IMG/VR virus record: IMGVR_UViG_3300047157_000094 | Span: 1-60,742 of that record | Source: a virus | Length of the DNA: 60,742 bases | Strand: one strand, 5' to 3' | Part shown: piece by piece, positions 1-60,742 of the stretch | How positions within the stretch are numbered: position 1 is the stretch's first letter | Layout: every line of letters begins with the position of its first letter | Translations under genes and position numbers: made by a program | The notes under the pieces: model-generated | What the model saw: only the letters and a program-made list of their open reading frames with translations | Databases searched by the model: none | Told to the model about the DNA's origin: nothing

Positions 1-1779
1 TTTGTATTTTTTTTAATTACTTTTTCTACTAAAAAATTAACAGCTTTGTTCATAACTTTTTCATCAGGAACATACTCAGGATTTCTAAATGTTTGAAAAG
101 ATCTTACTAAATATTTACCTACATTGTTTACCTCAACGGTAGCTAATTCTTTTGCTAACTCATCTGCTTCTTTACCTTTTGGTAATACTTTTTTAAATTC
201 AGTTTGAATTTTTTTAATGTCATTAATTAAATCTTTTGTTAATGCTTGTAGTTCTTTTGGTAAATCATTTAATTTTCTTTGACCTTTGACTACTGCATCT
301 GCATCTTTTAAAATATTACTAGCTATTTCTTTTACTTCATCTGAATAATATCTTAACATAGCTGGAGATGTAATGTTTTTATTGTATTGATCTTGAAATT
401 TTTTAGCTAAGTTGTATGCAGTTTTTTCTAAACCTTCGTAAGTTCTATCAATTTTTCTAGCTCTACCTTTTATATATAATTTAACTTGTTCACTCACACC
501 TTCAATATCTTTAGGTTGTTTACCGTAAGATCTAAACCAAGATAAAACGTTATCTATTTTTTTAAGACTTGAATCTATTTTGTTAGGTGATGTTACAGAT
601 TTTAATCTCCAATCTTTAAATGGTGGTAGCTGTGTTTTAAATCTACTTGCTGTAAAATTTCCTGCTCTAGCATTTACTAATAAAGGAGCTACTACTTTAC
701 CAATCGTAAACTTACCTGCGTTTTGTAAACTTTGTGATGCTTGTCTAGTTAGAGGTGCTACAACTTTATTACCTAATAATAATTTTGCACCTTTCATTAC
801 TGTTTTGTCAATTGCTTTAGCTCCAAGTTGAGCTACACCTATACCAAATTTGTTAGCAATTAATGGAGCTAATCCATACTTATAACCTAGTTGTGTAAAC
901 TTACCTATTAATGGAAAACCTCCACCAATTAATACACCTTCTGCACCATATTTAACTCTGTTTCTAAATTCTGCTGCTGCTTTTTTTCTACCTTTTAAAC
1001 CTTTAGTATCTTCTGGTTCTACAAAAAAAGATTCTCTACCAGGTTCTGATGCTAAAAAATCTGTTGCACCAACTATCGTTGCACCTTCTACATTCTTGAT
1101 GCTACTGACTAGCTTTTCTAAGTTTACCACCTTTAACAGCGTCAGCTGCTTTTTTCATTTTAACTACGGATGGTATTCTTCCTACAATTTTTGCAATAGC
1201 TGTACCCGGTATACCAAATTGTGTAAGTAAAGATGTAACTTCTCCTCTCCATGTTTCAGGACGAGTAGGTTCTCTTTCCTCCATAATTTTTTCAAACCAG
1301 ACATAAAGTCTGTGTTAAAAACTAAATCTGTTCCTGCAAATAATAATGAACCTAAACTATTTTGTAAATCATATACACCAGAACTAATACCTTTTGCTAT
1401 TTCATCTAAGCCAGTTGTGTAATCTCTTTCTTGTGTAATCTCTTCGTTATTAATTTTAAAACTAGGAGCCTTTGCATCAGGTAAAGCTTGAATGTCTTTT
1501 ATTGATGTCATATTAATTTTACCTTTAGTCATGGCAGTAATTGCTTGTCCAATTTGTGCGTTAGGACTTAGTGTATTATATAATTCTAAAATACTTTTAG
1601 GGTCAGGCATAGCCAACCACTTGACAGGTTTTTTAGGTTCTGATTGTACTGCTAATTCGTTTGCTATTTTTTGTTTAACTTGATCTAAGTCTAAAGGTTT
1701 TTGATCTTTGATATCTATATTAACAGCTTCTTCCTTATTAGGGATCTTTGAGAAATCGTTCGTAGGCTGTTTCTGCCAT
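1..1779 (-). CDS. Very large internal virion protein, N-terminal part (frameshifted, runs off the window start)
   Basis: The ATG at 1779 follows a strong GGAGG site and overlaps the end of the upstream gene. The frame starts MAETAYERFLKDP and is then lost. Coding continues in other frames: from about 1741 (residues NKEEAVNIDIKD), through the 1616-1300 stretch, then MEEREPTRPETWRG at 1284-1125, then an uninterrupted frame to base 1 ending in a Lys-rich helix. At least three indels are needed, and no natural gene would be broken this way. The protein is rich in Lys/Ala/Leu helices and has a glycine-rich hydrophobic stretch (GVLIGGGFPLIGKF). The other end of the window holds a matching reading frame, giving about 1,500 residues in total. 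No enzyme motif was recognised. Size and position downstream of hub and ejection-type genes suggest a DNA-ejection or polyvalent internal protein; this is inference. Confidence 0.7.
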
Positions 1780-1780
1780 G

Positions 1781-2899
1781 TTACGCCTCCGATGGTAATA
1801 CTAAATTAACGCTATATTTTTGGTTAAATAAATCTACATCTTGTTGTGATGAAATCATAGCAAAGTCTTCTAATGCCTCTGCACTGTTAGACATTAATTC
1901 TACAATGTCATCTGTAATCTCTGCTGGTAGTCTTGCTCTTAGTTGGTCATAACTTATAGGATTATCTGATTGAGCCATAGGTCCGGGAGCCATGGTCTCT
2001 GTAACTTGTTCTTTCATTACCATTTCACCGTTCGCGTATCCTGCTCTACCACCGCTAGCAAAAGATGCTGTTAGTTCTTGTATTTCTTTTTTAATAGCAT
2101 CCAAAGCATCTTTTTCAAGTTGTGGATCGCTTGAAGATTTGTACTTACGATTTTCATTTAATTTTAAATCTTCCCTATATAATTCTTCTATTTTATTAGG
2201 TAGGTATCTTTCACCTTTTCCTTTTACATAAATATCAACAAGCACTTCTTGACCTACATCTTTTTTACGATACAAATTAAACTCTTCTTGCAGCTGTAAT
2301 AATTCTACATCTTCACCTGGACCTAATGTTTCATTTTTTCTTTTATCTTTTAACTCTGTTAGTCTTGGAATAATTCTTCTTAATTCAATAGCTGCTGCCT
2401 CGTCTCTAAAACGACCTGATCCAGATTTTTCTGCTAGTATATCTGACTGACCTTCGATCAATGATTTAAACATACCAGCTCTTCTTTCATCTAAATTTTC
2501 TGCTTGTTGTTGCATTAGTAATTCTTCATTACCTCTTGATGCTTTAAATTTTTCAAACGGATCTTTAGCTGCTGCTAGTGCCGTGCTTATAGCTCCACCA
2601 ATACCACTGCCTATTGGTGTTTGTGATCCAATGTTTATTCCAAAGTCAATCATTAGATCACCTAATCTACGTTTACTATAATCAGTTCTAGGTTTTTGTG
2701 GATACAGTTGCTCAACTAATCTTTGTTGATCACCGATAGATGCGTTTTTTAAAAACTCTGCTATGTTTTGATTTGTGTCAAATTTTTGTACACTGTTCCC
2801 ATTGTCATAACCTTGTCTAGGTGCTTGTAATCCAGATGTAATTCCGCCTTCAGCAGACCCACCTTTTCTAAACATAGGTCTTTTGTATAAGTTATTCAT
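1781..2899 (-). CDS. Presumptive virion protein with glycine-rich GGRAGYANG motif (372 aa)
   Basis: Complete ORF of 372 aa whose ATG overlaps the stop of the upstream gene (TAATG), implying translational coupling. The N-terminus carries FRKGGSAEGG and a second glycine motif, ASGGRAGYANGEM, lies near residue 285. The middle is highly charged and probably helical. The C-terminal third is acidic. The glycine motif resembles those in the proteins at 3745-5232, 32206-33246 and 33246-35252. I do not recognise the family. Position among ejection-type genes suggests an internal or tail-associated protein. Confidence 0.75.
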   Translation of the reverse strand: MNNLYKRPMFRKGGSAEGGITSGLQAPRQGYDNGNSVQKFDTNQNIAEFLKNASIGDQQRLVEQLYPQKPRTDYSKRRLGDLMIDFGINIGSQTPIGSGIGGAISTALAAAKDPFEKFKASRGNEELLMQQQAENLDERRAGMFKSLIEGQSDILAEKSGSGRFRDEAAAIELRRIIPRLTELKDKRKNETLGPGEDVELLQLQEEFNLYRKKDVGQEVLVDIYVKGKGERYLPNKIEELYREDLKLNENRKYKSSSDPQLEKDALDAIKKEIQELTASFASGGRAGYANGEMVMKEQVTETMAPGPMAQSDNPISYDQLRARLPAEITDDIVELMSNSAEALEDFAMISSQQDVDLFNQKYSVNLVLPSEA

Positions 2900-3745
2900 T
2901 ATTGTTGACCGCTTCCTCTTAGATAGTCACCGTAACCAGTCATCAGTCCACCAGCAACTCCAGCTATTCCTAACGCATTCTGCAACGGCGTAGGGTTAGG
3001 TGTTACCATAGATTGATATTGTCCAGTGCATTCCAGATGCAATACTTGCTACACCTTGTTGTTGATAACCTAATCTTTCGTATGGTTCGAACGCTGCTAA
3101 TCTATTTTGCTCTCTTAAAGCATCTAGACCTGCTTGTGCTTGTGCTTGTTGATCTGCGCCCGCTGATCTTAAAGCACCTACGTCTGCTCCATATAATTGT
3201 GGAACTTGTTGAGCTAAAGCTTGTTGTTGACCAAAAGCTTGATTAGCTAATTGGTTAGCTTGAGTAAAACCTTGTTGTAATAATCCTGATTGTAATAATG
3301 CTCTGTTCATGTCAGATTTATTTTGATATTGTGATCTCATAACACCTTCACGTCCTCCACCTAAATTACCAGACATAGCTGCTTGTTGACCTATACCTGT
3401 CAAACCAGCTGCTGCTTGTTGATCGTATTCGGCTAGTGTTGCATCAATTACATCTTGTTGATATGGAGACATAAAAGGTTGATAACCAGTTGGTCCCGCT
3501 CCTGCTGCTGCAGCATCATATGCTCCTGCTTGTGTAATGTAAGGTTGGAATGCACCTATACCTTGGCCTTGAGTTGTAGCCATTGTGTATGCATCTTTTT
3601 GCGCTTGATCTTGTGCAGCAACTTGTGGTGCAAATTTTGATGTATCTAATGGTGCAGCAGTTAACGCCGTTAACTGTGTTCCTAAATCTTTTTGTAGATC
3701 TTCTACGTATTGTGGTGGGAGTGCTTGTGTTTGTTGTACAGCCAT
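2899..3745 (-). CDS. Gln/Ala-rich internal virion or ejection-type protein (one frameshift)
   Basis: The readable frame from 3745 gives 249 aa of Gln/Ala-rich sequence with FMSPYQQDVIDATLAEYDQQ followed by NLGGGREGVMRSQ. This matches a layout I know from many marine phage proteins (SPYQQ.VIDATLAEYD, then a G.GGSR-like turn). The frame is lost near 3035. The next frame continues sensibly (TGQYQSMVTPNPTPLQNALG) to a TAA that overlaps the next ATG at 2899. The gene is therefore about 281 aa with a single indel. Low complexity and long helices fit a protein that leaves the head with the DNA; that role is inferred, not shown. Confidence 0.7.
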
Positions 3746-5232
3746 TATATTACCTCGCTTAATCGTTCTGATGTTTCAAACATCTGTTGTGCGCCTTGCA
3801 TTCCTTGTGACTCTTCAGACACTTGTCCGCCGGCTTCTAAATTTTTCATCATGTTCTCCATAACTTCTGCGCCTTTATCTATATCTCCACCACCTGCGTT
3901 TCTAACAGCATCTGCAGTAAATACAAACTCATTTACACTTAATCTTGCAGGTACATCATCCGCTTTTTCTTCTCTACCTATTGGTACAAACCCACCTTCA
4001 GCTCTATAATCTTTTTCCATACCACCAAGGTCCATAATTCCACCTTCGGCTCTACCTATTCTACCACCCATAGCCATGTTAGCTATGTCTTTAGTATCTT
4101 GTCTCCCTAAAAAAGGATATTTAACTCTAAGTGCTGCTAACTTTTCACCACTTTTATCTTTAAATGCTTCTTGTACTTCAGCTCTAATCCCAGCTATATC
4201 TAAACCTTCACCACGGTCCATAATTTCATCTACAACTTGGTCAGGTTCACCTAATAATTTTTTACCAAGAGTAAATAAACCAAGTGCTCCTCCTGCTTTT
4301 TTAATATCAAAATTTTCTCCAAATGGATTTACATCACCTAAAGATGTTGGAACGTATTCCATGATTTTATTTGTAAATTTTTTTAATGGGGATATTTTAT
4401 CTACAGAAATAGAACTTCCTGCTGTTATTGGAGATGAAGACGCTCCTGCTCCTGTTAATCCTTCAGCAAATAATCCTGTTGGGTCTTCTACTACACCAGA
4501 TCTATATCTATCCCCTAATGCACTTCCTCTTCCTTTATCTATATTAACTCCACTTGATGCAGCTGCCATTGGAGAACTAAAATATTGTCCTAGTCCGGTT
4601 GCGTTTGGATTAATTTTAAGATTAAATCCTTGTTGCATTTGAGCTCCACCAATACCTCTAGCTAGTTGACCCATACCATAATTCATTAATCCTGATTTAA
4701 TTGATGAACCTATTCTACCTGTTTTATCAAAGCCACCTATACCTGACATTAAACCTGCAGCTAGCGGGTTGAACGGTGCAACAAACGGTGCAGCTTTAAC
4801 TGCAATCTCTGATATTTCATTTGGTATAACTTTTCTTACAAATTTTTTTAATGAACTACCTATTCCATATCTACGTCTACCATCACCACCCATCATACCA
4901 CCATACGCTGCCATCTGTCTGTCAGGTAAAACTGGTCCCTGTGGTTTTGGTTGAAAAGGATTTACTGGATCTTCTGGACTTGGTAAAATTGGACCTTTAC
5001 TCATTTGTCCTTCTGCAATAACCATTTGTCTAAATTCCTCTAGTGTCATTGGTGTAGCTTCAGGTCTAATTTCTAATAAATCAAATACGTATTTGTTGTA
5101 TTCTTCTTCTAGCATAGCATCAACCATCATTTCCATTTCTTGTGGAGATTTAGGTCCTTCGTTTCCTCTATACTTAATAGATGGTGCGCCTGTTTCTAAT
5201 TCTTCTGAAATTTGTATATCTGTTATTGCCAT
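3745..5232 (-). CDS. Large virion protein with GG-rich C-terminus and VPA-L-EFV motif (495 aa)
   Basis: Complete 495-aa ORF. The N-terminal 100 residues are acidic and helical, followed by a Pro-rich linker (GPILPSPEDPVNPFQPKPQG). The middle has hydrophobic Gly/Ala helices (AAPFVAPFNPLAAGLMSGIG). Near the C-terminus is MGGRIGRAEGG (about 388-398) and then AEGGFVP...DDVPARLSVNEFVFTADAVR (about 413-444). The last segment strongly resembles the GG.V.G....D.VPA.L.PGEFV..K.A element found at the ends of phage tape-measure and related tail proteins. The gene is coupled to its neighbours. Role in the virion is inferred from this motif and from position. Confidence 0.75.
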   Translation of the reverse strand: MAITDIQISEELETGAPSIKYRGNEGPKSPQEMEMMVDAMLEEEYNKYVFDLLEIRPEATPMTLEEFRQMVIAEGQMSKGPILPSPEDPVNPFQPKPQGPVLPDRQMAAYGGMMGGDGRRRYGIGSSLKKFVRKVIPNEISEIAVKAAPFVAPFNPLAAGLMSGIGGFDKTGRIGSSIKSGLMNYGMGQLARGIGGAQMQQGFNLKINPNATGLGQYFSSPMAAASSGVNIDKGRGSALGDRYRSGVVEDPTGLFAEGLTGAGASSSPITAGSSISVDKISPLKKFTNKIMEYVPTSLGDVNPFGENFDIKKAGGALGLFTLGKKLLGEPDQVVDEIMDRGEGLDIAGIRAEVQEAFKDKSGEKLAALRVKYPFLGRQDTKDIANMAMGGRIGRAEGGIMDLGGMEKDYRAEGGFVPIGREEKADDVPARLSVNEFVFTADAVRNAGGGDIDKGAEVMENMMKNLEAGGQVSEESQGMQGAQQMFETSERLSEVI

Positions 5233-5261
5233 AATTGCCTTATTTTATAGAGTTTCTTATA

Positions 5262-5441
5262 CTACTTGGTTTTTGCAAACAAATCAAGAGCCGGCATGAT
5301 AACTGTTACGTCTCTCTGCACGTCCTCTTCAGGTATATTAGCAGCTTTTAAAGCTTTTTCAGTCTTATATACTTCACCTGTTTTTTTGTTTTTTATTGTC
5401 GTTATTATCTTTTCTGGTGTTAGCATTTTTATTTCATCCAT
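5262..5441 (-). CDS. Small hypothetical protein (59 aa)
   Basis: A short ORF whose ATG at 5441 overlaps the TAA of the upstream gene (TAATG), so it is almost certainly translated. The product begins MDEIKMLTPEKIITTIKNKK and ends with PALDLFAKTK. It is basic in the first half, with a likely short beta-turn-helix (KTGEVYKTEKALKAANIPEED). No family was recognised. It lies in the run of virion genes between the hub and the ejection-type proteins. Confidence 0.6.
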   Translation of the reverse strand: MDEIKMLTPEKIITTIKNKKTGEVYKTEKALKAANIPEEDVQRDVTVIMPALDLFAKTK

Positions 5442-5776
5442 TATGTTGTTACCTCTTTCTTAATATTTAGATAGCTAATTGCTACATCAAATGAATCAGA
5501 GCTACTTGATAGTACCGTAAAAGTTTTTCCACCTTCTACTATTAGCGGTTGGGTTAATAATTCTGTTGTAACATTTGCTGATAAAGCAGCTGATTTAATA
5601 GCGGTAATACTATTGTTTGTAATAGTCACTGTTGGTGTTCCAGCTGATGTAACTAATATAGATTTAATTAAATATGTTTCACTAACTAAAGGATTACCAG
5701 ATCCAAACGGGGTTAACGCAGCACCACTAGTGCTATTATCTATGCCTACAAATTTATACTGATTTACTGTCGCCAT
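5441..5776 (-). CDS. Small beta-rich virion protein (111 aa)
   Basis: Complete 111-aa ORF of Thr/Ser/Val-rich alternating sequence (SILVTSAGTPTVTITNNSIT), typical of a beta-sandwich. It contains no catalytic motif. The composition resembles small decoration or tail-accessory proteins. Start and stop both overlap the neighbouring genes in TAATG junctions. Function is inferred only from composition and position. Confidence 0.65.
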   Translation of the reverse strand: MATVNQYKFVGIDNSTSGAALTPFGSGNPLVSETYLIKSILVTSAGTPTVTITNNSITAIKSAALSANVTTELLTQPLIVEGGKTFTVLSSSSDSFDVAISYLNIKKEVTT

Positions 5777-5940
5777 TAATCTAAAAAGAAACTTCTAGCT
5801 TCTATTTCCTGTTTTAATTCTTCTTGAAATGTAGTGTTTAATTTTTCTAACACTGCATCTAAATCTCTAACCAAAGACTGTGCCACATCTTCTTCATACT
5901 CTGAACTTGCTCTAGTTAATGTTTGTACTATCTTTGCCAT
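5776..5940 (-). CDS. Small acidic helical protein (54 aa)
   Basis: The ORF starts at 5940, overlapping the stop of the upstream gene, and ends by TAATG overlap with the next gene at 5776. The product begins MAKIVQTLTRASSEYEED and is almost entirely predicted helix, with heptad-like Leu/Val spacing. That suggests a small coiled-coil assembly protein. The tight overlaps at both ends are the main evidence that it is real. Confidence 0.6.
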   Translation of the reverse strand: MAKIVQTLTRASSEYEEDVAQSLVRDLDAVLEKLNTTFQEELKQEIEARSFFLD

Positions 5941-6770
5941 TATATTGTGTAATAATTTTGCATTCTTGATTCAATTGCTTCTCTAATATCAGTAGGTTGA
6001 TTCTGTAAGTATCTTGAAGTAAATGGATCGCTTGCTACTTGTATATTTTCATCCACAACATTATTAACATCATCAAACATATTATTGTTATAAAGAGTTG
6101 CAATACCTCTATTGTCATCTCTACCACCAATAGGATTACCATAAGCATCTATATTTCCAGATCCTCTTTCTTTCATATAATTTTTGTAAGCTGATTCTAG
6201 TTCTTCATTAGTCATTTCAGAAACAGTTCCATAATTTAAACCTTTAATTTTACCCGCTCTTACTACTTCATTCATAAAATAAGGTCTATTTTTTGAAGCA
6301 TTAAAATCAGAAAATTGTTGTAGTGGTGAATTTACACCTTTATTAAATAAATTTAAAAACATACCTGAAAGACCAAAATTAGGAATGTTTACTTTAGGTC
6401 TATTATATAGAAAAGAACTATATGTTCCAGGTTGATATGGACCTATTCCTGGTCCTGTAACTTGATCTTTAGCAAGACCACCTGCAACACCTACTTCAAA
6501 AGCTCTTCTTGCATCTTTAATATCTTGACCAGTCATACTTGAGTAATCATTACCCTGACCATCTGGTCCACTACCACCGCCACCTTGATTACCTCCGCCA
6601 TAATCAGCACCGCTTGTATTTTTAGCACTAGTATTTGCAGCTCTACTGCTAGTTCCAACAGTTGCCATATCAGAACCACGATAACCTGGTCTTGAACCAT
6701 CTAAAGTTTTAGCAACTCTTTGGCCTGTTGCGTACATCTGTCTAGCTTGTTGTAATCTTGTAATTGACAT
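5940..6770 (-). CDS. Hypothetical virion-region protein (276 aa)
   Basis: Complete 276-aa ORF starting MSITRLQQARQMYATGQRVA, an N-terminus I associate with small internal virion proteins of marine phages. It has a Gly/Asp-rich linker (GGGNQGGGGSGPDGQGND) at about residues 58-75, then a polar domain with many Asn and Tyr. The start overlaps the stop of the hub gene, so both are probably translated from one message. Family not recognised. Confidence 0.65.
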   Translation of the reverse strand: MSITRLQQARQMYATGQRVAKTLDGSRPGYRGSDMATVGTSSRAANTSAKNTSGADYGGGNQGGGGSGPDGQGNDYSSMTGQDIKDARRAFEVGVAGGLAKDQVTGPGIGPYQPGTYSSFLYNRPKVNIPNFGLSGMFLNLFNKGVNSPLQQFSDFNASKNRPYFMNEVVRAGKIKGLNYGTVSEMTNEELESAYKNYMKERGSGNIDAYGNPIGGRDDNRGIATLYNNNMFDDVNNVVDENIQVASDPFTSRYLQNQPTDIREAIESRMQNYYTI

Positions 6771-8989
6771 TATCTTCTTCCTCCAGTTTGTATATCTAAC
6801 CTAAAAGTCCCTAATTTCCAACTAGTATCTACTGCAGTATTGGATATTGTAAGAGCGATAGCTCTTGCTCTTGCACGTGTGTCTACTTTTTCAGTTCCAG
6901 ATGTTACAGTAAATGGACCTAATGATGAACTAGCTGCTGTATTATTAGGATAGTTTCTTAAATCTAATTGTATAATAGTGTTCCTTGCTTGAGATATAAA
7001 ATCAGGTATAATTCTACTTACTCTCATAATATTTTCACCATCACCTCTAAGTCTCCTAAATTAGTTGCAGCTCCTCTAATAACTTTTTGTGTAATATCAT
7101 AATCACCAGAAGTAATATTAGCTGGAATAGCTGTTGTTACTCCAAGTCTTACTTGATTAACTCCTGTTTCATGTTCATAGTAATATGAAATTCCTTCTGT
7201 GTTTCCTGTTACATCAAAAGATGTATCTGTTCCTGCATCGTATTGAGTTGCATGTGGTAATCCAAATACAGCAGAATCAATCCAAGTTGTTCTAATAAAT
7301 AAAGAACTTGCATTACAAACCATATAGGTCGTTTAGCAGTTGAGTCTAGATAACTATAAGTAACTGACTGTGTATTTACATTTGAGTTAGCTTCAGGATA
7401 AAACCATGTAACTTCTCCAAACAAGTTATTAATACCTGCATAAACCATTTGATTAGATGTTGTATTTAAATTATCATAAACATAGTCTTCAACTAAACAG
7501 TCCATAGATTCTAGTTTACCTGTGTATCTAAAGAAACCATTATCAGACATCCAGTACGCAGCACCATCAACTTCAACAGCTGCATTCTTACCTATTAATC
7601 CACAGTTAGTTCCGACTTGTTCAAAGGCAAAAGTAAAAGGAGTTCCAACAAAACGCATGGTAAATAAAGCTGTGTCTGTCCAAACATAAAGTGCATTTCT
7701 ACCAAGTTTAGCACCCATGATCCGTGATCCGGCGGCCAGTCTTTGTGTACCAGCACTATTAGTTCAGCTGTAGGTGTATAATCATTTATATTTTCTTGAG
7801 ATGAGAATCTTATAAACATATCATCTTGTGTTGTTTTATCACCAATAGTTGTTTCTGTTCCAAAAAATACTAAGTGACGATCAGGAGTAGATACTAACAT
7901 ATCTCTAGACGCTGTTGGTGCACCAGATATAATAGTTGCTCTTGTTGTTACAGCATTAGTTAAATCTGAATTCCATTCAAAACATTCACCATTAAATATT
8001 AAAGCAATGGCTGTGCTACCTAAATTATCTATAGACCACATACCGGGTTCTGCAACTTTATCCGTGGTCGATGCTGCTTGACCCCAGGCTGAGTAAGCAC
8101 TAAAGTTAGTAACTGTTGCACCATTACTGTGAGAAGCGTTTGTTGTGCCTCTAACATTTCTAGTAATTCCAGTAAAACTTGTAGCTGTAATTCCTGTGTA
8201 AGATATTTCTTCGTTATCTACTTGTATAAAATTTGTTCCTGAACTTGGAAAACCTGTGGTACTTGCTACATTAATCGTGGTCCCTGAACCACCAGTTCCA
8301 GCAGAGTCGGCATTTAATGCTCCATTCAATGTAGTAGTTTGTGGATTTGTAACAGTACCACCCCACTGAGATATACCATAACCAAAGACTCCAACCTGTT
8401 CAGCTGGTCCTACGTGATAATATTGAAAATAAGTTATGCCTCCAGAAGTAGTTGCTCCTGCTCCTCCTTCATTTCCAGGCATTGTAATAGTTAATGTAGT
8501 TCCTGTTGGTGTTGATGTTACCATAAATTTTTTATCACAAAAATCTGCAGCACCAAAATTTGAACCTGTAATAGCACTAAAAGTAGTTGTGTCACCAAAT
8601 AAAATTATATCACCTGGTTCAAAATTATGTGCTGATGGAAAAGTAAGAGTTACGGTAGGTGATCCATTACTTGTGCTAAAAGCATTTGTAAGAGCTGTGC
8701 CTGATGGATTAGTTAAAGGATGTATATCATAGTATACTCCTCCTGTGTAAACGTATAAAATTCTATTAGTTCCTATTAAAGAATATTTAATACCTGTTTT
8801 ATTAACCATGTGATGCAAACCTCTAGCCGCACCAGTTAATTTACTATCACCTAATTGAGACCAACCACCTATTTTTTCAGGTGTACCATATCTAAAACGT
8901 ACATTTTCACCTCCTGTCCATTGTGATTCAGCTCCGGTGGATGTAACTTGTTTATTAAATCCTGGTAAAAAACCTAGTTTTTGTAGCAT
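6770..8989 (-). CDS. Hub / DNA-stabilisation protein, P22 gp10-like candidate (three frameshifts)
   Basis: Four consecutive frames make one protein of about 740 aa: 8989 to about 7730, then to about 7325, then to about 7060, then to 6770. The N-terminus (FLPGFNKQVTSTGAESQWTG, then GARGLHHMV-type and YSLIGTNRILYVYTGG blades) and the C-terminus (PFTVTSGTEKVDTRARARAI, TFRLDIQTGGRR) match the blade-like tail-hub or packaged-DNA-stabilisation proteins of podoviruses (P22 gp10 type). Inside is a short module, VASTTGFPSSGTNFIQVDNE then ISYTGI...TRNVRGTT..SHSNGA, that also occurs in the protein at 21145-21942. The broken frames are attributed to sequencing indels because homologous segments continue across each break. 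Confidence 0.75.
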
Positions 8990-9049
8990 ATAAAATCCTG
9001 TTTATTAGCTATTATATTAGATTATAGAGTAATTCAATCTATTTTTATT

Positions 9050-9595
9050 TTAAGAAATATACTCTAAATATTGGCCTGCAGCATAGTGTAAATTAAAGAC
9101 TATAGCATGTTTTGGTTTGTCTTCAAGATTAGGTTTAGATTCATGTCTTAATAAACTGTCCCAAAATAAAATTCTACCTGGTTCAGGTTTAACATGAAGT
9201 TTAAGTTCAGGAAAAAATAATTTTTGATTGCTACTAGTTAAATAAAGTATACCTGAAACATTAGCCTGTCCATGCCTGTGATTTGCAGTCCAATCTCCGC
9301 GATCAAGTCTAATGCCGTAAGCGTCTGATAACGTATACTCTGGATTTAATAAACCTGTAAATGCAGACAAATAATCTTTACTGGCTGTCATAATAGCTTT
9401 AAAACTAGGATTTTCTAAAAAAATATTTTCTGTTCTTTTTCCTTTAACATTGCTCTTGTAATTCCATTCATTATTATTCTTTAACACATCATCTATTATT
9501 TCTATAAAATCTGTTCCGTCAAAATTATCAAAGTCAAAACCATAGAGGCAGGTTGATCTCTTTATTTCTTTTTCAATTCTTAATGCAAATTTCAT
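9050..9595 (-). CDS. 2OG-Fe(II) oxygenase-like protein, cassette member 9
   Basis: A 181-aa protein of the double-stranded beta-helix dioxygenase type. H106-x-H108 (NHRHGQANVSGILYLTSSNQ), the PGRILFWDSLLRHESKP strand with H151, and K162-HAIVFNL form the core. The ILYL-strand and FW.S...H spacing fit the phage 2OG-FeII_Oxy_5 family, although the usual Arg that binds 2-oxoglutarate is not obvious (Lys at that place). The ATG overlaps the end of the preceding oxygenase gene. It is the last gene of the cassette before the hub. The substrate is unknown. Confidence 0.7.
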   Translation of the reverse strand: MKFALRIEKEIKRSTCLYGFDFDNFDGTDFIEIIDDVLKNNNEWNYKSNVKGKRTENIFLENPSFKAIMTASKDYLSAFTGLLNPEYTLSDAYGIRLDRGDWTANHRHGQANVSGILYLTSSNQKLFFPELKLHVKPEPGRILFWDSLLRHESKPNLEDKPKHAIVFNLHYAAGQYLEYIS

Positions 9596-10131
9596 ACTTT
9601 ATAATCTTCCTCAAGTGTATCAAAATCTAGGTTAAATGATATAATAATTTTTTCTATATCTTCAGTTATTTTAGGTGATCTGTGCACCACAAAACTAGGA
9701 AAAATAATTATGTCCCCTTCTTTAGCATCTATCTCTAATATTTTTTGTTTGTTGACTAACTGTGTTTTCGTAGCACCTTTTGGAAATTGTAAATAATATA
9801 CTCCTGTATAATTGTTACTATGTATATGCCAGTTATGCACTCCGTTTTTTTTATATTTTTGAAACCATAGGTTTCTAATATGCACAGTGTTTAACTTTAA
9901 ATTTTTAATGCATTTTAAAAAATGTTTTTCTAGTAAAGGTTTTATAAACCTCACCCATTCTCTATCCATATCTGTGCTTTTTTGCCAATCTAAATAATCA
10001 ATTTTATCTTTAGGATGACAATCAAAATCATTTGCAGCTTTGTTTATAAAATTAATTAATTGATCTTGAATTAAATTATGGTGTTTAAACCTGTCTTGAA
10101 ATCCATAGGACTCTAATATTATTTTTTTCAT
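9592..10131 (-). CDS. 2OG-Fe(II) oxygenase-like protein, cassette member 8
   Basis: The start is placed at the ATG overlapping the upstream stop (TAATG); an in-frame upstream ATG at 10143 is less likely. Counting from 10143, H106-x-H108 (HNWHIHSNNYTGVYYLQF) and H154 (DIIIFPSFVVHRSPK) give the Fe-binding triad, and FNLDF closes the fold. The usual 2OG-binding Arg appears as Lys (K165). This is the HxH subtype of the family, like members 1 and 9. The N-terminal 90 residues are helical and unlike the other members. Confidence 0.75.
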   Translation of the reverse strand: MKKIILESYGFQDRFKHHNLIQDQLINFINKAANDFDCHPKDKIDYLDWQKSTDMDREWVRFIKPLLEKHFLKCIKNLKLNTVHIRNLWFQKYKKNGVHNWHIHSNNYTGVYYLQFPKGATKTQLVNKQKILEIDAKEGDIIIFPSFVVHRSPKITEDIEKIIISFNLDFDTLEEDYKV

Positions 10132-10706
10132 TAATAACACCAAGATACAAATGAGTATCTTGTTCCTTTTTTTATAGGTTTAATTAAATGCGGGTACATA
10201 AAAAGTGATGGAAATATAATTAAGTCCCCAGCTTTAAGTTTTATTTTATAGTCATTAAACATAATCAAATCTCCTCCTGTATAATCATCATTTAAAACTC
10301 CTATAATACTTAGTATGGGGATACCTCTAATTTCTCCTGTAAACAAACTATGTATATGGTCACAATGCTTAGACATTATTTGGTTTTTTTTATATCTATT
10401 AAATCTAATTTTACTAAAACCGTTCCAACCATTAAAAATTTCTCCCCCTATTTTATCAATAAGAATATATTTTTCTAAAGCTTTCCAAGTTAAATGATGT
10501 AAATCTTTAAGATGTGTTAAACTATTTCCATTACAAACATCTAATTCTTTATTACCATTTTTAGATTGTTTCTTAAATTCTTTTGAATAAGACCACTGAT
10601 GTTGTTCCCAATTTTTTTCTTTTGTTAACTCTTTAATAGTAACATTTAAAATATTTTTAGGAATCCATTTATTTAAATGAAGTATATAACTTTTTAAATT
10701 TTTCAT
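10131..10706 (-). CDS. Prolyl-4-hydroxylase-like 2OG-Fe(II) oxygenase, cassette member 7
   Basis: A complete 191-aa protein with the canonical triad H114-x-D116 (SKHCDHIHS), H173 (YPHLIKPIKKGTRYSFVSW) and R183 for 2-oxoglutarate. The GGDLIMF strand and AGDLIIFPS strand are typical of P4H-like phage enzymes. All predicted catalytic residues are present. It is coupled to the genes on both sides. The substrate could be a protein, glycan or small metabolite. Confidence 0.82.
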   Translation of the reverse strand: MKNLKSYILHLNKWIPKNILNVTIKELTKEKNWEQHQWSYSKEFKKQSKNGNKELDVCNGNSLTHLKDLHHLTWKALEKYILIDKIGGEIFNGWNGFSKIRFNRYKKNQIMSKHCDHIHSLFTGEIRGIPILSIIGVLNDDYTGGDLIMFNDYKIKLKAGDLIIFPSLFMYPHLIKPIKKGTRYSFVSWCY

Positions 10707-11278
10707 ATTATTTTAAAATTAGCTGACACAGATATTCTTTCTCCGTTACTTGTAAAAGGACATACGTAATGTTTTAAGTTATAAGGAAATATAAAAAAAT
10801 CTCCTTTGTTAGGTAAAAATTTTTGTTGATCAATGTTGTAGTCTCTATATTCTCCATACGAAAAAATTATAGATCCAGGACCTGAAGATTTTCCTATGTA
10901 CTTTTTGTTTTCTTTTTTTAATGCAGAAGGTATTTGTAAATATAGAACACTAGATAGATCACAGTTTATATGATGGTGTGGAGGATTAGATTCATTTTTT
11001 TTCATATAATTTACCCATGCTGAATTACATTGTAATTTTAATAATTGCCTGTTGTACCAGAAATGAAACCTTTTTTGAAAAGGTTGGAAATAAGGTTCAA
11101 CAATTTTTGCATATTTTTTTTCATCAATAACGTGTTCACTTTTAATAACTCCAGCTAAAATATCTCTAGCGTCTTTATTTTTTTTACTACAAAGTTTTTC
11201 TACTTTAGATAAGTCTTGTGTGTTTAGTTGTGTCTTATACAACAAAGGACCAAACATGTGTTGTTCATAAGTTATCAT
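10703..11278 (-). CDS. 2OG-Fe(II) oxygenase-like protein, cassette member 6
   Basis: A 191-aa protein with HHH at 101-103 (NPPHHHINCDLSSVLYLQIP), H170 (FFIFPYNLKHYVCPF) and R181 (GERISVSANF). This matches the 2OG-FeII_Oxy_5 layout: HPH-like box, short YL.. strand, FP...H, R.S...N. The start overlaps the stop of the frameshifted member 5. The protein is clearly diverged from its neighbours, so the cassette did not arise by a recent tandem duplication. Confidence 0.8.
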   Translation of the reverse strand: MITYEQHMFGPLLYKTQLNTQDLSKVEKLCSKKNKDARDILAGVIKSEHVIDEKKYAKIVEPYFQPFQKRFHFWYNRQLLKLQCNSAWVNYMKKNESNPPHHHINCDLSSVLYLQIPSALKKENKKYIGKSSGPGSIIFSYGEYRDYNIDQQKFLPNKGDFFIFPYNLKHYVCPFTSNGERISVSANFKII

Positions 11279-11764
11279 AAATAGTTAAAGTTTATTACAA
11301 TCCTTCTGTCTGTATCTGTTGCAGTTACTGCAGCATGGTATGTTTTTGTATCTATAATTAATAGTTTATTTTCTTCTACCGCAATTTTAGTTTTATCTTT
11401 TAATAAAGTATAGCCGTTATTTTTATTTATGTAAAATATAGCTGTATTGCAAAAAAAACTCTTTGTCGACATGAAACTCTGATTGTGTATGTTTTTTAGT
11501 TTTAAATAATAAATTAGCTCTTATTTCATTTATCATATTAACTTTAAGTTTTTTAATTATAGGTGTTATGATTGTGTCGTAATAAATAGAATTTTTTTGA
11601 TGGTCATGATAAAAGTTATGTCCCATAAAAAAACTATCATTTTTACCTGAAGTTTGAGACTCATTAAAAAACCAAGGAAAAGTATTAGATAATATTATTT
11701 CTTTAATTTTGTTAAAGGTGTCTTGATCAAGAAAATTTTTTATTTGTTTATATTTATATTCCAT
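11275..11764 (-). CDS. 2OG-Fe(II) oxygenase-like protein, cassette member 5 (frameshifted)
   Basis: Two frames make one gene. The first, from 11764, carries H98-x-D100 (SEFHVDKEFF). A single indel near 11455 moves to the frame that contains the other half: LLIIDTKTYHAAVTATDTDR with the distal His, then RRIVINFNYL with the Arg. The break falls in a run of A/T. The combined length (about 163 aa) and the D/H/R spacing fit small T4-like cyanophage-type dioxygenases. Confidence 0.72.
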
Positions 11765-12078
11765 TCTAACGCATCAATAATTTCATCTAGATTAATTTCT
11801 TTTAACCTGTGTGTGATAATAAAACTATGCAACTCTGCTGCTTCAACAATAACCCATTTATCTTTTTGTTCGAAAACAATTTTATCTGCTTTAGATTTAT
11901 TGGTTAGTGGTTTTACATCTCGACCTTCGTCATCCATCTGATACGGCCTAAGATCGTATTTTAATTTTTCATTTAATCTGTTTTTTAATATACCAACTAC
12001 ATCCCAAAGTTCTTTTTCTTTTTGTTTTTTAGTAGCCTGTTTAACGTTAGTTAAATGTTTTTTTATAAAATCTTTCAT
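11740..12078 (-). CDS. Unknown cassette protein between oxygenases (112 aa)
   Basis: Complete 112-aa ORF overlapping both neighbours. It has a basic N-terminal helix (KKHLTNVKQATKKQKEKELW) and an acidic C-terminal half with IVEAAELHSFIITHRLKEIN. No Fe-binding triad is visible, so it is not an oxygenase. It is the only cassette member other than the carbamoyltransferase that lacks an oxygenase fold signature, which makes it a candidate adaptor or accessory protein. Function unknown. Confidence 0.65.
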   Translation of the reverse strand: MKDFIKKHLTNVKQATKKQKEKELWDVVGILKNRLNEKLKYDLRPYQMDDEGRDVKPLTNKSKADKIVFEQKDKWVIVEAAELHSFIITHRLKEINLDEIIDALEWNININK

Positions 12079-12662
12079 ACTGTAAAGTCAAAATTTATAA
12101 CAGTTCTTTTACTAAAATCAATAGGGCAATTTCCTGAGTGATATATACCGCCATCAAAATATATAGCTCTTCCTTGTTTAGGAGATATTCTTTTATTTAC
12201 CACAGCATCAGCATCTAATAATATTTCATCAGATATTTTATTTTTAAAAAAAACACTGTCGCCATCAGAATCATCTACATAGTATAACAAAGTTTTGTAA
12301 GGCAAATGATCTTTAACATCTATGTGAGGTACGTTGTATTTTTCTTTAGAATGATTTTTAATTCTAAACGTTCTTCTTATTCTAACTCTTATCATGTCTT
12401 TTATTTTTACTTTTTCTTTAATAACAAAAAAATTCAATATGGTTGAAAACAAATTATAGTAATCAGAGTTTATTCCTTTTTCATTATATAGGGTATGAAT
12501 ATGTGCAAATGTTTTAGTTATGTTTGGATTAATAAATTTTCTATTTTCTTTCTGATGAATAATATTATCTGTATAAAACCATGCAATTTCTTCACTGTCT
12601 AATAATTCAATATATTTATTTTGTATATTTAAAGGTACAAAATTATCTAAAATTTTTATCAT
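12075..12662 (-). CDS. 2OG-Fe(II) oxygenase-like protein, cassette member 4
   Basis: A 195-aa protein with H113-x-D115 (NVPHIDVKDHLPYKTLLYYV), H175 (YFDGGIYHSGNCP) and R186 (KRTVINFDF). GRAIYFDGGIYHS is a familiar strand in cyanophage dioxygenases. All metal and cosubstrate residues are conserved. The start ATG overlaps the upstream stop (TGATTAAA-type coupling near 12659-12662). The substrate is unknown. Confidence 0.8.
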   Translation of the reverse strand: MIKILDNFVPLNIQNKYIELLDSEEIAWFYTDNIIHQKENRKFINPNITKTFAHIHTLYNEKGINSDYYNLFSTILNFFVIKEKVKIKDMIRVRIRRTFRIKNHSKEKYNVPHIDVKDHLPYKTLLYYVDDSDGDSVFFKNKISDEILLDADAVVNKRISPKQGRAIYFDGGIYHSGNCPIDFSKRTVINFDFTV

Positions 12663-13258
12663 GTTGTTTCTCTTTTAAATGGATATCCCAAATGAGGTCT
12701 ATCGTCATAAAGATTTTTATCCCAACCTTTTGTTGCTTTATTGTTGTAGTGTAAAAATACTTGACCACACATATAACCTTCAAAAGGTTTTCTCCAATGA
12801 GGTAGAATAGTTCCAGAATATAATAATGCATCTCCTGCATTTAATTCAACTTTAATTTCTTTTCCTTTAGTATTTTCTAGATATATGGGCCACATGTCAC
12901 CACCTAAATTTAAAGTGCCGGAGATTTCACAACTAAATCTATCTTTGTGTTTTTTTAAAATGTCTCCATTTTTATATAACCTAGTGTATGTGTAGGTAGG
13001 AGATAACTTAAGCTTTGTTTTTTTTTCTAGCGTTTCATTAGTAGCTGCTAATAATGTTTCCATAGCAATATCTGAATAACAAGAATAGCTTCCAGGTGCT
13101 TGCTCGTCACCATCAAAACCCAACAGTTTATTATTTATGTTTAATCTTTTTAAAGAATAAAAAGTTTGTTTTTTCATTCTTAAATAATTAAATAAAAAAT
13201 TAGCTAGTTCTTTACTAATTATATTTCTACATATTTGATATTTATTTTTATTAAACAT
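12659..13258 (-). CDS. 2OG-Fe(II) oxygenase-like protein, cassette member 3
   Basis: A 199-aa protein with H104-x-D106 (LKKHKDRFSCEISGTLNLGG) and distal H154 (GTILPHWRKPFEG). The AGDALLYSGTILPHWR strand is characteristic of a phage dioxygenase subgroup whose C-terminus ends in a short basic tail. The usual Arg ten residues after the distal His is not evident. It lies between two other oxygenase genes and overlaps both. Confidence 0.76.
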   Translation of the reverse strand: MFNKNKYQICRNIISKELANFLFNYLRMKKQTFYSLKRLNINNKLLGFDGDEQAPGSYSCYSDIAMETLLAATNETLEKKTKLKLSPTYTYTRLYKNGDILKKHKDRFSCEISGTLNLGGDMWPIYLENTKGKEIKVELNAGDALLYSGTILPHWRKPFEGYMCGQVFLHYNNKATKGWDKNLYDDRPHLGYPFKRETT

Positions 13259-13871
13259 AAGGTTTTCCTACTGTCCACATTACTAAACTATACCTTGTTC
13301 CTTTTGTTATAGGTGTAACACGATGCCATACAAATCCAGGAAAAAAAATAATAGAACCTTGTCCTAAATTACATTGATTCATATTTGATTTATTTTTTTC
13401 CAAAGGTGTTTCAACGTTGTTATTGTAACCTATTTCTAAATCACCCCCACTATATTCTTTAGGGTCATTTAATAAAACACTACAAGATATTTTTCTTATT
13501 TTTCCTTCATATTGTGAAAATTTATGATTTTTAAAAGGTTGATAAAACGAATCCATATGCCAATTATAATATTGTCCTTTTTCATATTTAGTAAATTGAA
13601 TGTCTTCATTCCAGCTAACTTCAAAATTCCAACCCGCATTTTTATTTGCCATATGAAGATAGGGATTTAATTTTTTATAAACTTCTTTATCAAACACCCA
13701 TTCTATAGAAGAATTTCTACGTTTTTTATTTGCAATAGCTTTTTGTTTTACGCCATCCCCACCAATTTTACCTTTTTTAGTAGCCCTAGGTTTGTATGTT
13801 TTTATTATATTATCACACCATGTTTTATCTAAAACATTTTTAAAAAACCATACGTTATGTTTTAAATGCAT
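13251..13871 (-). CDS. PKHD/P4H-type 2OG-Fe(II) hydroxylase, cassette member 2
   Basis: A complete 206-aa enzyme with H105-x-D107 (YYNWHMDSFYQPF), H183 (FVWHRVTPITKGTRYSLVMW) and R193. GGDLEIG and GSIIFFPGFVWHRV are textbook P4H/PiuC-type strands. It is among the clearest oxygenases in the window. The ATG overlaps the stop of the carbamoyltransferase gene, which supports co-translation and possibly a shared substrate. Confidence 0.87.
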   Translation of the reverse strand: MHLKHNVWFFKNVLDKTWCDNIIKTYKPRATKKGKIGGDGVKQKAIANKKRRNSSIEWVFDKEVYKKLNPYLHMANKNAGWNFEVSWNEDIQFTKYEKGQYYNWHMDSFYQPFKNHKFSQYEGKIRKISCSVLLNDPKEYSGGDLEIGYNNNVETPLEKNKSNMNQCNLGQGSIIFFPGFVWHRVTPITKGTRYSLVMWTVGKPYV

Positions 13872-15532
13872 TATTGATAAATCCTTTCTATGTCTGCAAA
13901 ATATATATAATCTATATCTGATTCATTAAAAGTTTCTATGGCATCTTTAGGAGATTCTACTAATGGTTCCCCTGCTAAATTAAAAGAAGTGTTCATTAAT
14001 ATAGGCATCCCTGTTTTTTTATTAAATAATTTTAATAATTTATATAATACCGGGTTTTGTTTTTCATTAACTGTTTGTATTCTACACGTGTTATCCACAT
14101 GTATCACTGCAGGGATTTTATCTTTAACACCTTCTTTAGCTTCAACAGCATATAACATATACGGAGATTCTTTTAATCCGGCCATGTCAAACCATTTATG
14201 TGCTTCCTCTTCTAAAATAGATGCACCAAAGGGTCTAAACCATTCTCTATTTTTAACTTTGTTCATTATGTCTTTACCATTTTTAATCCTAGGATCTAGT
14301 AACAAAGATCTATTTCCTAAAGCCCTAGGTCCTGCTTCGGCTTTACCTTGATATAAACCAACAATTTTTTGATTAATTAAATGTTCAACTACAGTCTCTA
14401 TTTTATCATTACCTTTTTCTATATCGTAAACAGGTTCAGGTCCTAAATAAATATTATCAAAATTATTTCGTGTTCCACAATATTTACCAAAAGTTATTGC
14501 AGCTCCAATACTATTGCCTTCATCACCACATAAAGGATCAATATAAAGATTAATGTCTTTAGGCAAAAATTTTTTTAACCTATAGTTAAAAACAACATTT
14601 AATGCACAACCACCGGTTATAATAATATTTTTTGCGTTGTTAGCATATCTATTTAAAACTTTAATCATTTGATACTCAAATTGTTTTTGACTTTCATAAG
14701 CTATGTCATAATGAATTTGTTTATATCCTAATTTTTTGTGATAATAAAGTTCTGGGTATTTTTCAACATTAACATTAAAGTTAATATCTTTGTTATATTT
14801 ATCTTTATAGACAAATAAATCATCTTTCAATAAAATCTCTTTTATCTTTTTATTAGGTTTTCCATAAGCTTGTAAACCCATAAGTTTTCCTTCATCGTTT
14901 GTTTTAAAACCCAAATGATTTGTCATTCTACTATAAAAAGCTCCGGAAACAGGTCTATGATCTACATCAAAATTTTCAAATCCTTTTAATGTAATTGCAT
15001 CCATAACAAAGTCAAAACCGTAAATTTCATTAGCTCTTACTTTTGCTTTATGTCCTTCCCTAGTAGTTTGTAATCTTTTATATAAACAATCGAACCCGTG
15101 TTCGATACTTGCAAAGTACACAGAAAAAACTTCATGTCCTTGTTTACCATTATCCAATATATAATTAGAACCTCGACCATCAGCTACTAATATTACTGCT
15201 TCATCCATATCAGTAGAATACATGGCTTTTACTGCATGATTTAGATGATGTGATTTATAATAATGAACTGCATTTTCATAAGGAGAATCAATTAAACCCA
15301 TCTTGTACATATAACCATAAACAAGATGAGCATCGTGAGTGTTATATCCTGTAACAACTACTTTATCTATTTTAATATTTAATTTTTTAATTTCATTTAA
15401 AGTGTGTATGGGAAAAAAACTATCGTTTTTAATTTTAGATAGTCTTTCTTCTTGATTATAATAAACTAATTTAAAGTCACAAAATAAAGCAACTGATGAG
15501 TTATGATTTTTTTGTAATCCTAATATGTTCAT
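13871..15532 (-). CDS. NodU/CmcH-family O-carbamoyltransferase
   Basis: A complete 553-aa protein. The N-terminal Kae1-like domain has HHLNHA (95-100), DGRG (118-121), EGKLMGL (214-220), TGGCALNV (306-313) and DEGNSIGAA (337-345). The C-terminal YrdC-fold domain begins near residue 385 and has AGPRALGNRSL (400-410), FRPFGASIL and the closing MNTSFNLAGEPLVESP segment. These are the metal-, carbamoyl-adenylate- and substrate-site motifs of the NodU/NovN/CmcH family, which moves a carbamoyl group from carbamoyl phosphate to a hydroxyl of a sugar or small molecule using ATP. It sits between oxygenases 1 and 2, so a hydroxylase could make the hydroxyl that this enzyme carbamoylates; that coupling is inference. 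Confidence 0.92.
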   Translation of the reverse strand: MNILGLQKNHNSSVALFCDFKLVYYNQEERLSKIKNDSFFPIHTLNEIKKLNIKIDKVVVTGYNTHDAHLVYGYMYKMGLIDSPYENAVHYYKSHHLNHAVKAMYSTDMDEAVILVADGRGSNYILDNGKQGHEVFSVYFASIEHGFDCLYKRLQTTREGHKAKVRANEIYGFDFVMDAITLKGFENFDVDHRPVSGAFYSRMTNHLGFKTNDEGKLMGLQAYGKPNKKIKEILLKDDLFVYKDKYNKDINFNVNVEKYPELYYHKKLGYKQIHYDIAYESQKQFEYQMIKVLNRYANNAKNIIITGGCALNVVFNYRLKKFLPKDINLYIDPLCGDEGNSIGAAITFGKYCGTRNNFDNIYLGPEPVYDIEKGNDKIETVVEHLINQKIVGLYQGKAEAGPRALGNRSLLLDPRIKNGKDIMNKVKNREWFRPFGASILEEEAHKWFDMAGLKESPYMLYAVEAKEGVKDKIPAVIHVDNTCRIQTVNEKQNPVLYKLLKLFNKKTGMPILMNTSFNLAGEPLVESPKDAIETFNESDIDYIYFADIERIYQ

Positions 15533-16134
15533 AGTTTTAATTCTGTTAATGTTTGTCTTGAACCAAAGTCTCCTTTTGCAAAAACGTTAAAAGCTAGACT
15601 TATTCTTTTACCATAAGTTTCTTCAACATTACCAACTTCATGCATTAAACAAGAAGGAAACAAAATAATTTTATTTGTAGCTGCAGGTATCCACCAAGTA
15701 TCTGAATTATATTTATTAAATTGTTTAGGGTATACTTTAATTTGATCGTAAACATTTTTTTTAAATCTAATATAATCAAACTTTGGATTTGCATTTATAT
15801 AATAAACGCCAGATATAATAGAGTTAGGATGAGAGTGTGGATAGTGTACTTGTTTTTCATTCGTGTAGTTTAACCAAGATTGTGTAATATAAAATTTTAA
15901 ATTACTTGAAGGTTTTAATATTTGATCAACGTATTCTTGAATAAAAGAATTAATTTGTTTTTTTAAATTTTTAAAAGGTTTTTCGTCAAGAATGTAAGTA
16001 TTTTTACTTTGTAAAACTTTAAACTCCCAATCTGGTTTTGTTTCATATTTAAAAAAATTTTGTAAAGTAGTTTTAGATAAAGGCTCTAAATATTTTTCGC
16101 ATATGGGGGTCGGAAATAGATCTATTATATTCAT
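15529..16134 (-). CDS. 2OG-Fe(II) oxygenase-like protein, cassette member 1
   Basis: A 201-aa protein opening with NIIDLFPTPI, the typical start of the 2OG-FeII_Oxy_5 family. H100-x-H102 (VHYPHSHPNSIISGVYYI), FPS then H165 (LMHEVGN) and R177 (GKRISLAFNVF) are in place. It is the first gene of the cassette, after a 50-bp A/T-rich gap from the fibre gene block, so a promoter for the cassette could lie just upstream; no clear -35/-10 pair was found there. The substrate is unknown. Confidence 0.85.
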   Translation of the reverse strand: MNIIDLFPTPICEKYLEPLSKTTLQNFFKYETKPDWEFKVLQSKNTYILDEKPFKNLKKQINSFIQEYVDQILKPSSNLKFYITQSWLNYTNEKQVHYPHSHPNSIISGVYYINANPKFDYIRFKKNVYDQIKVYPKQFNKYNSDTWWIPAATNKIILFPSCLMHEVGNVEETYGKRISLAFNVFAKGDFGSRQTLTELKL

Positions 16135-16184
16135 AATCTTTCTTATGAATATATATTTAACTGATAATAACTAAAAAGTAAAGA

Positions 16185-16646
16185 CTAACTAATTTCCCAA
16201 GTATTGGTGTTTGTGTCCCAGTGATAAGAAGTCATTGGGTCTTCTAAAACATTCTCGCTTTGCCATCTGTAATTTTCTTCACTCCAATAGCACCATCTTA
16301 ATATTACAGTATCACTTACCACTAGACTTTCATCTGTTGGTTTTGTTACTGGAGCTTGCCAATCATCATTAGAATCTAGTATCCATGAAGCATATGGTTG
16401 TGGTCTTATAAATTTATCTTTAACAGCATCATAAGTATCTCCTATTCCTGCATTTTGTTTTCTAAATGCATTTGTAGAAGAACATTGTTTCCAAACTCCA
16501 CCTTTAAAAAGATTTGTGCAATAAGTTTCTCCATCAACATGCATGTCATTTTCACCTAAAGGACCATCCGATGTTGGTACGTCATTACCAATTTTAACAG
16601 TTTGAGTAACTACGTTGTTTTCGTCTAATTTTGCAAATGATGCCAT
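16185..16646 (-). CDS. Fibre-associated protein of the cyanophage-like MASFAKL family (153 aa)
   Basis: Complete 153-aa ORF. It begins MASFAKLDENNVVTQTVKIG and contains AFRKQNAGIGDTYDAVKDKF and YASWILD, the signature blocks of a small protein family common beside tail-fibre genes in T4-like cyanophages and other marine phages. The C-terminus is Trp-rich (RWCYWSEENYRW). It probably takes part in the distal fibre or its receptor-binding tip. Overlaps the stop of the glycine-rich gene. Confidence 0.8.
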   Translation of the reverse strand: MASFAKLDENNVVTQTVKIGNDVPTSDGPLGENDMHVDGETYCTNLFKGGVWKQCSSTNAFRKQNAGIGDTYDAVKDKFIRPQPYASWILDSNDDWQAPVTKPTDESLVVSDTVILRWCYWSEENYRWQSENVLEDPMTSYHWDTNTNTWEIS

Positions 16647-17458
16647 TACTCTACTGTAAGTGTCCCCGACACTGTAAAGGTAGCTACTTTTTGTCCTCCT
16701 GGAGCAGTTGCTACAGTATTTGTTCCTGGTGCAACAGTTAAAGTTGCGGCCGCTGGAGCGCTAACAATTACAACACCTGAACCGCCAGTACCATTTGGAG
16801 GAGAGCTATCAAAACCCATTCCGCCGCCTCCGCCGCCTTTTCCGTTGGTTCCATTAGATCCTGAAGCTGTTCTACTACCTCCGCTTCCACCGCCGTCTTG
16901 TGCTGGTCCTGGTCCTGGACTTGGAATGTAACCTCCGCCACCTCCACCGCCAGCGTATTCTACTGAAGATCCTGATACAGAGCTATCTCTTCCAACTCCA
17001 CCGGCTCCTCCGGCTGGAGTAGATGTTCCTCCACTGCCGCCAGCTCCTCCGCCGCCAGAATTAATTTGTGTTCCAGCAGGGTTTCCTTGTGGTGGACTAA
17101 CTGGGGGATTGTTACCTGTTTTAGAAGGATATTGAACTGAACCACTTCCACCATTAGCTTCGGGGTTACCATAACCGCCTCCACCGCCACCGGTTGAAGT
17201 AATTGTACTAAAAACTGAATTTCCTCCTCTTGGACAAGAGTCATTTCCTGGAACAGGTCCTGAACCTGTACCGACTGTAATTGTGTGATCTCCTCCCTCT
17301 AATTCTATAACAGCAGAATCTTCAGAAGTTCTAAAACCTCCGGCTCCGCCGCCACCTCCGGCTCCGCCACCTCCGCCTCCGGCAACGACTAAATAATTAA
17401 CTTCGTAGACAACTGAACCGCCGCCTGATCCAAATCCTAAAACTTGATATCCAAACAT
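16646..17458 (-). CDS. Glycine-rich tail-fibre tip/adhesin-like protein (270 aa)
   Basis: Complete 270-aa ORF, about one third glycine. It begins with VNYLVVAGGGGGGAGGGGGA and has many further GGGGG runs separated by Ser/Thr/Pro segments, ending in VVIVSAPAAATLTVAPGTN and a short beta C-terminus. VVAGGGGGG repeats are typical of phage receptor-binding tips and glycine-rich adhesins, where poly-Gly-II helices pack side by side. It follows the main fibre gene with a good ribosome site (AAGGAGAATAAAAT before the ATG). Confidence 0.82.
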   Translation of the reverse strand: MFGYQVLGFGSGGGSVVYEVNYLVVAGGGGGGAGGGGGAGGFRTSEDSAVIELEGGDHTITVGTGSGPVPGNDSCPRGGNSVFSTITSTGGGGGGYGNPEANGGSGSVQYPSKTGNNPPVSPPQGNPAGTQINSGGGGAGGSGGTSTPAGGAGGVGRDSSVSGSSVEYAGGGGGGGYIPSPGPGPAQDGGGSGGSRTASGSNGTNGKGGGGGGMGFDSSPPNGTGGSGVVIVSAPAAATLTVAPGTNTVATAPGGQKVATFTVSGTLTVE

Positions 17459-17470
17459 ATTTTATTCTCC

Positions 17471-18696
17471 TTATGCGTCGTTAGCCGCGTCAGTAGTAAA
17501 GAATAATTTGATACCTAGAACTCTACATTCTCCGGTAAAAGTATCACTACCGTCTGCTGCTTCTCTAAATAATTGAAAGTAAGTTTGCTCACCTGCTGCA
17601 GGAGAACCCGCAACTGTCATTGCACTACTTTCAGCTGTAATTTGTTGATCTTCAACTGTTCCTATACCAGCATCTGTAACTTCTATTGCTGTTCCATATG
17701 CAACATCAATAGTATCATTATCTGCACATGCAACACCTTGTAAACCAAAAATAGCATCACCTGTATTAGTAGTAGAAGGAGACCAATAAACTTGATAAGT
17801 TAAAGTTCCTTCATTCCATGATTTAGGCATAGCTATTGTAAATTGTGTGTATTGTTGTGTACTAGCATCAAAATCAAATACTTTTAAATCTGGTCTTGTA
17901 GCTGTTGTTTCTACTTGAGCTGCGTCTGCAGGGTTAGTAGTTGGTCCATACATAGCTGCAGCTGGAACCCATATAGTTTCTTTACCAGCAATTTTAACTG
18001 CAGCTGTTCCTGATTTAAGAACACCTGTTCCTTTAGGATTTAAATTTATATCAACATTAGTTTCACCTGTTGCTGATAAAATTGGACCATTACCTGAAGC
18101 AGCATTAGCTAAAGTAAATTCATTAACTGCTGAACCTGTTGCAGTAAGATTAATTAATTCATTTCCATTAGTATCTAAAATTGAAGTTCCAATTTTAGGT
18201 GCTAGTTAAAGTTTTGTTTGTTAAAGTTTGTGTTCCAGTAAGAGTTACATCACCATCACCAAAACCTAAAGTATATATGTCTGGGTTAGTTCCATCATTT
18301 GCTGTAGCAAATACTACTTGATCACCTTTATCTGTTGCAGAAAAAGTAAATGTATCTCCTGAACCAGAAGCATATTTAAATTGTACTGTGTAAGCACCTG
18401 ATGTTGAATTTCTTAAAAAATAAAATGTTTGTGCATCTAAAGGAATTGTTACAATTTGGTTTCCAGTAATAGAACCTGTAAACTCAATCATTCTGTGAGA
18501 CATAACTGCTCCAGTTGATCCATCAGAAACTGAAAGAGCTGTAGTTTGTGCTCCACCTGCTATTGATTGTGCAGAAAAATCCACCTGAAATTTGTTCGAT
18601 TATATTTAAGTTAGTGTTAGTTTTTGTTCCCCATGTACCGGCGTTTTCACCAGTTGCCATTAGTTCTACACCGAGAGCCGTATAAGTTGATGCCAT
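17471..18696 (-). CDS. Main tail-fibre protein (two frameshifts)
   Basis: The start ATG at 18696 follows AATTAGGAG and gives MASTYTALGVELMATGENAG, then ISGGF. An extra T in a T5 run near 18586 breaks the frame, which resumes as SAQSIAGGAQTTALSVSDG. A second extra base near 18200 (LTNKTLTS to PKIGTSILDTNGNEL) breaks it again, and the last frame runs to 17471. Corrected length is about 408 aa. TNTNLNIIEQ near the N-terminus and TLTGTQTLTNKTLTSPKIG in the middle are standard phage tail-fibre elements. The C-terminal domain (residues QYTQFTIAMPKSWNEG onward) is a beta-sandwich common in these fibres. Confidence 0.85.
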
Positions 18697-18722
18697 AATT
18701 TTGTTCTCCTAATTAGTATCTT

Positions 18723-18751
18723 TTTTTAATTTGTTTTATACTTAATGTCAA
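18723..18751 (-). promoter_or_regulatory. Putative sigma70-like promoter for the fibre block
   Basis: On the minus strand TTGACA (18751-18746), 17 bases and TAAAAA (18728-18723) lie 27 bases upstream of the fibre ATG. The -35 is perfect and the -10 is weak. The gap between the fibre gene and the gene before it is otherwise plain A/T-rich sequence. Confidence 0.45.
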
Positions 18752-18773
18752 TAACATATTGAATTAAGTACCT

Positions 18774-19943
18774 TCATGTAACAGCAGTATAATTAGCTGT
18801 TTGTGTAGCAGTTATTCGTTCGTATCCTAGTGGTGCTATAGTACCTACACTAGCAGTTGCTGAAACTCCTGTCAATCCCATAACTTGATTAACTATAAAG
18901 AACCCGTTGCAGAAGTTGTTGAAACTCCTGTTAATCCCATAACATCTGCAGGTGTTAAAGCACCTGTAGAAGAAGTCATAGAAAGCCCTGTTACAGATAT
19001 ACAATAGGGTTTGAAGAATTGCTATTGAACCAACAGCTGACGTTAAACCTAATCCAGTTAATCCCATTACATCTGCTGGAGCTAAAGCACCTGGAGACGA
19101 TGTTGTAGATAAACCTGTTAAAGCTACATTTATACTAAAATCTATATTTACTGACCCAACTGTTGAAGTTGCACTTTGACCTGTTGGAGTTAATACAACA
19201 TCTGATATTGCGGTTGGTGTTCCAACTGTTGATGTTGCACTTAATCCAGTTAAACCCAATACGCTTGCAACATTTAAATAATATTCACCACCCCAACCAG
19301 TTGTTGCAGATCCCCAAGTTTGTTTACCCCAACTAACATCTTCTCCAATACCTGTAGTTGCTTCAACACCAGTTAATGCAACTGTTATTCCAGAAGATCC
19401 CCAGTTTTCAACACCCCAACCATCAGATCCCCAACCTGTATTTATTTCTGTTAAGATATTAGGCGAACCTGTTGATGAAGTAGAAGAAACTCCAGTAAGT
19501 GTAAAAATTACATCGTTAAGTTCTCCCCACTCACCATCATTCCAAGCTTGAGCTCCCCAACCTAATACAAAGTCATCGGTGGTTCCCCAACGATTAACAT
19601 TCCAACCTAAAGCACCATAAGAAGCTGGAGCAATAGTGTTGGCTTGACCACCCATACCAGAGTGAATTGAACAATAATAATAAAGTTGTGGTGCACTATC
19701 TGCTACAACTATTGTAACTTGTGTTGAACTATTTACAGTTACGCCGGTTGTATATTCACTTCCAGAATTGTGTGTACCATCTGATGTTGTAGAAAATCTA
19801 AATGGGTGAGCTGAAGGATAATTAAATACGTAAGTTCCACTTTCAGCTAAATTTATTGTGTCTTGTTGTACACCATCAATAAAATATTTATTACCAGATC
19901 CAGGATCGCTAACTGTTACTGTAAATGTTCGGGTTACCGACAT
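18774..19943 (-). CDS. Fibre-region protein with cupredoxin-like domain and GLTG repeats (389 aa)
   Basis: The N-terminal 100 residues look like a cupredoxin: a beta-rich domain with H46 (AHPFRFS), C91, H94 and M97 (YYYCSIHSGMGG), the ligand pattern of a type-1 copper site. Next come WG-rich segments (WGTTDDFVLGWGAQAWNDG) and then at least seven copies of a 20-30 aa repeat around GLTGLSATSTVG. One stretch (about 19020-18890) is read out of frame, giving a Cys/Phe-rich anomaly. The alternative frame there restores VTGLSMTSSTGALTPADVMG, so two compensating indels are present. GGAGG lies 8 bases before the ATG. A structural fibre-associated role is likely; copper binding is inferred from motif only. 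Confidence 0.78.
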   Translation of the reverse strand: MSVTRTFTVTVSDPGSGNKYFIDGVQQDTINLAESGTYVFNYPSAHPFRFSTTSDGTHNSGSEYTTGVTVNSSTQVTIVVADSAPQLYYYCSIHSGMGGQANTIAPASYGALGWNVNRWGTTDDFVLGWGAQAWNDGEWGELNDVIFTLTGVSSTSSTGSPNILTEINTGWGSDGWGVENWGSSGITVALTGVEATTGIGEDVSWGKQTWGSATTGWGGEYYLNVASVLGLTGLSATSTVGTPTAISDVVLTPTGQSATSTVGSVNIDFSINVALTGLSTTSSPGALAPADVMGLTGLGLTSAVGSIAILQTLLYICNRAFYDFFYRCFNTCRCYGINRSFNNFCNGFFIVNQVMGLTGVSATASVGTIAPLGYERITATQTANYTAVT

Positions 19944-19956
19944 AAGGATTGCCTCC

Positions 19957-20395
19957 TTATGCTATACGAAGTATTGCGTTAGATGCGTCTGCTGTTGGAA
20001 ATTGAATTGTAAAAGTTCCACTTGTTACAGTTTTGTCTGAACCAAATGCGATTGCACAAACTGCTCTATCAGCGTTTGTATCATTATAAATTAAACAACC
20101 ATTAGCTGTAAATGAAGCAGAAGTAAAACTAAGGTCTGCAAAATCACAACACTGCAGTATCCGTAGATAAAGCAGGAGTTACACTTGTAAGTGCTTTTCC
20201 ACCAGCTGAGTAAGCTGAACCTGATGTGTTAGAAATTTCGTTTGATGAACTGTAAGCTGTTGTTGATTTATTTAAAGTAGCACTACTTGTGTATAAAGCT
20301 AATTTAAAAGTGTTTCCAGACGATGCTGTAAAATTATGTAAAGCTTGTAAAACTTCTGCTTTAAAACTGTTACATACTGCCGATGTTATTGCCAT
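19957..20395 (-). CDS. Small virion protein, FKLALYTSSATL family (one frameshift)
   Basis: The frame from 20395 gives MAITSAVCNSFKAEVLQALH and TFKLALYTSSATLNKSTTAY. It breaks near 20148, and the next frame supplies the family's C-terminus (FADLSFTSASFTANGCLIYN, DKTVTSGTFTIQFPTADASN) up to the TAA at 19957. Corrected length is about 145 aa. This is a common phage structural protein next to fibre genes, probably a beta-rich tail component. A good AGGAG site precedes the ATG. Confidence 0.78.
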
Positions 20396-20411
20396 AATAT
20401 TTTTCTCCTAA

Positions 20412-21142
20412 TTACTGAGGCGGTGACTCGATTGGTATTCTTATTGTTCCATCCGTGTAATCGTCTCGTCTTCTTCTTCCAATTTGCATCGCTGCAAACT
20501 TTTGTAGTTCAGTTTTATACTTTTTTCGTATAATGTCAACATATCTGTTGGACCTTTTAAAAATCCATATGCTTCTACTAAACATGCATATAAGCAGACC
20601 TTGGGGAAAATACAAACTAATATAATTAGTTTGATTACCGGATTCTAATGTAGCAGGCATTTTATTATAATATATTCTAAATATATAATTAGCGTCTGGT
20701 GTAGGAGCTAAATAGATAGCTCCTGAAGTAGTATCAGATAATCCTGTTGCTCCACCAAACATAGCGTAATATTTAGGTTTTCCAGTAACATCTGCTCCTG
20801 ATGTAGTTGATCCTTCTGGACCTGTTAATCTTCCTACATATTCACTTAAAAAGTTTGATCACGTCTTTCTAACCATGTACCTTTTCAGTAGAATTTGTAG
20901 CATTAAATACTTCTACACCTCTTACAAATAAAGTTCCCTGCTGGAACTCTAATATTATTTACATCAGTTGCCATTGTACCTTGATCCACGAATCTGTCTG
21001 AATCCATAGGTAAATCCATCATAATTCTTTGTTGAGCATTTAAAATAAAACTTTCTAAAACATCAGTTGTAAAAACGTTAGAATCTACTTCTGTGTAGTT
21101 TCTAATTTGTGTAACTAATGTATTATAACTAATTCCTGACAT
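20412..21142 (-). CDS. Head-tail adaptor-like protein (SU10 adaptor type; frameshifted)
   Basis: The frame from 21142 begins MSGISYNTLVTQIRNYTEVD and LESFILNAQQRIMMDLPM, the start expected of the podovirus adaptor family seen in SU10-like phages. After indels near 20930 and 20860, coding resumes as FLSEYVGRLTGPEGSTTSGA and YYAMFGGATGLS, and after another near 20590 ends at 20412 with RRRRDDYTDGTIRIPIE. Corrected length is about 243 aa. The protein would form a ring under the portal. Assignment rests on motif resemblance and position. Confidence 0.7.
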
Positions 21143-21144
21143 AA

Positions 21145-21942
21145 TTAAGCTCTATCATTTACGGGTCCAATTGTACACTGAAAACCGCCTCCTGTTTCTG
21201 TGCTTGAAGCATTAGATACTAAAGGCACTGTTATAGAATTATATAATGTTCTTGTAGCAGGTTGAGCTCCTGTCGTTTCTGTCGTTGCAATTGCTGTTGC
21301 TAAATAAGATCCAAATACTTTTGCTCCATTTGCATGAGATCCAGCTGTTGTATTAGATGGTGTTATTCCTTGAAAGGTGCAGCTGTTCCACGTGTGCAGC
21401 CTGTTAAATTATTTCCAGCTTTTCCTGTATATTGAATAGTTTCATTTTCAAACGCACCACTTGTAGAATTTACTTTTTCAATAACAATAAATCCAGATGT
21501 TGGAAATGCTGATGCATCATTTAAAATAACTGTATTAACAGTATCATTAATTGCACCATTTAATGTTGTAGATAATTCTAAAGTAGAAATGCAACACCGC
21601 CTACAGGATTTTTAACAGCTTGAAATCTAACATGTGTTGTTCCTTCATTTATTTGATTGATGGATAAGAAACACTTAAAGTTGGAGAAGCAGCTGTTGTT
21701 GTAAAAGGATTGTTTGGTAAAATATCTTGTACAGGAAACTCTACTCTTGCAGGTCTTGCATGCATTAATCCTTGTGGATCAGCTCCTACTGGATGTGGTT
21801 CTAATTGTGGTTGTTTAGGTTCAAATTCAGAAATATGTACCCAAGCACCTGTCCATTCTTTTACCATTTCTCTATATGGAAAAGCTGCACCTGATCTATC
21901 AGATATTGCTAATGCTCTACTACCTTTTGCAAATCTAGCCAT
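21145..21942 (-). CDS. Virion protein with EN(D)E-YTG-TRG module (frameshifted)
   Basis: The frame from 21942 begins MARFAKGSRALAISDRSGAA and FPYREMVKEWTGAWVH, a well-known phage protein N-terminus. It is lost near 21655. Other frames carry QINEGTTHVRFQAVKNPVGG, then AINDTVNTVILNDASAFPTS, ENETIQYTGKAGNNLTGCTR and SHANGAKVFGSYLA, ending at 21145. The second half is the same type of YTG/TRG..GT..SH..G insertion module as in the hub protein. Corrected length is about 265 aa. It overlaps the gp4-like gene upstream and is probably a tail or adaptor-associated component. Confidence 0.72.
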
Positions 21943-22745
21943 TATATATTTGGATAGTATGTCTTCGGAGTAATGTATGTGCTAGCTGGAGAACCATCTT
22001 CAGATAATGCTCTTGCTAATTCATCCTCGTACAACAACTTCATCTCCTGTGTTCTTTGTGGTGCAAACTTCATAGATAAGTAATATGATAATCCTGAAAT
22101 CATACATGGTACAAATCTAAAAGGTGTATCACTTGCGTTAGTATAAGCTCCTGCATCTTGAATTCTTTTTACATAATAAACATTTAAAAAATTTGATGCA
22201 GCAGTTGAATTAGGTAAAGGATAAATAGTTATTGTAACTTTATCTATAAATCTTTGTACCCAAAATTGTGAAGGCGTTCCATTAGATGCTTTGTTAGCTG
22301 TTGCAGAATAAGCATCTCTTGCAACTTTAGTTAAACCTATATCTGATTGATTTGTTGTATTATAATTTTGTCTATATGTAACATTTAAAATATCTGAAAT
22401 ACCATAAACATTTGCTGTTGGAACAGTTGTAGCTTGTGGTGGTTCTCCACCTCCAGGTACATCTGTAGAATTTCTATAAAAAGTATAAATACCAGATCCT
22501 TCAGCTGTAGCATCAATATTAGTTGTTGAACCTGCAACTAAATTAATATTAGTATTTCCTACTTCCCAAAAATGTATTCCTCTATTACCCCATTCTTGAA
22601 AAAGAATATTTAAAGATCTTCTTGCAGTTTTAATTTGATGTCCTGCCGTCCCAACTAAACCAAGACGTTCATATGCATCTGCAATGATTTCATCTATTGA
22701 GAAATCCTGATCAAATGAATATGATGAGGAAGTAGTATTCGCCAT
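21942..22745 (-). CDS. P22 gp4-like tail accessory / head-completion protein (267 aa)
   Basis: Complete 267-aa ORF. The N-terminus (FSIDEIIADAYERLGLVGTA, ARRSLNILFQEWGNRGIHFW) is the diagnostic opening of the P22 gp4-like tail accessory factor family, which caps the portal and starts the tail. The rest alternates beta strands with Tyr-rich segments and ends in a helical FAPQRTQEMKLLYEDELARA. No indel is seen here. Its place between capsid and fibre genes fits. Confidence 0.83.
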   Translation of the reverse strand: MANTTSSSYSFDQDFSIDEIIADAYERLGLVGTAGHQIKTARRSLNILFQEWGNRGIHFWEVGNTNINLVAGSTTNIDATAEGSGIYTFYRNSTDVPGGGEPPQATTVPTANVYGISDILNVTYRQNYNTTNQSDIGLTKVARDAYSATANKASNGTPSQFWVQRFIDKVTITIYPLPNSTAASNFLNVYYVKRIQDAGAYTNASDTPFRFVPCMISGLSYYLSMKFAPQRTQEMKLLYEDELARALSEDGSPASTYITPKTYYPNI

Positions 22746-22756
22746 TGGCTAATCCT

Positions 22757-23086
22757 CTAAAATGTTCCGACTATATAAAAAAAGTCTACGTTAGTTAAAT
22801 CTGCATATATTCCAGTGTCAGCATAAATACCAGCTCCTGGTATTTTAAACTCATGCACGTGATTAGCTGCTGTACCAAACTTACCATGAAAAATTAATTT
22901 AGAAGCAGTTACACCACTTCCTATTTCATTATAAAGTTTTACTTCTCCATCAGCTGCGCTTGACATTGCAAATACAGTCATAATATTTGCTTTAGTAATA
23001 TTGGTTGCTGAACCACCTACTAATGACTGTACTTGTCCATCTGCTGTTAGAATTACCGATTGTCTAACTTTTGATGTTATTGACAT
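22757..23086 (-). CDS. Small virion protein (109 aa)
   Basis: Complete ORF with AAGGAG before the ATG; the site follows directly after the terminator at 23101-23125. The product is beta-rich, with NHVHEFKIPGAGIYADTGIY and ADLTNVDFFYIVGTF, a pattern typical of small phage head or tail decoration proteins. Function is inferred from composition and position. Confidence 0.7.
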   Translation of the reverse strand: MSITSKVRQSVILTADGQVQSLVGGSATNITKANIMTVFAMSSAADGEVKLYNEIGSGVTASKLIFHGKFGTAANHVHEFKIPGAGIYADTGIYADLTNVDFFYIVGTF

Positions 23087-23100
23087 AATTTTATTCTCCT

Positions 23101-23125
23101 TAAAAAGTGCTCCCGAAGGAGCACT
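23101..23125 (-). terminator. Rho-independent terminator with UUCG tetraloop
   Basis: On the minus strand GTGCTCC-TTCG-GGAGCAC is followed by TTTTTA: a 7-bp perfect stem, the very stable UUCG loop and a U tract. It lies 11 bases after the stop of the gene ending at 23136 and just before the ribosome site of the next gene. It would trim or attenuate the transcript between capsid-region and tail-region genes. Confidence 0.88.
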
Positions 23126-23135
23126 CTAATTATTA

Positions 23136-23510
23136 TTACGAAAGGTTATTGTTCTGTAAGTAACTAACAGTTACTGTAGCAGCACCTGCTGACGCATCAT
23201 TGTTTGCACCATTATAGATGTAACCAATTCTGATGTCAGAAGATCCAATATCTTTCCAGTTTGCACAAAGTGCAGCTGTTCCTAAAGCTATCTTTCCAAC
23301 TGCTGAAATAGCTACGTCATTAACGTATAAATCAGTATCCGCAGATGAACCAACTTCAAGTATGTCAGAACCTGAATCGTTAAACGCAGTTTCTACGTTA
23401 ACATCGATTCTTACGATTTGAGAGTTAGCTGGAATTACAACGTTAGTGTCAGTCGCTGCTCCTTTAATAGTACCAGCTAATATTGGTCCTGAAAATGTAG
23501 TGTTTGCCAT
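23136..23510 (-). CDS. Presumptive capsid-associated protein (124 aa)
   Basis: Complete 124-aa ORF with a strong AGGAGGATAAAATT site. It is beta-rich (ANSQIVRIDVNVETAFNDSG, SGSDILEVGSSADTDLYVND), a type of small head protein common after the capsid gene in marine podoviruses. It has its own hairpin upstream (23529-23575) and a strong terminator downstream, which suggests a highly and separately expressed structural protein. The decoration role is inferred. Confidence 0.72.
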   Translation of the reverse strand: MANTTFSGPILAGTIKGAATDTNVVIPANSQIVRIDVNVETAFNDSGSDILEVGSSADTDLYVNDVAISAVGKIALGTAALCANWKDIGSSDIRIGYIYNGANNDASAGAATVTVSYLQNNNLS

Positions 23511-23528
23511 AATTTTATCCTCCTAGTT

Positions 23529-23575
23529 ATGATACATAGTCTCTAGGCCGTCGACTATACGCGTCTATGTATCAT
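23529..23575. repeat. 11-bp perfect inverted repeat upstream of a head gene
   Basis: ATGATACATAG (23529-23539) and CTATGTATCAT (23565-23575) face each other across 25 bases. On the plus strand the right arm is followed by TTTTTA, so it could stop plus-strand transcription. On the minus strand it would be a hairpin in the leader of the gene at 23510, perhaps stabilising that mRNA. Confidence 0.6.
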
Positions 23576-23671
23576 TTTTAAAATTGTATAGTGAGTTATT
23601 TATATATTAGTTTTTAGTAGAGTGCAAGAGAGCCTTAAAGAAAGTGCGATTTCAGCGATGTAGCTTTTGTT

Positions 23672-23881
23672 CTAAGTAGCTACAGAAACTTGTGGAGCAG
23701 CGCCTTCAACGCTATTCTGTCTGTGAGCAATAGCTGCTTCTTCCAGCTTAATGTCAGTAATGACTCTTTTAACTTTGTCATCAATTCTGACCATTTCAAG
23801 AGTGTATCTACCATTAGACAGATGCTCCTGTTCCCACTTCAACTCCAAGGACCTTTTTTGTTTGTATAGGTCTTGTATCAT
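23672..23881 (-). CDS. Small coiled-coil protein (69 aa)
   Basis: The ATG at 23881 follows GAGGAGG by 6 bases and is preferred to the in-frame start 15 bases upstream. The product is helical and charged (MIQDLYKQKRSLELKWEQEH, KVKRVITDIKLEEAAIAHRQ). It overlaps the end of the upstream small gene. Family not recognised. Confidence 0.55.
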   Translation of the reverse strand: MIQDLYKQKRSLELKWEQEHLSNGRYTLEMVRIDDKVKRVITDIKLEEAAIAHRQNSVEGAAPQVSVAT

Positions 23882-24070
23882 CAACAACCTCCTCATAGGT
23901 TATTCTGTTTACTCGGTTATCATATGAGTTTCCGAGATATTCCCAGTTTATACTCTTTTCTCCCAATTTGTCAAGGATTGATTGTTCAAGAGAAATAGCA
24001 TTATCTTCCGCAAAACATTAAATTTTGCGTAATGATCGTATGCCCATATTTTACTGTGAATTGTTTTCAT
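23814..24070 (-). CDS. Small hypothetical protein downstream of capsid gene (one frameshift)
   Basis: The ATG at 24070 gives MKTIHSKIWAYDHYAKFNVL. One base appears to be missing near 24010; after it the frame reads AEDNAISLEQSILDKLGEKS and INWEYLGNSYDNRVNRITYE to a TAA at 23814. The overlap of about 68 bases with the next ORF is large, so the true 3' end is uncertain. Function unknown. Confidence 0.4.
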
Positions 24071-24094
24071 GGTTTTTTCTTTCTATTTATTGAA

Positions 24095-24117
24095 TGTGGC
24101 GAACTGTGTCCGCCACA
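24095..24117. terminator. Hairpin after the major capsid gene
   Basis: TGTGGCG (24095-24101) pairs with CGCCACA (24111-24117) across 9 bases, 18 bases after the capsid stop. On the minus strand the following sequence is TTCAATAAAT, a poor U tract, so it may be a partial terminator or a 3'-end stabiliser. Confidence 0.5.
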
Positions 24118-24135
24118 AAAATTTTAACTTAATGC

Positions 24136-25055
24136 TTACGCACCTTCAACACCGAAGATACCTCTATAGTCAGATGCGCCAAAAGCGTATCTTTCTCTAG
24201 CTTTGTATCTTACGTTACCAGTATCAAAGTCTCCTTCCATTGAAGTTGTCAATGGAGTTCTTGAGAACATTTTCATACCATTTGGAACGTCTGTGATAAT
24301 GTAAAATGAATCAGGGTCAGTTAAGAAATTGTTCACTCTGTAACCTTGAGGAATCATTCCCATGCTGTTGATTGCATTGATGTCATTATCAGCAGTTTGA
24401 GTTCTACCTTGAGACTTCATAAGTCTTTCAGCGTTGAACTGATTCGCAGAAGGAATTATCATTTTAACTCCTTTAGCTGCGATTCTTAAACCTCTTTCAT
24501 CAGTCATTGCAGCGATGTCAATCAAAGACTTGTTCTAATGAAGTTTCGTTTAAGTCTGCTTGTGTTGCTAAAGTGTTTGCTACGTTACCCGCGATTGTTG
24601 GGTGTGCAGTACTAAATAAGTTAACGCCATCACCTGTTTGAAAAAGTTACCAGCTGCAATAGCTGGTAAACCATTATTCAAAGGTGCTGCGCCTTTAACT
24701 TCTTTAGCATTAGACATAGATCTTGCTAGAGCTTTTGTGTATCTAGAAGAAAGTCTGTCATAAAGGTTGTCCTCTATTGCTTCTTCTGTGATAGCGAAAG
24801 CTAAAGCGATCGTTTCCATTGTGTATCTAGCAGTGTAAGTTTCTTGAGCGTCATCGTATGAACTCCTTGACCTTCTGCTTTTACATCTGCGTTTGCAAAA
24901 CCACTTAACATTACTTCTTCTTCAAAAGCTCTGTCAGATGATTCTGTTGTATAAATCTCAGCATGCTGATTTTCATACCTTTTGTACTCCAGGCCGAATA
25001 GTGCATTCAGGCCTGGCTCTAGTTCTTTAACTAGTTGTGCTCGTGATATTGCCAT
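24136..25055 (-). CDS. Major capsid protein (HK97-fold / Mu gpT-like; three or more frameshifts)
   Basis: Consecutive frames form one protein of about 305 aa. From 25055: MAISRAQLVKELEPGLNALF, YKRYENQHAEIYTTESSDRA and FEEEVMLSGFANADVK. Then TYTARYTMETIALAFAITEE and AIEDNLYDRLSSRYTKALAR. Then, after breaks near 24640 and 24535, LFSTAHPTIAGNVANT, LRIAAKGVKMIIPSANQF and the C-terminus ARERYAFGASDYRGIFGVEG. The arrangement (long E-loop-like segment, ARSMSNAKE spine helix, P-domain, closing F.SDYRG) is that of Mu gpT-like major heads. Indels are attributed to sequencing because every segment remains conserved. AGGAGCATATA precedes the ATG. Confidence 0.87.
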
Positions 25056-25067
25056 TATATGCTCCTA

Positions 25068-25655
25068 TTATTGCCACGTAACCGCACCAGTGAAGTATTG
25101 GTTAAGTGACCTGAGCAACTACAATGCTGAAACGCTGCTGCTATATCGTTGTTCTCAGGATCCTCTGCTGATCTTACCAATCTCCATTGGTTGTTGTTGC
25201 GTGCCTTGTAGCGTAAGTTAAGTTGAACTTGACTGACCAGAAAGTCTGAACCAGCTGCAGTTACAGCTGATACCATATGTTTTACCATATTCAGCTTGAG
25301 CTGCTGCTGCATCAATCGCACCAACAAAAAGTTGCTAAAGGATTGTCAATTACAAACGCAGTTATATCTTCGCTATTAGCTGGAGTAATAGGTTGGTTGT
25401 AGAAATTCGCAAACGTCGGCTTCTTAGTAGTAGCGTCGTTATAGAATATTCCATTCAACACACCTATACAAGTGTTAGTGATGGCAGCTTGTGCAGTAAC
25501 AATGTATCCAGCGGCGCTTCTTACAGCACACTACCTGGAACAAGTCAACACCCATGCCAGCATCGATAAGTATTTGCCTTGACCGCCAGTAGCGGTGTTG
25601 AACCAACAGTACCTTGTGCAATCAAACCAAAACCTTGTGTGTTTCTATTTGCCAT
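25068..25655 (-). CDS. Head protein upstream of major capsid (frameshifted)
   Basis: The start at 25655 follows AAGGAG and gives MANRNTQGFGLIAQGTVGST, a familiar opening for the small head protein found next to the capsid gene in marine phages. After breaks near 25600 and 25520 the frames carry GYIVTAQAAITNTCIGVLNG, IFYNDATTKKPTFANFYNQP and AFVIDNPLATFLVGAIDAAA, and end with YFTGAVTWQ before the TAA at 25068. Corrected length is about 195 aa. A decoration or stabilisation role is inferred. Confidence 0.72.
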
Positions 25656-25710
25656 AGTTATTTCTCCTTATGAACCTGCCGTCGTAAAACGGCCTCCAGT
25701 TCGGTTGATA

Positions 25711-26186
25711 TTATTTCGTTGGTTTAAGAATTATTTCTTTGTACCACCGAAGTTTTTGCTTAGAACGCTCGAATTTCATCGGCATTCTTTTATCCTGATC
25801 CTTCAGTAAGTCGTTTTCTACTGCTTCGTCTTGACCTTCAGTTTGTCTTTTCTGATAGTCCACACGAGCCTGCGCGAGTTCTTCCGGTATCCTTGCCAGG
25901 AGAAGGCCACCTACTCCAATCACTCCAGCGTATTTTCCGTCCATGACAACAGGATATTCTTCAGCGTCATATTCGTCAGCTCTCACTAACTCATAACCAG
26001 ATCTCAATCTACCATGAATATTCTTGGTGTCATTGAAACCCATTGACTCTGCTCTTATCCATCTGTGCCTAAATCCATCAGGCGCTGGTGGTGCATCTAG
26101 AGATGATGGGGGCTTGTACTCTTTTGGTCTTTCAGTTTTTGACCGAGTAACAGCCGCACGAGAAGTTTTATTTTTTCTTTTTTCAT
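25711..26186 (-). CDS. Conserved head-region protein (one frameshift)
   Basis: The ATG at 26186 gives MKKEKNK in the corrected frame, then RPKEYKPPSSLDAPPAPDGF. A single break near 26165 separates this from the long intact frame MGFNDTKNIHGRLRSGYELV and GKYAGVIGVGGLLLARIPEE ending at 25711. This protein type (TKNIHGRLRSGYELVR, VGGLLLARIPEE) recurs between scaffold and capsid genes in marine podoviruses. Its role is not established; a co-scaffold or capsid-assembly role is plausible. Confidence 0.7.
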
Positions 26187-26190
26187 ATGC

Positions 26191-27125
26191 TTATGCTCCT
26201 TCCGTGAGTTTTAATTGTTTTGCATACTCTTCGAGTGGCACACCTAATTTTTTAGCTATTGCTACTTGTGACGATGTGAGTCTCACAGTTTTGCGACCAG
26301 GTTTTGAGCTTCTGTTAGCCGAAGCTACCGACTGAACGGCCCTGTTCGTTTGCTTAGTTTCATTATTATCAAATTTGTGCCCAAAGTCAACTCTAATCCT
26401 TTTATCAATCTCTTATAATATTCGTTTGATTTAGGATCATAACCTTCTTTATCAACTAAATCCTTGTGAATCTCGAATGCAGTAAATGTCATAGCTCTAT
26501 CTGTTCCGAACCATCTATTTTTTGCAGCCCAATCTTCAGCCATAGGATCAGCTTGAGGCATTTGTTGTGGGGTTTCATTTGGTAATTGTCCACCGTCTGA
26601 TAGTTTAACAGGTGTTTCCTGTTCAACTGGCTTTCTTCTTTTCTTTGCTGAAGTTTAGCGTTCTCGAAAGCTAACTCAGCAATTTTTTTATTTGCTTCAA
26701 CTTGAGCTGTTGCATCACCTGCTTCAATAGCTGCGCTAATTTTTTTGCGCCATGTCCATTCCAGATTTTACACTTTCTTCAAATTTAGCAGTGTAATCAG
26801 AATCAACTTTATTAAATCTTTCCTGATCTAGTTTTCTTTTTTTTCGACTGCAGTAGCGTATTCAAGAGCAGCAGCTTCTCTTCTTTCTGCTTCTCTCATC
26901 TTACGCGTAAGTTTAGCAATTCTAGATTGCACACCTTTACTGTAATCTTCTAATTTTTCATCTTCCTTTTTTTCTGTTCTCTTTTTCTTCTTTACTGTTT
27001 CTTGTTCCGTTGTTTCTGGAGCAGTATCAACTACCGCTTCCTCTTTTTCTTCTAAAGTTACATTGACCTCTGGTCCTGGATGTATCTATCAATATCTACT
27101 GTTTTAGTTTTTCTTCCTCTGGCAT
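26191..27125 (-). CDS. Scaffolding protein (several frameshifts)
   Basis: The ATG at 27125 follows AGGAAGGA. Corrected frames give an acidic start (MPEEEK, VNVTLEEKEEAVVDTAPETT), a long Lys/Glu/Ala coiled coil (SRIAKLTRKMREAERREAAA, VEANKKIAELAFENAKLQ), a middle block AEDWAAKNRWFGTDRAMTFT with AFEIHKDLVDKEGYDP, and a basic C-terminus ending SSQVAIAKKLGVPLEEYAKQ. Acidic N-terminus, coiled coil and small basic C-terminal hook are the standard scaffold design. At least four indels, most in poly-A or poly-T, separate the pieces. It lies directly before the capsid genes. Confidence 0.8.
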
Positions 27126-27140
27126 AGTGTCCTTCCTATG

Positions 27141-27581
27141 TTAAAATTTGTGCAAGATATCTGTTGGATCTTGTACAGTTGCTAGTACTTCGTCATCATT
27201 AAGAAGACGAACTTCCCCACCCTCAATCTCTATACGTGATCCGGCATAACGTGCGAAGACTACCCAGTCTCCGACCTTGCACCATGGACCATCGCTAAAT
27301 CTTTTTATCATTATAACAATCAGGTCCCATCGCAAGTACGTTTCCGCATTGTGATGCAACTTGTTGTCTTTCTATTGTTTCTTTCCTAATAAAACTCCAC
27401 CTTTAGTTTTTTCTTTCATTCTAAAAGGTAAAACTAACATACGCCAACCTGTTGGTTGAGGTAGTTTTAGTTTTTCTTTAGTAACTTCTTTTTGGTTCTT
27501 TCTCGATATTTTTCGAACTAATTCTTTATTTTTGGGACTTCTTCCTTTCACCGATGTCGATGACTGTTCCTCTGTTTTCAT
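27141..27581 (-). CDS. GroES-like co-chaperonin (one frameshift)
   Basis: The frame from 27581 (AAGGAG site 5 bases before the ATG) reads a basic leader and LPQPTGWRMLVLPFRMKEKT then KGGVLLGK. It breaks near 27370, and the downstream frame reads RFSDGPWCKVGDWVVFARYA, GSRIEIEGGEVRLLNDDEVL and ATVQDPTDIL. The P-tGwr.LV.P beta strand, the KGGVLL segment corresponding to the mobile loop, the GDWVVF.RYAGS strand and the LLNDDEVLA C-terminal strand are the cpn10 fold as in phage T4 gp31-type proteins. It would replace host GroES on GroEL for capsid folding. Its place beside scaffold and capsid genes fits that job. Confidence 0.85.
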
Positions 27582-27765
27582 TTTGCTCCTTATCGTTTAG
27601 CAGGTTAGAGATTTCCTGACGCACTGATTCCAATGCATTTATCTGTCCTATTATATACTTGTAAGTTTCCATACTGTCAACCCCACCTGATGTGACGATA
27701 AGGCTAAGTTGATCTACTCTTCTTTTGATTGCTCTTCTTTTATTTAGTATTTGTTCTGGTTCCAC
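27526..27765 (-). CDS. Small coiled-coil protein (79 aa)
   Basis: Complete ORF starting at a GTG with AAAGGAG upstream. The product has a basic N-terminal helix (EPEQILNKRRAIKRRVDQLS) and a second helix ending INALESVRQEISNLLNDKEQ. It overlaps the GroES-like gene by about 55 bases. A two-helix hairpin assembly protein is plausible. Family not recognised. Confidence 0.6.
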   Translation of the reverse strand: MEPEQILNKRRAIKRRVDQLSLIVTSGGVDSMETYKYIIGQINALESVRQEISNLLNDKEQNENRGTVIDIGERKKSQK

Positions 27766-27856
27766 GTATAACTCCTTTTAAAGTTTTAGCTTGTTTAGCA
27801 TCGTTTTGATGCTTTTTGCAAACCACTTTTTTTATTTTTTTCTTTTTTAACATTTC

Positions 27857-28132
27857 CATCTTCTTCTGCTTGACGGATACGTGAGTTAGGATCGTTACGT
27901 GTTTTTGCTGACGAGTTTCTTAATTGACCTGCGCTTCTTGCACAGTACGACTTACGTCGGTTTGCAGCTTTTGACCCTTTTTTCACTTTACCAGTCACGG
28001 CTGTTTTTAATTTACTTCCAGGGTTTGCTCTTCTGTAAGCAGCGACACCCTTCTTAGTCATACCTGCTCCAGATTTTGTTTTTCTATAATTACCACCTTT
28101 ACCGGTAGTTTTTCTTATAGGTTTTCGGCCAT
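27857..28132 (-). CDS. DUF6321-like basic protein (frameshifts)
   Basis: The ATG at 28132 overlaps the previous stop (TAATG). Corrected frames read GRKPIRKTTGKGGNYRKTKS, GVAAYRRANPGSKLKTAVTG and KKGSKAANRRKSYCARSAGQ. An indel near 27875 hides the expected RRRWKC end. The AAYR..NPGSKL.TAV, KGSKAANRRKS.CAR and final RRWKC blocks match the small basic DUF6321 family of cyanophages. Its role in the virion or on DNA is unknown; the charge suggests nucleic-acid contact. Confidence 0.7.
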
Positions 28133-28296
28133 TACTTTTTCTTTTTAGGTTTTTTCTTAGCCGTCTTAGCTGCTCTTTTAAAATTAGCAGCAGTTGGTGC
28201 TCCTTTAGCTCCAGGTTTTCTCATCTTCTCACCTGAGCCAGCAGCGATTCTCTTTTTTTTCGCGTGAATATTCGCGTACAAACCACGTTTAGCCAT
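28132..28296 (-). CDS. Lys-rich small protein (54 aa)
   Basis: The ATG at 28296 follows GGGAGAAAAATA and gives MAKRGLYANIHAKKKRIAAG, SGEKMRKPGAKGAPTAANFK and a terminal run of Lys. The upstream ORF reads into it without a stop, but the ribosome site and the familiar MAKRGLYANIHAK start show a separate gene whose predecessor's stop was probably hidden by an indel. Extremely basic and probably DNA-binding. Confidence 0.6.
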   Translation of the reverse strand: MAKRGLYANIHAKKKRIAAGSGEKMRKPGAKGAPTAANFKRAAKTAKKKPKKKK

Positions 28297-28469
28297 TATT
28301 TTTCTCCCTTCTTTTTTTTTAGTTTTAGGAATTATTCCTTTTGCCATTAAGATATCTTTTTTAGTAATTTTACCATCACCTGAGTGATCTGGAAATTTAC
28401 TTTTCTTTTTAGCTTTTCCACCTTTTTTTTTTCTCATCATCATTCTTCGCGCTTGTTTTTTTTTTTCAT
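28297..28469 (-). CDS. Lys-rich protein with EF-hand/dockerin-like DHSGDGKIT loop
   Basis: The ATG at 28469 follows AAAGGAG. An 11-A run right after it is one base off the frame that continues as RRMMMRKKKGGKAKKKS then FPDHSGDGKITKKDILMAKG. The D-x-S-x-D-G-K-I-T-x-x-D loop has the spacing of a calcium-binding EF-hand or dockerin loop, seen in small cyanophage proteins as well. The 3' end near 28297 is uncertain because a stop has to be restored. Confidence 0.5.
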
Positions 28470-28683
28470 GGCATTTTTCTCCTTTATTGTATTATTGCAA
28501 GACATTGATGGCAAGACTTTATAAATCTTGTATGCGATCCACAATGCTTTTGGTTTATGAACCGGTACATCCGGTTCAGGTACTTTTGTAAAAAATTCTA
28601 TATGCTCATCAACTTCATCACATTTTTTTACATGCTTTGATGTTAAATAGTTTGCAAATAAAATTTTTTAATCTTTTAAACAT
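28444..28683 (-). CDS. Small protein, KVPEPDVPVHKPKALW type (one frameshift)
   Basis: The ATG at 28683 gives MFKRLKNFICKLFNIKACKK. After one missing base near 28622 the frame reads CDEVDEHIEFFTKVPEPDVP and HKPKALWIAYKIYKVLPSMS. The resulting product of about 80 aa is coherent, while the uncorrected frames give only fragments. The 3' end is uncertain. Family not assigned. Confidence 0.42.
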
Positions 28684-28690
28684 TACTTGT

Positions 28691-28912
28691 TTATTTTCCA
28701 GATTTTTTAGCTTTAGAACCAAACTTACCATATGAATCATCAGCAGAAGCTCTAAGTTGTTTCTTAGTTCTTTTCTTTTTAATTCTCATAGCAATAGATT
28801 CGTCTTTTCTATCTTTGTAGCCCTGCTTTTTCTTTTTAGCAGATCCACCTTTTTTCATACCAGATGCTCCAGTTGGAAATCTGACATTTGATCTTACTCC
28901 GTTTTGTCTCAT
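28691..28912 (-). CDS. Lys-rich small protein (73 aa)
   Basis: Complete 73-aa ORF beginning MRQNGVRSNVRFPTGASGMK, then KKGGSAKKKKQGYKDRKDES, with about one third Lys/Arg. It overlaps the stop of the membrane protein gene upstream. With the three neighbouring Lys-rich genes it forms a small basic cluster inside the morphogenesis block. A DNA-contacting internal protein is possible. Confidence 0.6.
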   Translation of the reverse strand: MRQNGVRSNVRFPTGASGMKKGGSAKKKKQGYKDRKDESIAMRIKKKRTKKQLRASADDSYGKFGSKAKKSGK

Positions 28913-29298
28913 TTTTTTCCTCCGTTTTTAAAAATTTGTGTTCCCTTTATACCATAAATACTCGCCACGACAAGGATCCATAAATTTGTAAACCATGACG
29001 GAAGCTGCGAGAACATGTCAAAAAACAATTTTACCTTGTCCATCGCTGTCGGATCGTCCGATACGACTGCCCAGGCCAGCACCATTGCACGGGCAAACTT
29101 AAAATTATCAAAACTGCCTCGTCCTTCCAGTCTGACTGACGGGCTTCTAAAAGTTTTCCCTGGTAAGCTTCTTTTCCTTCGGCCATACGAGATGCGTGCA
29201 TAAGCTGTGCATCTGACATAGCCATCTTCGTTCTTCTGCTTGTTAGCATAAATTTTACTTCCAGCAGAAACGGCTAATTTAATTGCCGATAACCACAT
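28909..29298 (-). CDS. Membrane protein, 3TM-holin-like (two frameshifts)
   Basis: The frame from 29298 starts MWLSAIKLAVSAGSKIYANK. Between about 29238 and 29090 the correct frame is the neighbouring one: MAMSDAQLMHASRMAEGKEA, QGKLLEARQSDWKDEAVLII. It then returns to the first: VLAWAVVSDDPTAMDKVKLF, FTNLWILVVASIYGIKGTQI. The corrected protein has a soluble coiled N-terminus and two hydrophobic segments separated by a short Asp/Pro loop, like the Holin_3TMs group of phage membrane proteins. It may be a holin or an ejection/membrane-docking protein. Confidence 0.68.
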   Translation of the reverse strand: MWLSAIKLAVSAGSKIYANKQKNEDGYVRCTAYARISYGRRKRSLPGKTFRSPSVRLEGRGSFDNFKFARAMVLAWAVVSDDPTAMDKVKLFFDMFSQLPSWFTNLWILVVASIYGIKGTQIFKNGGKK

Positions 29299-29299
29299 G

Positions 29300-29514
29300 T
29301 TAGTACCAAGTAGCCTTTACAGGTTTCTTTTCTTTTCTAATAGCCTTCGTTCCTTTAACATCTACGCTGTCACCTTGAGCAATGTAGTTTCTTCCTCTAA
29401 TACTTGATTTAGATCTTGGATCTAATGCAAGTTTTGAGAAGACTCTTCTACAGGTACTCCGCCTTTAGCGTAACCGTCTTTGTTAACGAACTGTTTAAAA
29501 GTATCTTTTGTCAT
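29300..29514 (-). CDS. Small hypothetical protein (71 aa; one frameshift)
   Basis: The ATG at 29514 follows AGGAG. The product starts MTKDTFKQFVNKDGYAKGGV, breaks near 29430, and continues KLALDPRSKSSIRGRNYIAQ and DSVDVKGTKAIRKEKKPVKA, ending ATWY before the TAA at 29300. The next ATG lies two bases later. Basic C-terminus. Family not assigned. Confidence 0.55.
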
Positions 29515-29538
29515 AATTTTCTCCTAATTGTTAGTATA

Positions 29539-32024
29539 CTATCTTCTTGGACCTTTCAAGACATTTACGTCTCTAGCTTTCATAGCATCTGATGTTAGTT
29601 TAACGTCTGCAGACATCATTGATTTTTCAATAGCTGTATCAGCTCTTAATTTAGCTAAATCTTCGTTTTGTTCAAGTTTTCTATCATTTAGATCTTTTGC
29701 TTGTACCATTTTAGCTCTATCAAGATTTATTCTAGCTTCATCTTCTTTCATCTTACGTTCTGTTTCCATAGCTTTTAAATCTACTTCTCTTTGTTTTAAT
29801 TTAAGTAATGGATCATGATCAAACTGAGATGTAATTTGTTTTTCTTCCTTCATAAAATCTTCAGTCATATCAGCAATCAACAAGCTTTTCTAGCTTCTAT
29901 CTTTTGAGATATTTGTTGTAGCTGTTGTTGTGCTTGTGGATTTTGTACAGCCATTTGTTGTAGTTGTGGTAACATTTGAAATTCTTGTGGAAACTCTAAT
30001 TGTACCTGTTCTTGTGCCATCAATGATATATGCTCCATAATATTTTTTTCTAACGCTGCAGTAATGCTAGGATTGTTTCTAACAAAATTACTTGCCATAA
30101 AATTTAAGTGAGCAGTTATATGTGCTCTATGATCTTGACCTGGAAACGCTTGAAAAGGTTTTCCACCCATTGCATCAATGTGTTCGAATGCTGGATCTTT
30201 TGGTTGATTAGGTGGAGGTGGTGGTAAAACTCTATCAATATCTTTTACACCAATTGCTTCATACATACCTCTGTAAGCCATATACATGTTATGCATTTGT
30301 GGATTAGAAGTTGCTAATCTTAATTGTTCTTGTGCAAAGATACTCTCTGACTCATAGAAAATATATTAGGATCAGCTACAGGTAAAATATCTACTCTTGT
30401 CATCAAAGTCTGTTGCTTTAACATTTCTTGATGCACCAGGAACATCATAAGGATATTCTGGTGGTAAAGACTCACCAAATATTTTGGCAAGTAATTTAAA
30501 TTCTTGTTTTAGACCTACGTAAAGTCTTTTATGGATTGCTGACATTACTCTTGAACCACGTTCTAAAAGAGCTACGGTCGTACCAACAGCGGCCTGTTGA
30601 TTCCCGTCCCCAACCTGCATGTCAGCAATGGACGCGAATCTTTGTCCTGCTTGAACTACAATTCCCATCAACTGTAATAAAGTTGCTGATGGTTCTTTGT
30701 AAGGTAAGAATACGAAAGCATCTTTTAGATTACCACCTGGAGTGTCAACATCTTTAAATTCTCCTGGTTGTATATTTGCGGCATCATCTTTTACTCTGAC
30801 ACCTCTTTGCTTAAATCCTGCGGGTAGGTTGGATAATGTTCCAGCGTCTAATAACTGACGGAGAGCCGCAGTTGCAGTACGACTCAATCCGCCAATCATA
30901 TGAATTAATCCTAAGCCATAAAATCCTAGTCCTGGCAGAAATTTGAAGTGGACAAAATATTGGATTTTATTTTTCTTTGGATCATTGGGCGCAAAGTTTC
31001 GTCTAATAGACAAAACTTTCCTACTGCCTTCTTCGATTGTAACGATGTAAGGCAATTTTATTCCCGTTGGCTCTCCGTCGGGGCCAAGGTCTTCGAATCC
31101 TTCCAAGTCTAGATTAACGTGGCATTCTAGAATTGTATACAAAGGATCTACTCTTTGGGATTTTGTAACACCTTCTACTTCTCGCTCTTTTTCTTCAAGC
31201 TCGTTAGTGACTGTGCCTGTTGGTTTTGTCAACTCGATGTCAGAATAGAATCCAGATACCATCTGTTTTCTTAAATCGTTTTCTGACATCTTGACAACGT
31301 GAATGACTGATTCCGCATCGTCTAATGAGGTAGCCGTATACGGAACAACAAGGTCATCCGCTGGAACAAACTTAGAAACAGCTCGTCCCAATAAATCGTC
31401 ATAATAAACTTTTTTAAATGTTGAACCTGATAGTGGTAGGTAAAATAACATTTGATCAAAATCAGATTCATATTCTTTCATCTGATCCATGATCTGATAG
31501 TTCATAAAATTTTTAACTCTTTGTGCTTGCATTTCTTTTTGTGGATCTGATTTACCCATTACCATTGTTCTAACAGGTCCATCTGCAGGTAATAATTCTT
31601 TGTAAGCTAAAGCTTGAAACTGTGTAACAGCTTCTGCAAGAACAGGGTGAGTTGCACCCTGATGCTCCTTGAAAGGTTCTGTTCTATTTGTGTATTTAAA
31701 TCCTAATAAATCTAAACCAGTAATGTATGCTCGTTCCCATTCTTTACGAGACATTTTATATTCCATGTAATCTTGTTGTAATTGATTACCCATGGCATCT
31801 GTGTCTTCTTCTGGAAGTAATTCGTTTAAGTTTGCAAAAGTGATCGCCACCATCTTCAGGTGCAGGCATTGCACATTAGGATCAAAATCAATTGTAGCCC
31901 CTTCTTCGTCTTCTGTAACTTCTACTGGTCCTTTTTAATTCTCTAAAATCTCCTCAACGTCAACCTCTTCTGCAACTTCTTCAGGTCGTTTATCGTTAGG
32001 GAGAGACTTATCTATATCTGCCAT
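29539..32024 (-). CDS. Portal protein, P22/SU10-like (several frameshifts)
   Basis: The ATG at 32024 has a good GGAGAAAATAT site. The acidic N-terminus (MADIDKSLPNDKRPEEVAEE) is followed after indels near 31935 and 31860 by the long frame LLPEEDTDAMGNQLQQDYME, RKEWERAYITGLDLLGFKYT. The core has VLAEAVTQFQALAYKELLPA, KKVYYDDLLGRAVSKFVPAD and PGLGFYGLGLIHMIGGLSRT. The conserved NQQAAVGTTVALLERGSRVM crown region follows, then after a break near 30380 DPNIFSMSQRVSLAQEQLRL and a long coiled C-terminal barrel to 29539. Corrected length is about 830 aa, in the range of large podovirus portals with helical barrels. It forms the 12-subunit DNA gate at one capsid vertex. Confidence 0.85.
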
Positions 32025-32034
32025 ATATTTTCTC

Positions 32035-32200
32035 CTAGACTTTCTTAACTTGTTTTGGTGGTAATTTCAACCCCTGTGATAGCGGTCCTTTTTTAGGTGG
32101 TACTGCCCACCATTTAAAACCAGGATTAGCTTAGCTGCTAAAGTGTTGGACTTGGTGGTAAAGTAGAAGTTTTTCTTTTTGTAATTTATTTTTTTTTGTT
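32035..32200 (-). CDS. Small proline-rich protein, probable (start not readable)
   Basis: The frame ending at the TAG 32035 reads NPGFKWWAVPPKKGPLSQGL and KLPPKQVKKV and is preceded, with one indel, by TSTLPPSPTLAAK. This is coherent coding sequence between the portal and the 346-aa gene. The start is lost in a poly-A stretch around 32190. No ATG can be assigned with confidence. Confidence 0.4.
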
Positions 32201-32205
32201 GGTTT

Positions 32206-33246
32206 TTATTTTAAATTGACATTTAAACTAGCTATGCCTCCTGCTCGTGGATCATTACAATTTAAACCATTTGAAAGTTTACATTTAAAACCTGAATTTT
32301 TTAATTTGTTAGCAACTTTAGCATGTTCTTGTTTTGATATTTTTTTGCTAAAATCTTGTCTTTCTTTAGATGTCATATCTTTATAGATTTCATCTTTTCC
32401 TTCAACACCAGCAAAAGACATTTTATAATTACCTGCTTTAGGTTTAAAAGATTCGGTTTCAGGATCTACTTGAAAATAACCTATTTGACCTTTGTAATCT
32501 TTTCCTAAATCTTGAAGTGCGTTCATCACATTTTTTTTAGCTTTAGCATTGTTTACAAGTATTTGTTTTTTATAACCTTCGGGTTTAACTTTTAATAAAT
32601 ATTCTTGATCTTCTGCAATTTTCTGACCAATTCTGTTATAACCTATTAACTTATTATTCATATCTGCATCAATTACAGTTGTTGTTTTAGTTCCTGGTTT
32701 TGCAGATTCAATAATAGGATAGACATGACTAAAAGCTCTGTTTATTTGTTTTCCACCTTTAATAGGAATTTCACTTCCTTGTGCAGCTATAATTTTATTT
32801 CTTCTATTAATACTACCTTGATTTGTTTCTTCTATTCTTTTTTTACCTGTAGATTTAAAGTTTAATTTATCTCTATATTTGTCTAATTCTTTTCTAGAAA
32901 TTAATTCTTTTGAAGAATACTCACTTCTACCTTCTAAATCTTTTGCATTTTGTTCAAAAAATTTTCCATTAATTTCTATCAAAGGTGCTTCATCAATTAC
33001 TAATTGAAGTTCTTCTAAACTTCTTAATGGTTTAACTGCAGTAAACTGATTTTTAGGAGGAGTCTTACTATAAAAAATTCCAAACCTATTTCCTTTTTTA
33101 TAAATATGACCTGTCTTTTCATTATACACAGGACTAGTATCTCCACCATTACTAAACCCGATCCGTCCACCTTGAGCCATGGGCCTTGGACCAGGGTTGT
33201 AATCGTCTTCGTACATGGATAAAATATTTTCTATATCGTATTCCAT
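32206..33246 (-). CDS. Unknown protein with GGRIGFSNGG motif (346 aa)
   Basis: Complete 346-aa ORF whose ATG overlaps the stop of the 668-aa gene. The N-terminus carries AQGGRIGFSNGGD at residues 24-36. The rest is a Lys-rich mixed fold with TTTVIDADMNNKLIGYNRIG near the middle and a C-terminal CKLSNGLNCNDPRAGG containing two Cys. No enzyme motif was recognised. The shared glycine motif links it to the 668-aa protein and to proteins near 1.8-5.2 kb. It may be an internal virion component. Confidence 0.7.
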   Translation of the reverse strand: MEYDIENILSMYEDDYNPGPRPMAQGGRIGFSNGGDTSPVYNEKTGHIYKKGNRFGIFYSKTPPKNQFTAVKPLRSLEELQLVIDEAPLIEINGKFFEQNAKDLEGRSEYSSKELISRKELDKYRDKLNFKSTGKKRIEETNQGSINRRNKIIAAQGSEIPIKGGKQINRAFSHVYPIIESAKPGTKTTTVIDADMNNKLIGYNRIGQKIAEDQEYLLKVKPEGYKKQILVNNAKAKKNVMNALQDLGKDYKGQIGYFQVDPETESFKPKAGNYKMSFAGVEGKDEIYKDMTSKERQDFSKKISKQEHAKVANKLKNSGFKCKLSNGLNCNDPRAGGIASLNVNLK

Positions 33247-35252
33247 TATTCTCCTAACATTTTAGCAAGACCACCAGATGCCATGTCATCGGCCATATCG
33301 TCTATGTAATCACTTGGGTCGTAATCAGGTCCGCGATCTGCTGCATATGATGATGTTTTTTCATTTGCATATTTAACATTGTCTTTTCTTTTTTTAGATT
33401 CAACAAACTCTTTCATCGTTTCTTTTTTATTAGTTGCAAACGATTTTACTTTTGTAAGATCAGATGTAAGGTCTTTTGTATTCTCAACTGTGTTTTCAAT
33501 AAACTCTGTTTCATAACCACCATCAGGATCTGTTGCATAATTTCTGTAATCATTTTCTGTAGCTTTAAATTCTGGTTTAATTCTTGCACCACCTTCTTCT
33601 AAAATTTCATCGGTAACTTGTAGTGACACAGTTGGTGGATCATCAAAACCTGTTACGTTTCTAACTTTGTCATCAATATCAACTCTAGTTACACCCTCAT
33701 CTAAATCTTGTGTAACCATAACGTCTGTTTCATCATCTATTTTTTTTCTGTAAACAATTTCTCTATCTTTAGTCGCCATTGTTTTAGTAACATCATCACC
33801 TTCTCTTATAACTCTTGTTACAAGAGCATCAAACCATTCTGGTTTACCTGGTGCGTTTGGTGTTGTTATAATTTCTTTAGCAATTTCTTTTGTTGCTTTT
33901 TTACCACCTAAACTTAATAATCCTGTTTTAAGTGCAGCGATACCTGCACCAGCTGCTCCCATAGTTTTTAAAAATCCTCTTCGTAACAAATCGACACCTT
34001 TACCTTTTGAAAAACCTATACGACCACCTTCTGCAAAGTTTTCTGTTGCAAACATTTCAGCAAATTTTTTAAGTGGTATTTTTTCTTTTTGTTTTCCAGG
34101 CATTTTTAAATATCTTTGATAATGTTCTATCATTTCATCTATTTTGCTTTGCATGTCTCCACCGTTTTCAAAACCTATACGACCACCTTCTGCTGCTTCT
34201 AATATTGGTCCTGGTCCTGTTCCCATTCTTTTTTCCATATATGGTCTTTGTTTTTTTTCTGTTTCTCTATTTTTTAAATATTGTTGATACTCTTGCATAA
34301 GCTGCATCATTTTTTCTTTTTGAAATTGTTTAAAGTCTCCACCGTTTTCAAACGGAACTCTTATGTTGTCATTGTCTTCTGCAAGTAAATAATTTAATCC
34401 TGTAGAAGTTGTAGCTTGACTACCTGGTGACATCAATCTTGTTCTAGCCATCAAGGCATCCGAACCGTGACCGATGTCAGATAGACTTGGCTCAACGTCA
34501 ACCATACCCCCTGTGTAGTAACCCACTATACCACCTTCAGCATTTGGTTCTAAATCTGTAACATCATAATCAGAAAGTTCAATTCGTTCTTTAAAATCTT
34601 TATCAATATATTTTTGTAATGTTTTTTGTTGTTCATCTGAAGAAAGTTTAGTTATTCTTTCTACCTCATCATCAGTAACATTAAAATCTTGTTTAAATTT
34701 TTCTTTGTTTAATTGAAATTTTTTTGTAGGTTTTAATGTTGCAAAATCTAAAGTGTCATCATCGTAGACAGTTATTTTTTGATTACTTGGTAAGTCTCCA
34801 CCTAATTCTCTAAATACATTTTCGTTTTTAGCAAGATCTGGGTTAGCTTCTATTTCTTTTATAAAGTTTGGAAAATTTTCTTGAACGTATGCATCGTCAG
34901 GATTTGCTTTAATTGTATTTTTTAAACGTTGAATTAAATATTCTGCTTTAGTAAATTTACCTTTTCCTTTTTTACCATATTCTTTTAATGGATTGTTAGG
35001 ATTAAAAGGTTTACCCATATCATCGATTGGTAGTTTGACTACAGTGTCGTCAAACACTTCATCTTTAATTTTTATACTTTTAATACCCTCACCTTTTGGA
35101 TTTTTATATACATCGTCAATTCTTTTTTGTAAAAATTTACTAATTTCACCAAATTCATTTTTAGCAAATTGTTCAGCTGCTTGTTTACTAAGTCCTTGTC
35201 TTACAAGAGACTGTAAAGCTAATATAAATTTTGTTACTGCATTTGCTGCCAT
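33246..35252 (-). CDS. Large unknown protein with repeated GG motifs and RRGFLK segment (668 aa)
   Basis: Complete 668-aa ORF directly after terminase. Residues 1-230 are helical and charged. Glycine motifs occur at 239-249 (EGGIVGYYTGG), 355-365 (EGGRIGFENGG) and 408-417 (EGGRIGFSKG). A unit FENGGD plus helix ending QYLKN/RYLKM is present twice (301-328 and 361-383). At 424-449 a twin-arginine-like RRGFLKTMGAAGAGIAALKT precedes a hydrophobic stretch, but it is internal, not N-terminal. The C-terminal part is acidic and rich in Val/Asp/Thr. I cannot name a family. Size and position suggest an internal virion protein or an assembly factor. Confidence 0.72.
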   Translation of the reverse strand: MAANAVTKFILALQSLVRQGLSKQAAEQFAKNEFGEISKFLQKRIDDVYKNPKGEGIKSIKIKDEVFDDTVVKLPIDDMGKPFNPNNPLKEYGKKGKGKFTKAEYLIQRLKNTIKANPDDAYVQENFPNFIKEIEANPDLAKNENVFRELGGDLPSNQKITVYDDDTLDFATLKPTKKFQLNKEKFKQDFNVTDDEVERITKLSSDEQQKTLQKYIDKDFKERIELSDYDVTDLEPNAEGGIVGYYTGGMVDVEPSLSDIGHGSDALMARTRLMSPGSQATTSTGLNYLLAEDNDNIRVPFENGGDFKQFQKEKMMQLMQEYQQYLKNRETEKKQRPYMEKRMGTGPGPILEAAEGGRIGFENGGDMQSKIDEMIEHYQRYLKMPGKQKEKIPLKKFAEMFATENFAEGGRIGFSKGKGVDLLRRGFLKTMGAAGAGIAALKTGLLSLGGKKATKEIAKEIITTPNAPGKPEWFDALVTRVIREGDDVTKTMATKDREIVYRKKIDDETDVMVTQDLDEGVTRVDIDDKVRNVTGFDDPPTVSLQVTDEILEEGGARIKPEFKATENDYRNYATDPDGGYETEFIENTVENTKDLTSDLTKVKSFATNKKETMKEFVESKKRKDNVKYANEKTSSYAADRGPDYDPSDYIDDMADDMASGGLAKMLGE

Positions 35253-36731
35253 TAATAATACTCCATCTTCCTAGGTGGTTGTTTTTCGTCTTCGTAATCT
35301 TCTGGATGGGGTAGGAAACCTCCCTGCCTGAATCGCATAACAGCCATAGTCATAGAATCGACTAAGTCATCATGATCGCCGTATGGAAATGACGCGCATT
35401 CCTCAATAACTTCTTCTGCATATTTCCTGTCAGGAGCCCAAATTATGCCAGCTTCAAACAGTGGTGCACAAGAATTTACACGTACGTGCTTATCATTACC
35501 ACGACTTGGGGTAAATGTCATCACCGGAATGTCCATTTGCCTTAGTTCGTGCGTTAACGGCGTACCAGATGCTTTTTGTTCAACGATTACCATGTCAGGA
35601 TTCCAATATTGATATTGTTCTAATGCAACACGACGTAATTCTGGAAATTCAAACCTGTCTTTTACAGAATCTAACAAAATTAAATTTGGTTTGCTATCTT
35701 CGTTTGGATAAAACACTCCCCAAGTTGTAATTGCACTGTAATCGGCAGTTTCTTTTTTTAAAAACGCTGTATCGTAGCTTTGAATAATATAATAACAGTC
35801 TGGAAGGTCGTCGTCAGTCCATTTTTGCCACCATTCACGTTTTATTAGTGCACCTTCTTCAGAAGTTGGCTTTTGCATCCATTGTGCATTCCATTTTCCA
35901 ACCGGAAGTGTAGCTTTTACTTTTTCTAGCTCTTCCATTTTCCAATATTGTGGCCAAACAGGTCTTTTCTTTTCTCCGTGGTCCATGATCGCCGGAAATT
36001 CTACCACTTCCCACTGATCACCTTTAACATCTTTTTGATTATCCATTAAAATTCCTGTTAAATCTTTCTTTGACCAACGCGTCATAACTAAAACAATCTT
36101 GGCTCCTGGTTGTAAACGCTGACGTGGACCTGATGTGTACCATTCGTAGGCGTTATCAAAGGCGCTAGCTGACATTGCGTCTTGTTCCGAGTGTGGATCG
36201 TCAATAATAAGTAAGTCTGCACCACGGCCCGTGATTGCACCGCCAACACCAGCTGCAAAATACTCACCACCTTGGGCAGTTTCCCAACGTCCCGCAGCCT
36301 GACTGTCCTCTCTTAGTGTTGTATCAAAAATTTTTTTATAATCTTCACTATCAATTAGTGTTTTTGCTTTACGACCGAACCTTACAGCAAGTTCACCTGT
36401 GTGAGTTGCTTGAATAATCTTGAGTTTTGGATTACGGCCCACCATCCACGCTGGCAAAAGATAAGATGCAAACTCTGACTTTAGTGTGTCTTGGTGGCAT
36501 GTTTACAATTAGACGCGTAATTTTTCCTGTAGCAAGGTCATTAAATTTTTTTGCTATGACTCTGTGGTGTGCGCCTTCAATAAACTCGGGCCAAACAGCT
36601 TTGACAAAGGACATAAAGTCATCTTTAGCTTTATTTTTAATTTTTTTTTCGGCTACCATTACTTGTAGCTTTAGTAATTCTTTTCGAACGTCAGCAGGTA
36701 GTTTACTTATATCTATATTATTTAAATTCAT
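35252..36731 (-). CDS. terL: Terminase large subunit (one frameshift)
   Basis: The frame from 36731 gives the N-terminus (LPADVRKELLKLQVMVAEKK, FMSFVKAVWPEFIEGAHHRV) up to the Walker A-like NMPPRHTKS. One indel near 36470 moves to the frame that carries everything else: TGRGADLLIIDDPHSEQDAM (Walker B), VLVMTRWSKKDLTG (coupling motif), and the RNase-H-like nuclease acidic residues in QSYDTAF, VIVEQKASG and YGDHDDLVDSM. Corrected length is about 490 aa. The enzyme cuts and pumps DNA into the head through the portal. The small terminase is not adjacent; it lies on the other strand at 41.2 kb, which is unusual. Confidence 0.92.
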
Positions 36732-36951
36732 AAAAATTTTTATAAAATTTTTTGCACCATCTTAGGTGTTCAATAAGTTTTTTACCACCATTAACTGTCT
36801 AAATCAAGCAATACAACCGAGAGTAGTGGGACCCCTTTTTATATTTAGGGGGATTGCTTATATAGTTGCAAAGTTTTTTGTGTGTGGGTGTGGTACCTCT
36901 ATTGGTCCATGTGTTGTGTACCTAGGCGCGTTAGCGCCTAGGTAGAGAGAG
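36732..36951 (-). promoter_or_regulatory. Leader region before terL with an 11-bp hairpin
   Basis: About 220 bases without a gene. It holds a perfect 11-bp stem TACCTAGGCGC/GCGCCTAGGTA with a GTTA loop (36919-36944), lacking a U tract on either strand, and a CCCC...GGGG pair near 36832-36850. A weak TTGCAA...TAAATA promoter may point toward terL. It might also hold a packaging start site; nothing here proves this. Confidence 0.4.
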
Positions 36952-37257
36952 TTAATCTAGTAAGACCATGTATTGTTTAGGAAAGTATTTTTGAAACCAT
37001 GTAATGCCTTTACGCATTGTGTCGTAGTCTTCAGCTTGTTCACTACCCATGATTACATCATACACAGCAACAGCAAACCAAGGCAATAAAGCTGGTTCAT
37101 TGCTAAATCTATTACGAACAATAATTAGTTCTTTAAATTTATCTGCTTTCTGTTTGAAATAATTTGCCTTGAATGGCATCTTATATTCTTTGCTGTCCCA
37201 TTTAATTGTTTCTATTTCATCTGTCATATCTTGGATAATATAGGATAAGTCAAGCAT
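36952..37257 (-). CDS. Conserved small phage protein (101 aa)
   Basis: The start is placed at the ATG at 37257, which overlaps the upstream stop, rather than the in-frame ATG at 37299. The product starts MLDLSYIIQDMTDEIETIKW and is mixed helical with Trp/Phe-rich segments (ALLPWFAVAVYDVIMG). No family was assigned, though similar proteins are familiar from uncultured marine phages. Confidence 0.65.
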   Translation of the reverse strand: MLDLSYIIQDMTDEIETIKWDSKEYKMPFKANYFKQKADKFKELIIVRNRFSNEPALLPWFAVAVYDVIMGSEQAEDYDTMRKGITWFQKYFPKQYMVLLD

Positions 37258-37570
37258 TGTCAATAGCCTGTATTCTTTTTTGTTTATATGGATTGCCATA
37301 ATAATCGGTGTGAGTTTTTACAACTACATTGATTGGAGTTTCAAGGCACTCGGTTCTAGGGTGTAGTCTAATCTGTTCTTCCCAATGTTCATGCATAAAG
37401 TCGGTGTAACAACCTTGACTACAAAAGTGTGACCAGACATTCCTTGCGTTCCATGATGTTTGTTTTATCTTTCTAGTCCTCAATACCTTAGAACCTTGGA
37501 CACCTCTTATTCTGTCCTGTGTGTGATTAGTATGGCACTTAGTACCATGACACCAAACATATTCGCTCAT
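37250..37570 (-). CDS. Cys/His-rich probable zinc-binding protein (106 aa)
   Basis: Complete 106-aa ORF. Potential ligands are WCHGTKCHTNH near the N-terminus and HFCSQGCYTDFMHEHWEEQI in the middle, so one or two zinc sites are likely. The central CSQGC resembles the MYM/TRASH-type Cys pair followed by helix FMHEHWEEQI. The basic linker between the two blocks could touch nucleic acid. Role unknown. Confidence 0.65.
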   Translation of the reverse strand: MSEYVWCHGTKCHTNHTQDRIRGVQGSKVLRTRKIKQTSWNARNVWSHFCSQGCYTDFMHEHWEEQIRLHPRTECLETPINVVVKTHTDYYGNPYKQKRIQAIDNA

Positions 37571-37722
37571 TTTTTTACCCTCAACATTGCGTCAATGAAC
37601 CTTTGGTTCTCAGCCATTTTTCTGTCTATCTCTCTTTCTTTCATTTCTGCATATAAGAATAGTCCAAAACCAAAAACAATTAAAACTAATCCAATATATA
37701 AAACTATATTCCAATCAATCAT
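37567..37722 (-). CDS. Small single-pass membrane protein (51 aa)
   Basis: The ATG at 37722 overlaps the previous stop and the TGA overlaps the next ATG. MIDWNIVLYIGLVLIVFGFG gives one strong transmembrane segment, followed by a charged helix. Role unknown. Confidence 0.55.
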   Translation of the reverse strand: MIDWNIVLYIGLVLIVFGFGLFLYAEMKEREIDRKMAENQRFIDAMLRVKK

Positions 37723-37913
37723 TAGTACCTCACTTTCCAACTGCCTTTAGCAGTTCTATAATTGTCTGCGTCCATGTCAAAGTATGTCATTAATTTTGCA
37801 CCTTGTTTGCTAGTCCAAAATCTGCACTTGTCAGTCCACTTTGCATTTCTTGTTATGTGTTTTTTATCTTTGTTAGAATAATAAGTTATTCTAAATTGTG
37901 TGTTGTTTTCCAT
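37722..37913 (-). CDS. Small hypothetical protein (63 aa)
   Basis: The start is set at the ATG at 37913, placed just after the promoter/hairpin at 37935-37967, rather than at an in-frame upstream ATG that would lie inside that hairpin. The product starts MENNTQFRITYYSNKDKKHI and contains TDKCRFWTSKQGAKLMTYFD. The beta-rich pattern with RFWTSK..G...TYFD.D is familiar from small marine phage proteins. Function unknown. Confidence 0.6.
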   Translation of the reverse strand: MENNTQFRITYYSNKDKKHITRNAKWTDKCRFWTSKQGAKLMTYFDMDADNYRTAKGSWKVRY

Positions 37914-37938
37914 AATGTATTTCTCTCTTTCTGTACCT

Positions 37939-37967
37939 ATCCTATCATTGATAGGATAGGTTGTCAA
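37939..37967 (-). promoter_or_regulatory. Early-type promoter overlapped by a CCTATCCTATC dyad
   Basis: On the minus strand TTGACA (37967-37962), 17 bases, TAGGAT (37944-37939). A 12-bp perfect hairpin ACCTATCCTATC/GATAGGATAGGT (37935-37961) covers the spacer and -10, as an operator would. Confidence 0.55.
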
Positions 37968-37970
37968 ATG

Positions 37971-38921
37971 TTAATTTATACTTTGTTGTTCTCGCAATAG
38001 TTGTTTGGCTATTGCTATTTTTTCCTCTCTAGTTTGTTCAACTTCATCAGTTAATAAATCAGCTAGATTAGTCGGACTATAAATAGATAATGCCATTGAA
38101 CTACTTTCATTCAATACACTTTCATTTAATACAACACCTAATTTATCAGCTAACTCTTTTGCTTGGTCAAAGTATCTATAAGACTTTAAACCCATTCGTA
38201 GTTTTTCCATTTTCTTTTCAACATTGGCAAATAGATTTTTATGTGCCATGATTACATTTTCCTGTGCTGACTTAAATTTATTAAACCACTCGTAGTCTTT
38301 AGTTTGGAATTGTCTACTATGACAATATGATGTTCCAATAACCCAAAGTTTAAAGTCATTTTCCCATTCATCTTTGTGATACATTTTATTACCACTCTCA
38401 TCATTACGACCACCAAAACCTAAATGATTTCTTACATTAGTTTCAGCTTTGTAATAAGTTGGATTTTTGTCTTTACCACTATGGTCTACTCTAACATCAT
38501 AATCTGCGTCAAGTCCTTTTGCATTTAACTCATCACGATAATAAGAAGTTAGAAAATCACAATCAGCTTGAAACTGAATTTGCACTTCATCATAGACTTC
38601 TTTTGGATTACCATTATAATCTTTGTCCATACGAGGTGTATCAGATTGAACATAGAAACAATTATCATGGTGTAAGTCCCCACCACTACTATCATACTTT
38701 CCTATCATTCTTCTAATTGTATCTACATCTTCCTGTGGTTGATGAAATCTAACAAGGTCATTCATTTTAACTTTTGCCTGTTCTCTCATTAGATTGTAGT
38801 TTGTTATTGCATCAGTATGTTGTTTCTTGTATTTTGAATTATCTTCAAAATGACTTTGAAATACATCTGCAATAACTTTTCTCTTATCTGCATTAAGAGT
38901 TTGTCTTTTTTCTTTAGTCAT
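37971..38921 (-). CDS. Unknown conserved phage protein (316 aa)
   Basis: The start at 38921 (MTKEKRQTLNADKRKVIADV) is preferred because GAAAGAGGAAAT lies just before it; a longer in-frame start exists at 38948. The protein is Lys/Asp/Tyr-rich, with DNYNLMREQAKVKM-type helices at the N-terminus, a Tyr- and His-rich middle (YYKAETNVRNHLGFGGRNDE) and a helical C-terminus. No enzymatic motif was recognised. It is the first gene left of the regulatory region at 39.0 kb and may be expressed early. Confidence 0.7.
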   Translation of the reverse strand: MTKEKRQTLNADKRKVIADVFQSHFEDNSKYKKQHTDAITNYNLMREQAKVKMNDLVRFHQPQEDVDTIRRMIGKYDSSGGDLHHDNCFYVQSDTPRMDKDYNGNPKEVYDEVQIQFQADCDFLTSYYRDELNAKGLDADYDVRVDHSGKDKNPTYYKAETNVRNHLGFGGRNDESGNKMYHKDEWENDFKLWVIGTSYCHSRQFQTKDYEWFNKFKSAQENVIMAHKNLFANVEKKMEKLRMGLKSYRYFDQAKELADKLGVVLNESVLNESSSMALSIYSPTNLADLLTDEVEQTREEKIAIAKQLLREQQSIN

Positions 38922-38954
38922 ATTTCCTCTTTCTGTTTTATTTTGCATAAATGT

Positions 38955-38983
38955 TTTTTAACACTTGACAATAGGATTGTCAA
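38955..38983 (-). promoter_or_regulatory. Early-type promoter with CTTGACAAT dyad
   Basis: On the minus strand TTGACA (38983-38978), 17 bases, TAAAAA (38960-38955). The -35 is one arm of a 9-bp perfect inverted repeat CTTGACAAT-AGG-ATTGTCAAG (38964-38984). Confidence 0.5.
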
Positions 38984-39000
38984 GTATTATATTGGATTTA

Positions 39001-39273
39001 AGATTTAACTAATCTTACCTACGCCCTTTTGCTAGTTTACGGCGTTATAAACTCAAACTAGCGGGACAACCTCGGGTTGCATCACACCGCCACTAGTTGG
39101 CCGTCTTTGTAATCCAGAGGACTGATCCCTGGTCCTAGTGATTCGTTTTGCTAGCGTTGAGCGTATTTTGTGTAATGCATTTCACATAGACGCTAGGACC
39201 TGGGATCAGTCTATTAGTGCGGGGAAGACTCGAGAAGCCCTCGTGTGAAGAGACTGGTCCTAAGAAAGAAATT
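39001..39273. promoter_or_regulatory. Intergenic control region between divergent gene blocks
   Basis: No convincing gene. It contains a long imperfect inverted repeat: 39119-39138 (GGACTGATCCCTGGTCCTAG) and 39193-39212 match at 18 of 20 positions, separated by 54 bases. Inside the loop GCTAGCGT (39150-39157) could instead pair with ACGCTAG at 39190-39196, so two structures compete. Further left CTAGTTT/AAACTAG repeats surround GGCGTTATAAACTC. It might be an attenuator for the plus-strand genes or part of a replication origin. Confidence 0.5.
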
Positions 39274-39486
39274 ATGACTAGAAAAATTTATGAGACAAAC
39301 GCCAACCATGGTCCGGAGTACAACAAAATTTTAATTAACCACTGGCGCTGGCTGGAGGATCAGGGCCCAAGCTACAAGCACCAGGCCGCAAGCTGCAAGC
39401 TTCAAGCAGCAAGCTTGACAAGACGTCTTTATGGTGTTATAGGAGAATCAAGGAGAAAGAAATTATGCAAACAAAAGACGCTTTAA
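39274..39486 (+). CDS. Small protein containing the 7-bp repeat array
   Basis: The ATG at 39274 follows AAGAAAGAAATT and is preferred to 39217. The product starts MTRKIYETNANHGPEYNKIL and NHWRWLEDQG. It then translates the CAAGCNN array as a seven-residue repeat (SYKHQAA, SCKLQAA) and ends basic. The end overlaps the start of the GP88 gene. Base composition is higher in G+C than in the rest of the window. Function unknown. Confidence 0.5.
   Translation: MTRKIYETNANHGPEYNKILINHWRWLEDQGPSYKHQAASCKLQAASLTRRLYGVIGESRRKKLCKQKTL
39368..39416. repeat. Heptamer repeat array A, seven CAAGCNN units
   Basis: Seven consecutive 7-bp units with the pattern CAAGCNN (one unit is CAGGCCG). It lies just upstream of the GP88 gene. 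A second, longer array lies just downstream of it. Confidence 0.85.
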
Positions 39487-40067
39487 AAATTATCGGAGGC
39501 AGCCTAAGCAAACCGTCAAAGATGCCGGGCTGGTCAATAGGTTTACCTGCGAAGGAATGCAAGACTGGCGGCAAGCTACAGAAGGTCCCAGGCAGCGTAT
39601 GCTTTGACTGTTACGCGCTCAAAGGTTGTTATGTTTTTAAGGTTGTGCAGAATGCACAGTATCGAAGGCTGGCAGCCATCAAGAGCCCGGACTGGGTCCA
39701 GGCAATGGCTCACCTAATCAACAGCAAAAAGCCTGATGTGTTCCGCTGGCATGACAGCGGCGACGTCCAGGATTTAGATCACTTACAAAAAATTTATAAG
39801 GTTTGCCAGCTCACACCTGGCAAAAGGCACTGGATGCCTACCCGTGAAGCATGGATAAAGGACCACCTGACAGACAAGCCCAACAATTTAGTCATACGAT
39901 TTAGCGCGCCCATGGTGAACCAGCGGGCGCCTGATTCGTGGTCTCACTCTTCGGAGGTTGTTGACTCTGGCGCGACGTGTCCAGCTGCAAAACAAAACAA
40001 TGAATGCAGAGACTGTCGACAATGCTGGGACGCCACAATTAAAACAGTTTCTTATGGTAAACACTAA
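39465..40067 (+). CDS. GP88-family protein
   Basis: Complete 200-aa ORF with AAGGAG before the ATG. MPGWSIGLPAKECKTGGKLQ and VCFDCYALKGCYVF, then FRWHDSGDVQDLDHL and the Cys-rich end CPAAKQNNECRDCRQCWD, match the phage gene-product-88 family (named after mycobacteriophage L5 gp88). Cysteines of the form C-x2-C and C-x6-C-x2-C-x2-C suggest iron-sulphur or zinc binding. Biological role in phages is not established. Composition is more G+C-rich than neighbours, the strand is opposite to most genes, and repeat arrays flank it, all suggesting a mobile unit. Confidence 0.85.
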   Translation: MQTKDALKIIGGSLSKPSKMPGWSIGLPAKECKTGGKLQKVPGSVCFDCYALKGCYVFKVVQNAQYRRLAAIKSPDWVQAMAHLINSKKPDVFRWHDSGDVQDLDHLQKIYKVCQLTPGKRHWMPTREAWIKDHLTDKPNNLVIRFSAPMVNQRAPDSWSHSSEVVDSGATCPAAKQNNECRDCRQCWDATIKTVSYGKH

Positions 40068-40157
40068 AACAGAATTCCCGCGTGGAATAAATTCGGATCA
40101 GGTCATTAGCAAAGAACCGGCGACGGCTGGGAATCAGCGTGCACCTGGTCCGGGCCT

Positions 40158-40270
40158 CAAGCTTCAAGCACCAAGCGTCAAGCTTTCGAACCAACCTGGT
40201 CAAGCATCAAGCAACAAGCGGTAAAGCCACAAGCACAGGGGTCAAGCGTCAAGCCACAAGCAGCAAGCTC
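40158..40270. repeat. Heptamer repeat array B, at least eleven CAAGCNN units
   Basis: Units at 40158-40185 (four), 40201-40221 (three), 40230-40236 and 40243-40270 (four), with short interruptions. The CAAGC core is kept and the last two bases vary. It overlaps the 3' end of the VRR-NUC gene on the other strand. Confidence 0.85.
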
Positions 40271-40567
40271 AGTGATCCGTGTACCACGGTACAAGAATAC
40301 TGAAGAAGTATTCTTGGGTAAAGGACCAAGGGCCTTTACCATGATAAATGTATTCTTTGGATGACGTTTATGGAATGCTATTTGGTGTGGTGAGAATCTA
40401 ATTTTTTTACTCTTCGTTACCTTGAGTTCTACAGTGCAAAAGTGCCCAGAAGTATTGCAGACCAATAGATCAGGAGTACCAAGTAAGCTGGAATTCTCCA
40501 GTCGAATAAGCGAAAACTCTTTAAAATTTCTTTTGATTTGTTGATAAAATTTTGCCTCTGGACCCAT
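40178..40567 (-). CDS. VRR-NUC nuclease with repeat-encoded C-terminus
   Basis: A 129-aa protein. Residues 1-90 are a VRR-NUC (PD-(D/E)XK) domain: MGPEAKFYQQIKRNFK, GTPDLLVCNTSG (P-D), TVELKVTKSKK (E-x-K) and FSPHQIAFH. These give the metal-binding D...ExK signature. The last 30 residues (ITELAACGLTLDPCACGFTA onward) come from the heptamer repeats read backwards and resemble no domain, so the gene was probably extended when the array formed or inserted. Possible roles are flap or recombination intermediate cutting. Confidence 0.78.
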   Translation of the reverse strand: MGPEAKFYQQIKRNFKEFSLIRLENSSLLGTPDLLVCNTSGHFCTVELKVTKSKKIRFSPHQIAFHKRHPKNTFIMVKALGPLPKNTSSVFLYRGTRITELAACGLTLDPCACGFTACCLMLDQVGSKA

Positions 40568-40595
40568 GTCATTATCGAGGTAATTACCCCGCGCA

Positions 40596-40862
40596 TTATG
40601 CGCCTGGAGTACGTAGTTTATCCGGTAAAACTATGCTCGATACTTCTCCTGTTTTCATTACAAGACGGTGTGAATGATGATTTTTATGTAAACCAAATAT
40701 AGTCTGACTGTTTTCGTGTACTTCCATTTTTTTTATTTCTCTTAATTGACCATTTACTTCAACATAGATAACCGCATCGCTAATCGCATTACCCTGACCT
40801 GATGCAGATTTATCTCTAGCTGTAAAAGATTCTAAGAATTGTTGTAAGTCTCTTACTCTCAT
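40596..40862 (-). CDS. Small hypothetical protein (88 aa)
   Basis: Complete 88-aa ORF coupled to the upstream coiled-coil gene. It starts MRVRDLQQFLESFTARDKSA and contains DAVIYVEVNGQLREIKKMEV, a short beta-hairpin followed by a His-rich HKNHHSHRLVM. Similar small proteins occur in marine phages. Function unknown. Confidence 0.6.
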   Translation of the reverse strand: MRVRDLQQFLESFTARDKSASGQGNAISDAVIYVEVNGQLREIKKMEVHENSQTIFGLHKNHHSHRLVMKTGEVSSIVLPDKLRTPGA

Positions 40863-41116
40863 TTTTTGTTCTCCGCAACAAGTCTTTCTATTTCTTTTTC
40901 TAATTCTGCAATTATTCTCACTTGATCAATTAACTTAGCACTTAATTCTTCTATAACTTTTTTGTAACCAATTGCTAAATTTTCTGTTTTAATCCATTCA
41001 GACTCTTTTTGTTTATACTCCCAAATTTCTTTCTTGTGTTGTTCTATCATAAAAGTTAAATCTAACGAACTTCTATCTTCTTTAGGGTCTACCTTGCTTT
41101 CGTTTTCGTGACTCAT
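40859..41116 (-). CDS. Coiled-coil protein (85 aa)
   Basis: The start at 41116 (MSHENESKVDPKEDRSSLDL) has GGAGAAGAT before it. The longer in-frame start at 41164 would leave almost no leader after the promoter at 41173-41201. The remainder is a continuous charged coiled coil (IGYKKVIEELSAKLIDQVRI). Unknown role. Confidence 0.62.
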   Translation of the reverse strand: MSHENESKVDPKEDRSSLDLTFMIEQHKKEIWEYKQKESEWIKTENLAIGYKKVIEELSAKLIDQVRIIAELEKEIERLVAENKK

Positions 41117-41167
41117 ATCTTCTCCATGTTCTTTCAAATGTGTATATGTACGCTTATCTTTCATACC

Positions 41168-41201
41168 TTGACTTTATAGGAGAGTTACCTTAAATTGTCA
41201 A
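41168..41201. promoter_or_regulatory. Overlapping divergent promoters at the terS start
   Basis: Minus strand: TTGACA (41201-41196), 17 bases, TATAAA (41178-41173), close to consensus. Plus strand: TTGACT (41168-41173), 16 bases, TTAAAT (41190-41195). The plus transcript would start at about 41202, so terS (ATG at 41203) would be leaderless; no ribosome site is visible. Confidence 0.65.
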
Positions 41202-41202
41202 C

Positions 41203-41727
41203 ATGGGAGTACCTAAAAGATTAACAGAAATGCAAAAAAGATTTGCTGAATATTTAATATTTGGTGGACCTGACGGACCTGTATCTAAATCTGAAGCAGC
41301 AGAGCTAGCAGGATACTCACCCAAACGATCACGTGTTGAAGGTAGTGAGCTTACTAATCCAAGACTATCACCACTGGTAGTACAATACATAGGTAAACTA
41401 CAGGACGAACGATTACAAAAACATGAAGTTAGTTATGCAAAACACATAGCTGAATTAGATAGAATTAAACAAGCGGCTTTGAAGAAAGGTAGTTTCTCGT
41501 CTGCTGTAAACGCTGAAGTAAGTAGAGGTAAAGCAGCAGGGCTATACATAGACCGCAAAATAATAAAAACTGGGAAATTAGAAGACATGTCAGAACAGGA
41601 ACTAGAAGCAAAAATGAAACAAATTTTAGACGACTACGCACCTCTTTTAAATGTGACACCTAATGAATCCGAGTTATCTTCTTCACACAAGAAGTTGGAA
41701 AAACCGATCTCTCCGAAAAATGAATAG
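41203..41727 (+). CDS. terS: Terminase small subunit
   Basis: Complete 174-aa ORF. The N-terminal helix-turn-helix (LTEMQKRFAEYLIFGGPDGP then SKSEAAELAGYSPKRSRVEG, SELTNPRLSPLVVQYIGKLQ) is the Terminase_2-type DNA-recognition domain. A long helix follows, with IKQAALKKGSFSSAVNAEVS and KAAGLYIDRKIIKTGKLEDM, and a low-complexity tail. It recognises the packaging site and recruits the large subunit. It is on the plus strand, 4.5 kb from terL. Its 3' end overlaps the convergent gene at 41660-41977 by 68 bases. Confidence 0.85.
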   Translation: MGVPKRLTEMQKRFAEYLIFGGPDGPVSKSEAAELAGYSPKRSRVEGSELTNPRLSPLVVQYIGKLQDERLQKHEVSYAKHIAELDRIKQAALKKGSFSSAVNAEVSRGKAAGLYIDRKIIKTGKLEDMSEQELEAKMKQILDDYAPLLNVTPNESELSSSHKKLEKPISPKNE

Positions 41728-41977
41728 AGCCATCAGCTTCTACATCGTACCCAGCAAAGATTCTTACAGTCTCATCATCTTTACTAAATAACCAACCTTC
41801 ACTTACAGGTGTAGCTAGTTTCATATTTTTAAACTCAACCTCTGAACCCCAGCCGCCCTCAGTTATGATATCAATCCAATCGATCCGTACACGTTTATAC
41901 GGAAACACAACAGACTCTTTGACAGTCTTTGGTTTAGTGTAGCTGTTTATTCTTCTCGATTTTTTCTTGGATTTCAT
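41660..41977 (-). CDS. Conserved small phage protein (105 aa)
   Basis: Complete 105-aa ORF with a basic N-terminus (MKSKKKSRRINSYTKPKTVK) and a beta-rich domain: YKRVRIDWIDIITEGGWGSE, SEGWLFSKDDETVRIFAGYD and RSVFPTSCVKKI. I recognise this YKRVRI.W.DI, GWLFSKD and VFP.SCV pattern from marine phage proteins; its function is not known. It is convergent with terS and overlaps its 3' end. Confidence 0.72.
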   Translation of the reverse strand: MKSKKKSRRINSYTKPKTVKESVVFPYKRVRIDWIDIITEGGWGSEVEFKNMKLATPVSEGWLFSKDDETVRIFAGYDVEADGSIHFSERSVFPTSCVKKITRIH

Positions 41978-42258
41978 TTCTGTATATGTATCTAAAAAAA
42001 ATCAGTTTTACCAGATTTTTGTATCGCGCGCGCATAGGCAATCTGTAATATTTTGTAAGGTGACACTATTTTCTGTCACATGACACTTTTTAAAACCATA
42101 ATTTGGCAGACATTAGCTATATATACCAACACTTTTAATCAAAGTGACAGATTAGACACTTTTTCTAGAGTAGTTTTTATTTTTTTTTTTATTTTTTTTA
42201 CCATACATATACACTGGAGTTTTGGTGTGATATATTTACCACAATTGTGGCATAATTA
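41978..42258. promoter_or_regulatory. A/T-rich intergenic region with dyads (origin candidate)
   Basis: About 280 bases without a gene. It contains a GCGCGCGC tract (near 42027), the dyad GTGACA-N8-TGTCAC (42060-42079), further GTGACA copies near 42140, a T-rich tract of about 20 bases (42179-42199), and part of a nested palindrome at its right edge. This mix of protein-binding-like dyads beside an easily melted tract is what a replication origin or a strong control region would look like. Confidence 0.4.
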
Positions 42259-42263
42259 TCACA
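42226..42263. repeat. Nested palindrome TGTGATA..CCACAATTGTGG..TATCACA
   Basis: A perfect 12-bp palindrome (42239-42250) and 7-bp outer arms (42226-42232 and 42257-42263) share exactly the same centre. It overlaps the 3' end of the gene at 42259-42486. Good candidate for a dimeric or tetrameric regulator site. Confidence 0.7.
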
Positions 42264-42486
42264 ATATATTTTTATCTGCCTCTTTTTTGCCATAATGCAG
42301 ACTCATTACTGCCAATTTGTCGTGAGCTTCTGCCATTTTCAGTAACAATTTGTCAACTTCGCCTGTAATATCTGGGTGTTCAGGTATGATTAACTCTTGA
42401 TCGCTATAGCATTTTATCTTGTATTTAGCGTCTTCTATGTCAGCTTCATATCTCTTCTTTAGAACGTTTCTAAGTTTGTCATTCAT
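42259..42486 (-). CDS. Small coiled-coil protein (75 aa)
   Basis: Complete ORF, ATG overlapping the previous TGA (ATGA). The product MNDKLRNVLKKRYEADIEDA is helical throughout with KLLLKMAEAHDKLAVMSLHY. No family recognised. Confidence 0.6.
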   Translation of the reverse strand: MNDKLRNVLKKRYEADIEDAKYKIKCYSDQELIIPEHPDITGEVDKLLLKMAEAHDKLAVMSLHYGKKEADKNIL

Positions 42487-42593
42487 AATTTCTCCTTTTT
42501 CATTATAATTTTACCATCTCCATCAATGTACATAGTATACATTTGTTTACCATCAAAGTAATATCCATGCAATTCTAGTTTTTTACGCGCCAT
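42483..42593 (-). CDS. Very small protein (36 aa)
   Basis: The ATG at 42593 overlaps the end of the nuclease gene and the TGA overlaps the next ATG. The product starts MARKKLELHGYYFDGKQMYT, then MYIDGDGKIIMKKEK, a beta-rich mini-protein. The overlaps on both sides and the internal AAGGAG for the next gene support it. Confidence 0.5.
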   Translation of the reverse strand: MARKKLELHGYYFDGKQMYTMYIDGDGKIIMKKEKL

Positions 42594-43368
42594 TAAAAAA
42601 ATCCTCCGGGTTTAGGTTAACTTTAGCTCTTTCTTTCTCATCATGTATTAATTCATTATACATGTTGATTCGTTTTAGTGCCTTGTGTTTCCAGGCTCGA
42701 AGGTCAGCGCCTTCTGTTTTGAATTCTTGATAATATAAGTCAGGCGTGCAGACCATGATAACTCCTTGCTCAATCTTGCTACCGTAGACGTAGTCGTGTG
42801 CCATGGCGTACATGGCAATCTGCAGATAATAATCTTCGATCCATTCTTCCCTCTTCGGACGATTACTTTGTTTGAAGTCAACAATAGTTTCTTTGCCATT
42901 ATGCATGCAAACCAAATCTGTTGAGCCCGCATATAAACCCGGGTAGTGTAACATAACTTCAGAGCCATAATACTCTTCCACTGGCGCAAGACCAATCTCA
43001 ATAATTTTGTCGGCCATGGGACGCGCCTCTTGTCCGATCTTTGTAAGATCAACACAGCCAGTGCCGAGAACATAGTGCTCGAGGAATTTGTGCATACAGG
43101 TACCCCGTGCACTAGATACATTCTTGATTCGCTCTGCTTCTTCTTCTCCAACTTTGGCCTTCCAGTCTTTTAGAAATTGTTTATTTTTGGTGGCTCCTAA
43201 TATCGTAGTCACAGACGGAAGTCTAGAATTATCTATGTCATAAACCCTGGTCCCTGTTCCGGGGTCCGTGAGCTGTTTTCCTCGTATATAGTTGTATTTA
43301 TTATTCTTTTTTATTCCAGATTTTTTACCAATATTATGGTATTCAGCGATATCTTCATCACTCATCAT
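42583..43368 (-). CDS. PD-(D/E)XK exonuclease (RecB/Cas4-like)
   Basis: Complete 261-aa protein. SARGTCMHKFLEHYVLG gives the GT..H motif, PGLYAGSTDLVCMHNG the G..D motif, ETIVDFKQSNRP the D-x-K motif, and YYLQIAMYAMAH the Q...Y motif of RecB-family nucleases. The fold carries all metal-site residues. In phages such enzymes process double-strand ends for recombination or degrade host DNA. It is coupled to small genes on both sides. Confidence 0.85.
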   Translation of the reverse strand: MMSDEDIAEYHNIGKKSGIKKNNKYNYIRGKQLTDPGTGTRVYDIDNSRLPSVTTILGATKNKQFLKDWKAKVGEEEAERIKNVSSARGTCMHKFLEHYVLGTGCVDLTKIGQEARPMADKIIEIGLAPVEEYYGSEVMLHYPGLYAGSTDLVCMHNGKETIVDFKQSNRPKREEWIEDYYLQIAMYAMAHDYVYGSKIEQGVIMVCTPDLYYQEFKTEGADLRAWKHKALKRINMYNELIHDEKERAKVNLNPEDFFNGA

Positions 43369-43597
43369 GGGTACGTTCCAATCTATTACGAACAGACTGT
43401 TCGTAACTCTCTCTTAATTCGTCCTGTTCTTTTTTTCTATCGTATATTTTTTTACTATCTATTACTTTAGATTTAAACTTAGGAGTCCTAACCTCTTTCG
43501 CAACAGGATTAGTTTTAAATATTCTATCAAAGTTTTCTTTATATAAGTCAGTTGAGGGTCTAGATTTACCATCATATTTAAATTTTTTATTCTTCAT
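43358..43597 (-). CDS. Small basic protein (79 aa)
   Basis: Complete ORF, MKNKKFKYDGKSRPSTDLYK, with GRSRPSTD-type start and a long charged helix (KKIYDRKKEQDELRESYEQS). Familiar type in marine phages beside the RecB-like nuclease. It overlaps that gene by 11 bases. Function unknown. Confidence 0.6.
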   Translation of the reverse strand: MKNKKFKYDGKSRPSTDLYKENFDRIFKTNPVAKEVRTPKFKSKVIDSKKIYDRKKEQDELRESYEQSVRNRLERTHDE

Positions 43598-43776
43598 AGT
43601 TTTCTTTTTAATTCCTCTAAATACTCACGGTTCTCTTGATCACGTAATATCTTTTCATGTTGTATGTTTTGTTTACGTTTTAATATTTTAACATGTTCTC
43701 TCCAGGCCCATGCATTAAGTTGACCTGCATACTTCATTATAAAATGTAATCCTTCGTATATAAATTTATCAAACAT
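43594..43776 (-). CDS. Small basic helical protein (60 aa)
   Basis: Complete ORF overlapping both neighbours. MFDKFIYEGLHFIMKYAGQL is amphipathic, followed by a Lys/Arg/Glu-rich helix (REHVKILKRKQNIQHEKILR). Possibly membrane-attached through the N-terminus. Unknown function. Confidence 0.55.
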   Translation of the reverse strand: MFDKFIYEGLHFIMKYAGQLNAWAWREHVKILKRKQNIQHEKILRDQENREYLEELKRKL

Positions 43777-44213
43777 TATTCTAAACTCATCGCTTGTTTA
43801 TATTCTTCTAACGAAACTACTTTACCATTCATCACATGTCCTGCGTAATGTTCCATGACTTGATTAATCTTTGGTAACTTTGTATGCGCCCAAGGCCAAA
43901 TCAAACAACAAACATAGTATGCATCTCTAAATGTAGCACGCCATCGGTATTGCATAAGATATTTAGTACCATCTACGCGTTTACCTTTTCTAGGTTTTTT
44001 ATTTAATGTACCAACACCTAAAACTTCATGGACCCACCTTAACACAGATTGATCTGTCATTGTAATTTCCATAGATAATCTTAAACTATTAGACCACCTA
44101 TACCCAGGTTTACCTCGATGTTTCTTTTTCTTTTCAGGTGCTCGTTTAAAATGAATACTACCTTCACCATCAAACAATCCTGCAATGTATGCTTTGTCTG
44201 TATCAGGAATCAT
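43776..44213 (-). CDS. Single-motif LAGLIDADG homing endonuclease
   Basis: A 145-aa protein with one LAGLIDADG-type motif, AYIAGLFDGEGSIHFKR, near the N-terminus, followed by the beta-sheet DNA-recognition region (RWSNSLRLSMEITMTDQSVL, RWRATFRDAYYVCCLIWPWA). One motif means it would act as a homodimer. It is free-standing; no intron or intein is apparent next to it, so it is a mobile gene placed between phage genes. Confidence 0.8.
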   Translation of the reverse strand: MIPDTDKAYIAGLFDGEGSIHFKRAPEKKKKHRGKPGYRWSNSLRLSMEITMTDQSVLRWVHEVLGVGTLNKKPRKGKRVDGTKYLMQYRWRATFRDAYYVCCLIWPWAHTKLPKINQVMEHYAGHVMNGKVVSLEEYKQAMSLE

Positions 44214-44286
44214 ATTTCCTCACATGTATTAAGATAGCCATTACAATAACTGAAACTACAATACCTATAAAAAACAAACCTATCAT
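44203..44286 (-). CDS. Tiny membrane peptide (27 aa)
   Basis: MIGLFFIGIVVSVIVMAILI is one hydrophobic segment. The ATG overlaps the lipoprotein stop region and the end overlaps the next ATG. Only the overlaps and the clear transmembrane segment support it. Confidence 0.4.
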   Translation of the reverse strand: MIGLFFIGIVVSVIVMAILIHVRKYDS

Positions 44287-44432
44287 TCTTTATCTCCTGT
44301 AAATACCCACTTCACTACTGATGTTGTTGGGTCAAACCCATCAAACTTTAGGTCTCTAGTGCAGCTTGTGAGCATCACCTGTAACAGGATCAGCATCGAT
44401 ATAAGACTCAATAACTTGGGACTCATCCACAT
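44283..44432 (-). CDS. Small lipoprotein overlapping the zinc-ribbon gene in another frame
   Basis: The ATG at 44432 is preceded by GAAGGAGAAATAT. MWMSPKLLSLISMLILLQVM then LTSC is a lipoprotein signal peptide with lipobox LTSC, and the mature part is only about 25 residues. Its 5' half lies inside the zinc-ribbon gene in a different frame. The arrangement resembles the small outer-membrane spanin (Rz1) embedded in another gene, but the partner here is not Rz-like. Confidence 0.6.
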   Translation of the reverse strand: MWMSPKLLSLISMLILLQVMLTSCTRDLKFDGFDPTTSVVKWVFTGDKE

Positions 44433-44574
44433 ATATTTCTCCTTCCGAGTCACACTCAGGGCATTGTGCCACAACGTGTTCTCTACCTTCTTCTAATACT
44501 AATTTAATATATCCATTACCTTTACAGTTAGGACATATCATTGCATGTTCGTTATACTTTTTTAATTTTTCCAT
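44356..44574 (-). CDS. DnaJ-type zinc-ribbon protein (72 aa)
   Basis: Complete 72-aa ORF. Two CxxCxGxG-like knuckles, CPNCKGNGYI and CPECDSEGEI, sit about 25 residues apart, as in DnaJ zinc domains. The C-terminus is acidic. Overlaps the small regulator gene upstream. Confidence 0.7.
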   Translation of the reverse strand: MEKLKKYNEHAMICPNCKGNGYIKLVLEEGREHVVAQCPECDSEGEIYVDESQVIESYIDADPVTGDAHKLH

Positions 44575-44725
44575 TTAATTTCTTCGCTTTCTCATTTGCA
44601 ATTGATTCAATGGTTTTACTGATTGATAAAGTTGCATCGGGCAATAATACCTTCGACAAACTTATCAATGTCTTGTATGTTTCATGTGTTAATGAAACAT
44701 TTCTATATTTAGTTATATCGGTCAT
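44552..44725 (-). CDS. Ribbon-helix-helix-like small regulator (57 aa)
   Basis: The start at 44725 (MTDITKYRNVSLTHETYKTL) is preferred because GGAAGG precedes it; an in-frame ATG is at 44740. YRNVSLTHETYKTLISLSKV, then TLSISKTIESIANEKAKKL is the beta-strand/helix/helix pattern of RHH (Arc/MetJ-type) DNA-binding proteins. It has its own near-consensus promoter. Dyads of the CCTATCCT/AGGATAGG type lie near promoters in this region and would be natural operator candidates. Confidence 0.65.
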   Translation of the reverse strand: MTDITKYRNVSLTHETYKTLISLSKVLLPDATLSISKTIESIANEKAKKLNGKIKKV

Positions 44726-44754
44726 AGACCTTCCTTTCATTTATTTATGAGCAA

Positions 44755-44782
44755 TATATAGGATATAGAGGAGATTTGTCAA
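44755..44782 (-). promoter_or_regulatory. Early-type promoter of the RHH regulator
   Basis: On the minus strand TTGACA (44782-44777), 16 bases, TATATA (44760-44755), with TCC just before the -10. It also underlies the start of the divergent secreted-protein gene. Confidence 0.65.
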
Positions 44783-44784
44783 GT

Positions 44785-44997
44785 ATGAAAATATTATTAA
44801 TTTTAGTTATTTGTTCACAAGTAGCAGGTACTTGTTTAGAACCCTATGAATGGCCACAAAGATTCGATAATCAGTATGATTGTTTAATGTTTGGCTATGA
44901 ACAATCTACTATAAAAATGAAACAATTAGGTCCTGAAGAAGTAAACAAATATAATATGTTTATTAAGTTTTATTGTACTCCAGACAAAACTATTTGA
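44785..44997 (+). CDS. Small secreted Cys-containing protein (70 aa)
   Basis: The ATG at 44785 (AGAGGAG upstream) starts MKILLILVICSQVAGTCLEP, a signal peptide with a Cys soon after it. The mature part has four Cys-containing short segments (CLEPYEWPQRFDNQYDCLMF, FIKFYCTPDK). Very similar small exported proteins are known in uncultured Mediterranean-type marine phages. Possible role in superinfection exclusion or envelope modification; inference only. Confidence 0.65.
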   Translation: MKILLILVICSQVAGTCLEPYEWPQRFDNQYDCLMFGYEQSTIKMKQLGPEEVNKYNMFIKFYCTPDKTI

Positions 44998-45040
44998 AAT
45001 TAAGGCAAGAATGTGGTAATGCAAGTTATCTCACCACAAT

Positions 45041-45076
45041 AACCTATCCTTATTTTTTCCCTCTTTAGGATAGGTT
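45041..45076. repeat. AACCTATCCT / AGGATAGGTT inverted repeat
   Basis: A 10-bp perfect inverted repeat (45041-45050 and 45067-45076) with a T/C-rich 16-base loop, lying between convergent genes. The sequence repeats the dyad over the promoter at 37939-37967. Confidence 0.6.
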
Positions 45077-45283
45077 TATCTACAAATACAACCAACTAAA
45101 GATCCACTACCATCATTCATGATGTGTAGGTTTAGTGTGTCTACGTATCCTGTTAGTTTTAGTCTTAGTATCTCGCACAGGTCCATGCAGTTTACTGGTT
45201 CCAATAAAGACACATGTTCCATCATCTGCTTTGACAACGGAATTAATTGATACAGTCCGTCGTTTAAAATTATTAAACTCCAT
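45076..45283 (-). CDS. Small conserved protein (one frameshift)
   Basis: The ATG at 45283 overlaps the previous stop (TAATG). It starts MEFNNFKRRTVSINSVVKAD. After a break near 45180 the frame reads EILRLKLTGYVDTLNLHIMN and DGSGSLVGCICR to the TAA at 45076. The second half is a familiar marine phage segment (TLNLH.MNDGSGSLVGC). About 69 codons. Function unknown. Confidence 0.55.
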
Positions 45284-45480
45284 TAATCTTCGTCTGGCAA
45301 AACTTTTGAGTCAAAGTTTTTTGTTCCATGTGCTATGATTTTTTTTACACCAGAACCATTCAAATCTATTTTTGCATATCTTTCCCATGCTTTTTTAATT
45401 AGATTTAATTCTAGTATTAAATTAGACCATTGTTTTTGAGTTATGTCTTTGCCAATTATTGTTAGTTTTTTTTCTTTCAT
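45283..45480 (-). CDS. Conserved small phage protein (65 aa)
   Basis: Complete ORF, starts MKEKKLTIIGKDITQKQWSN, contains LILELNLIKKAWERYAKIDL, a pattern known from marine phage small proteins. It follows an early-type promoter. Function unknown. Confidence 0.65.
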   Translation of the reverse strand: MKEKKLTIIGKDITQKQWSNLILELNLIKKAWERYAKIDLNGSGVKKIIAHGTKNFDSKVLPDED

Positions 45481-45482
45481 AC

Positions 45483-45653
45483 CTAGATATAGGATAATTT
45501 AGGATGTTTGTCAACCCTGGCCACTTGATATTTTTTATACGAACGTCGCTTACTTTTGTTCATTTTGCATTTACTAGGATTTCTACCTATACTTGTTTTG
45601 TGAAATATAGGTTCGTGTGCTACTTTTGCGTAAAGACCTTTAGCTTTTTTCAT
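45483..45653 (-). CDS. Small basic protein (56 aa)
   Basis: The ATG at 45653 overlaps the TGA of the zinc-ribbon gene. It starts MKKAKGLYAKVAHEPIFHKT and contains GRNPSKCKMNKSKRRSYKKY. Highly basic; the type recurs in marine phages. The 3' end runs across the promoter at 45486-45514. Confidence 0.55.
   Translation of the reverse strand: MKKAKGLYAKVAHEPIFHKTSIGRNPSKCKMNKSKRRSYKKYQVARVDKHPKLSYI
45486..45514 (-). promoter_or_regulatory. Early-type promoter
   Basis: On the minus strand TTGACA (45514-45509), 17 bases ending in TCC, TATATC (45491-45486). Drives the gene starting at 45480 with almost no leader. Confidence 0.6.
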
Positions 45654-45859
45654 TCAAGCCAGTCCTTAACAAATGGCACACCACCATCAGGACGTGCAGT
45701 CATGACAGGTAGATAAGTTATTTTACCATTAACATGTTGCTCTAAATCTGCGCCACAAGTCATACATCTATAAAAAGCTTTATCAAGACCTACTAAAGTT
45801 GTAAATTCATCACAAGTTGGACATCTGCCATTAACTATTTCTGCCTGTATTTTTACCAT
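45650..45859 (-). CDS. Zinc-ribbon protein (69 aa)
   Basis: Complete 69-aa ORF with CPTCDEFTTLVGL and YRCMTCGADLEQHVNGKITY: two CxxC pairs 18 residues apart, a zinc ribbon. Similar small proteins occur in marine phages. Possible transcription or translation modulator. Overlaps both neighbours. Confidence 0.68.
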   Translation of the reverse strand: MVKIQAEIVNGRCPTCDEFTTLVGLDKAFYRCMTCGADLEQHVNGKITYLPVMTARPDGGVPFVKDWLE

Positions 45860-46086
45860 TACTTTATTATTAACTTTTTTATTGAATAAGATCCATCAAT
45901 ATTTTCCTCTAATTCTGCCTCACATTTTATACAAGAATATTTAATATTACTATTAATTTTTAAACCACGTTTAGCTACACGTGCGCCTTTTATACATTCC
46001 GCATATCCAGTCTGTATACGTGCTTCTTTCATCTCTCCGTTGACCAGCATAAGTAAAGCTATTACAACTTCTGTTACTTCATTCAT
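45859..46086 (-). CDS. Small Cys-containing protein (75 aa)
   Basis: Complete ORF, hydrophobic N-terminus (MNEVTEVVIALLMLVNGEMK) that may be a signal or membrane anchor, then three Cys including YSCIKCEAEL. Coupled to genes on both sides by stop/start overlaps. Unknown function. Confidence 0.55.
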   Translation of the reverse strand: MNEVTEVVIALLMLVNGEMKEARIQTGYAECIKGARVAKRGLKINSNIKYSCIKCEAELEENIDGSYSIKKLIIK

Positions 46087-46460
46087 TAATAGCTCCCGTT
46101 TTGTCTAACTTTATCTTTTAATTTTTCTACATCAGTTAATAATTTTTCTAATTGTTTTTGAGTAAATTCTATGTTGACTTTGTTTGTCATGTTTTGCTCT
46201 TGATTTTTTTGTAGCTTCTCTACGTCAGAAAAAACTGCCTCCAGGAGCATGTACTGTTCCTGGTCCGTGGGCAATTGTTCACTCTTCTTGAGCAGGTCAG
46301 CCTCAAACAGCTCACGTGATGTCTCTAACGATACTAACCTGGCAGTCAACTCGGTGTATGCGAACACGCCGGCTGCGACGAGCAGAATTAAGCGAGCTAC
46401 CGTCTTCATCGGCATCTGTACAGCTGCTTCTTCAGATATATTTAATGGTTTTTTATTCAT
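46086..46460 (-). CDS. Membrane-anchored coiled-coil protein (124 aa)
   Basis: Complete 124-aa ORF with a transmembrane segment at about residues 20-42 (ARLILLVAAGVFAYTELTAR) and a long coiled coil after it (FTQKQLEKLLTDVEKLKDKV). The layout resembles an inner-membrane spanin, but no lysis gene is adjacent. It could instead be a scaffold for replication or an envelope factor. Confidence 0.6.
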   Translation of the reverse strand: MNKKPLNISEEAAVQMPMKTVARLILLVAAGVFAYTELTARLVSLETSRELFEADLLKKSEQLPTDQEQYMLLEAVFSDVEKLQKNQEQNMTNKVNIEFTQKQLEKLLTDVEKLKDKVRQNGSY

Positions 46461-47004
46461 CTACTTTTGGTTTTGGTAATGGCAGTATATAATCTTTTGG
46501 TGGCATTTTCAATTTGCTTTTCTTAGGTCCTATAAGCTTATCATTCATTAATTTAACATCAGGGTTCTCTTTTTTGTAGTCATCTTTCATATCGTCCCAC
46601 AAACTTTGAGAATCAGATGGTCTAGTGTTATCTCTTGCAGGAGTCACACCTCTACATTTCATAACTAACAGTCTAAAGTTTTCATTCTGTGCAAGACTAG
46701 GATTACTATTTACCCTACCACACATCTTCATCAATTCTAATTGTTGTTTTAGTTGTACGTTTTCTTTTGCTGTTTTACAGTCTGTGCCTAAATATTTTCT
46801 GTAGGTAAATCTTAAATACTGTTGTTCATTAGTGCTGCTGTCAGAATAATTATAATCAGTATCACGTCTTTCTGTGCTTACTTCCATTTCACCACATCTT
46901 ACACCATAGTCGTTAAGGTATTCGTTTCTAGGATACGCAGGTTCTACAAACAATGCTAAGATTGTCATCGCCAAGATTAGTAGTCCTGTAAAATAATAAT
47001 TCAT
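46453..47004 (-). CDS. Exported protein (183 aa)
   Basis: The start at 47004 follows GGAGG by eight bases. MNYYFTGLLILAMTILALFV is a signal peptide or anchor. The mature part contains RCGEMEV, TDCKTAKENVQL, MKMCGRV and VMKCRGV, four Cys that could pair, and a Pro/Lys-rich tail (LKMPPKDYILPLPKPK). Probably periplasmic. Unknown function. Confidence 0.6.
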   Translation of the reverse strand: MNYYFTGLLILAMTILALFVEPAYPRNEYLNDYGVRCGEMEVSTERRDTDYNYSDSSTNEQQYLRFTYRKYLGTDCKTAKENVQLKQQLELMKMCGRVNSNPSLAQNENFRLLVMKCRGVTPARDNTRPSDSQSLWDDMKDDYKKENPDVKLMNDKLIGPKKSKLKMPPKDYILPLPKPKVDE

Positions 47005-47022
47005 CCTGAGAACCTCCATGCA

Positions 47023-47322
47023 TTACCTGTTTAAATCCTTAATATCATAGTCGTGTTCTCTAACTTGATCGGCCAGTTGTCTATATAAATTTTCTGCCAT
47101 CTGCCAAGTAGATTCTGCAGAAGTTAGTCTTGTGTTTTGATCTACAATTTTATCTTCAGCAACTTTTAAATCTCTTTTAAGATCTACGATTTCTTGCTGA
47201 TTAGTGTTGATGGTATCTGTAAGATTAACAATATAACGAACGCCAGTAAATGTACCGACTAGCACTGAAGCTACTACAGGTACTAATACAAAATTCTTTT
47301 TTAATAAATCTGCTAAATTCAT
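47023..47322 (-). CDS. Membrane coiled-coil protein (99 aa)
   Basis: Complete 99-aa ORF. One transmembrane segment (KNFVLVPVVASVLVGTFTGV) then a continuous coiled coil to the C-terminus (QEIVDLKRDLKVAEDKIVDQ). Like the protein at 46086-46460 it has spanin-like architecture. Coupled to the 215-aa gene by ATGA. Confidence 0.6.
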   Translation of the reverse strand: MNLADLLKKNFVLVPVVASVLVGTFTGVRYIVNLTDTINTNQQEIVDLKRDLKVAEDKIVDQNTRLTSAESTWQMAENLYRQLADQVREHDYDIKDLNR

Positions 47323-47966
47323 TTTTTCTTTTCCTCAATTTCATAGAAGAACTTATCAGTATCTTCTGTTTGCCATTGGCCCGTATCTTCTACGTTCCAT
47401 TCGTTAGTTTGTACCTTCCAGTCAGGAATATTATCCTTAACAGTAAATGAAGGTAGATCCCATATACATCTGTTGTTGGGTTGTGCTGCATAGTTGCCGT
47501 CGTTCAACGCAATTATGTGAGCGCACTTATGCTCGTGCGGAATCTCTGAATGATCAGAATTTAATATATTAGCATCTGGGTGTCCCCAGTCAACGGTAAA
47601 TAAATACTTACCATGATGCCACTTCTTATCTTTACCAATGTATTTGCCGGATGCGGCTGTTAAAACATCCCAAGTAGTAACAGCAGGATAATAACTAAAA
47701 GAATTCCATAACTCCAATTCATCAAGTCTACGTTCAGGAACTTTTTCTCTGTTAAAACCTCTTTGTATGAAGGCGCTAATCGGGAGACGATAAAATACAG
47801 CGCCGTTTTCCATAAGTGCATGCCATAAGATAGCACGACCTGTAAGGCTGCTAATACCGAAGATAATACAGTCTTCAACTTCGCCATGATGTTTTCTAAG
47901 GTCATATAAATACTCCTTTTTTATTTGCGCGTATTGTATAGGAATATTTGCATTTAAGTAAGCCAT
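47319..47966 (-). CDS. Conserved marine phage protein (215 aa)
   Basis: Complete ORF, MAYLNANIPIQYAQIKKEYL, RKHHGEVEDCIIFGISSLTG, AVFYRLPISAFI and DGNYAAQPNNRCIWDLPSF. I recognise this block order from cyanophage and pelagiphage proteins. There is no catalytic motif that I can name. It is the last gene before the lone oxygenase on the same strand. Confidence 0.7.
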   Translation of the reverse strand: MAYLNANIPIQYAQIKKEYLYDLRKHHGEVEDCIIFGISSLTGRAILWHALMENGAVFYRLPISAFIQRGFNREKVPERRLDELELWNSFSYYPAVTTWDVLTAASGKYIGKDKKWHHGKYLFTVDWGHPDANILNSDHSEIPHEHKCAHIIALNDGNYAAQPNNRCIWDLPSFTVKDNIPDWKVQTNEWNVEDTGQWQTEDTDKFFYEIEEKKK

Positions 47967-47986
47967 ATTTTCATTATTTTTTCTTT

Positions 47987-48592
47987 TTATTCTAAGTTAT
48001 TTCCAAATAACAATGTATAACTTATTCTTCTGTTTTCAAAACCTTTTTTCATAGAAACTTCATTTGTTTTATGAAAATAAGCACCATTAAAAAAAATTGC
48101 TCTATTACTTTTATAATTAATTTTAACAGGCTCTACATTTTTTGATCTGACATATTCTAAACTTTTTTCTGAGTTGTTATTCCAATCCTCTCTTGTCCAT
48201 TTTTTTGGAGGTATAACTTTGTAAATATGTAGACCATTTTTTTCTGGATTTAATACACTTTCATTTGATGAAACCCAAATATTTAAATTTATTACAGATG
48301 GATCACAGTGCAGACCTACACCAGATTTATTTTTTGTGTAAAGAAAACTCCAGGCTCTTTGAAACTCTGGAACATCAAATTTATTATTTATTTCACTAGC
48401 AATTAAATCTGTTAAATAATCTTGAGTTGGAAAATAATCAATTGCAAGATAAGATGAATATTTTTGATCAAAATATTTACTGTATAAAACTCTAATTTTT
48501 AATATCTCTAAACATTCTTTAGTAAAAAAATTATCTACAACTTTAATATCTTCATGGTTTGTAATAACACAATCATCATTTAAAATTTTCAT
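47987..48592 (-). CDS. 2OG-Fe(II) oxygenase-like protein beside polA
   Basis: The ATG at 48592 overlaps the polA stop (ATGA). H95-x-D97 (GVGLHCDPSVINLNIWV), H174 (AIFFNGAYFHKTNEVS) and R188 or R189 (ENRRISYTLLFGN) make a complete triad. This is the tenth oxygenase-like protein in the window but belongs to the replication block. It could act on DNA or a nucleotide, or be a stray copy; its N-terminal 80 residues are unlike those of the cassette members. Confidence 0.78.
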   Translation of the reverse strand: MKILNDDCVITNHEDIKVVDNFFTKECLEILKIRVLYSKYFDQKYSSYLAIDYFPTQDYLTDLIASEINNKFDVPEFQRAWSFLYTKNKSGVGLHCDPSVINLNIWVSSNESVLNPEKNGLHIYKVIPPKKWTREDWNNNSEKSLEYVRSKNVEPVKINYKSNRAIFFNGAYFHKTNEVSMKKGFENRRISYTLLFGNNLE

Positions 48593-50442
48593 TTTATTTG
48601 GCCCCAATTAGGGCCTGATTCGTAATCTACTTTGTTAGGTACCTCTAAATCAACAGCAGATTCCATAATGTCTTTTATTTTTTCTGCATGTTCAGGGCTC
48701 TCAACAGATATATCAAGTTCATCATGCACTTGTATATGCGGTATGATACCTTCTTTGTGTAATTCTATCATAGCTTTTTTTGTCATGTCAGCTGCTGATC
48801 CTTGTATTAATTTGTTTAATGCTTTGTAAGTGTAAGCACGTTTAATCCCTGGTCCGTGTTCCAAGAGCGCTGCATCGTGTGGCAATGCTTTATGAATACC
48901 AAATTGATTAGGCTCCCACAAATGAAACCTGCATAGTCTTCCGAGTAATGTACGTATTCGACCTGAGTCTTGCGCACGACTCATTACATTATCCATCAAC
49001 TGTTTAACAAATGGTACTCGGTTGTGGTACTGTCTAAACAAAGCATCAGATTTATCTTTAGATATACCTAGCTCTGCTTGTAATTTATTTTTACCCATAC
49101 CATAGAACAGACCAAGATTTATTGTCTTGGCCTGCGATCTAGGTATCTCTGCCATATCAGCAACGATCGTGTGAAAGTCAGCATCGCCATCGCGATACGC
49201 ATCCAATACATCGCCCACTCCATAGAGATTCTGTAAAGCTGCATAATGCACCACCAGCCTAGGCTCTTGTTGAGAATAGTCAAAACAACCCCATGTATGG
49301 CCCTCCTCGGGCACAAATAAGGCCCTAATCCGTGGTCCAAGGTCTTTGTTTCTAGCTGGTATTTGCTGTAAATTTGGATTTGAGTATGAGAATCTACCAG
49401 TCACAGTTCCGCCATTATCGGATCTAAGCTGATTGATCTCTGCATGTATTCTATCTTTATGTGAATACTTAATTATGGTATCAATAAACGTGGTATGGGC
49501 CTTGTTTATTTCACGAGCCTGGGCAATTAGTTTCACAGTTGGGTGGGGGTGATTCTGTAAAAAGTTTTTAGTAAAGGAAGGTGCAGATGTTTTCTCAGTT
49601 CTATCGTAGTCTAGTTTTAGTTTATCAAAAACTTGTGCAATACTTCTTGCTGCCCATATTTGAGTATCTATGCCTGTTGCTTTTTTTACTTGTTGGATTA
49701 ACTTATCTTCTTGTGATGCTAATTCTTGCTTCATTGTATGAGCTTTTTGAACGTCCACTCGAACCCCACGAAATCGCATGGCCACCAGACAAGGAAAAAG
49801 TTCCGTTTCGAGATCAAAAATAGATTGTATGTCTTGGTGAAGTATTTCTTTTTTAAGTTCTTGCCATAACTCTAAAGTTATCTCTGCATCTTTTTCTGCG
49901 TACGCACCTACATAAATGGCAGGTAGTTTATACATTTCTGCTTTGGCGTCAACACCCCAATCTTTTGCTGCTTGATATAAATCTGTTTCATTTTTACCTT
50001 TACCAGTGTATCGTTTAGCACAGTTGTTTAAGTCATAGCGCATTTGATTTTCATCAACAAGGGCCGATGCAATCATCGTGTCCACAATTTTACCGCTGAC
50101 ACTTAAACCGAGCGCTTGTATCCAACACACGTCATACATGGCGTTGTGAAATATTTTTATAGCGGGTGTATTTAATACACCTTGAAACCATTTTAAAACT
50201 TTTTTACGATCCATGTTACCACCACCCTCGTGAGCAATTGGATAGTAACCTGACCAACCTGGCACGGCTACAGCTATACCCGTTACATCACCTTTACCAA
50301 CTACAGAACCTGACCCCATTTTCATTAGGTCTGGATCTTTAGTTTCTAAGTCAATTGCAATTTCATCATACTTAGATAAGTCTGGAAAATTTTCTGGTGG
50401 TAGCCACTCTGTCTGTGGTTTAAATAGAGGTGTCTGCATCAT
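48589..50442 (-). CDS. polA: Family A DNA polymerase with 3'-5' exonuclease
   Basis: The start is set at the ATG at 50442 or 50439 (MMQTPLFKPQ). Exonuclease: DEIAIDLETKDPD (motif I), FHNAMYDVCW (II), YAEKDAEITL (III). Polymerase: TGRFSYSNPNLQQIPAR, FDYSQQEPRL (A), RSQAKTINLGLFYGMG (B), IQVHDELDISVE (C). No 5' nuclease domain; about 617 aa. In motif B the residue matching E. coli Phe762 is Leu (INLG), a variant linked in phage surveys to slower replication and often temperate-type lifestyles. The replicative polymerase of the phage. Coupled downstream to an oxygenase and upstream to DUF3310. Confidence 0.93.
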   Translation of the reverse strand: MMQTPLFKPQTEWLPPENFPDLSKYDEIAIDLETKDPDLMKMGSGSVVGKGDVTGIAVAVPGWSGYYPIAHEGGGNMDRKKVLKWFQGVLNTPAIKIFHNAMYDVCWIQALGLSVSGKIVDTMIASALVDENQMRYDLNNCAKRYTGKGKNETDLYQAAKDWGVDAKAEMYKLPAIYVGAYAEKDAEITLELWQELKKEILHQDIQSIFDLETELFPCLVAMRFRGVRVDVQKAHTMKQELASQEDKLIQQVKKATGIDTQIWAARSIAQVFDKLKLDYDRTEKTSAPSFTKNFLQNHPHPTVKLIAQAREINKAHTTFIDTIIKYSHKDRIHAEINQLRSDNGGTVTGRFSYSNPNLQQIPARNKDLGPRIRALFVPEEGHTWGCFDYSQQEPRLVVHYAALQNLYGVGDVLDAYRDGDADFHTIVADMAEIPRSQAKTINLGLFYGMGKNKLQAELGISKDKSDALFRQYHNRVPFVKQLMDNVMSRAQDSGRIRTLLGRLCRFHLWEPNQFGIHKALPHDAALLEHGPGIKRAYTYKALNKLIQGSAADMTKKAMIELHKEGIIPHIQVHDELDISVESPEHAEKIKDIMESAVDLEVPNKVDYESGPNWGQIK

Positions 50443-50650
50443 AGTCCCTTTCAATAATCATTTCTAAAAAGTGTATAGCTTTCAATATGTCTTGTTTCTT
50501 TCCTTTCAGTCGATGACGACAGATATATTTTATAGCGCATCCTTCCGGGAATAGCAACTCATTCTCAACTACAAACTTGCTGGGCTGTATCGTAAATTTT
50601 TGATAGTGGGATCCGCCATGCTGCTTATCCCAAACACTTTTCTTTTTCAT
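50420..50650 (-). CDS. DUF3310 protein (76 aa)
   Basis: Complete 76-aa ORF: WDKQHGGSHYQKFTIQPSKF, FPEGCAIKYICRHRLKGKKQ, DILKAIHFLEMIIERDYD. The GG.HY....QP..., N.....G...KY..R...K....DL.KA...L pattern is DUF3310, often next to phage nucleotide-metabolism and replication genes. Overlaps polA and the helicase gene. Confidence 0.85.
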   Translation of the reverse strand: MKKKSVWDKQHGGSHYQKFTIQPSKFVVENELLFPEGCAIKYICRHRLKGKKQDILKAIHFLEMIIERDYDADTSI

Positions 50651-52137
50651 AGTAAATAACCTTTCTCATATTTTTTTGGTTCAATTATATGTAAATTTTC
50701 TTTTGTTCTTGTTGCACCTACGTAAAATAATCTATTCTCATCATCTGGATTTCTTTCATAACCTCGCATAGTATTTTCTGTAAGATCAGTTAGTAATACA
50801 ACATTAGTTGCTTCTCCACCTTTGGCTGCATGTATAGTTGACAATTCTATCCTAGGTTTTTCGTTTAGTTTTTCGCCATTCTTTCTCATCTTTCTTAAAT
50901 AATTTACTTTTGTTTGCCCTGCATTATCAAATGCTTCATACCATTCTGTTTTAATTTGCAAACCATAATCATTTGTAAGTTGGTCCATGCCATAAAAAGA
51001 TCCTTTGGCCATACCTTTTATTTTTTTAGAATCCCAATTTTTAGGTCCCATAAATTTAATTATATTTTCTATTTCTTTATATGAAACTAATTGTCCTTGT
51101 CGTAAATGTTCCCATGATGTAGCTGCGTTATGTAATTCTTTTTCACTACTTCGTTTATATCTATTTTCATAATACAATCCTTGTCTATACAAAGACTCTT
51201 CTATATCTGTTAACATGTGTCTTGTTCGACTTAATATTAACCAATCACCTTTTGTCATGTCTATGCTATCTATATCAAAATGCCTGTGTAAATTTCCTTG
51301 ACTAACTCTTGGTTGCCACGTTTTATCTATTCTATTTCTAATTTTATTTATTATACCCATTGCTAATCCGTGTACTTTAGCAGGTATTCTGTAAGACTGT
51401 GTTAGTGGTAGGTATTGTCCTTCTAACGCTATAAAAGAATCTACGTCTGCACCAGCCCATCTAAATATTGCTTGGTCGTCATCACCTGCAATAAAAGAAT
51501 CTTTTGTTTTATTCCAAATAGATCGTGTCATATCCCATTGCATTAATGATAGATCTTGTGCTTCATCTATGAATACTACATCAAACTTTGGTGATTTGTC
51601 TGACTTTGTAAATTCTAAAATCATGTCATTAAAATCTATTAAATTATATTCTTTTTTATATCTTCCTAACTCGTTGTGTATAATTCTAAGTTGATCTCTT
51701 TCCAGGTCCTGCGTGTGTTCTTGTAAATCAAACTGTTGTTCTGGTGTAATGTTACGTAGTTGTGCTAGCTGGATAATTCGTAGATACTCACTGTCTGATG
51801 TAAAAATACCACCTTGGTCTTCTTGGTAGTCAGCGTATGTTACAGGAAAACCTAACTTCTTACCTAGGTCTTTGTAATGTCTCGGTTGCATAACTTGATC
51901 TTTTTTTAATCCTAACTTTCTGAATGCTAGTGAGTGTAGTGTTCTAAAATACGGTAGATCATCTTCTGTTAAATTAAATTTTTTAATTGCTCTGTCTCGT
52001 GCTTCGTGTGCAGCTTTCTGTGTAAATGCAAAGTAACCTATCTTGTCAGGATCTGTTTGTTTTAAATAATCATCTACTTTATTTAACAGCGTGGTTGTTT
52101 TGCCTGTTCCTGGTGGTCCTAATACTATTGTTCTCAT
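50647..52137 (-). CDS. UvrD/Rep-like SF1 helicase
   Basis: Complete 496-aa protein. VLGPPGTGKTTT (motif I, residues 5-16), YFAFTQKAAHEARD (Ia), VVFIDEAQDLSL (II), AGDDDQAIFRWAGAD (III), LTQSYRIP (IV), STIHAAKGGEATNV (V) and RLFYVGATRTKENL (VI) are all present. Superfamily 1A helicases unwind 3'-5'. It is the likely fork or recombination helicase of the phage. Overlaps the HNH gene and DUF3310. Confidence 0.92.
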   Translation of the reverse strand: MRTIVLGPPGTGKTTTLLNKVDDYLKQTDPDKIGYFAFTQKAAHEARDRAIKKFNLTEDDLPYFRTLHSLAFRKLGLKKDQVMQPRHYKDLGKKLGFPVTYADYQEDQGGIFTSDSEYLRIIQLAQLRNITPEQQFDLQEHTQDLERDQLRIIHNELGRYKKEYNLIDFNDMILEFTKSDKSPKFDVVFIDEAQDLSLMQWDMTRSIWNKTKDSFIAGDDDQAIFRWAGADVDSFIALEGQYLPLTQSYRIPAKVHGLAMGIINKIRNRIDKTWQPRVSQGNLHRHFDIDSIDMTKGDWLILSRTRHMLTDIEESLYRQGLYYENRYKRSSEKELHNAATSWEHLRQGQLVSYKEIENIIKFMGPKNWDSKKIKGMAKGSFYGMDQLTNDYGLQIKTEWYEAFDNAGQTKVNYLRKMRKNGEKLNEKPRIELSTIHAAKGGEATNVVLLTDLTENTMRGYERNPDDENRLFYVGATRTKENLHIIEPKKYEKGYLL

Positions 52138-52679
52138 TCAAATTGTCCTTTTAAAGTTTGCAATACTAATTGTGTGTTAGCTGTTTTAGATCCTTTATTT
52201 ACATTTTTTAAATTTTGTTGTTGAGTAAGCCATTTTAAATTACTTAATCTATAATTAAAAACATCATCATCTATGTGTCCAACAACCCACTCTTTACCAT
52301 TATATAAGTCTGGGTTTTTTATAAAAGCTAATCCAAGTATTCTATGCATACGAGCTAAAATAGTTTTACCACAAGTAGTTTTTAATCCTAGTTTAGGATA
52401 TAGATCTGTTTTTGTTGGAACAGGATATATAATTTTTCCTGTATCATTATTTTTGACATAAGGAAATATGTCTTCTCTTTCTTTATAAAAAGTATTAACT
52501 CCACCTGTTTTATAAACAGTGTACTTACCTTTTGGTAAAGCACTATATTGTAAATCATTATAACTATATTTTTTTCTTTGTGGGTCGTACGGTAAAGAAT
52601 GTAAATCTACATAATCTACATCTTTAATTAAATTTTTTTCAGTAAACTCTTCAAATAAATGTAATTGTTCTGATATCAT
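52134..52679 (-). CDS. HNH homing endonuclease-like protein (181 aa)
   Basis: Complete 181-aa ORF. TILARMHRILGLAFIKNPD then WVVGHIDDDVFNYRLSNLKW is the HNH_3-type core (H...H-D....N...NL.W), common in phage free-standing homing endonucleases. The N-terminal part is Tyr-rich and may bind DNA. It sits between primase and helicase genes without an intron. Confidence 0.78.
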   Translation of the reverse strand: MISEQLHLFEEFTEKNLIKDVDYVDLHSLPYDPQRKKYSYNDLQYSALPKGKYTVYKTGGVNTFYKEREDIFPYVKNNDTGKIIYPVPTKTDLYPKLGLKTTCGKTILARMHRILGLAFIKNPDLYNGKEWVVGHIDDDVFNYRLSNLKWLTQQQNLKNVNKGSKTANTQLVLQTLKGQFE

Positions 52680-54149
52680 TAAAATACATCCTTTGGTTTC
52701 AATTCTTTTTGATTGTAGTCATCTGTTTTTTTATCAAACTGTTTTACAACAAACACAGAGATTCTTTCTTTACCAATACGTTTGTCATCACAGTTACATG
52801 TTTCTTTTAACATCTGCGCCGTACGTTGATAATTTATATCCCAACGTTTTCTAATTAAAAACTGATTATAAAATCTGTCAAACACAAAATGGTGATTGCC
52901 ATCACTAGTCCACACACCACCTTTTTTTAGATCGTTTTTGTCTGTTGATACTTGTCTGTTTAGACAATACTCTTCCAAATGATTTTGTAATTGGTCTTGT
53001 GTAGTCACACCTTCTGGTGGATCTATTGGTTCGTGGTTCTTCATTAGTGGATTTATTATCATGTCCCAGTCTTTAGGTTTTACTGTTGGTGGTTTAAAAT
53101 CTAACTGTTCCATACATGCTTCCTGAAATAAACTTTGTTGTTTTAAAAACTTTACGTTCTCCAGGTGTAGTCGTTCACCATCTACATTAAGATAGTAATA
53201 TGGTTTTTCTAATTTAATGGAAATACTATCTCTTGACCTATACCAAACTTTCTTTCTTACATAATTTTTTATCACACAAACTACACATAGGTTGGTCATT
53301 ACATTTGTAACCCCATTCTTTTTTATCATGTTGTTTTATAATTATTTGTACTTCTGTATCTGACAATGGTTGTTCCATTGCTGACTCATTAAATACATTA
53401 CTTTTGTTTTCCAATTTTCAGGCCATTTAGATTTTGCATACACACCATAATGAAATAGTGCATTGTTTCTACCACCTTCACCAATTTTATTTTGTGCCAT
53501 AAGTTCTATACATGGTGGTCCATCAGATAAGGAGTCTCTGGTCTTTTAATTTCTATTGCGCTTATGTCTTGTTGTTTATGTCTTTCGTAGAGTTCAAAAA
53601 AAGCATCTATACTAGCAGCTTCGCCATCCTCCATAAAGGCGTATCTTGTTGTTTGACCACAATTAAAGTATGGTAAATTTAAAAAGTTTCCTGTATCATC
53701 TTTTGATTTTAATTCTCTTTGTTTTGGAAATACTTCTGATCCACCATAACCTAATACAGATCTAATCTCATTTAATTTATCTTGCATCAAACCTGCTGAT
53801 ACATAATCTTCTGTAAATAAAAATACATGAGCACCACCAGACTTTGATCTACATACGACTAATGGTAATTGAAATTGTTTTATCTTATTATTAATTGTTT
53901 GTGATCAAACTCTGCGTATGAGTCTATGTCTATACATCCCCACTTACATTTGTTATCATCATTGATTGGTATAATACCTAAACTGTCAGCACCATCTAAA
54001 TGCTTTTGCCACAACTCATCTGTGACTGGTTCTCGTTTAACAAACGATTTACCTTTAATCTTGTTACCATCACCATTTGATTCACCAACTAAAGTGACAC
54101 CATGTGCACGGTCTAATCCATAAAATATATTTTTAAATCTTTCTATCAT
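52679..54149 (-). CDS. Archaeo-eukaryotic-type primase (several frameshifts)
   Basis: Consecutive frames from 54149 make one protein of about 490 aa. First: RAHGVTLVGESNGDGNKIKG and KWGCIDIDSYAEFDHKQL, with the D-x-D catalytic pair. After a break near 53890: LPLVVCRSKSGGAHVFLFTE with the S-x-H triad. Then RSVLGYGGSEVFPKQREL and LNLPYFNCGQTTRYAFMEDG. After another near 53510: NKIGEGGRNNALFHYGVYAK. Then a CNDQPMCSLCDKKLC zinc cluster, and an intact C-terminal frame (NHHFVFDRFYNQFLIRKRWD) to 52679. DxD...SxH...and the following D/S box are the primase-polymerase (AEP) site as in TOTE-type primases. It would start DNA synthesis for PolA. Confidence 0.78.
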
Positions 54150-54160
54150 ACAAAATAAAA

Positions 54161-54192
54161 GTGGGCGTTGCCACTCTCGCTTAGACGCCCAC
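54161..54192 (-). terminator. Rho-independent terminator
   Basis: On the minus strand GTGGGCGT (54192-54185), a 16-base loop and ACGCCCAC (54168-54161) are followed by TTTTATTTT. The left arm starts within the stop codon of the gene ending at 54192. It separates that abundant-protein candidate from the primase gene. Confidence 0.8.
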
Positions 54193-54959
54193 TACCTAGG
54201 ATACTGGTTAGTATTAGAAGAACCTTTTGTAGTTTCTTCTGTACCGTGTTTAGCTTGAACTTCACCTTTACCTACAGATTCTGCAAAAGATTTAGCCATA
54301 TCATATATAGCTTTATCTTCTACAGGACCAACTTTAGATACATCCCAACCAAACCATGTTCCTTTGTCATTAGACATCTGAACGGTTGATAGTTTATAAA
54401 TGTGGCTATAAGTTGGCGGTGTAAATAAACCGTTTTTACCTTGCATCTTAATACCCATCATCATTGAGTTCCATTTTCTACTAACTTTAAGTTGAGTAGA
54501 CTTCATAGAAATCAAAGCTGTCTGTGGGTTATCTCCAAGAGTCAATACAAAGTGACTAGCTGTGTTATCAAGATAGTTACCATTTGGTAATCTGTCTTTA
54601 TAATCTTTACCTCTAGTCGTTTGACTTACAATATCACTGTCTGCATCGTGAATTGCAACAGGTGCACCTGTACTGGTACCTCTGTCTTGCCATTCGATGT
54701 ACTGTCTTTTGTAATGACATGGTACAACATTTATAGTGTCATACAATTCATTAGTTACAGTATTTATTATTTTGCCTGGTTCTGCACCTTCGACATATTT
54801 ACCATCTCTTTTGTTTACCTCTGGAGATAGTTGGCCCAAAATTTTTAAGAATGGTAACGCAAGATCTTCTTGCGATATATTTTGAGCGCCTTGTGCTGCA
54901 TCAGCTTCCATATCAAATGTTGCTAGTGCATTATTCTTTTTTTCTGCTACTTGGTTCAT
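54192..54959 (-). CDS. Replication-block protein, ssDNA-binding candidate (255 aa)
   Basis: Complete 255-aa ORF: N-terminus MNQVAEKKNNALATFDMEAD, then ISQEDLALPFLKILGQLSPE, EGAEPGKIINTVTNELYDTI, INVVPCHYKRQYIEWQDRG and SMMMGIKMQGKNGLFTPPTY. The PG.I.NT.T.ELY, V.P....R..IEW pattern belongs to a protein often found beside phage primase/polymerase genes. With a terminator right behind it, it may be made in large amounts, as an ssDNA-binding protein would be. Assignment of function is tentative. Confidence 0.68.
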   Translation of the reverse strand: MNQVAEKKNNALATFDMEADAAQGAQNISQEDLALPFLKILGQLSPEVNKRDGKYVEGAEPGKIINTVTNELYDTINVVPCHYKRQYIEWQDRGTSTGAPVAIHDADSDIVSQTTRGKDYKDRLPNGNYLDNTASHFVLTLGDNPQTALISMKSTQLKVSRKWNSMMMGIKMQGKNGLFTPPTYSHIYKLSTVQMSNDKGTWFGWDVSKVGPVEDKAIYDMAKSFAESVGKGEVQAKHGTEETTKGSSNTNQYPR

Positions 54960-54961
54960 GT

Positions 54962-55511
54962 TTATTTGTTCCTTTTTATTGTTGTCTTATTCTCTGAGAA
55001 TACCCCAAAGATTTCCGTTGGCATTTCTTTACCTGCCTCAATACGCTCACGGACTAGCGCTTTCAGAGTCATGGGCTCAACCTTCATCTTTTGTGTCGGT
55101 TGAAACCCTTGACCCTTCGCAAGTTCAGCATATGATGCTGCCTTGTTATCTTCGTTACGACCAAATGATACCAAGATCTCGTTCTTAATAATATCACCTA
55201 GTCCATTGTCTCGAAGCCAGTTAAACGCCGTCTCTTTATTTGCTTCTGTAATAGTAGCACGATACGTCGTTGAAACTTTAAGATGTGATCCATCTTGAGT
55301 TTTAATTCTGCTAAACCCATCTCGGACATCATGGTTGGTATAACCTCACCTGATATACGTTGGTATTCTTTTTTTAAATCTTTAAATTGTTTTCACTTGT
55401 CTCTATTCTTTTGTGTAAACCTTCTAACATTTCTACTTGATCTGCAAGAGACTGAATGTTTTCAGTTTTACTCATTGCATCTTGTTGGTCTTGTTCAAAA
55501 TTAATTGTCAT
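54962..55511 (-). CDS. Conserved replication-block protein (frameshifted)
   Basis: The ATG at 55511 starts MTINFEQDQQDAMSKTENIQ with a coiled coil. After breaks near 55390 and 55310 the coding continues ISGEVIPTMMSEMGLAELKL, DGSHLKVSTTYRATITEANK and the intact NEILVSFGRNEDNKAASYAE. It ends at 54962 with IFGVFSENKTTIKRNK. About 182 aa. The VSFGR.EDNKA..YAELA.G.G..PTQK.KVEP pattern recurs next to the gene at 54192-54959 in marine phages. Likely works with it on DNA. Confidence 0.65.
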
Positions 55512-55867
55512 CTATTTCTCCTTTCTCGTATAGATTAATTTCAATAGGATAATATTTTCTTTCTTGTTTATCCCACTTCAATAAATTGTATTTACCATTT
55601 GTAATATCAGATACAATAGAACATGCAACACCAATGATTGCAGGATCACCTGTTAATAATAAATAATCTTCTGGTGTATAATCTTTTAAACCTTTTCTTA
55701 ATTTAAAAATTAATGGACCAGGAGAAAAAATCATTTGAGAAATTCTGGTAATAAAAAATTAAATTCATTGTTGTAGAATAAGAAGCTGCACCCATAATAT
55801 TTATTTTAGGACTACCTGCTTGGCTACCTGGTATTTCTTGTATTACATAAACTTTTCTTTCTGACAT
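55501..55867 (-). CDS. Conserved small protein, first gene of the leftward early operon (one frameshift)
   Basis: The ATG at 55867 starts MSERKVYVIQEIPGSQAGSP and KINIMGAASYSTTMNLIFYY. After a break near 55745, the frame SQMIFSPGPLIFKLRKGLKD, EDYLLLTGDPAIIGVACSIV and LLKWDKQERKYYPIEINLYE runs to 55501. About 121 aa. Known from marine phages; function unknown. The start codon lies at the expected transcription start, so the mRNA may be leaderless. Confidence 0.68.
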
Positions 55868-55902
55868 TGACAAACAATATAAACATGTTTATATAATGTC
55901 AA
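55867..55902. promoter_or_regulatory. Symmetrical divergent promoter between helicase and early operon
   Basis: Plus: TTGACA (55867-55872), 17 bases, TATATA (55890-55895). Minus: TTGACA (55902-55897), 17 bases, TATTGT (55879-55874). The central AAACATGTTT is a palindrome. The two promoters overlap fully, so they probably compete or share a regulator. Confidence 0.75.
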
Positions 55903-55923
55903 CTAGAAAGAAGAAAAAAAATT

Positions 55924-57308
55924 ATGAATTATAAATTTAAAACTAAACCATATGCACATCAATTAACTGCATTAGAAAAATCATGGAACAAAGAAAACTT
56001 TGCTTACTTTATGGAAATGGGTACAGGTAAAACAAAAGTATTAATAGATAATGTTGCTATGTTATATGACAAAGGCAAGATTGATGGTGCTTTAATTATT
56101 GCACCTAAAGGTGTTGTTAAAACTTGGTATGAACAAGAACTACCTACACACTTACCTGATCATATAGAAAATGTGTCTGTATTGTGGCAACCAAATATTA
56201 CAAAAAACAACAAGAAAAATTAGATACTTTGTTTGAAATAGAAGTGCATTACATATTTTAATTATGAATGTTGAAGCTTTTCTACAGAAAAAGGTGTTAA
56301 GTTTGCAACTAAATTTTTAACTCTCACAAAACTTATGATGGCTATTGATGAGTCTACTACAATTAAAACTCCTACTGCTAAACGTACTAAAAATATTATT
56401 AAGATTGGGAGTAAATGCTAAGTATAAAAGAATCATGACAGGTTCTCCTGTTACTAAAAATCCATTAGATTTATATACACAATGTGAGTTCCTTGATCCG
56501 TGGTTATTGGACTTTACTTCTTACTACGCATTTAGAAATAGATATGCTGAAATGAAAACGATGCATGTACATGGTAGATCTATACAAGTAGTAGATAATG
56601 GTTTTCAAAACTTAGGTGAGTTATCAGATAAAGTAAAACAATTTTCTTACAGAGTATTAAAAGAAGATTGTTTAGATTTACCCCTAAAGTATTTATTAAA
56701 CGTCATATACATTGACACCAGATCAAAGTAAATTTATATGAACAAATGAAAAAAGAAGCTCTTGCTGTACTTAATGGTAAAGTTACAACTACCATGACTG
56801 TGTTAACTCAATTAATGAGACTACATCAAATTACTTGTGGTCATTTTACTGCTGATGATGGGACCACACAACAAGTTGAAAGCAATAGACTTAATGAATT
56901 GATGTCCATACTAGAAGATACAGAAGGTAAAGTTATTATATGGGCCAACTATCAATTAAGTGTAGGTGAGATTATACAAAGATAATTAAAAAATATGGTC
57001 CAGATTCATATGTTCATTACTATGGATTAACACCACAAGAAGATAGACAAGACTAATATCGTAAGTTTCAAAACGATCCTAAGTGTAGATTTATTATAGG
57101 TACACCTCAAACAGGTGGCTATGGTATTACACTTACGCAAGCTAATACTGTTATTTATTATTCTAATGGTTATGATCTAGAAAAGAGACTACAATCAGAA
57201 GACAGAGCACACAGAATAGGACAAAAGAAAACAGTGACTTATGTTGATTTCAAAAAAATAAATATAGCATCAGAAGTTTTAGGAGAAGAATTAAGGTCAT
57301 GGATTTAA
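55924..57308 (+). CDS. SNF2-type (SF2) helicase (several frameshifts)
   Basis: Frames in order: KPYAHQLTALEKSWNKENFA, FMEMGTGKTKVLID (motif I), ALIIAPKGVVKTWYEQELPT (Ia); then a break near 56215 and LMAIDESTTIK (motif II, DEST); then RIMTGSPVTKNPLDLYTQCE (III). Later QLMRLHQITCGHFTADDGTT, KVIIWANYQLSVGEII (IV), GTPQTGGYGITLTQANTVIY (V) and RLQSEDRAHRIGQKKTVTYV (VI). An in-frame TAA at about 57054 probably also reflects an error. Corrected length is about 460 aa. DEAD/SNF2-like helicases of this size are frequent in phage replication or recombination modules. It is the main rightward early gene. Confidence 0.85.
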
Positions 57309-57337
57309 TAGGATATATGCGTACCGCGCTGTAATTT

Positions 57338-57823
57338 TTAATTTACGACTTTACCGCCGGACCACTTCATTTCTGGAAGTCCTTCGGTGTATTTTTTGCC
57401 GTCAAAAGTTAATACTTGTTTTCTGTTTGAATCTGATTCGTGATAAGATATGTGGACCCATCCCCCTGCCGGATCGTCTTTGTCGTAGTACTCCATGATC
57501 AATTGATCGAAGTCCACGTTATTTTGTAGCCAGTAAGCTGTCTGAATATTTGGCACGCCAAATATTTCTAGGTCGACGGCCTGGCCCTTCGCATGCTGCG
57601 AAGTCTTTTTGCTGCCGATCGCCTCACATAATGCTTCACTACGATATCCGCTAGTAATCGTTACTGGTTTAGAAAAATGTGCACGTAGTGGTTCAAGAAC
57701 TTCATAACATAGATCTCCTAAACTTTTAATTTCACCTGCTCCTGGTGTATTATCAATGCCCCTACGTTGAGCGGTCATCGATTTGGTCATCTCTTTAAGA
57801 GTAAAATGTTTGCTAAGTTGCAT
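57338..57823 (-). CDS. M15-type peptidase, likely endolysin
   Basis: Complete 161-aa protein. ITSGYRSEALCEAIGSKKTS then H77, D84 and H124 (SQHAKGQAVDLEIFG, GGWVHISYHES) are the Peptidase_M15_3 zinc ligands. Such enzymes cut peptide cross-links of peptidoglycan. It follows directly after the holin candidate. With the other genes it forms the end of the late block across the genome junction. No signal peptide is seen. Confidence 0.87.
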   Translation of the reverse strand: MQLSKHFTLKEMTKSMTAQRRGIDNTPGAGEIKSLGDLCYEVLEPLRAHFSKPVTITSGYRSEALCEAIGSKKTSQHAKGQAVDLEIFGVPNIQTAYWLQNNVDFDQLIMEYYDKDDPAGGWVHISYHESDSNRKQVLTFDGKKYTEGLPEMKWSGGKVVN

Positions 57824-57826
57824 ATT

Positions 57827-58021
57827 TTATTTTGTGATTAATTGAAATATAACATAGATTAAACCGCTGATCAAAGCACCAGAAGTAATTAGTAATATAC
57901 TTTCTATTCTCTGTATTTGAGTTTCAATAGAATGTATTTTGTCATGAGTTTGCTTCTGCATTATTCTACATAGCTTTTCATGTGATTCAATTTTTTGTAA
58001 TGCTTCGTCTTTTCTAGCCAT
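57827..58021 (-). CDS. Holin candidate, coiled coil plus TM (64 aa)
   Basis: Complete 64-aa ORF. Residues 1-40 form a coiled coil (MARKDEALQKIESHEKLCRI, HDKIHSIETQIQRIESIL) and residues 41-62 a transmembrane segment (LITSGALISGLIYVIFQLIT). The order matches XhlA-type accessory holins. It lies 3 bases before the peptidase start and overlaps the end of the large virion protein gene. Confidence 0.7.
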   Translation of the reverse strand: MARKDEALQKIESHEKLCRIMQKQTHDKIHSIETQIQRIESILLITSGALISGLIYVIFQLITK

Positions 58022-60742
58022 TATGTTCTACTCGCTATTACCTTTTCTGTTGGAGATAGTAACGCTTCCTCATTTCGTGTCAAGTTAGTTTGTGGGTCTT
58101 TTCGTGAGACATTTGCTACTAATTTAGGCATTGGTGTGCTGCCTAATGGTGGTGTTTCTGGTTTACTTGTAAAACCAGGTGCACCAGGTAATATTAAATC
58201 TTTAACTGCAGGTATTATTTTTTTAATATTTCTTTGTATAAATCCTTCTTCTTTTACTGGTCTACCATTTTCATCATAAATTAATCTACCTTCTTTGTCT
58301 GTTTGATAGTTTTCTTTATCAGGATAATAACCACCTTCTAATTCATTTGTTTCTTCATTATATATTTCAGGAAAAAATTTAATACCACTATATTTATCTA
58401 TGACTTTATCTAATTTAGATTGTGGAAATAAAAAATCTCTATTTACAGTATAAATAAACTTACCATCTTTTTCTTCATTTAACCTGTTCATTTGATCTTT
58501 TACTGTTCTAACTTTAGTTTCAAATCTAGGTGTAGAATAATTAACAGGTGTAAATCTTCCATCTAATAAATTGTTAATAAGTTTTGTAGAAGCGCCTGAT
58601 TTTTTCATAATTTCATATATTTTATTTTCTGATAAATCTAATAATTTTAAATCTTGTATTCTAATATACATATCTTTTTGTATTCTAAATGCTTCTTTTT
58701 GCATTTCATTAAATGTGTTAACCATATCTGTTGGTGTTTTTTGTGCATAGTTTTGTACACTGTAAAATTTTTCTGTTTCATCAACTGCTCTTAACAATCT
58801 GTTCATTGTAGATGTAAAATATCTAAGATCTTTTTTAACATCAATTCTAATAATCCGTGTTCCAGTAAACAATGCTAATAATTCATCCATTAGGTTTACT
58901 GGTTTACCACCTTTAGTTAAGTCTAGTGATAAAGCATCACCAATTTTTTGACCACTAGATACAAAACCTGGTTTAACACCATCTAATACGTGTATTAATG
59001 ATTTAATAAATTTATCTCCAAGGTCATCTGATTGTGTATACACAGATCCACCACCATCTTTTTTACCATTTCTTGTAGTTACATCTATAAATCTATCAAA
59101 ACCTAATGGCTCTGATATAAATGGTTCTAAAAATTTAGATACAGGTCCATCTTCTCCAAACATTAATATTCATTACAAACTGTTCTGTTTCTTGTGGATT
59201 TAAATTTTGTTTTTGTGCTTGTGCAATTGCTGCGTCTAATGGTTGATATAAACTATCATAAGGACTAAAGTATGAAAAATTAATTGCAGCGCTTTCACCA
59301 TTTTCCAACCTTTAACAGCTAATAAGTTTGATGTTGCATCCCATGATGCAGCTGATGATCTTTTGTATGCGTTCCACTGTGATTCTGTAGAATTAGTTAA
59401 GAACTGTGCAAGTTCATTAAATCCTTTTCCAACAGCATAACTAGTCATAAATGCACCTGTTAATCTTCTTATACCCATTTGTTGTATGGCTCTGTTAGGA
59501 TGTGCAGCTTCTTTTAAACCTATACCAATAATATTTGCACCTGTTCTAAGTATTTCTGCAGGAAAAGATATGAAAGTTTCCAAGCGGTAATTTTCTTAAT
59601 TCTTGAATAATAGGTGGTACTTTACTGTATGTTGGATATGTATTTCTTAATAAAAATGCTGACGCTTCTTCTATTGCATCATCAAATGTTTTTTTCTGAC
59701 CTGTAACTGTATTGATTGGTTCAAACTCTTTACCCATGTATCTAAACCATTGTTTAACATCATCTAAACTTTTTAGTGCTTGATACAATTGTGATTTACC
59801 AAACTCAAAACCATAACCTTTCCATAAGTTATCACCACCTGCATATAGTCTTGCAACTTTATCTGTAGGTGCCATTTTCATTAATCTGTCAAACAATTGA
59901 TCAGTTGTATTTATTACATTGTTTTTATATCTTGTGTTACAGCTTTTAATTCTGCAGCTACAACGTTTTCATCCCACACACCAAGTCTAATTAATTTTTC
60001 TACATAGTTATTAAATTCTACTTCATCAATTTTATTACCACCTGCTTTAAATATATCTCTTGAAACAATTCGCATAGCATCAACAACACTAGCTCTACCA
60101 CCAATGTGTCCATTCATTAGTGCAAAGAAAGAAGCTGAAGTTACATTTCTAACTTGTGTTTGTGGTGAGTATAATGTTTTACCAATCTGTACACCTACTT
60201 TAGATTGTAACATAAAACGATAAAAAGCATTTTCTACTAATTTATCTAAGTCTCCACCAATACCTGCAAATCCTTGTACGTATTCAGGCGATGCCCATTT
60301 GTTTAATAAACTTGATTTCATAATACCAAGTCTTGGTACACTTTTAATTTGTTGTGCTCCTATAAATCCTGCGTTAGTTGCATCTTCTAAACTGTTAAAC
60401 AACCAACCATTTTTTAATCCAGATTTGCAATGTAATCTGCTGCTCTTTTGTTAGCCATAGATGAAATAGCTTCTGCAGTTGTATAACCAACAGATGCTTT
60501 TAAATTTCTTTCAGGACCTAATAAATTTTTTATTGCATCAGGTAATTCTTCACCTGTTTTTAAATATCTAAATTTATCGTTTAATAATATACGAGTTCCT
60601 ATATCTCTTAATTGTTTTATGGGTGATTTACCTTCAGCTCTACCCGTTCTTAATATATCTTCTGCATGCATTTTAGCAGATTCTATGTAAGCTTTTTCTG
60701 GTTTTAATTTTGGAAAAGTAATTTCTTGCAGATTCTTTTAAG
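58021..60742 (-). CDS. Very large internal virion protein, C-terminal part (frameshifted, runs off the window end)
   Basis: From 60742 leftward the coherent text is FPKLKPEKAYIESAKMHAED and ILRTGRAEGKSPIKQLRDIG. Then, after a break near 60410, FIGAQQIKSVPRLGIMKSSL and GKTLYSPQTQVRNVTSASFF. Then from 59896 MFDRLMKMAPTDKVARLYAG and QELRKLPLGNF, which runs into FISFPAEILRTGANIIGIGL through an indel near 59580. Last is the intact stretch from 59163 (MFGEDGPVSKFLEPFISEPL) to 58021. At least four indels. The wording of the N-terminal side continues the frame at base 1 of the window. No enzyme motif was recognised. The protein likely enters the cell with the DNA or lines the tail. Confidence 0.7.

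Follow-up and report, generated by a model that had tools for sequence, protein, structure and literature searches.

Few auxiliary genes of marine phages are as numerous as those for 2OG-Fe(II) oxygenases, and we know of no substrate for any of these marine phage enzymes. Carbamoyltransferases modify antibiotics and Nod factors. Clusters of oxygenase genes have already been published for marine phages: in HTVC023P-type pelagiphages eight non-orthologous 2OG families are found, often near each other and with an adjoining gene of the type that we call C, labeled 'ferrochelatase' (Wittmers et al. 2022, PMC9599517), while cyanophage S-SZBM1 contains nine scattered copies (PMC9146016), so that the figure of one or two such enzymes, given for many marine phages in a preliminary description of the present DNA, is an understatement. 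The locus considered here, in a window of 60,742 nucleotides comprising positions 1 to 60,742 of IMG/VR record IMGVR_UViG_3300047157_000094, is near the largest form of such a cluster. It shares with the HTVC023P-type genes the phage lineage, the clustering of 2OG genes and the C-type neighbor, but the 2OG genes of PMC9599517 are nearby rather than adjacent, whereas the window has nine that are contiguous together with a carbamoyltransferase gene (CT); a link to a carbamoyltransferase is not mentioned for the published HTVC023P-type oxygenase clusters (PMC9599517).

Between positions 9050 and 16134, on the minus strand, nine 2OG-Fe(II)-type genes (A to I), CT and a small gene X form one tightly overlapping operon, and the overlaps of start and stop codons noted previously extend to all ten internal junctions (1-25 nt). 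The operon sits between the pair formed by a glycine-rich tail protein, K (16646..17458, minus strand; PF21722, 1e-15; phrog_2295), and a small tail-region protein, J (16185..16646, minus strand; phrog_7759), and the virion structural protein T at the end of the locus (7024..8989, minus strand; phrog_3287, 3e-29), in agreement with the placement next to receptor-binding and hub genes that had been proposed. The terminase of the window phage is 60-72% identical to those of HTVC023P, 023Pt_psg01 and HTVC027P and the gene order K, J, B, C, T, W/Y is common to the window phage, HTVC023P and 023Pt_psg01; from terminase and gene order the source is assigned to the HTVC023P/HTVC027P-type pelagiphages. 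The host of the window virus is SAR11, an ocean bacterium. Eight of the nine oxygenase genes are intact open reading frames (ORFs). The exception, E, is covered by two overlapping ORFs (11423-11764 and 11275-11472) and is intact in the 99%-identical contig L009 (ORF 5867-6361), and T, which occupies several frames in the window, is a single ORF of 743 codons in L009; since both genes are broken here and intact there an assembly indel error is the likeliest cause.

All nine oxygenase genes can be placed in the superfamily, as had been claimed, six by Pfam, the rest by PHROG 2OG-type families and C by structure. Profiles PF13759 or PF13640 score above cut-off in A, B, F, G, H and I, PHROG families 81, 61, 274 and 2954 give strong matches for nine of nine, and the suggested profile comparison, when iterated, unites eight, with the ninth (C) placed by its predicted P4H-like fold; the double-stranded β-helix was thus predicted structurally for C, the assignment of the other eight resting on sequence profiles. 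Gene A (15529..16134, minus strand, as are all genes that follow; PF13759, 3e-18; phrog_81, 1e-38), with PDB relatives 3bvc and 2rg4, is of the HxH..H..R metal type, H100, H102, H165 and R177 being invariant among orthologues. The same pattern, again invariant in orthologues, is seen in F (10703..11278; PF13759, 7e-16; phrog_81, 3e-31), and HxH..H..K is found in H (9592..10131; PF13759, 1e-12; phrog_81, 1e-31) and I (9050..9595; PF13759, 2e-9; phrog_81, 2e-15). B (13251..13871; PF13640, 1.5e-14; phrog_61, 9e-39), a P4H/PiuC-like core member whose PDB relatives are PiuC and prolyl 4-hydroxylases, has an HxD..H..R motif (H105, D107, H183 and R193, invariant among orthologues), as do D (12075..12662; phrog_274, 4e-31, iterated profiles and a sub-threshold match to PF13640; H113, D115, H175 and R186, likewise invariant) and G (10131..10706; PF13640, 1e-10; phrog_61, 4e-26), the latter missing in several relatives. 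For E (11275..11764; phrog_274, 2e-21 for the front part) H98, D100, H143 and R154 are kept in intact relatives, with intact copies in L009 and others. The metal triad is invariant across orthologues in all nine cases, HxD..H in B, C, D, E and G and HxH..H in A, F, H and I. A strict carboxylate triad (His-x-Asp/Glu..His) is limited to five genes; the HxH..H arrangement of the other four occurs in PDB 3bvc and 2rg4 as well, and these members may not be 2OG users. The paralogues are distant (33% identity for the best pair, B-G; 23% for D-E), consistent with the earlier remark that members differ strongly and ruling out recent tandem duplication as their origin.

Gene C (12659..13258; phrog_2954, 4e-51), also a core member, is treated as a heme enzyme in PMC9599517, whereas its predicted structure (AF2, pLDDT 89) gives Foldseek matches to 4iw3 and 4j25, which are P4H structures. 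C gave no Pfam match up to E 1 and its fold matches are 2OG hydroxylases; neither family nor fold thus agrees with the 'ferrochelatase' label in databases and the literature, and the modeled fold is prolyl-hydroxylase-like. In the alignment HxD..H is invariant and the usual basic 2OG-anchoring residue is absent; an Arg or Lys is present at this place in the remaining eight genes. The nearest solved folds of C and B include protein hydroxylases, for example PHD2 and a P4H that acts on EF-Tu.

The NodU-type carbamoyltransferase reported among the oxygenases is readily recovered: CT (13871..15532, 553 aa) contains both the Carbam_trans_N and Carbam_trans_C domains (PF16861, 3e-62; PF02543, 2e-24), with PDB matches to 7xb6 (1e-55), GdmN and TobZ, and by family is a NodU/CmcH/TobZ-type O-carbamoyltransferase, predicted to transfer carbamoyl to a hydroxyl. 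The family match, over both Pfam domains, extends to TobZ, GdmN, NovN and 7xb6; TobZ, GdmN and NovN have antibiotic substrates. A related cyanophage enzyme, in S-SCSM2R, has sugar epimerases and glycosyltransferases alongside. The protein among the oxygenases that had been left unassigned, X (11740..12078, 112 aa), is indeed not an oxygenase, but it belongs to the tail locus rather than to a pathway. It has no notable PHROG or Pfam match and is placed by position, being found in at least 353 IMG/VR loci, usually with the array or J on one side and T on the other; in L127 it precedes T without visible oxygenases and its predicted structure is poor (AF2 pLDDT only 60), so that a role as a pathway enzyme was rejected. 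A PDB match of X to EcoRV (E 0.05) was taken as chance.

A search of related genomes, as had been proposed, recovered the cassette with its gene order in about 25 IMG/VR contigs (including L008-L031). Median dN/dS values of 0.11-0.28 for every cassette gene (0.13 for CT) indicate purifying selection on all scored genes and, together with the ordered conservation in L008-L031, argue that the cassette is not due to chance. Beyond these, more than 100 contigs have an array in the interval K/J - [B..C] - X - T, the number of oxygenases ranging from 0 to 10. Oxygenases are gained and lost and CT varies independently; the array of the window lies at the large end of a hypervariable locus in the tail region, consisting of the glycine-rich protein, J, the array, X and T, in which the CT-B-C core order is old and the other oxygenases come and go. 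With 0-10 members, and with most related arrays having no CT, a fixed nine-step pathway was rejected, and the multi-step pathway originally suggested, in which hydroxylation would feed carbamoylation, is not supported as a fixed one. Many CTs of other marine phages, in turn, have no 2OG neighbors. In a quick tree the CTs linked to arrays do not form a single clade (AU p 0.0145), so that linkage of CT and array was gained or lost on more than one occasion. Dereplicated arrays have a median of 6.5 oxygenases with CT and 5 without (one-sided p 0.03, three artefactual zeros removed, the contigs being related and the test uncorrected for phylogeny), which is only suggestive that the presence of CT tracks a larger array.

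Related clusters occur in the T4-like cyanophages P-RSM4, S-MS29 and S-CAM8, large cyanobacterial myoviruses, where CT, B, C, J and four more 2OG genes adjoin tail-fiber genes. They differ from the window in having six 2OG genes rather than nine, in the absence of X (J is one of two small genes there) and in a CT that lies on the opposite strand and belongs to a separate CT clade. The glycine-rich neighbor was examined in P-RSM4, where the PF21722 domain also adjoins CT. In pelagiphage HTVC008M four 2OG genes, C and J lie beside baseplate genes, J thus accompanying oxygenase clusters in three phage groups (homologues in P-RSM4, S-MS29, S-CAM8 and HTVC008M). In HTVC027P the three oxygenase genes and the neighboring tail genes are on opposite strands, so that co-transcription with tail genes is not universal.

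The contiguity of the array, its association with tail genes and its repeated linkage to CT narrow the question to which part of the virion or of the host surface would be hydroxylated and carbamoylated. We favor, at about even chances, an interpretation in which the locus is a modular tail-decoration system of HTVC023P-type pelagiphages. The oxygenases and CT would be made together with the tail proteins, each oxygenase hydroxylating or otherwise oxidizing its own site on the tail tip or fiber, or on a surface glycan met by the tail, and CT would carbamoylate a hydroxyl at the target that may or may not be oxygenase-made. The enzyme repertoire would then alter receptor contact or resistance to recognition by host or competitor, which would explain hypervariability beside host-recognition genes; in pelagimyophages the tail-fiber region is a hypervariable host-recognition cluster (PMC7029224). 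Recurrence of the glycine-rich protein, CT, B, C and J in cyanophages and the repeated linkage of CT favor such modular tail-associated decoration, as do the conserved order of the cassette, the purifying selection, the invariant metal residues and the resemblance of B and C to protein hydroxylases. Against it, the strand arrangement in HTVC027P shows that oxygenases and tail genes are not always co-transcribed, genes of hypervariable regions can adjoin tail genes merely because insertion is tolerated there, C is without the usual 2OG-anchoring residue, and the HxH members may not be 2OG-dependent. A collagen-like tail substrate for a prolyl hydroxylase was dropped, collagen-like Gly-X-Y or Pro-rich repeats being absent from the tail proteins checked, and nothing useful was found in the literature on hydroxylation of phage tail proteins. 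A bolder version, a combinatorial system in at least three marine phage groups whereby up to ten site-specific hydroxylases and an O-carbamoyltransferase mark the tail tip variably, seems quite unlikely to us; if true, the set of enzymes, in addition to the fiber sequence, would change host recognition.

It is possible, if less than probable, that the enzymes instead act on a glycan, lipid or metabolite made by the host, for example in a superinfection block, with the proximity to tail genes reflecting a hypervariable island. The CT relatives of known function (TobZ, GdmN, NovN) act on small molecules and sugars, the S-SCSM2R enzyme is grouped with sugar-modifying genes, and LPS-type glycosyltransferases are found in pelagimyophage host-recognition islands (PMC7029224); the window, however, has no group 1 glycosyltransferase, no scaffold-building enzyme was recognized in it, and among the closest matches of B and C many have protein substrates. 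That many independent single-purpose enzymes (host-protein hydroxylases, managers of 2OG or iron, or AMGs) have piled into one tolerant insertion site with no common target, CT being a passenger, appears unlikely. Such accretion would fit the accordion-like gain and loss of members, the arrays without CT and CT loci without arrays, and published views on the use of iron and the drawdown of 2OG (PMC3037559, PMC12753301), but at random it would hardly produce the B..C bracket and J link in three phage groups, the repeated CT-array linkage and the strict gene order. Highly improbable, finally, is DNA hypermodification, with oxygenases hydroxylating a base that CT caps, related to the nucleoside target of the preliminary description. 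A viral carbamoyltransferase from a metavirome, with the same Pfam carbamoyltransferase domains as CT, does yield 5-carbamoyloxymethylcytosine from 5-hydroxymethylcytosine (MetaGPA, PMC8670742), and DNA hypermodification genes occur in some HTVC023P-type clades (PMC9599517). That validated enzyme, however, is tied to DNA modification and partners a thymidylate-synthase homologue, whereas PF00303 is absent from the present record (possibly a fragment); no C5 methylase was found, Tet/JBP gave no match in a search whose control matched in no genome, and the cassette is part of the tail module and is not placed among replication genes. With partner genes not found, a role in DNA modification was set aside.

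Several annotations are affected by these assignments. Two labels in use are corrected, since the proteins of the window that carry them, 'ferrochelatase' for phrog_2954 and 'DNA endonuclease V' for phrog_274, are of oxygenase type, and an S-MS29 gene that had been read as an aspartate carbamoyltransferase appears to be a CT-type O-carbamoyltransferase.

Eleven genes run without a gap on the minus strand from 16134 to 9050, in the order oxygenase A, an O-carbamoyltransferase (CT), oxygenases B, C and D, the small gene X, and oxygenases E to I, and the overlapping of genes reported in the preliminary description extends to all ten junctions (1 to 25 bases). The search for the ordered cassette in relatives that it proposed recovers the order in ∼25 other contigs at 50-100% identity, many of them short and kin to each other, the counts thus not being independent. 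Median dN/dS values of the cassette genes against their orthologues are 0.11-0.28, comparable to or lower than those of the tail proteins J, K (glycine-rich, PF21722), L and T (0.22-0.33). The cassette is not a product of chance, and it is maintained. Pairwise identity among the nine oxygenases is 33% at most, so that, as first supposed, they are not recent copies but old paralogues.

That all nine would be oxygenases, as originally proposed, is borne out to different extents by different approaches. Six (A, B, F, G, H and I) exceed the cut-offs of 2OG-Fe(II) families in Pfam, all nine fall in PHROGs 81, 61, 274 or 2954 (274 being labeled DNA endonuclease V and 2954 ferrochelatase), and iterated profiles seeded by the nine unite eight in one superfamily with C separate. 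The metal ligands, invariant among orthologues, are HxD..H in B, C, D, E and G and HxH..H in A, F, H and I, the latter form occurring also in 3bvc and 2rg4, two solved but uncharacterised proteins. Eight of the nine have the basic residue that should anchor 2-oxoglutarate, C lacking it at the usual place, and both C and the HxH members are putative 2OG users. Structure prediction, which among the oxygenases covers C (12659-13258; mean pLDDT 89), gives prolyl 4-hydroxylases of the 2OG superfamily as best matches; among viral models C matches an S-SM1 protein named ferrochelatase along with phage prolyl hydroxylases, and a match to ferrochelatase itself was sought and not found. The family of C (PHROG 2954/3531) takes in HTVC023P gp67, HTVC008M gp068 and P-RSM4 PRSM4_049; the 'ferrochelatase' genes of pelagiphages and cyanophages belong to this family, in which C itself has a predicted 2OG prolyl-hydroxylase-like fold.

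Gene E (11275-11764) has a frame break inside the overlap of its two ORFs, and the virion gene T (7024-8989) is split over overlapping frames. In L009, a relative with genes 99% identical, T is a single 743-aa ORF, pointing to indel errors in this assembly, and E is intact, as it is in many other contigs. Because both genes are broken here and intact in L009, an assembly or sequencing error is likelier for E than a pseudogene.

Scans with C and X establish the interval from J (16185-16646, phrog_7759) to T as a variable locus across the phage group, holding 0-10 oxygenases, usually with a B-like gene first and a C-like gene last, followed by X and then T; of the largest arrays found, with ten oxygenases, some have CT and some do not. 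X (11740-12078) belongs to a family of 103-117 aa, widespread in marine phages (at least 353 IMG/VR loci), with conserved W-D, R-P, E-L-H and L-x-W-N motifs and no known fold, and a search of 50,697 deposited phage records gave no match. It lies directly before T even in contig L127, where no oxygenase is seen, and therefore belongs to the tail locus.

Similar gene company is found in other phages. In the T4-like cyanophages P-RSM4, S-MS29 and S-CAM8, genes like B, C and J come after CT, together with another four oxygenases, and the cluster adjoins tail-fibre genes; in P-RSM4 a K-like Gly-rich domain protein lies on the other side of CT. In pelagimyophage HTVC008M, four oxygenases, C and J are found next to baseplate genes, in a stretch that has no CT. 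J adjoins oxygenase clusters in three phage groups (loci L239, L242, L243, L245) and could be a substrate or a tail-tip protein. The repeated association of these genes in different phages provides the strongest evidence that they share a function. CT is present in a minority of arrays, and its distant relatives in other marine phages (∼33-36% identical) are mostly without an oxygenase within 10 kb, one such locus examined (L037) having tail-type domains in a nearby gene. On a quick tree the CTs linked to arrays fall outside a single clade (AU p 0.0145), and the linkage has therefore arisen or been lost repeatedly. CTs of separate branches lie in or adjoin arrays at L067/L069, L143/L145, L050 and L239/L242/L243.

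We favour a role in which the oxygenases and CT would modify the tail tip or the surface that the tail meets, given where they lie in the tail module, their association with J and the Gly-rich tail protein in different phages, gain and loss typical of host-recognition regions (compare PMC7029224) and the likeness that B and C bear to protein hydroxylases. The multi-step series initially envisaged gives way to another reading: since the oxygenases are gained and lost independently, we infer that each would act independently on a different site. From its family CT is expected to act on a hydroxyl, which need not be oxygenase-made because CT and oxygenases each occur without the other.

Oxygenase clusters of this kind are already known. 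Eight non-orthologous 2OG families, often close together, were described in HTVC023P-type phages, adjoining a 'ferrochelatase' tied to heme (Wittmers et al. 2022, PMC9599517), a text from which 'carbamoyl' is absent; multiple 2OG genes and carbamoyltransferases were reported in cyanophages (Sullivan et al. 2010, PMC3037559). Cyanophage S-SZBM1 carries nine 2OG copies at scattered positions, and the carbamoyltransferases of this phage and of S-MS29 were each read as a pyrimidine gene; the S-MS29 gene adjoining oxygenases matches the O-carbamoyltransferase studied here. As far as the literature found shows, what is added is the form in which nine genes are contiguous and joined by CT, the recurrence in different phage groups and the reclassified C. 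A Tet/JBP search gave no match, and neither did its control in any genome.

Large-terminase identities of 72% with Pelagibacter phage HTVC027P, 70% with 023Pt_psg01 and 61% with HTVC023P place the phage among the HTVC023P-type pelagiphages, so that SAR11 is very probably the host. The record (60,742 bases, 34% G+C), classed linear in IMG/VR, may be less than a whole genome. LAGLIDADG and HNH homing-endonuclease-like ORFs lie at 43776-44213 and 52134-52679, and a peptidase M15 family gene at 57338-57823 is a probable endolysin.

Follow-up and report, generated by a model that had tools for sequence, protein, structure and literature searches.

Clusters of 2OG oxygenase genes in HTVC023P-type phages (PMC9599517) and carbamoyltransferases in cyanophages (PMC3037559) were both already published. 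In the pelagiphage genomes, a 2OG oxygenase adjoins every ferrochelatase (PMC9599517), and phrog_2954 was treated as a ferrochelatase family (PMC11561400). In marine metaviromic islands, Fe(II)-dependent oxygenases were placed under host recognition (PMC3909814). In the virus record described here, a carbamoyltransferase gene (CT) lies directly before an oxygenase gene (O8), and the initial annotation proposed this pair as a minimal unit within a larger cassette. The comparison of loci points to an oxygenase array beside tail genes, in which CT is an additional member.

The window, i.e., the whole of record IMGVR_UViG_3300047157_000094 (60,742 bases, 34% GC), encodes a family A polymerase. The record resembles HTVC023P-type pelagiphages in this polymerase, in its similar length, and in the array genes held in common. 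The nearest matches of O8 were found in Pelagibacter phages HTVC023P and HTVC033P, two cultured phages whose arrays include O8 and O7 but no CT. The source virus is a marine phage, kin of SAR11 phages. The array runs from 16134 to 9050 on the minus strand and is composed of nine 2OG oxygenase-type genes (O9 to O1), belonging to several 2OG-Fe(II) oxygenase subfamilies, together with CT and a further gene, X (Table 1). When the frameshifted O5 was taken as one gene, 10 of 10 junctions in the array overlapped, by 1-25 nt.

Table 1. Genes of the oxygenase array and its flanks in the window.
Gene	Description	Coordinates	Strand	Assigned from
G	glycine-rich (PF21722) tail/adhesin-type gene, upstream of array	16646..17458	-	
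S	phrog_7759 protein, upstream of array	16185..16646	-	
O9	TIGR02466 / PF13759 2OG oxygenase	15529..16134	-	
CT	NodU/TobZ-type O-carbamoyltransferase, 553 aa, phrog_1601 Nol-like	13871..15532	-	Pfam, PHROG, motifs
O8	P4H/PKHD-fold 2OG-Fe(II) oxygenase, 206 aa, phrog_61	13251..13871	-	
O7	phrog_2954 (labelled ferrochelatase), predicted P4H-fold oxygenase	12659..13258	-	
O6	2OG-type protein, phrog_274 (labelled DNA endonuclease V), H113-x-D115...H175...R186	12075..12662	-	
X	conserved protein of no known family, 112 aa, within array	11740..12078	-	
O5	phrog_274 2OG-type gene, split into two ORFs	11275..11764	-	
O4	PF13759 2OG oxygenase	10703..11278	-	
O3	PF13640 2OG oxygenase, phrog_61	10131..10706	-	
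O2	phrog_81 / TIGR02466-like 2OG oxygenase	9592..10143	-	
O1	phrog_81-like 2OG oxygenase, last gene of array	9050..9595	-	
V7595	N-terminal part of virion structural gene (phrog_3287), closes array	7595..8989	-	

The ORFs of CT and O8 were confirmed as listed in Table 1. In CT, the Pfam search recognized Carbam_trans_N (1.9e-24; 87.2 bits against a gathering score of 24 bits) and Carbam_trans_C (3.1e-62; 209.5 against 27 bits), which we take to be a Kae1-like and a YrdC-like domain, respectively. The initial annotation had described the catalytic motifs of both proteins as complete. In CT, all of them were indeed found, i.e., H10, EERLSKIK, HHxxH (95/96/99), DGRG, GPRALGNRS, HVDNTCRIQTV, and NTSFN. 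The two domains and the HxxxH, DGxG, GPRALGNRS, RIQTV, and NTSFN motifs place CT in the NodU/TobZ family. CT was aligned with the solved carbamoyltransferases 7xb6 (the best, 1.3e-55), GdmN, and TobZ. Against the NodU equivalog NF041651, it scored 144.4 bits, below the cutoff of 1000. By family, CT would transfer a carbamoyl group onto a hydroxyl. For TobZ, PMC8670742 names W408, G421, and R423 as specificity residues. The best phage matches of CT showed 34-37% identity over the full length. Compared with relatives, dN/dS was 0.10-0.13 for CT and 0.25-0.38 for O8; these low values indicate purifying selection, and both are therefore maintained genes. Some loci encode two carbamoyltransferases (L163, L165, L176, L179, and L237), with an O6-type gene between them in the L165 type. 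In phage S-SCSM2R, a CT homolog covering the full query (L075:5001-6593) is publicly annotated as a 2OG-Fe(II) oxygenase.

O8 matched PF13640 (1.5e-14) over the gathering score. Its catalytic motif was complete as well, i.e., H105-x-D107...H183...R193, and invariant among 37 sequences. The HxD...H iron triad and the distal Arg for 2OG are those of P4H-type enzymes. This assignment, made in the initial annotation, was upheld by the predicted model (pLDDT 90.1), which has the P4H double-stranded beta-helix fold and matched best to vCPH, the collagen prolyl hydroxylase of PBCV-1 (Z 18.0, 2.5 Å, 160 residues). Other matches had tied scores, i.e., the P. putida P4H with EF-Tu (Z 17.6), PHD2 (Z ~17), and PiuC-type hydroxylases. 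PiuC was also matched in the profile search (8.9e-09), and the best score against the PKHD hydroxylase YbiX/PiuC equivalogs of NCBIfam, whose cutoffs are 143-399 bits, was 57.9 against 143. The nearest enzymes by fold (vCPH, PHD2, and the EF-Tu P4H) are hydroxylases of peptidyl proline. From the model, this may be the activity of O8 as well, as a candidate, with PKHD/PiuC folds scoring about equally.

At the junction TAATG, the stop of CT and the start of O8 share an A, i.e., a 1-nt overlap. The coupling proposed for the two genes is real as an overlap, but it is not distinctive among the array junctions, all ten of which overlap. At its start, CT shares 4 nt with O9; O8 is thus not singled out by the overlap geometry. 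The adjacency was kept in the clade of the window, where CT lies directly before O8 in 21 of 21 loci showing both genes (CT identity >=73%). The same order was found in L025-L028 (51% CT identity) and L064/L065 (~30%). However, the minimal unit was not supported. In a search made from O8 and independent of CT, 76 of 78 loci lacked CT; these loci came from the best 80 of at least 588 matches, so the rate holds for near relatives of O8 and not for all. CT abuts O8 in the two exceptions, L081, where O8 precedes CT, and L094, and the count becomes 4 of 80 when two loci known from the CT search are included. In loci spanning the tail gene to V7595, again among the best 80 of at least 588 O8 matches, O7 was present in 37 of 37 and CT in 1 of 37. 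O8 is the near-constant first array gene in HTVC023P-like phages.

From the CT side, the neighborhood search gave a mixed result, whereas from the O8 side the pair is rarely adjacent in related phages. L159 carries a CT that is 63% identical and a tree neighbor of the window clade, and there O8 lies near one array end and CT at the other. CT sits between O7 and an O5-type gene in L172, and it is apart from O8, or O8 was not seen in the locus, in L163, L030, L066, and L047. On the CT tree, five changes of the adjacency label were required. CT was found inside oxygenase arrays in ~13 CT lineages, with differing neighboring members. Same-strand abutment of CT and O8 occurred in ~6 of these 13, versus ~3.5 expected by hand calculation if CT were placed at random in arrays of recognized sizes; this excess is suggestive, not strong. 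The array has a core of O8 and O7 and a changing set of other oxygenases; CT is an optional extra gene, located beside O8 in this lineage.

O7 belongs to the family labelled ferrochelatase, and the O7 of HTVC023P carries the annotation putative ferrochelatase. In the family alignment, the motif H104-x-D106...H154 was invariant. The predicted model of O7 (pLDDT 92.7) showed a P4H-type fold, with the P. putida P4H and a PKHD-type enzyme as matches (Z 17.0). Among 33 O7-family members, no ferrochelatase Pfam match was found at E 0.1. Because the profile-profile comparison of O8 with O7 gave no significant link, as also that of O8 with O6, the kinship of O7 with the oxygenases is drawn from fold and motif. 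Given the model, the invariant HxD...H, and the absent ferrochelatase domain, the ferrochelatase label of phrog_2954 is very probably wrong. O7 as an array oxygenase itself would explain the 2OG oxygenase found beside every ferrochelatase in PMC9599517. If so, the published auxiliary metabolic gene pairing of 2OG oxygenase and ferrochelatase in pelagiphages (PMC9599517, PMC11561400) reads differently. In the literature searched, which left out most subscription journals, phrog_2954 was nowhere described as an oxygenase.

In the TIGR02466-type oxygenases O9, O4, and O2, HxH...H replaces HxD/E...H. H100, H102, H165, and R177 were invariant in the O9 alignment, and HxH is common to the solved relatives 2rg4 and 3bvc. 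The phrog_274 proteins (O6, O5, and L079:7145-7630) are labelled DNA endonuclease V, and denV in cyanophage S-SM1. They match 2OG-oxygenase Pfam models weakly and have the HxD...H motif, which does not vary in the O5 alignment. In the O5 family, 11 of 27 members matched PF13640 at E <=0.01, with a best value of 6.8e-06; among solved structures, the O5 profile found nothing beyond chance matches. Judged by sequence, the endonuclease label is probably also mistaken. Contig L006, 99% identical to the window, lacks one base that the window has near 11451, and this extra base divides O5 into two ORFs. In all, indels of 1-2 bases against L006 lie at 11451, 7766, 7314, 7051, and 6988 of the window and split O5 and V7595; both are intact in L006, V7595 in one frame. 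The indels are probably sequencing or assembly errors. X had no PHROG match and was found inside the array of many loci.

The array is flanked by a glycine-rich gene of tail/adhesin type on one side and by a virion structural gene on the other. In all 59 O8 loci whose upstream sequence reaches 1.5 kb or more, G or S was found on the same strand within 3 kb upstream, and V7595 was downstream in 14 of 15 loci with at least 5 kb of downstream sequence. In the T4-like cyanophage S-SM1, a fiber gene is followed by S, directly before an oxygenase run. In S-CAM8, also a T4-like cyanophage, the surroundings of the fiber gene include CT, a gene of the O8 type, and more small genes resembling oxygenases. 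The layout is thus not confined to one virus family. The constant tail-gene neighborhood, the cyanophage arrays, and the placement of such oxygenases under host recognition in PMC3909814 point to the tail or adhesin as the likely site of the target. By pattern matching, a proline motif, e.g., NTPPVSPPQGN, was found in 64 of 89 array-side G proteins. It is a candidate hydroxylation site, and it may be general to glycine-rich domains.

We tentatively prefer a tail-linked tailoring operon, with CT as an optional member alongside O8. By family, the array oxygenases would consume 2OG and O2 in hydroxylating a substrate. CT would use carbamoyl phosphate and ATP to form carbamoyl-adenylate and would place the carbamoyl on a hydroxyl, either one made by any array oxygenase or one already there. 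The target could be a virion protein from the neighboring tail genes or a glycan on it. Our first guess is a tail adhesin, and the best candidate would be the Gly/Pro-rich protein G. The array content would then, as a guess, tune adsorption. A more specific form, i.e., a modular post-translational system in which exchangeable 2OG oxygenases and CT hydroxylate and O-carbamoylate the tail adhesin and so diversify receptor recognition chemically, seems rather unlikely. To our knowledge, no phage virion protein is documented to be O-carbamoylated, and the known acceptors of the NodU-family enzymes that we are aware of are sugars, antibiotics, or 5-hydroxymethylcytosine rather than proteins. Both points count against the tail-protein reading.

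Alternatively, CT may act on a pre-existing hydroxyl of a host-envelope or virion sugar, with its place beside O8 reflecting a common insertion site in the tail module. The position of CT in the array shifts independently of O8, and related CTs mostly have no array-type oxygenase near them (75 of 80 loci in cellular genome collections). Beside a few cellular CTs, the neighbor domain scan gave mixed domains or none and no clear acceptor pathway. The CT of S-SCSM2R adjoins sugar epimerase and glycosyltransferase genes, and that of Mosig adjoins an arabinose-type aminotransferase gene. However, the CT of phage arrays is embedded among oxygenase genes and overlaps them, and no glycosyltransferase was seen in the array. 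We regard a sugar acceptor of this kind as somewhat doubtful.

A two-step relay, in which O8 hydroxylates the target and CT carbamoylates that same hydroxyl, has a precedent in cephamycin biosynthesis: there, the 3'-hydroxymethyl group that the NodU-family CmcH carbamoylates is produced by a 2OG hydroxylase. The conserved order in the window clade and L025-L028 fits the relay, as do the abutting genes of L064/L065, L081, and L094. It is nevertheless unlikely, given the lack of CT in nearly all independent O8 loci among the best 80 of at least 588, the six loci (L159, L172, L163, L030, L066, and L047) that separate the two genes or show no O8, and an excess of abutment over random placement that is suggestive, not strong. 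An improbable reading is that the oxygenases act, like the EF-Tu P4H, on translation factors or ribosomal proteins of the host, with CT as an unrelated accessory gene; the P. putida P4H of the EF-Tu complex ranks with the nearest folds for both O8 and O7, but neither the strict tail-gene linkage nor the fast turnover of array content would be expected for a conserved host target. DNA hypermodification, with CT making 5-carbamoyloxymethylcytosine, is highly improbable: the characterized 5hmC carbamoyltransferase has the same two-domain Pfam families, but its system co-occurs with a thymidylate synthase homolog (PMC8670742), whereas CT lies in a tail region and PF00303 had no match in this record, which could be incomplete, with positive controls.

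If the tailoring operon modifies tail proteins, marine phages akin to those that infect the ocean's most abundant bacteria would decorate their own adhesins enzymatically. Enzymatic decoration of adhesins that shapes host recognition is, as far as we know, hardly described in phages. Oxygenase clusters and cyanophage CTs are separately known, and CT within a tail-linked oxygenase array appears new in the literature searched. That search, with most subscription journals outside it, gave no account of CT as a member of such an array.

Compared with characterized enzymes, O8 shows fold likeness to vCPH of PBCV-1 and to PiuC/YbiX at ~20% identity. No collagen gene or siderophore context, as known for those enzymes, was noticed in passing in the window. 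CT shares the two-domain architecture and motifs of TobZ, GdmN, and NodU but is distant from them in sequence. It belongs to the same family as the Nol-like carbamoyltransferases of cyanophages (PHROG 1601; PMC3037559). In the T4-like loci collected, CT is mostly without an adjoining O8-type oxygenase, unlike in the window; S-CAM8 has one, on the opposite strand. The closest system is the oxygenase and ferrochelatase genes of HTVC023P-type pelagiphages (PMC9599517; PHROG 61 and 2954, PMC11561400), where the O8 and O7 families are likewise close together; in HTVC023P, O8, another oxygenase, and O7 lie behind an S-type gene. The word carbamoyltransferase is absent from PMC9599517. Compared with the HTVC023P type, the array of the window is longer, with approximately nine oxygenases, and contains CT.
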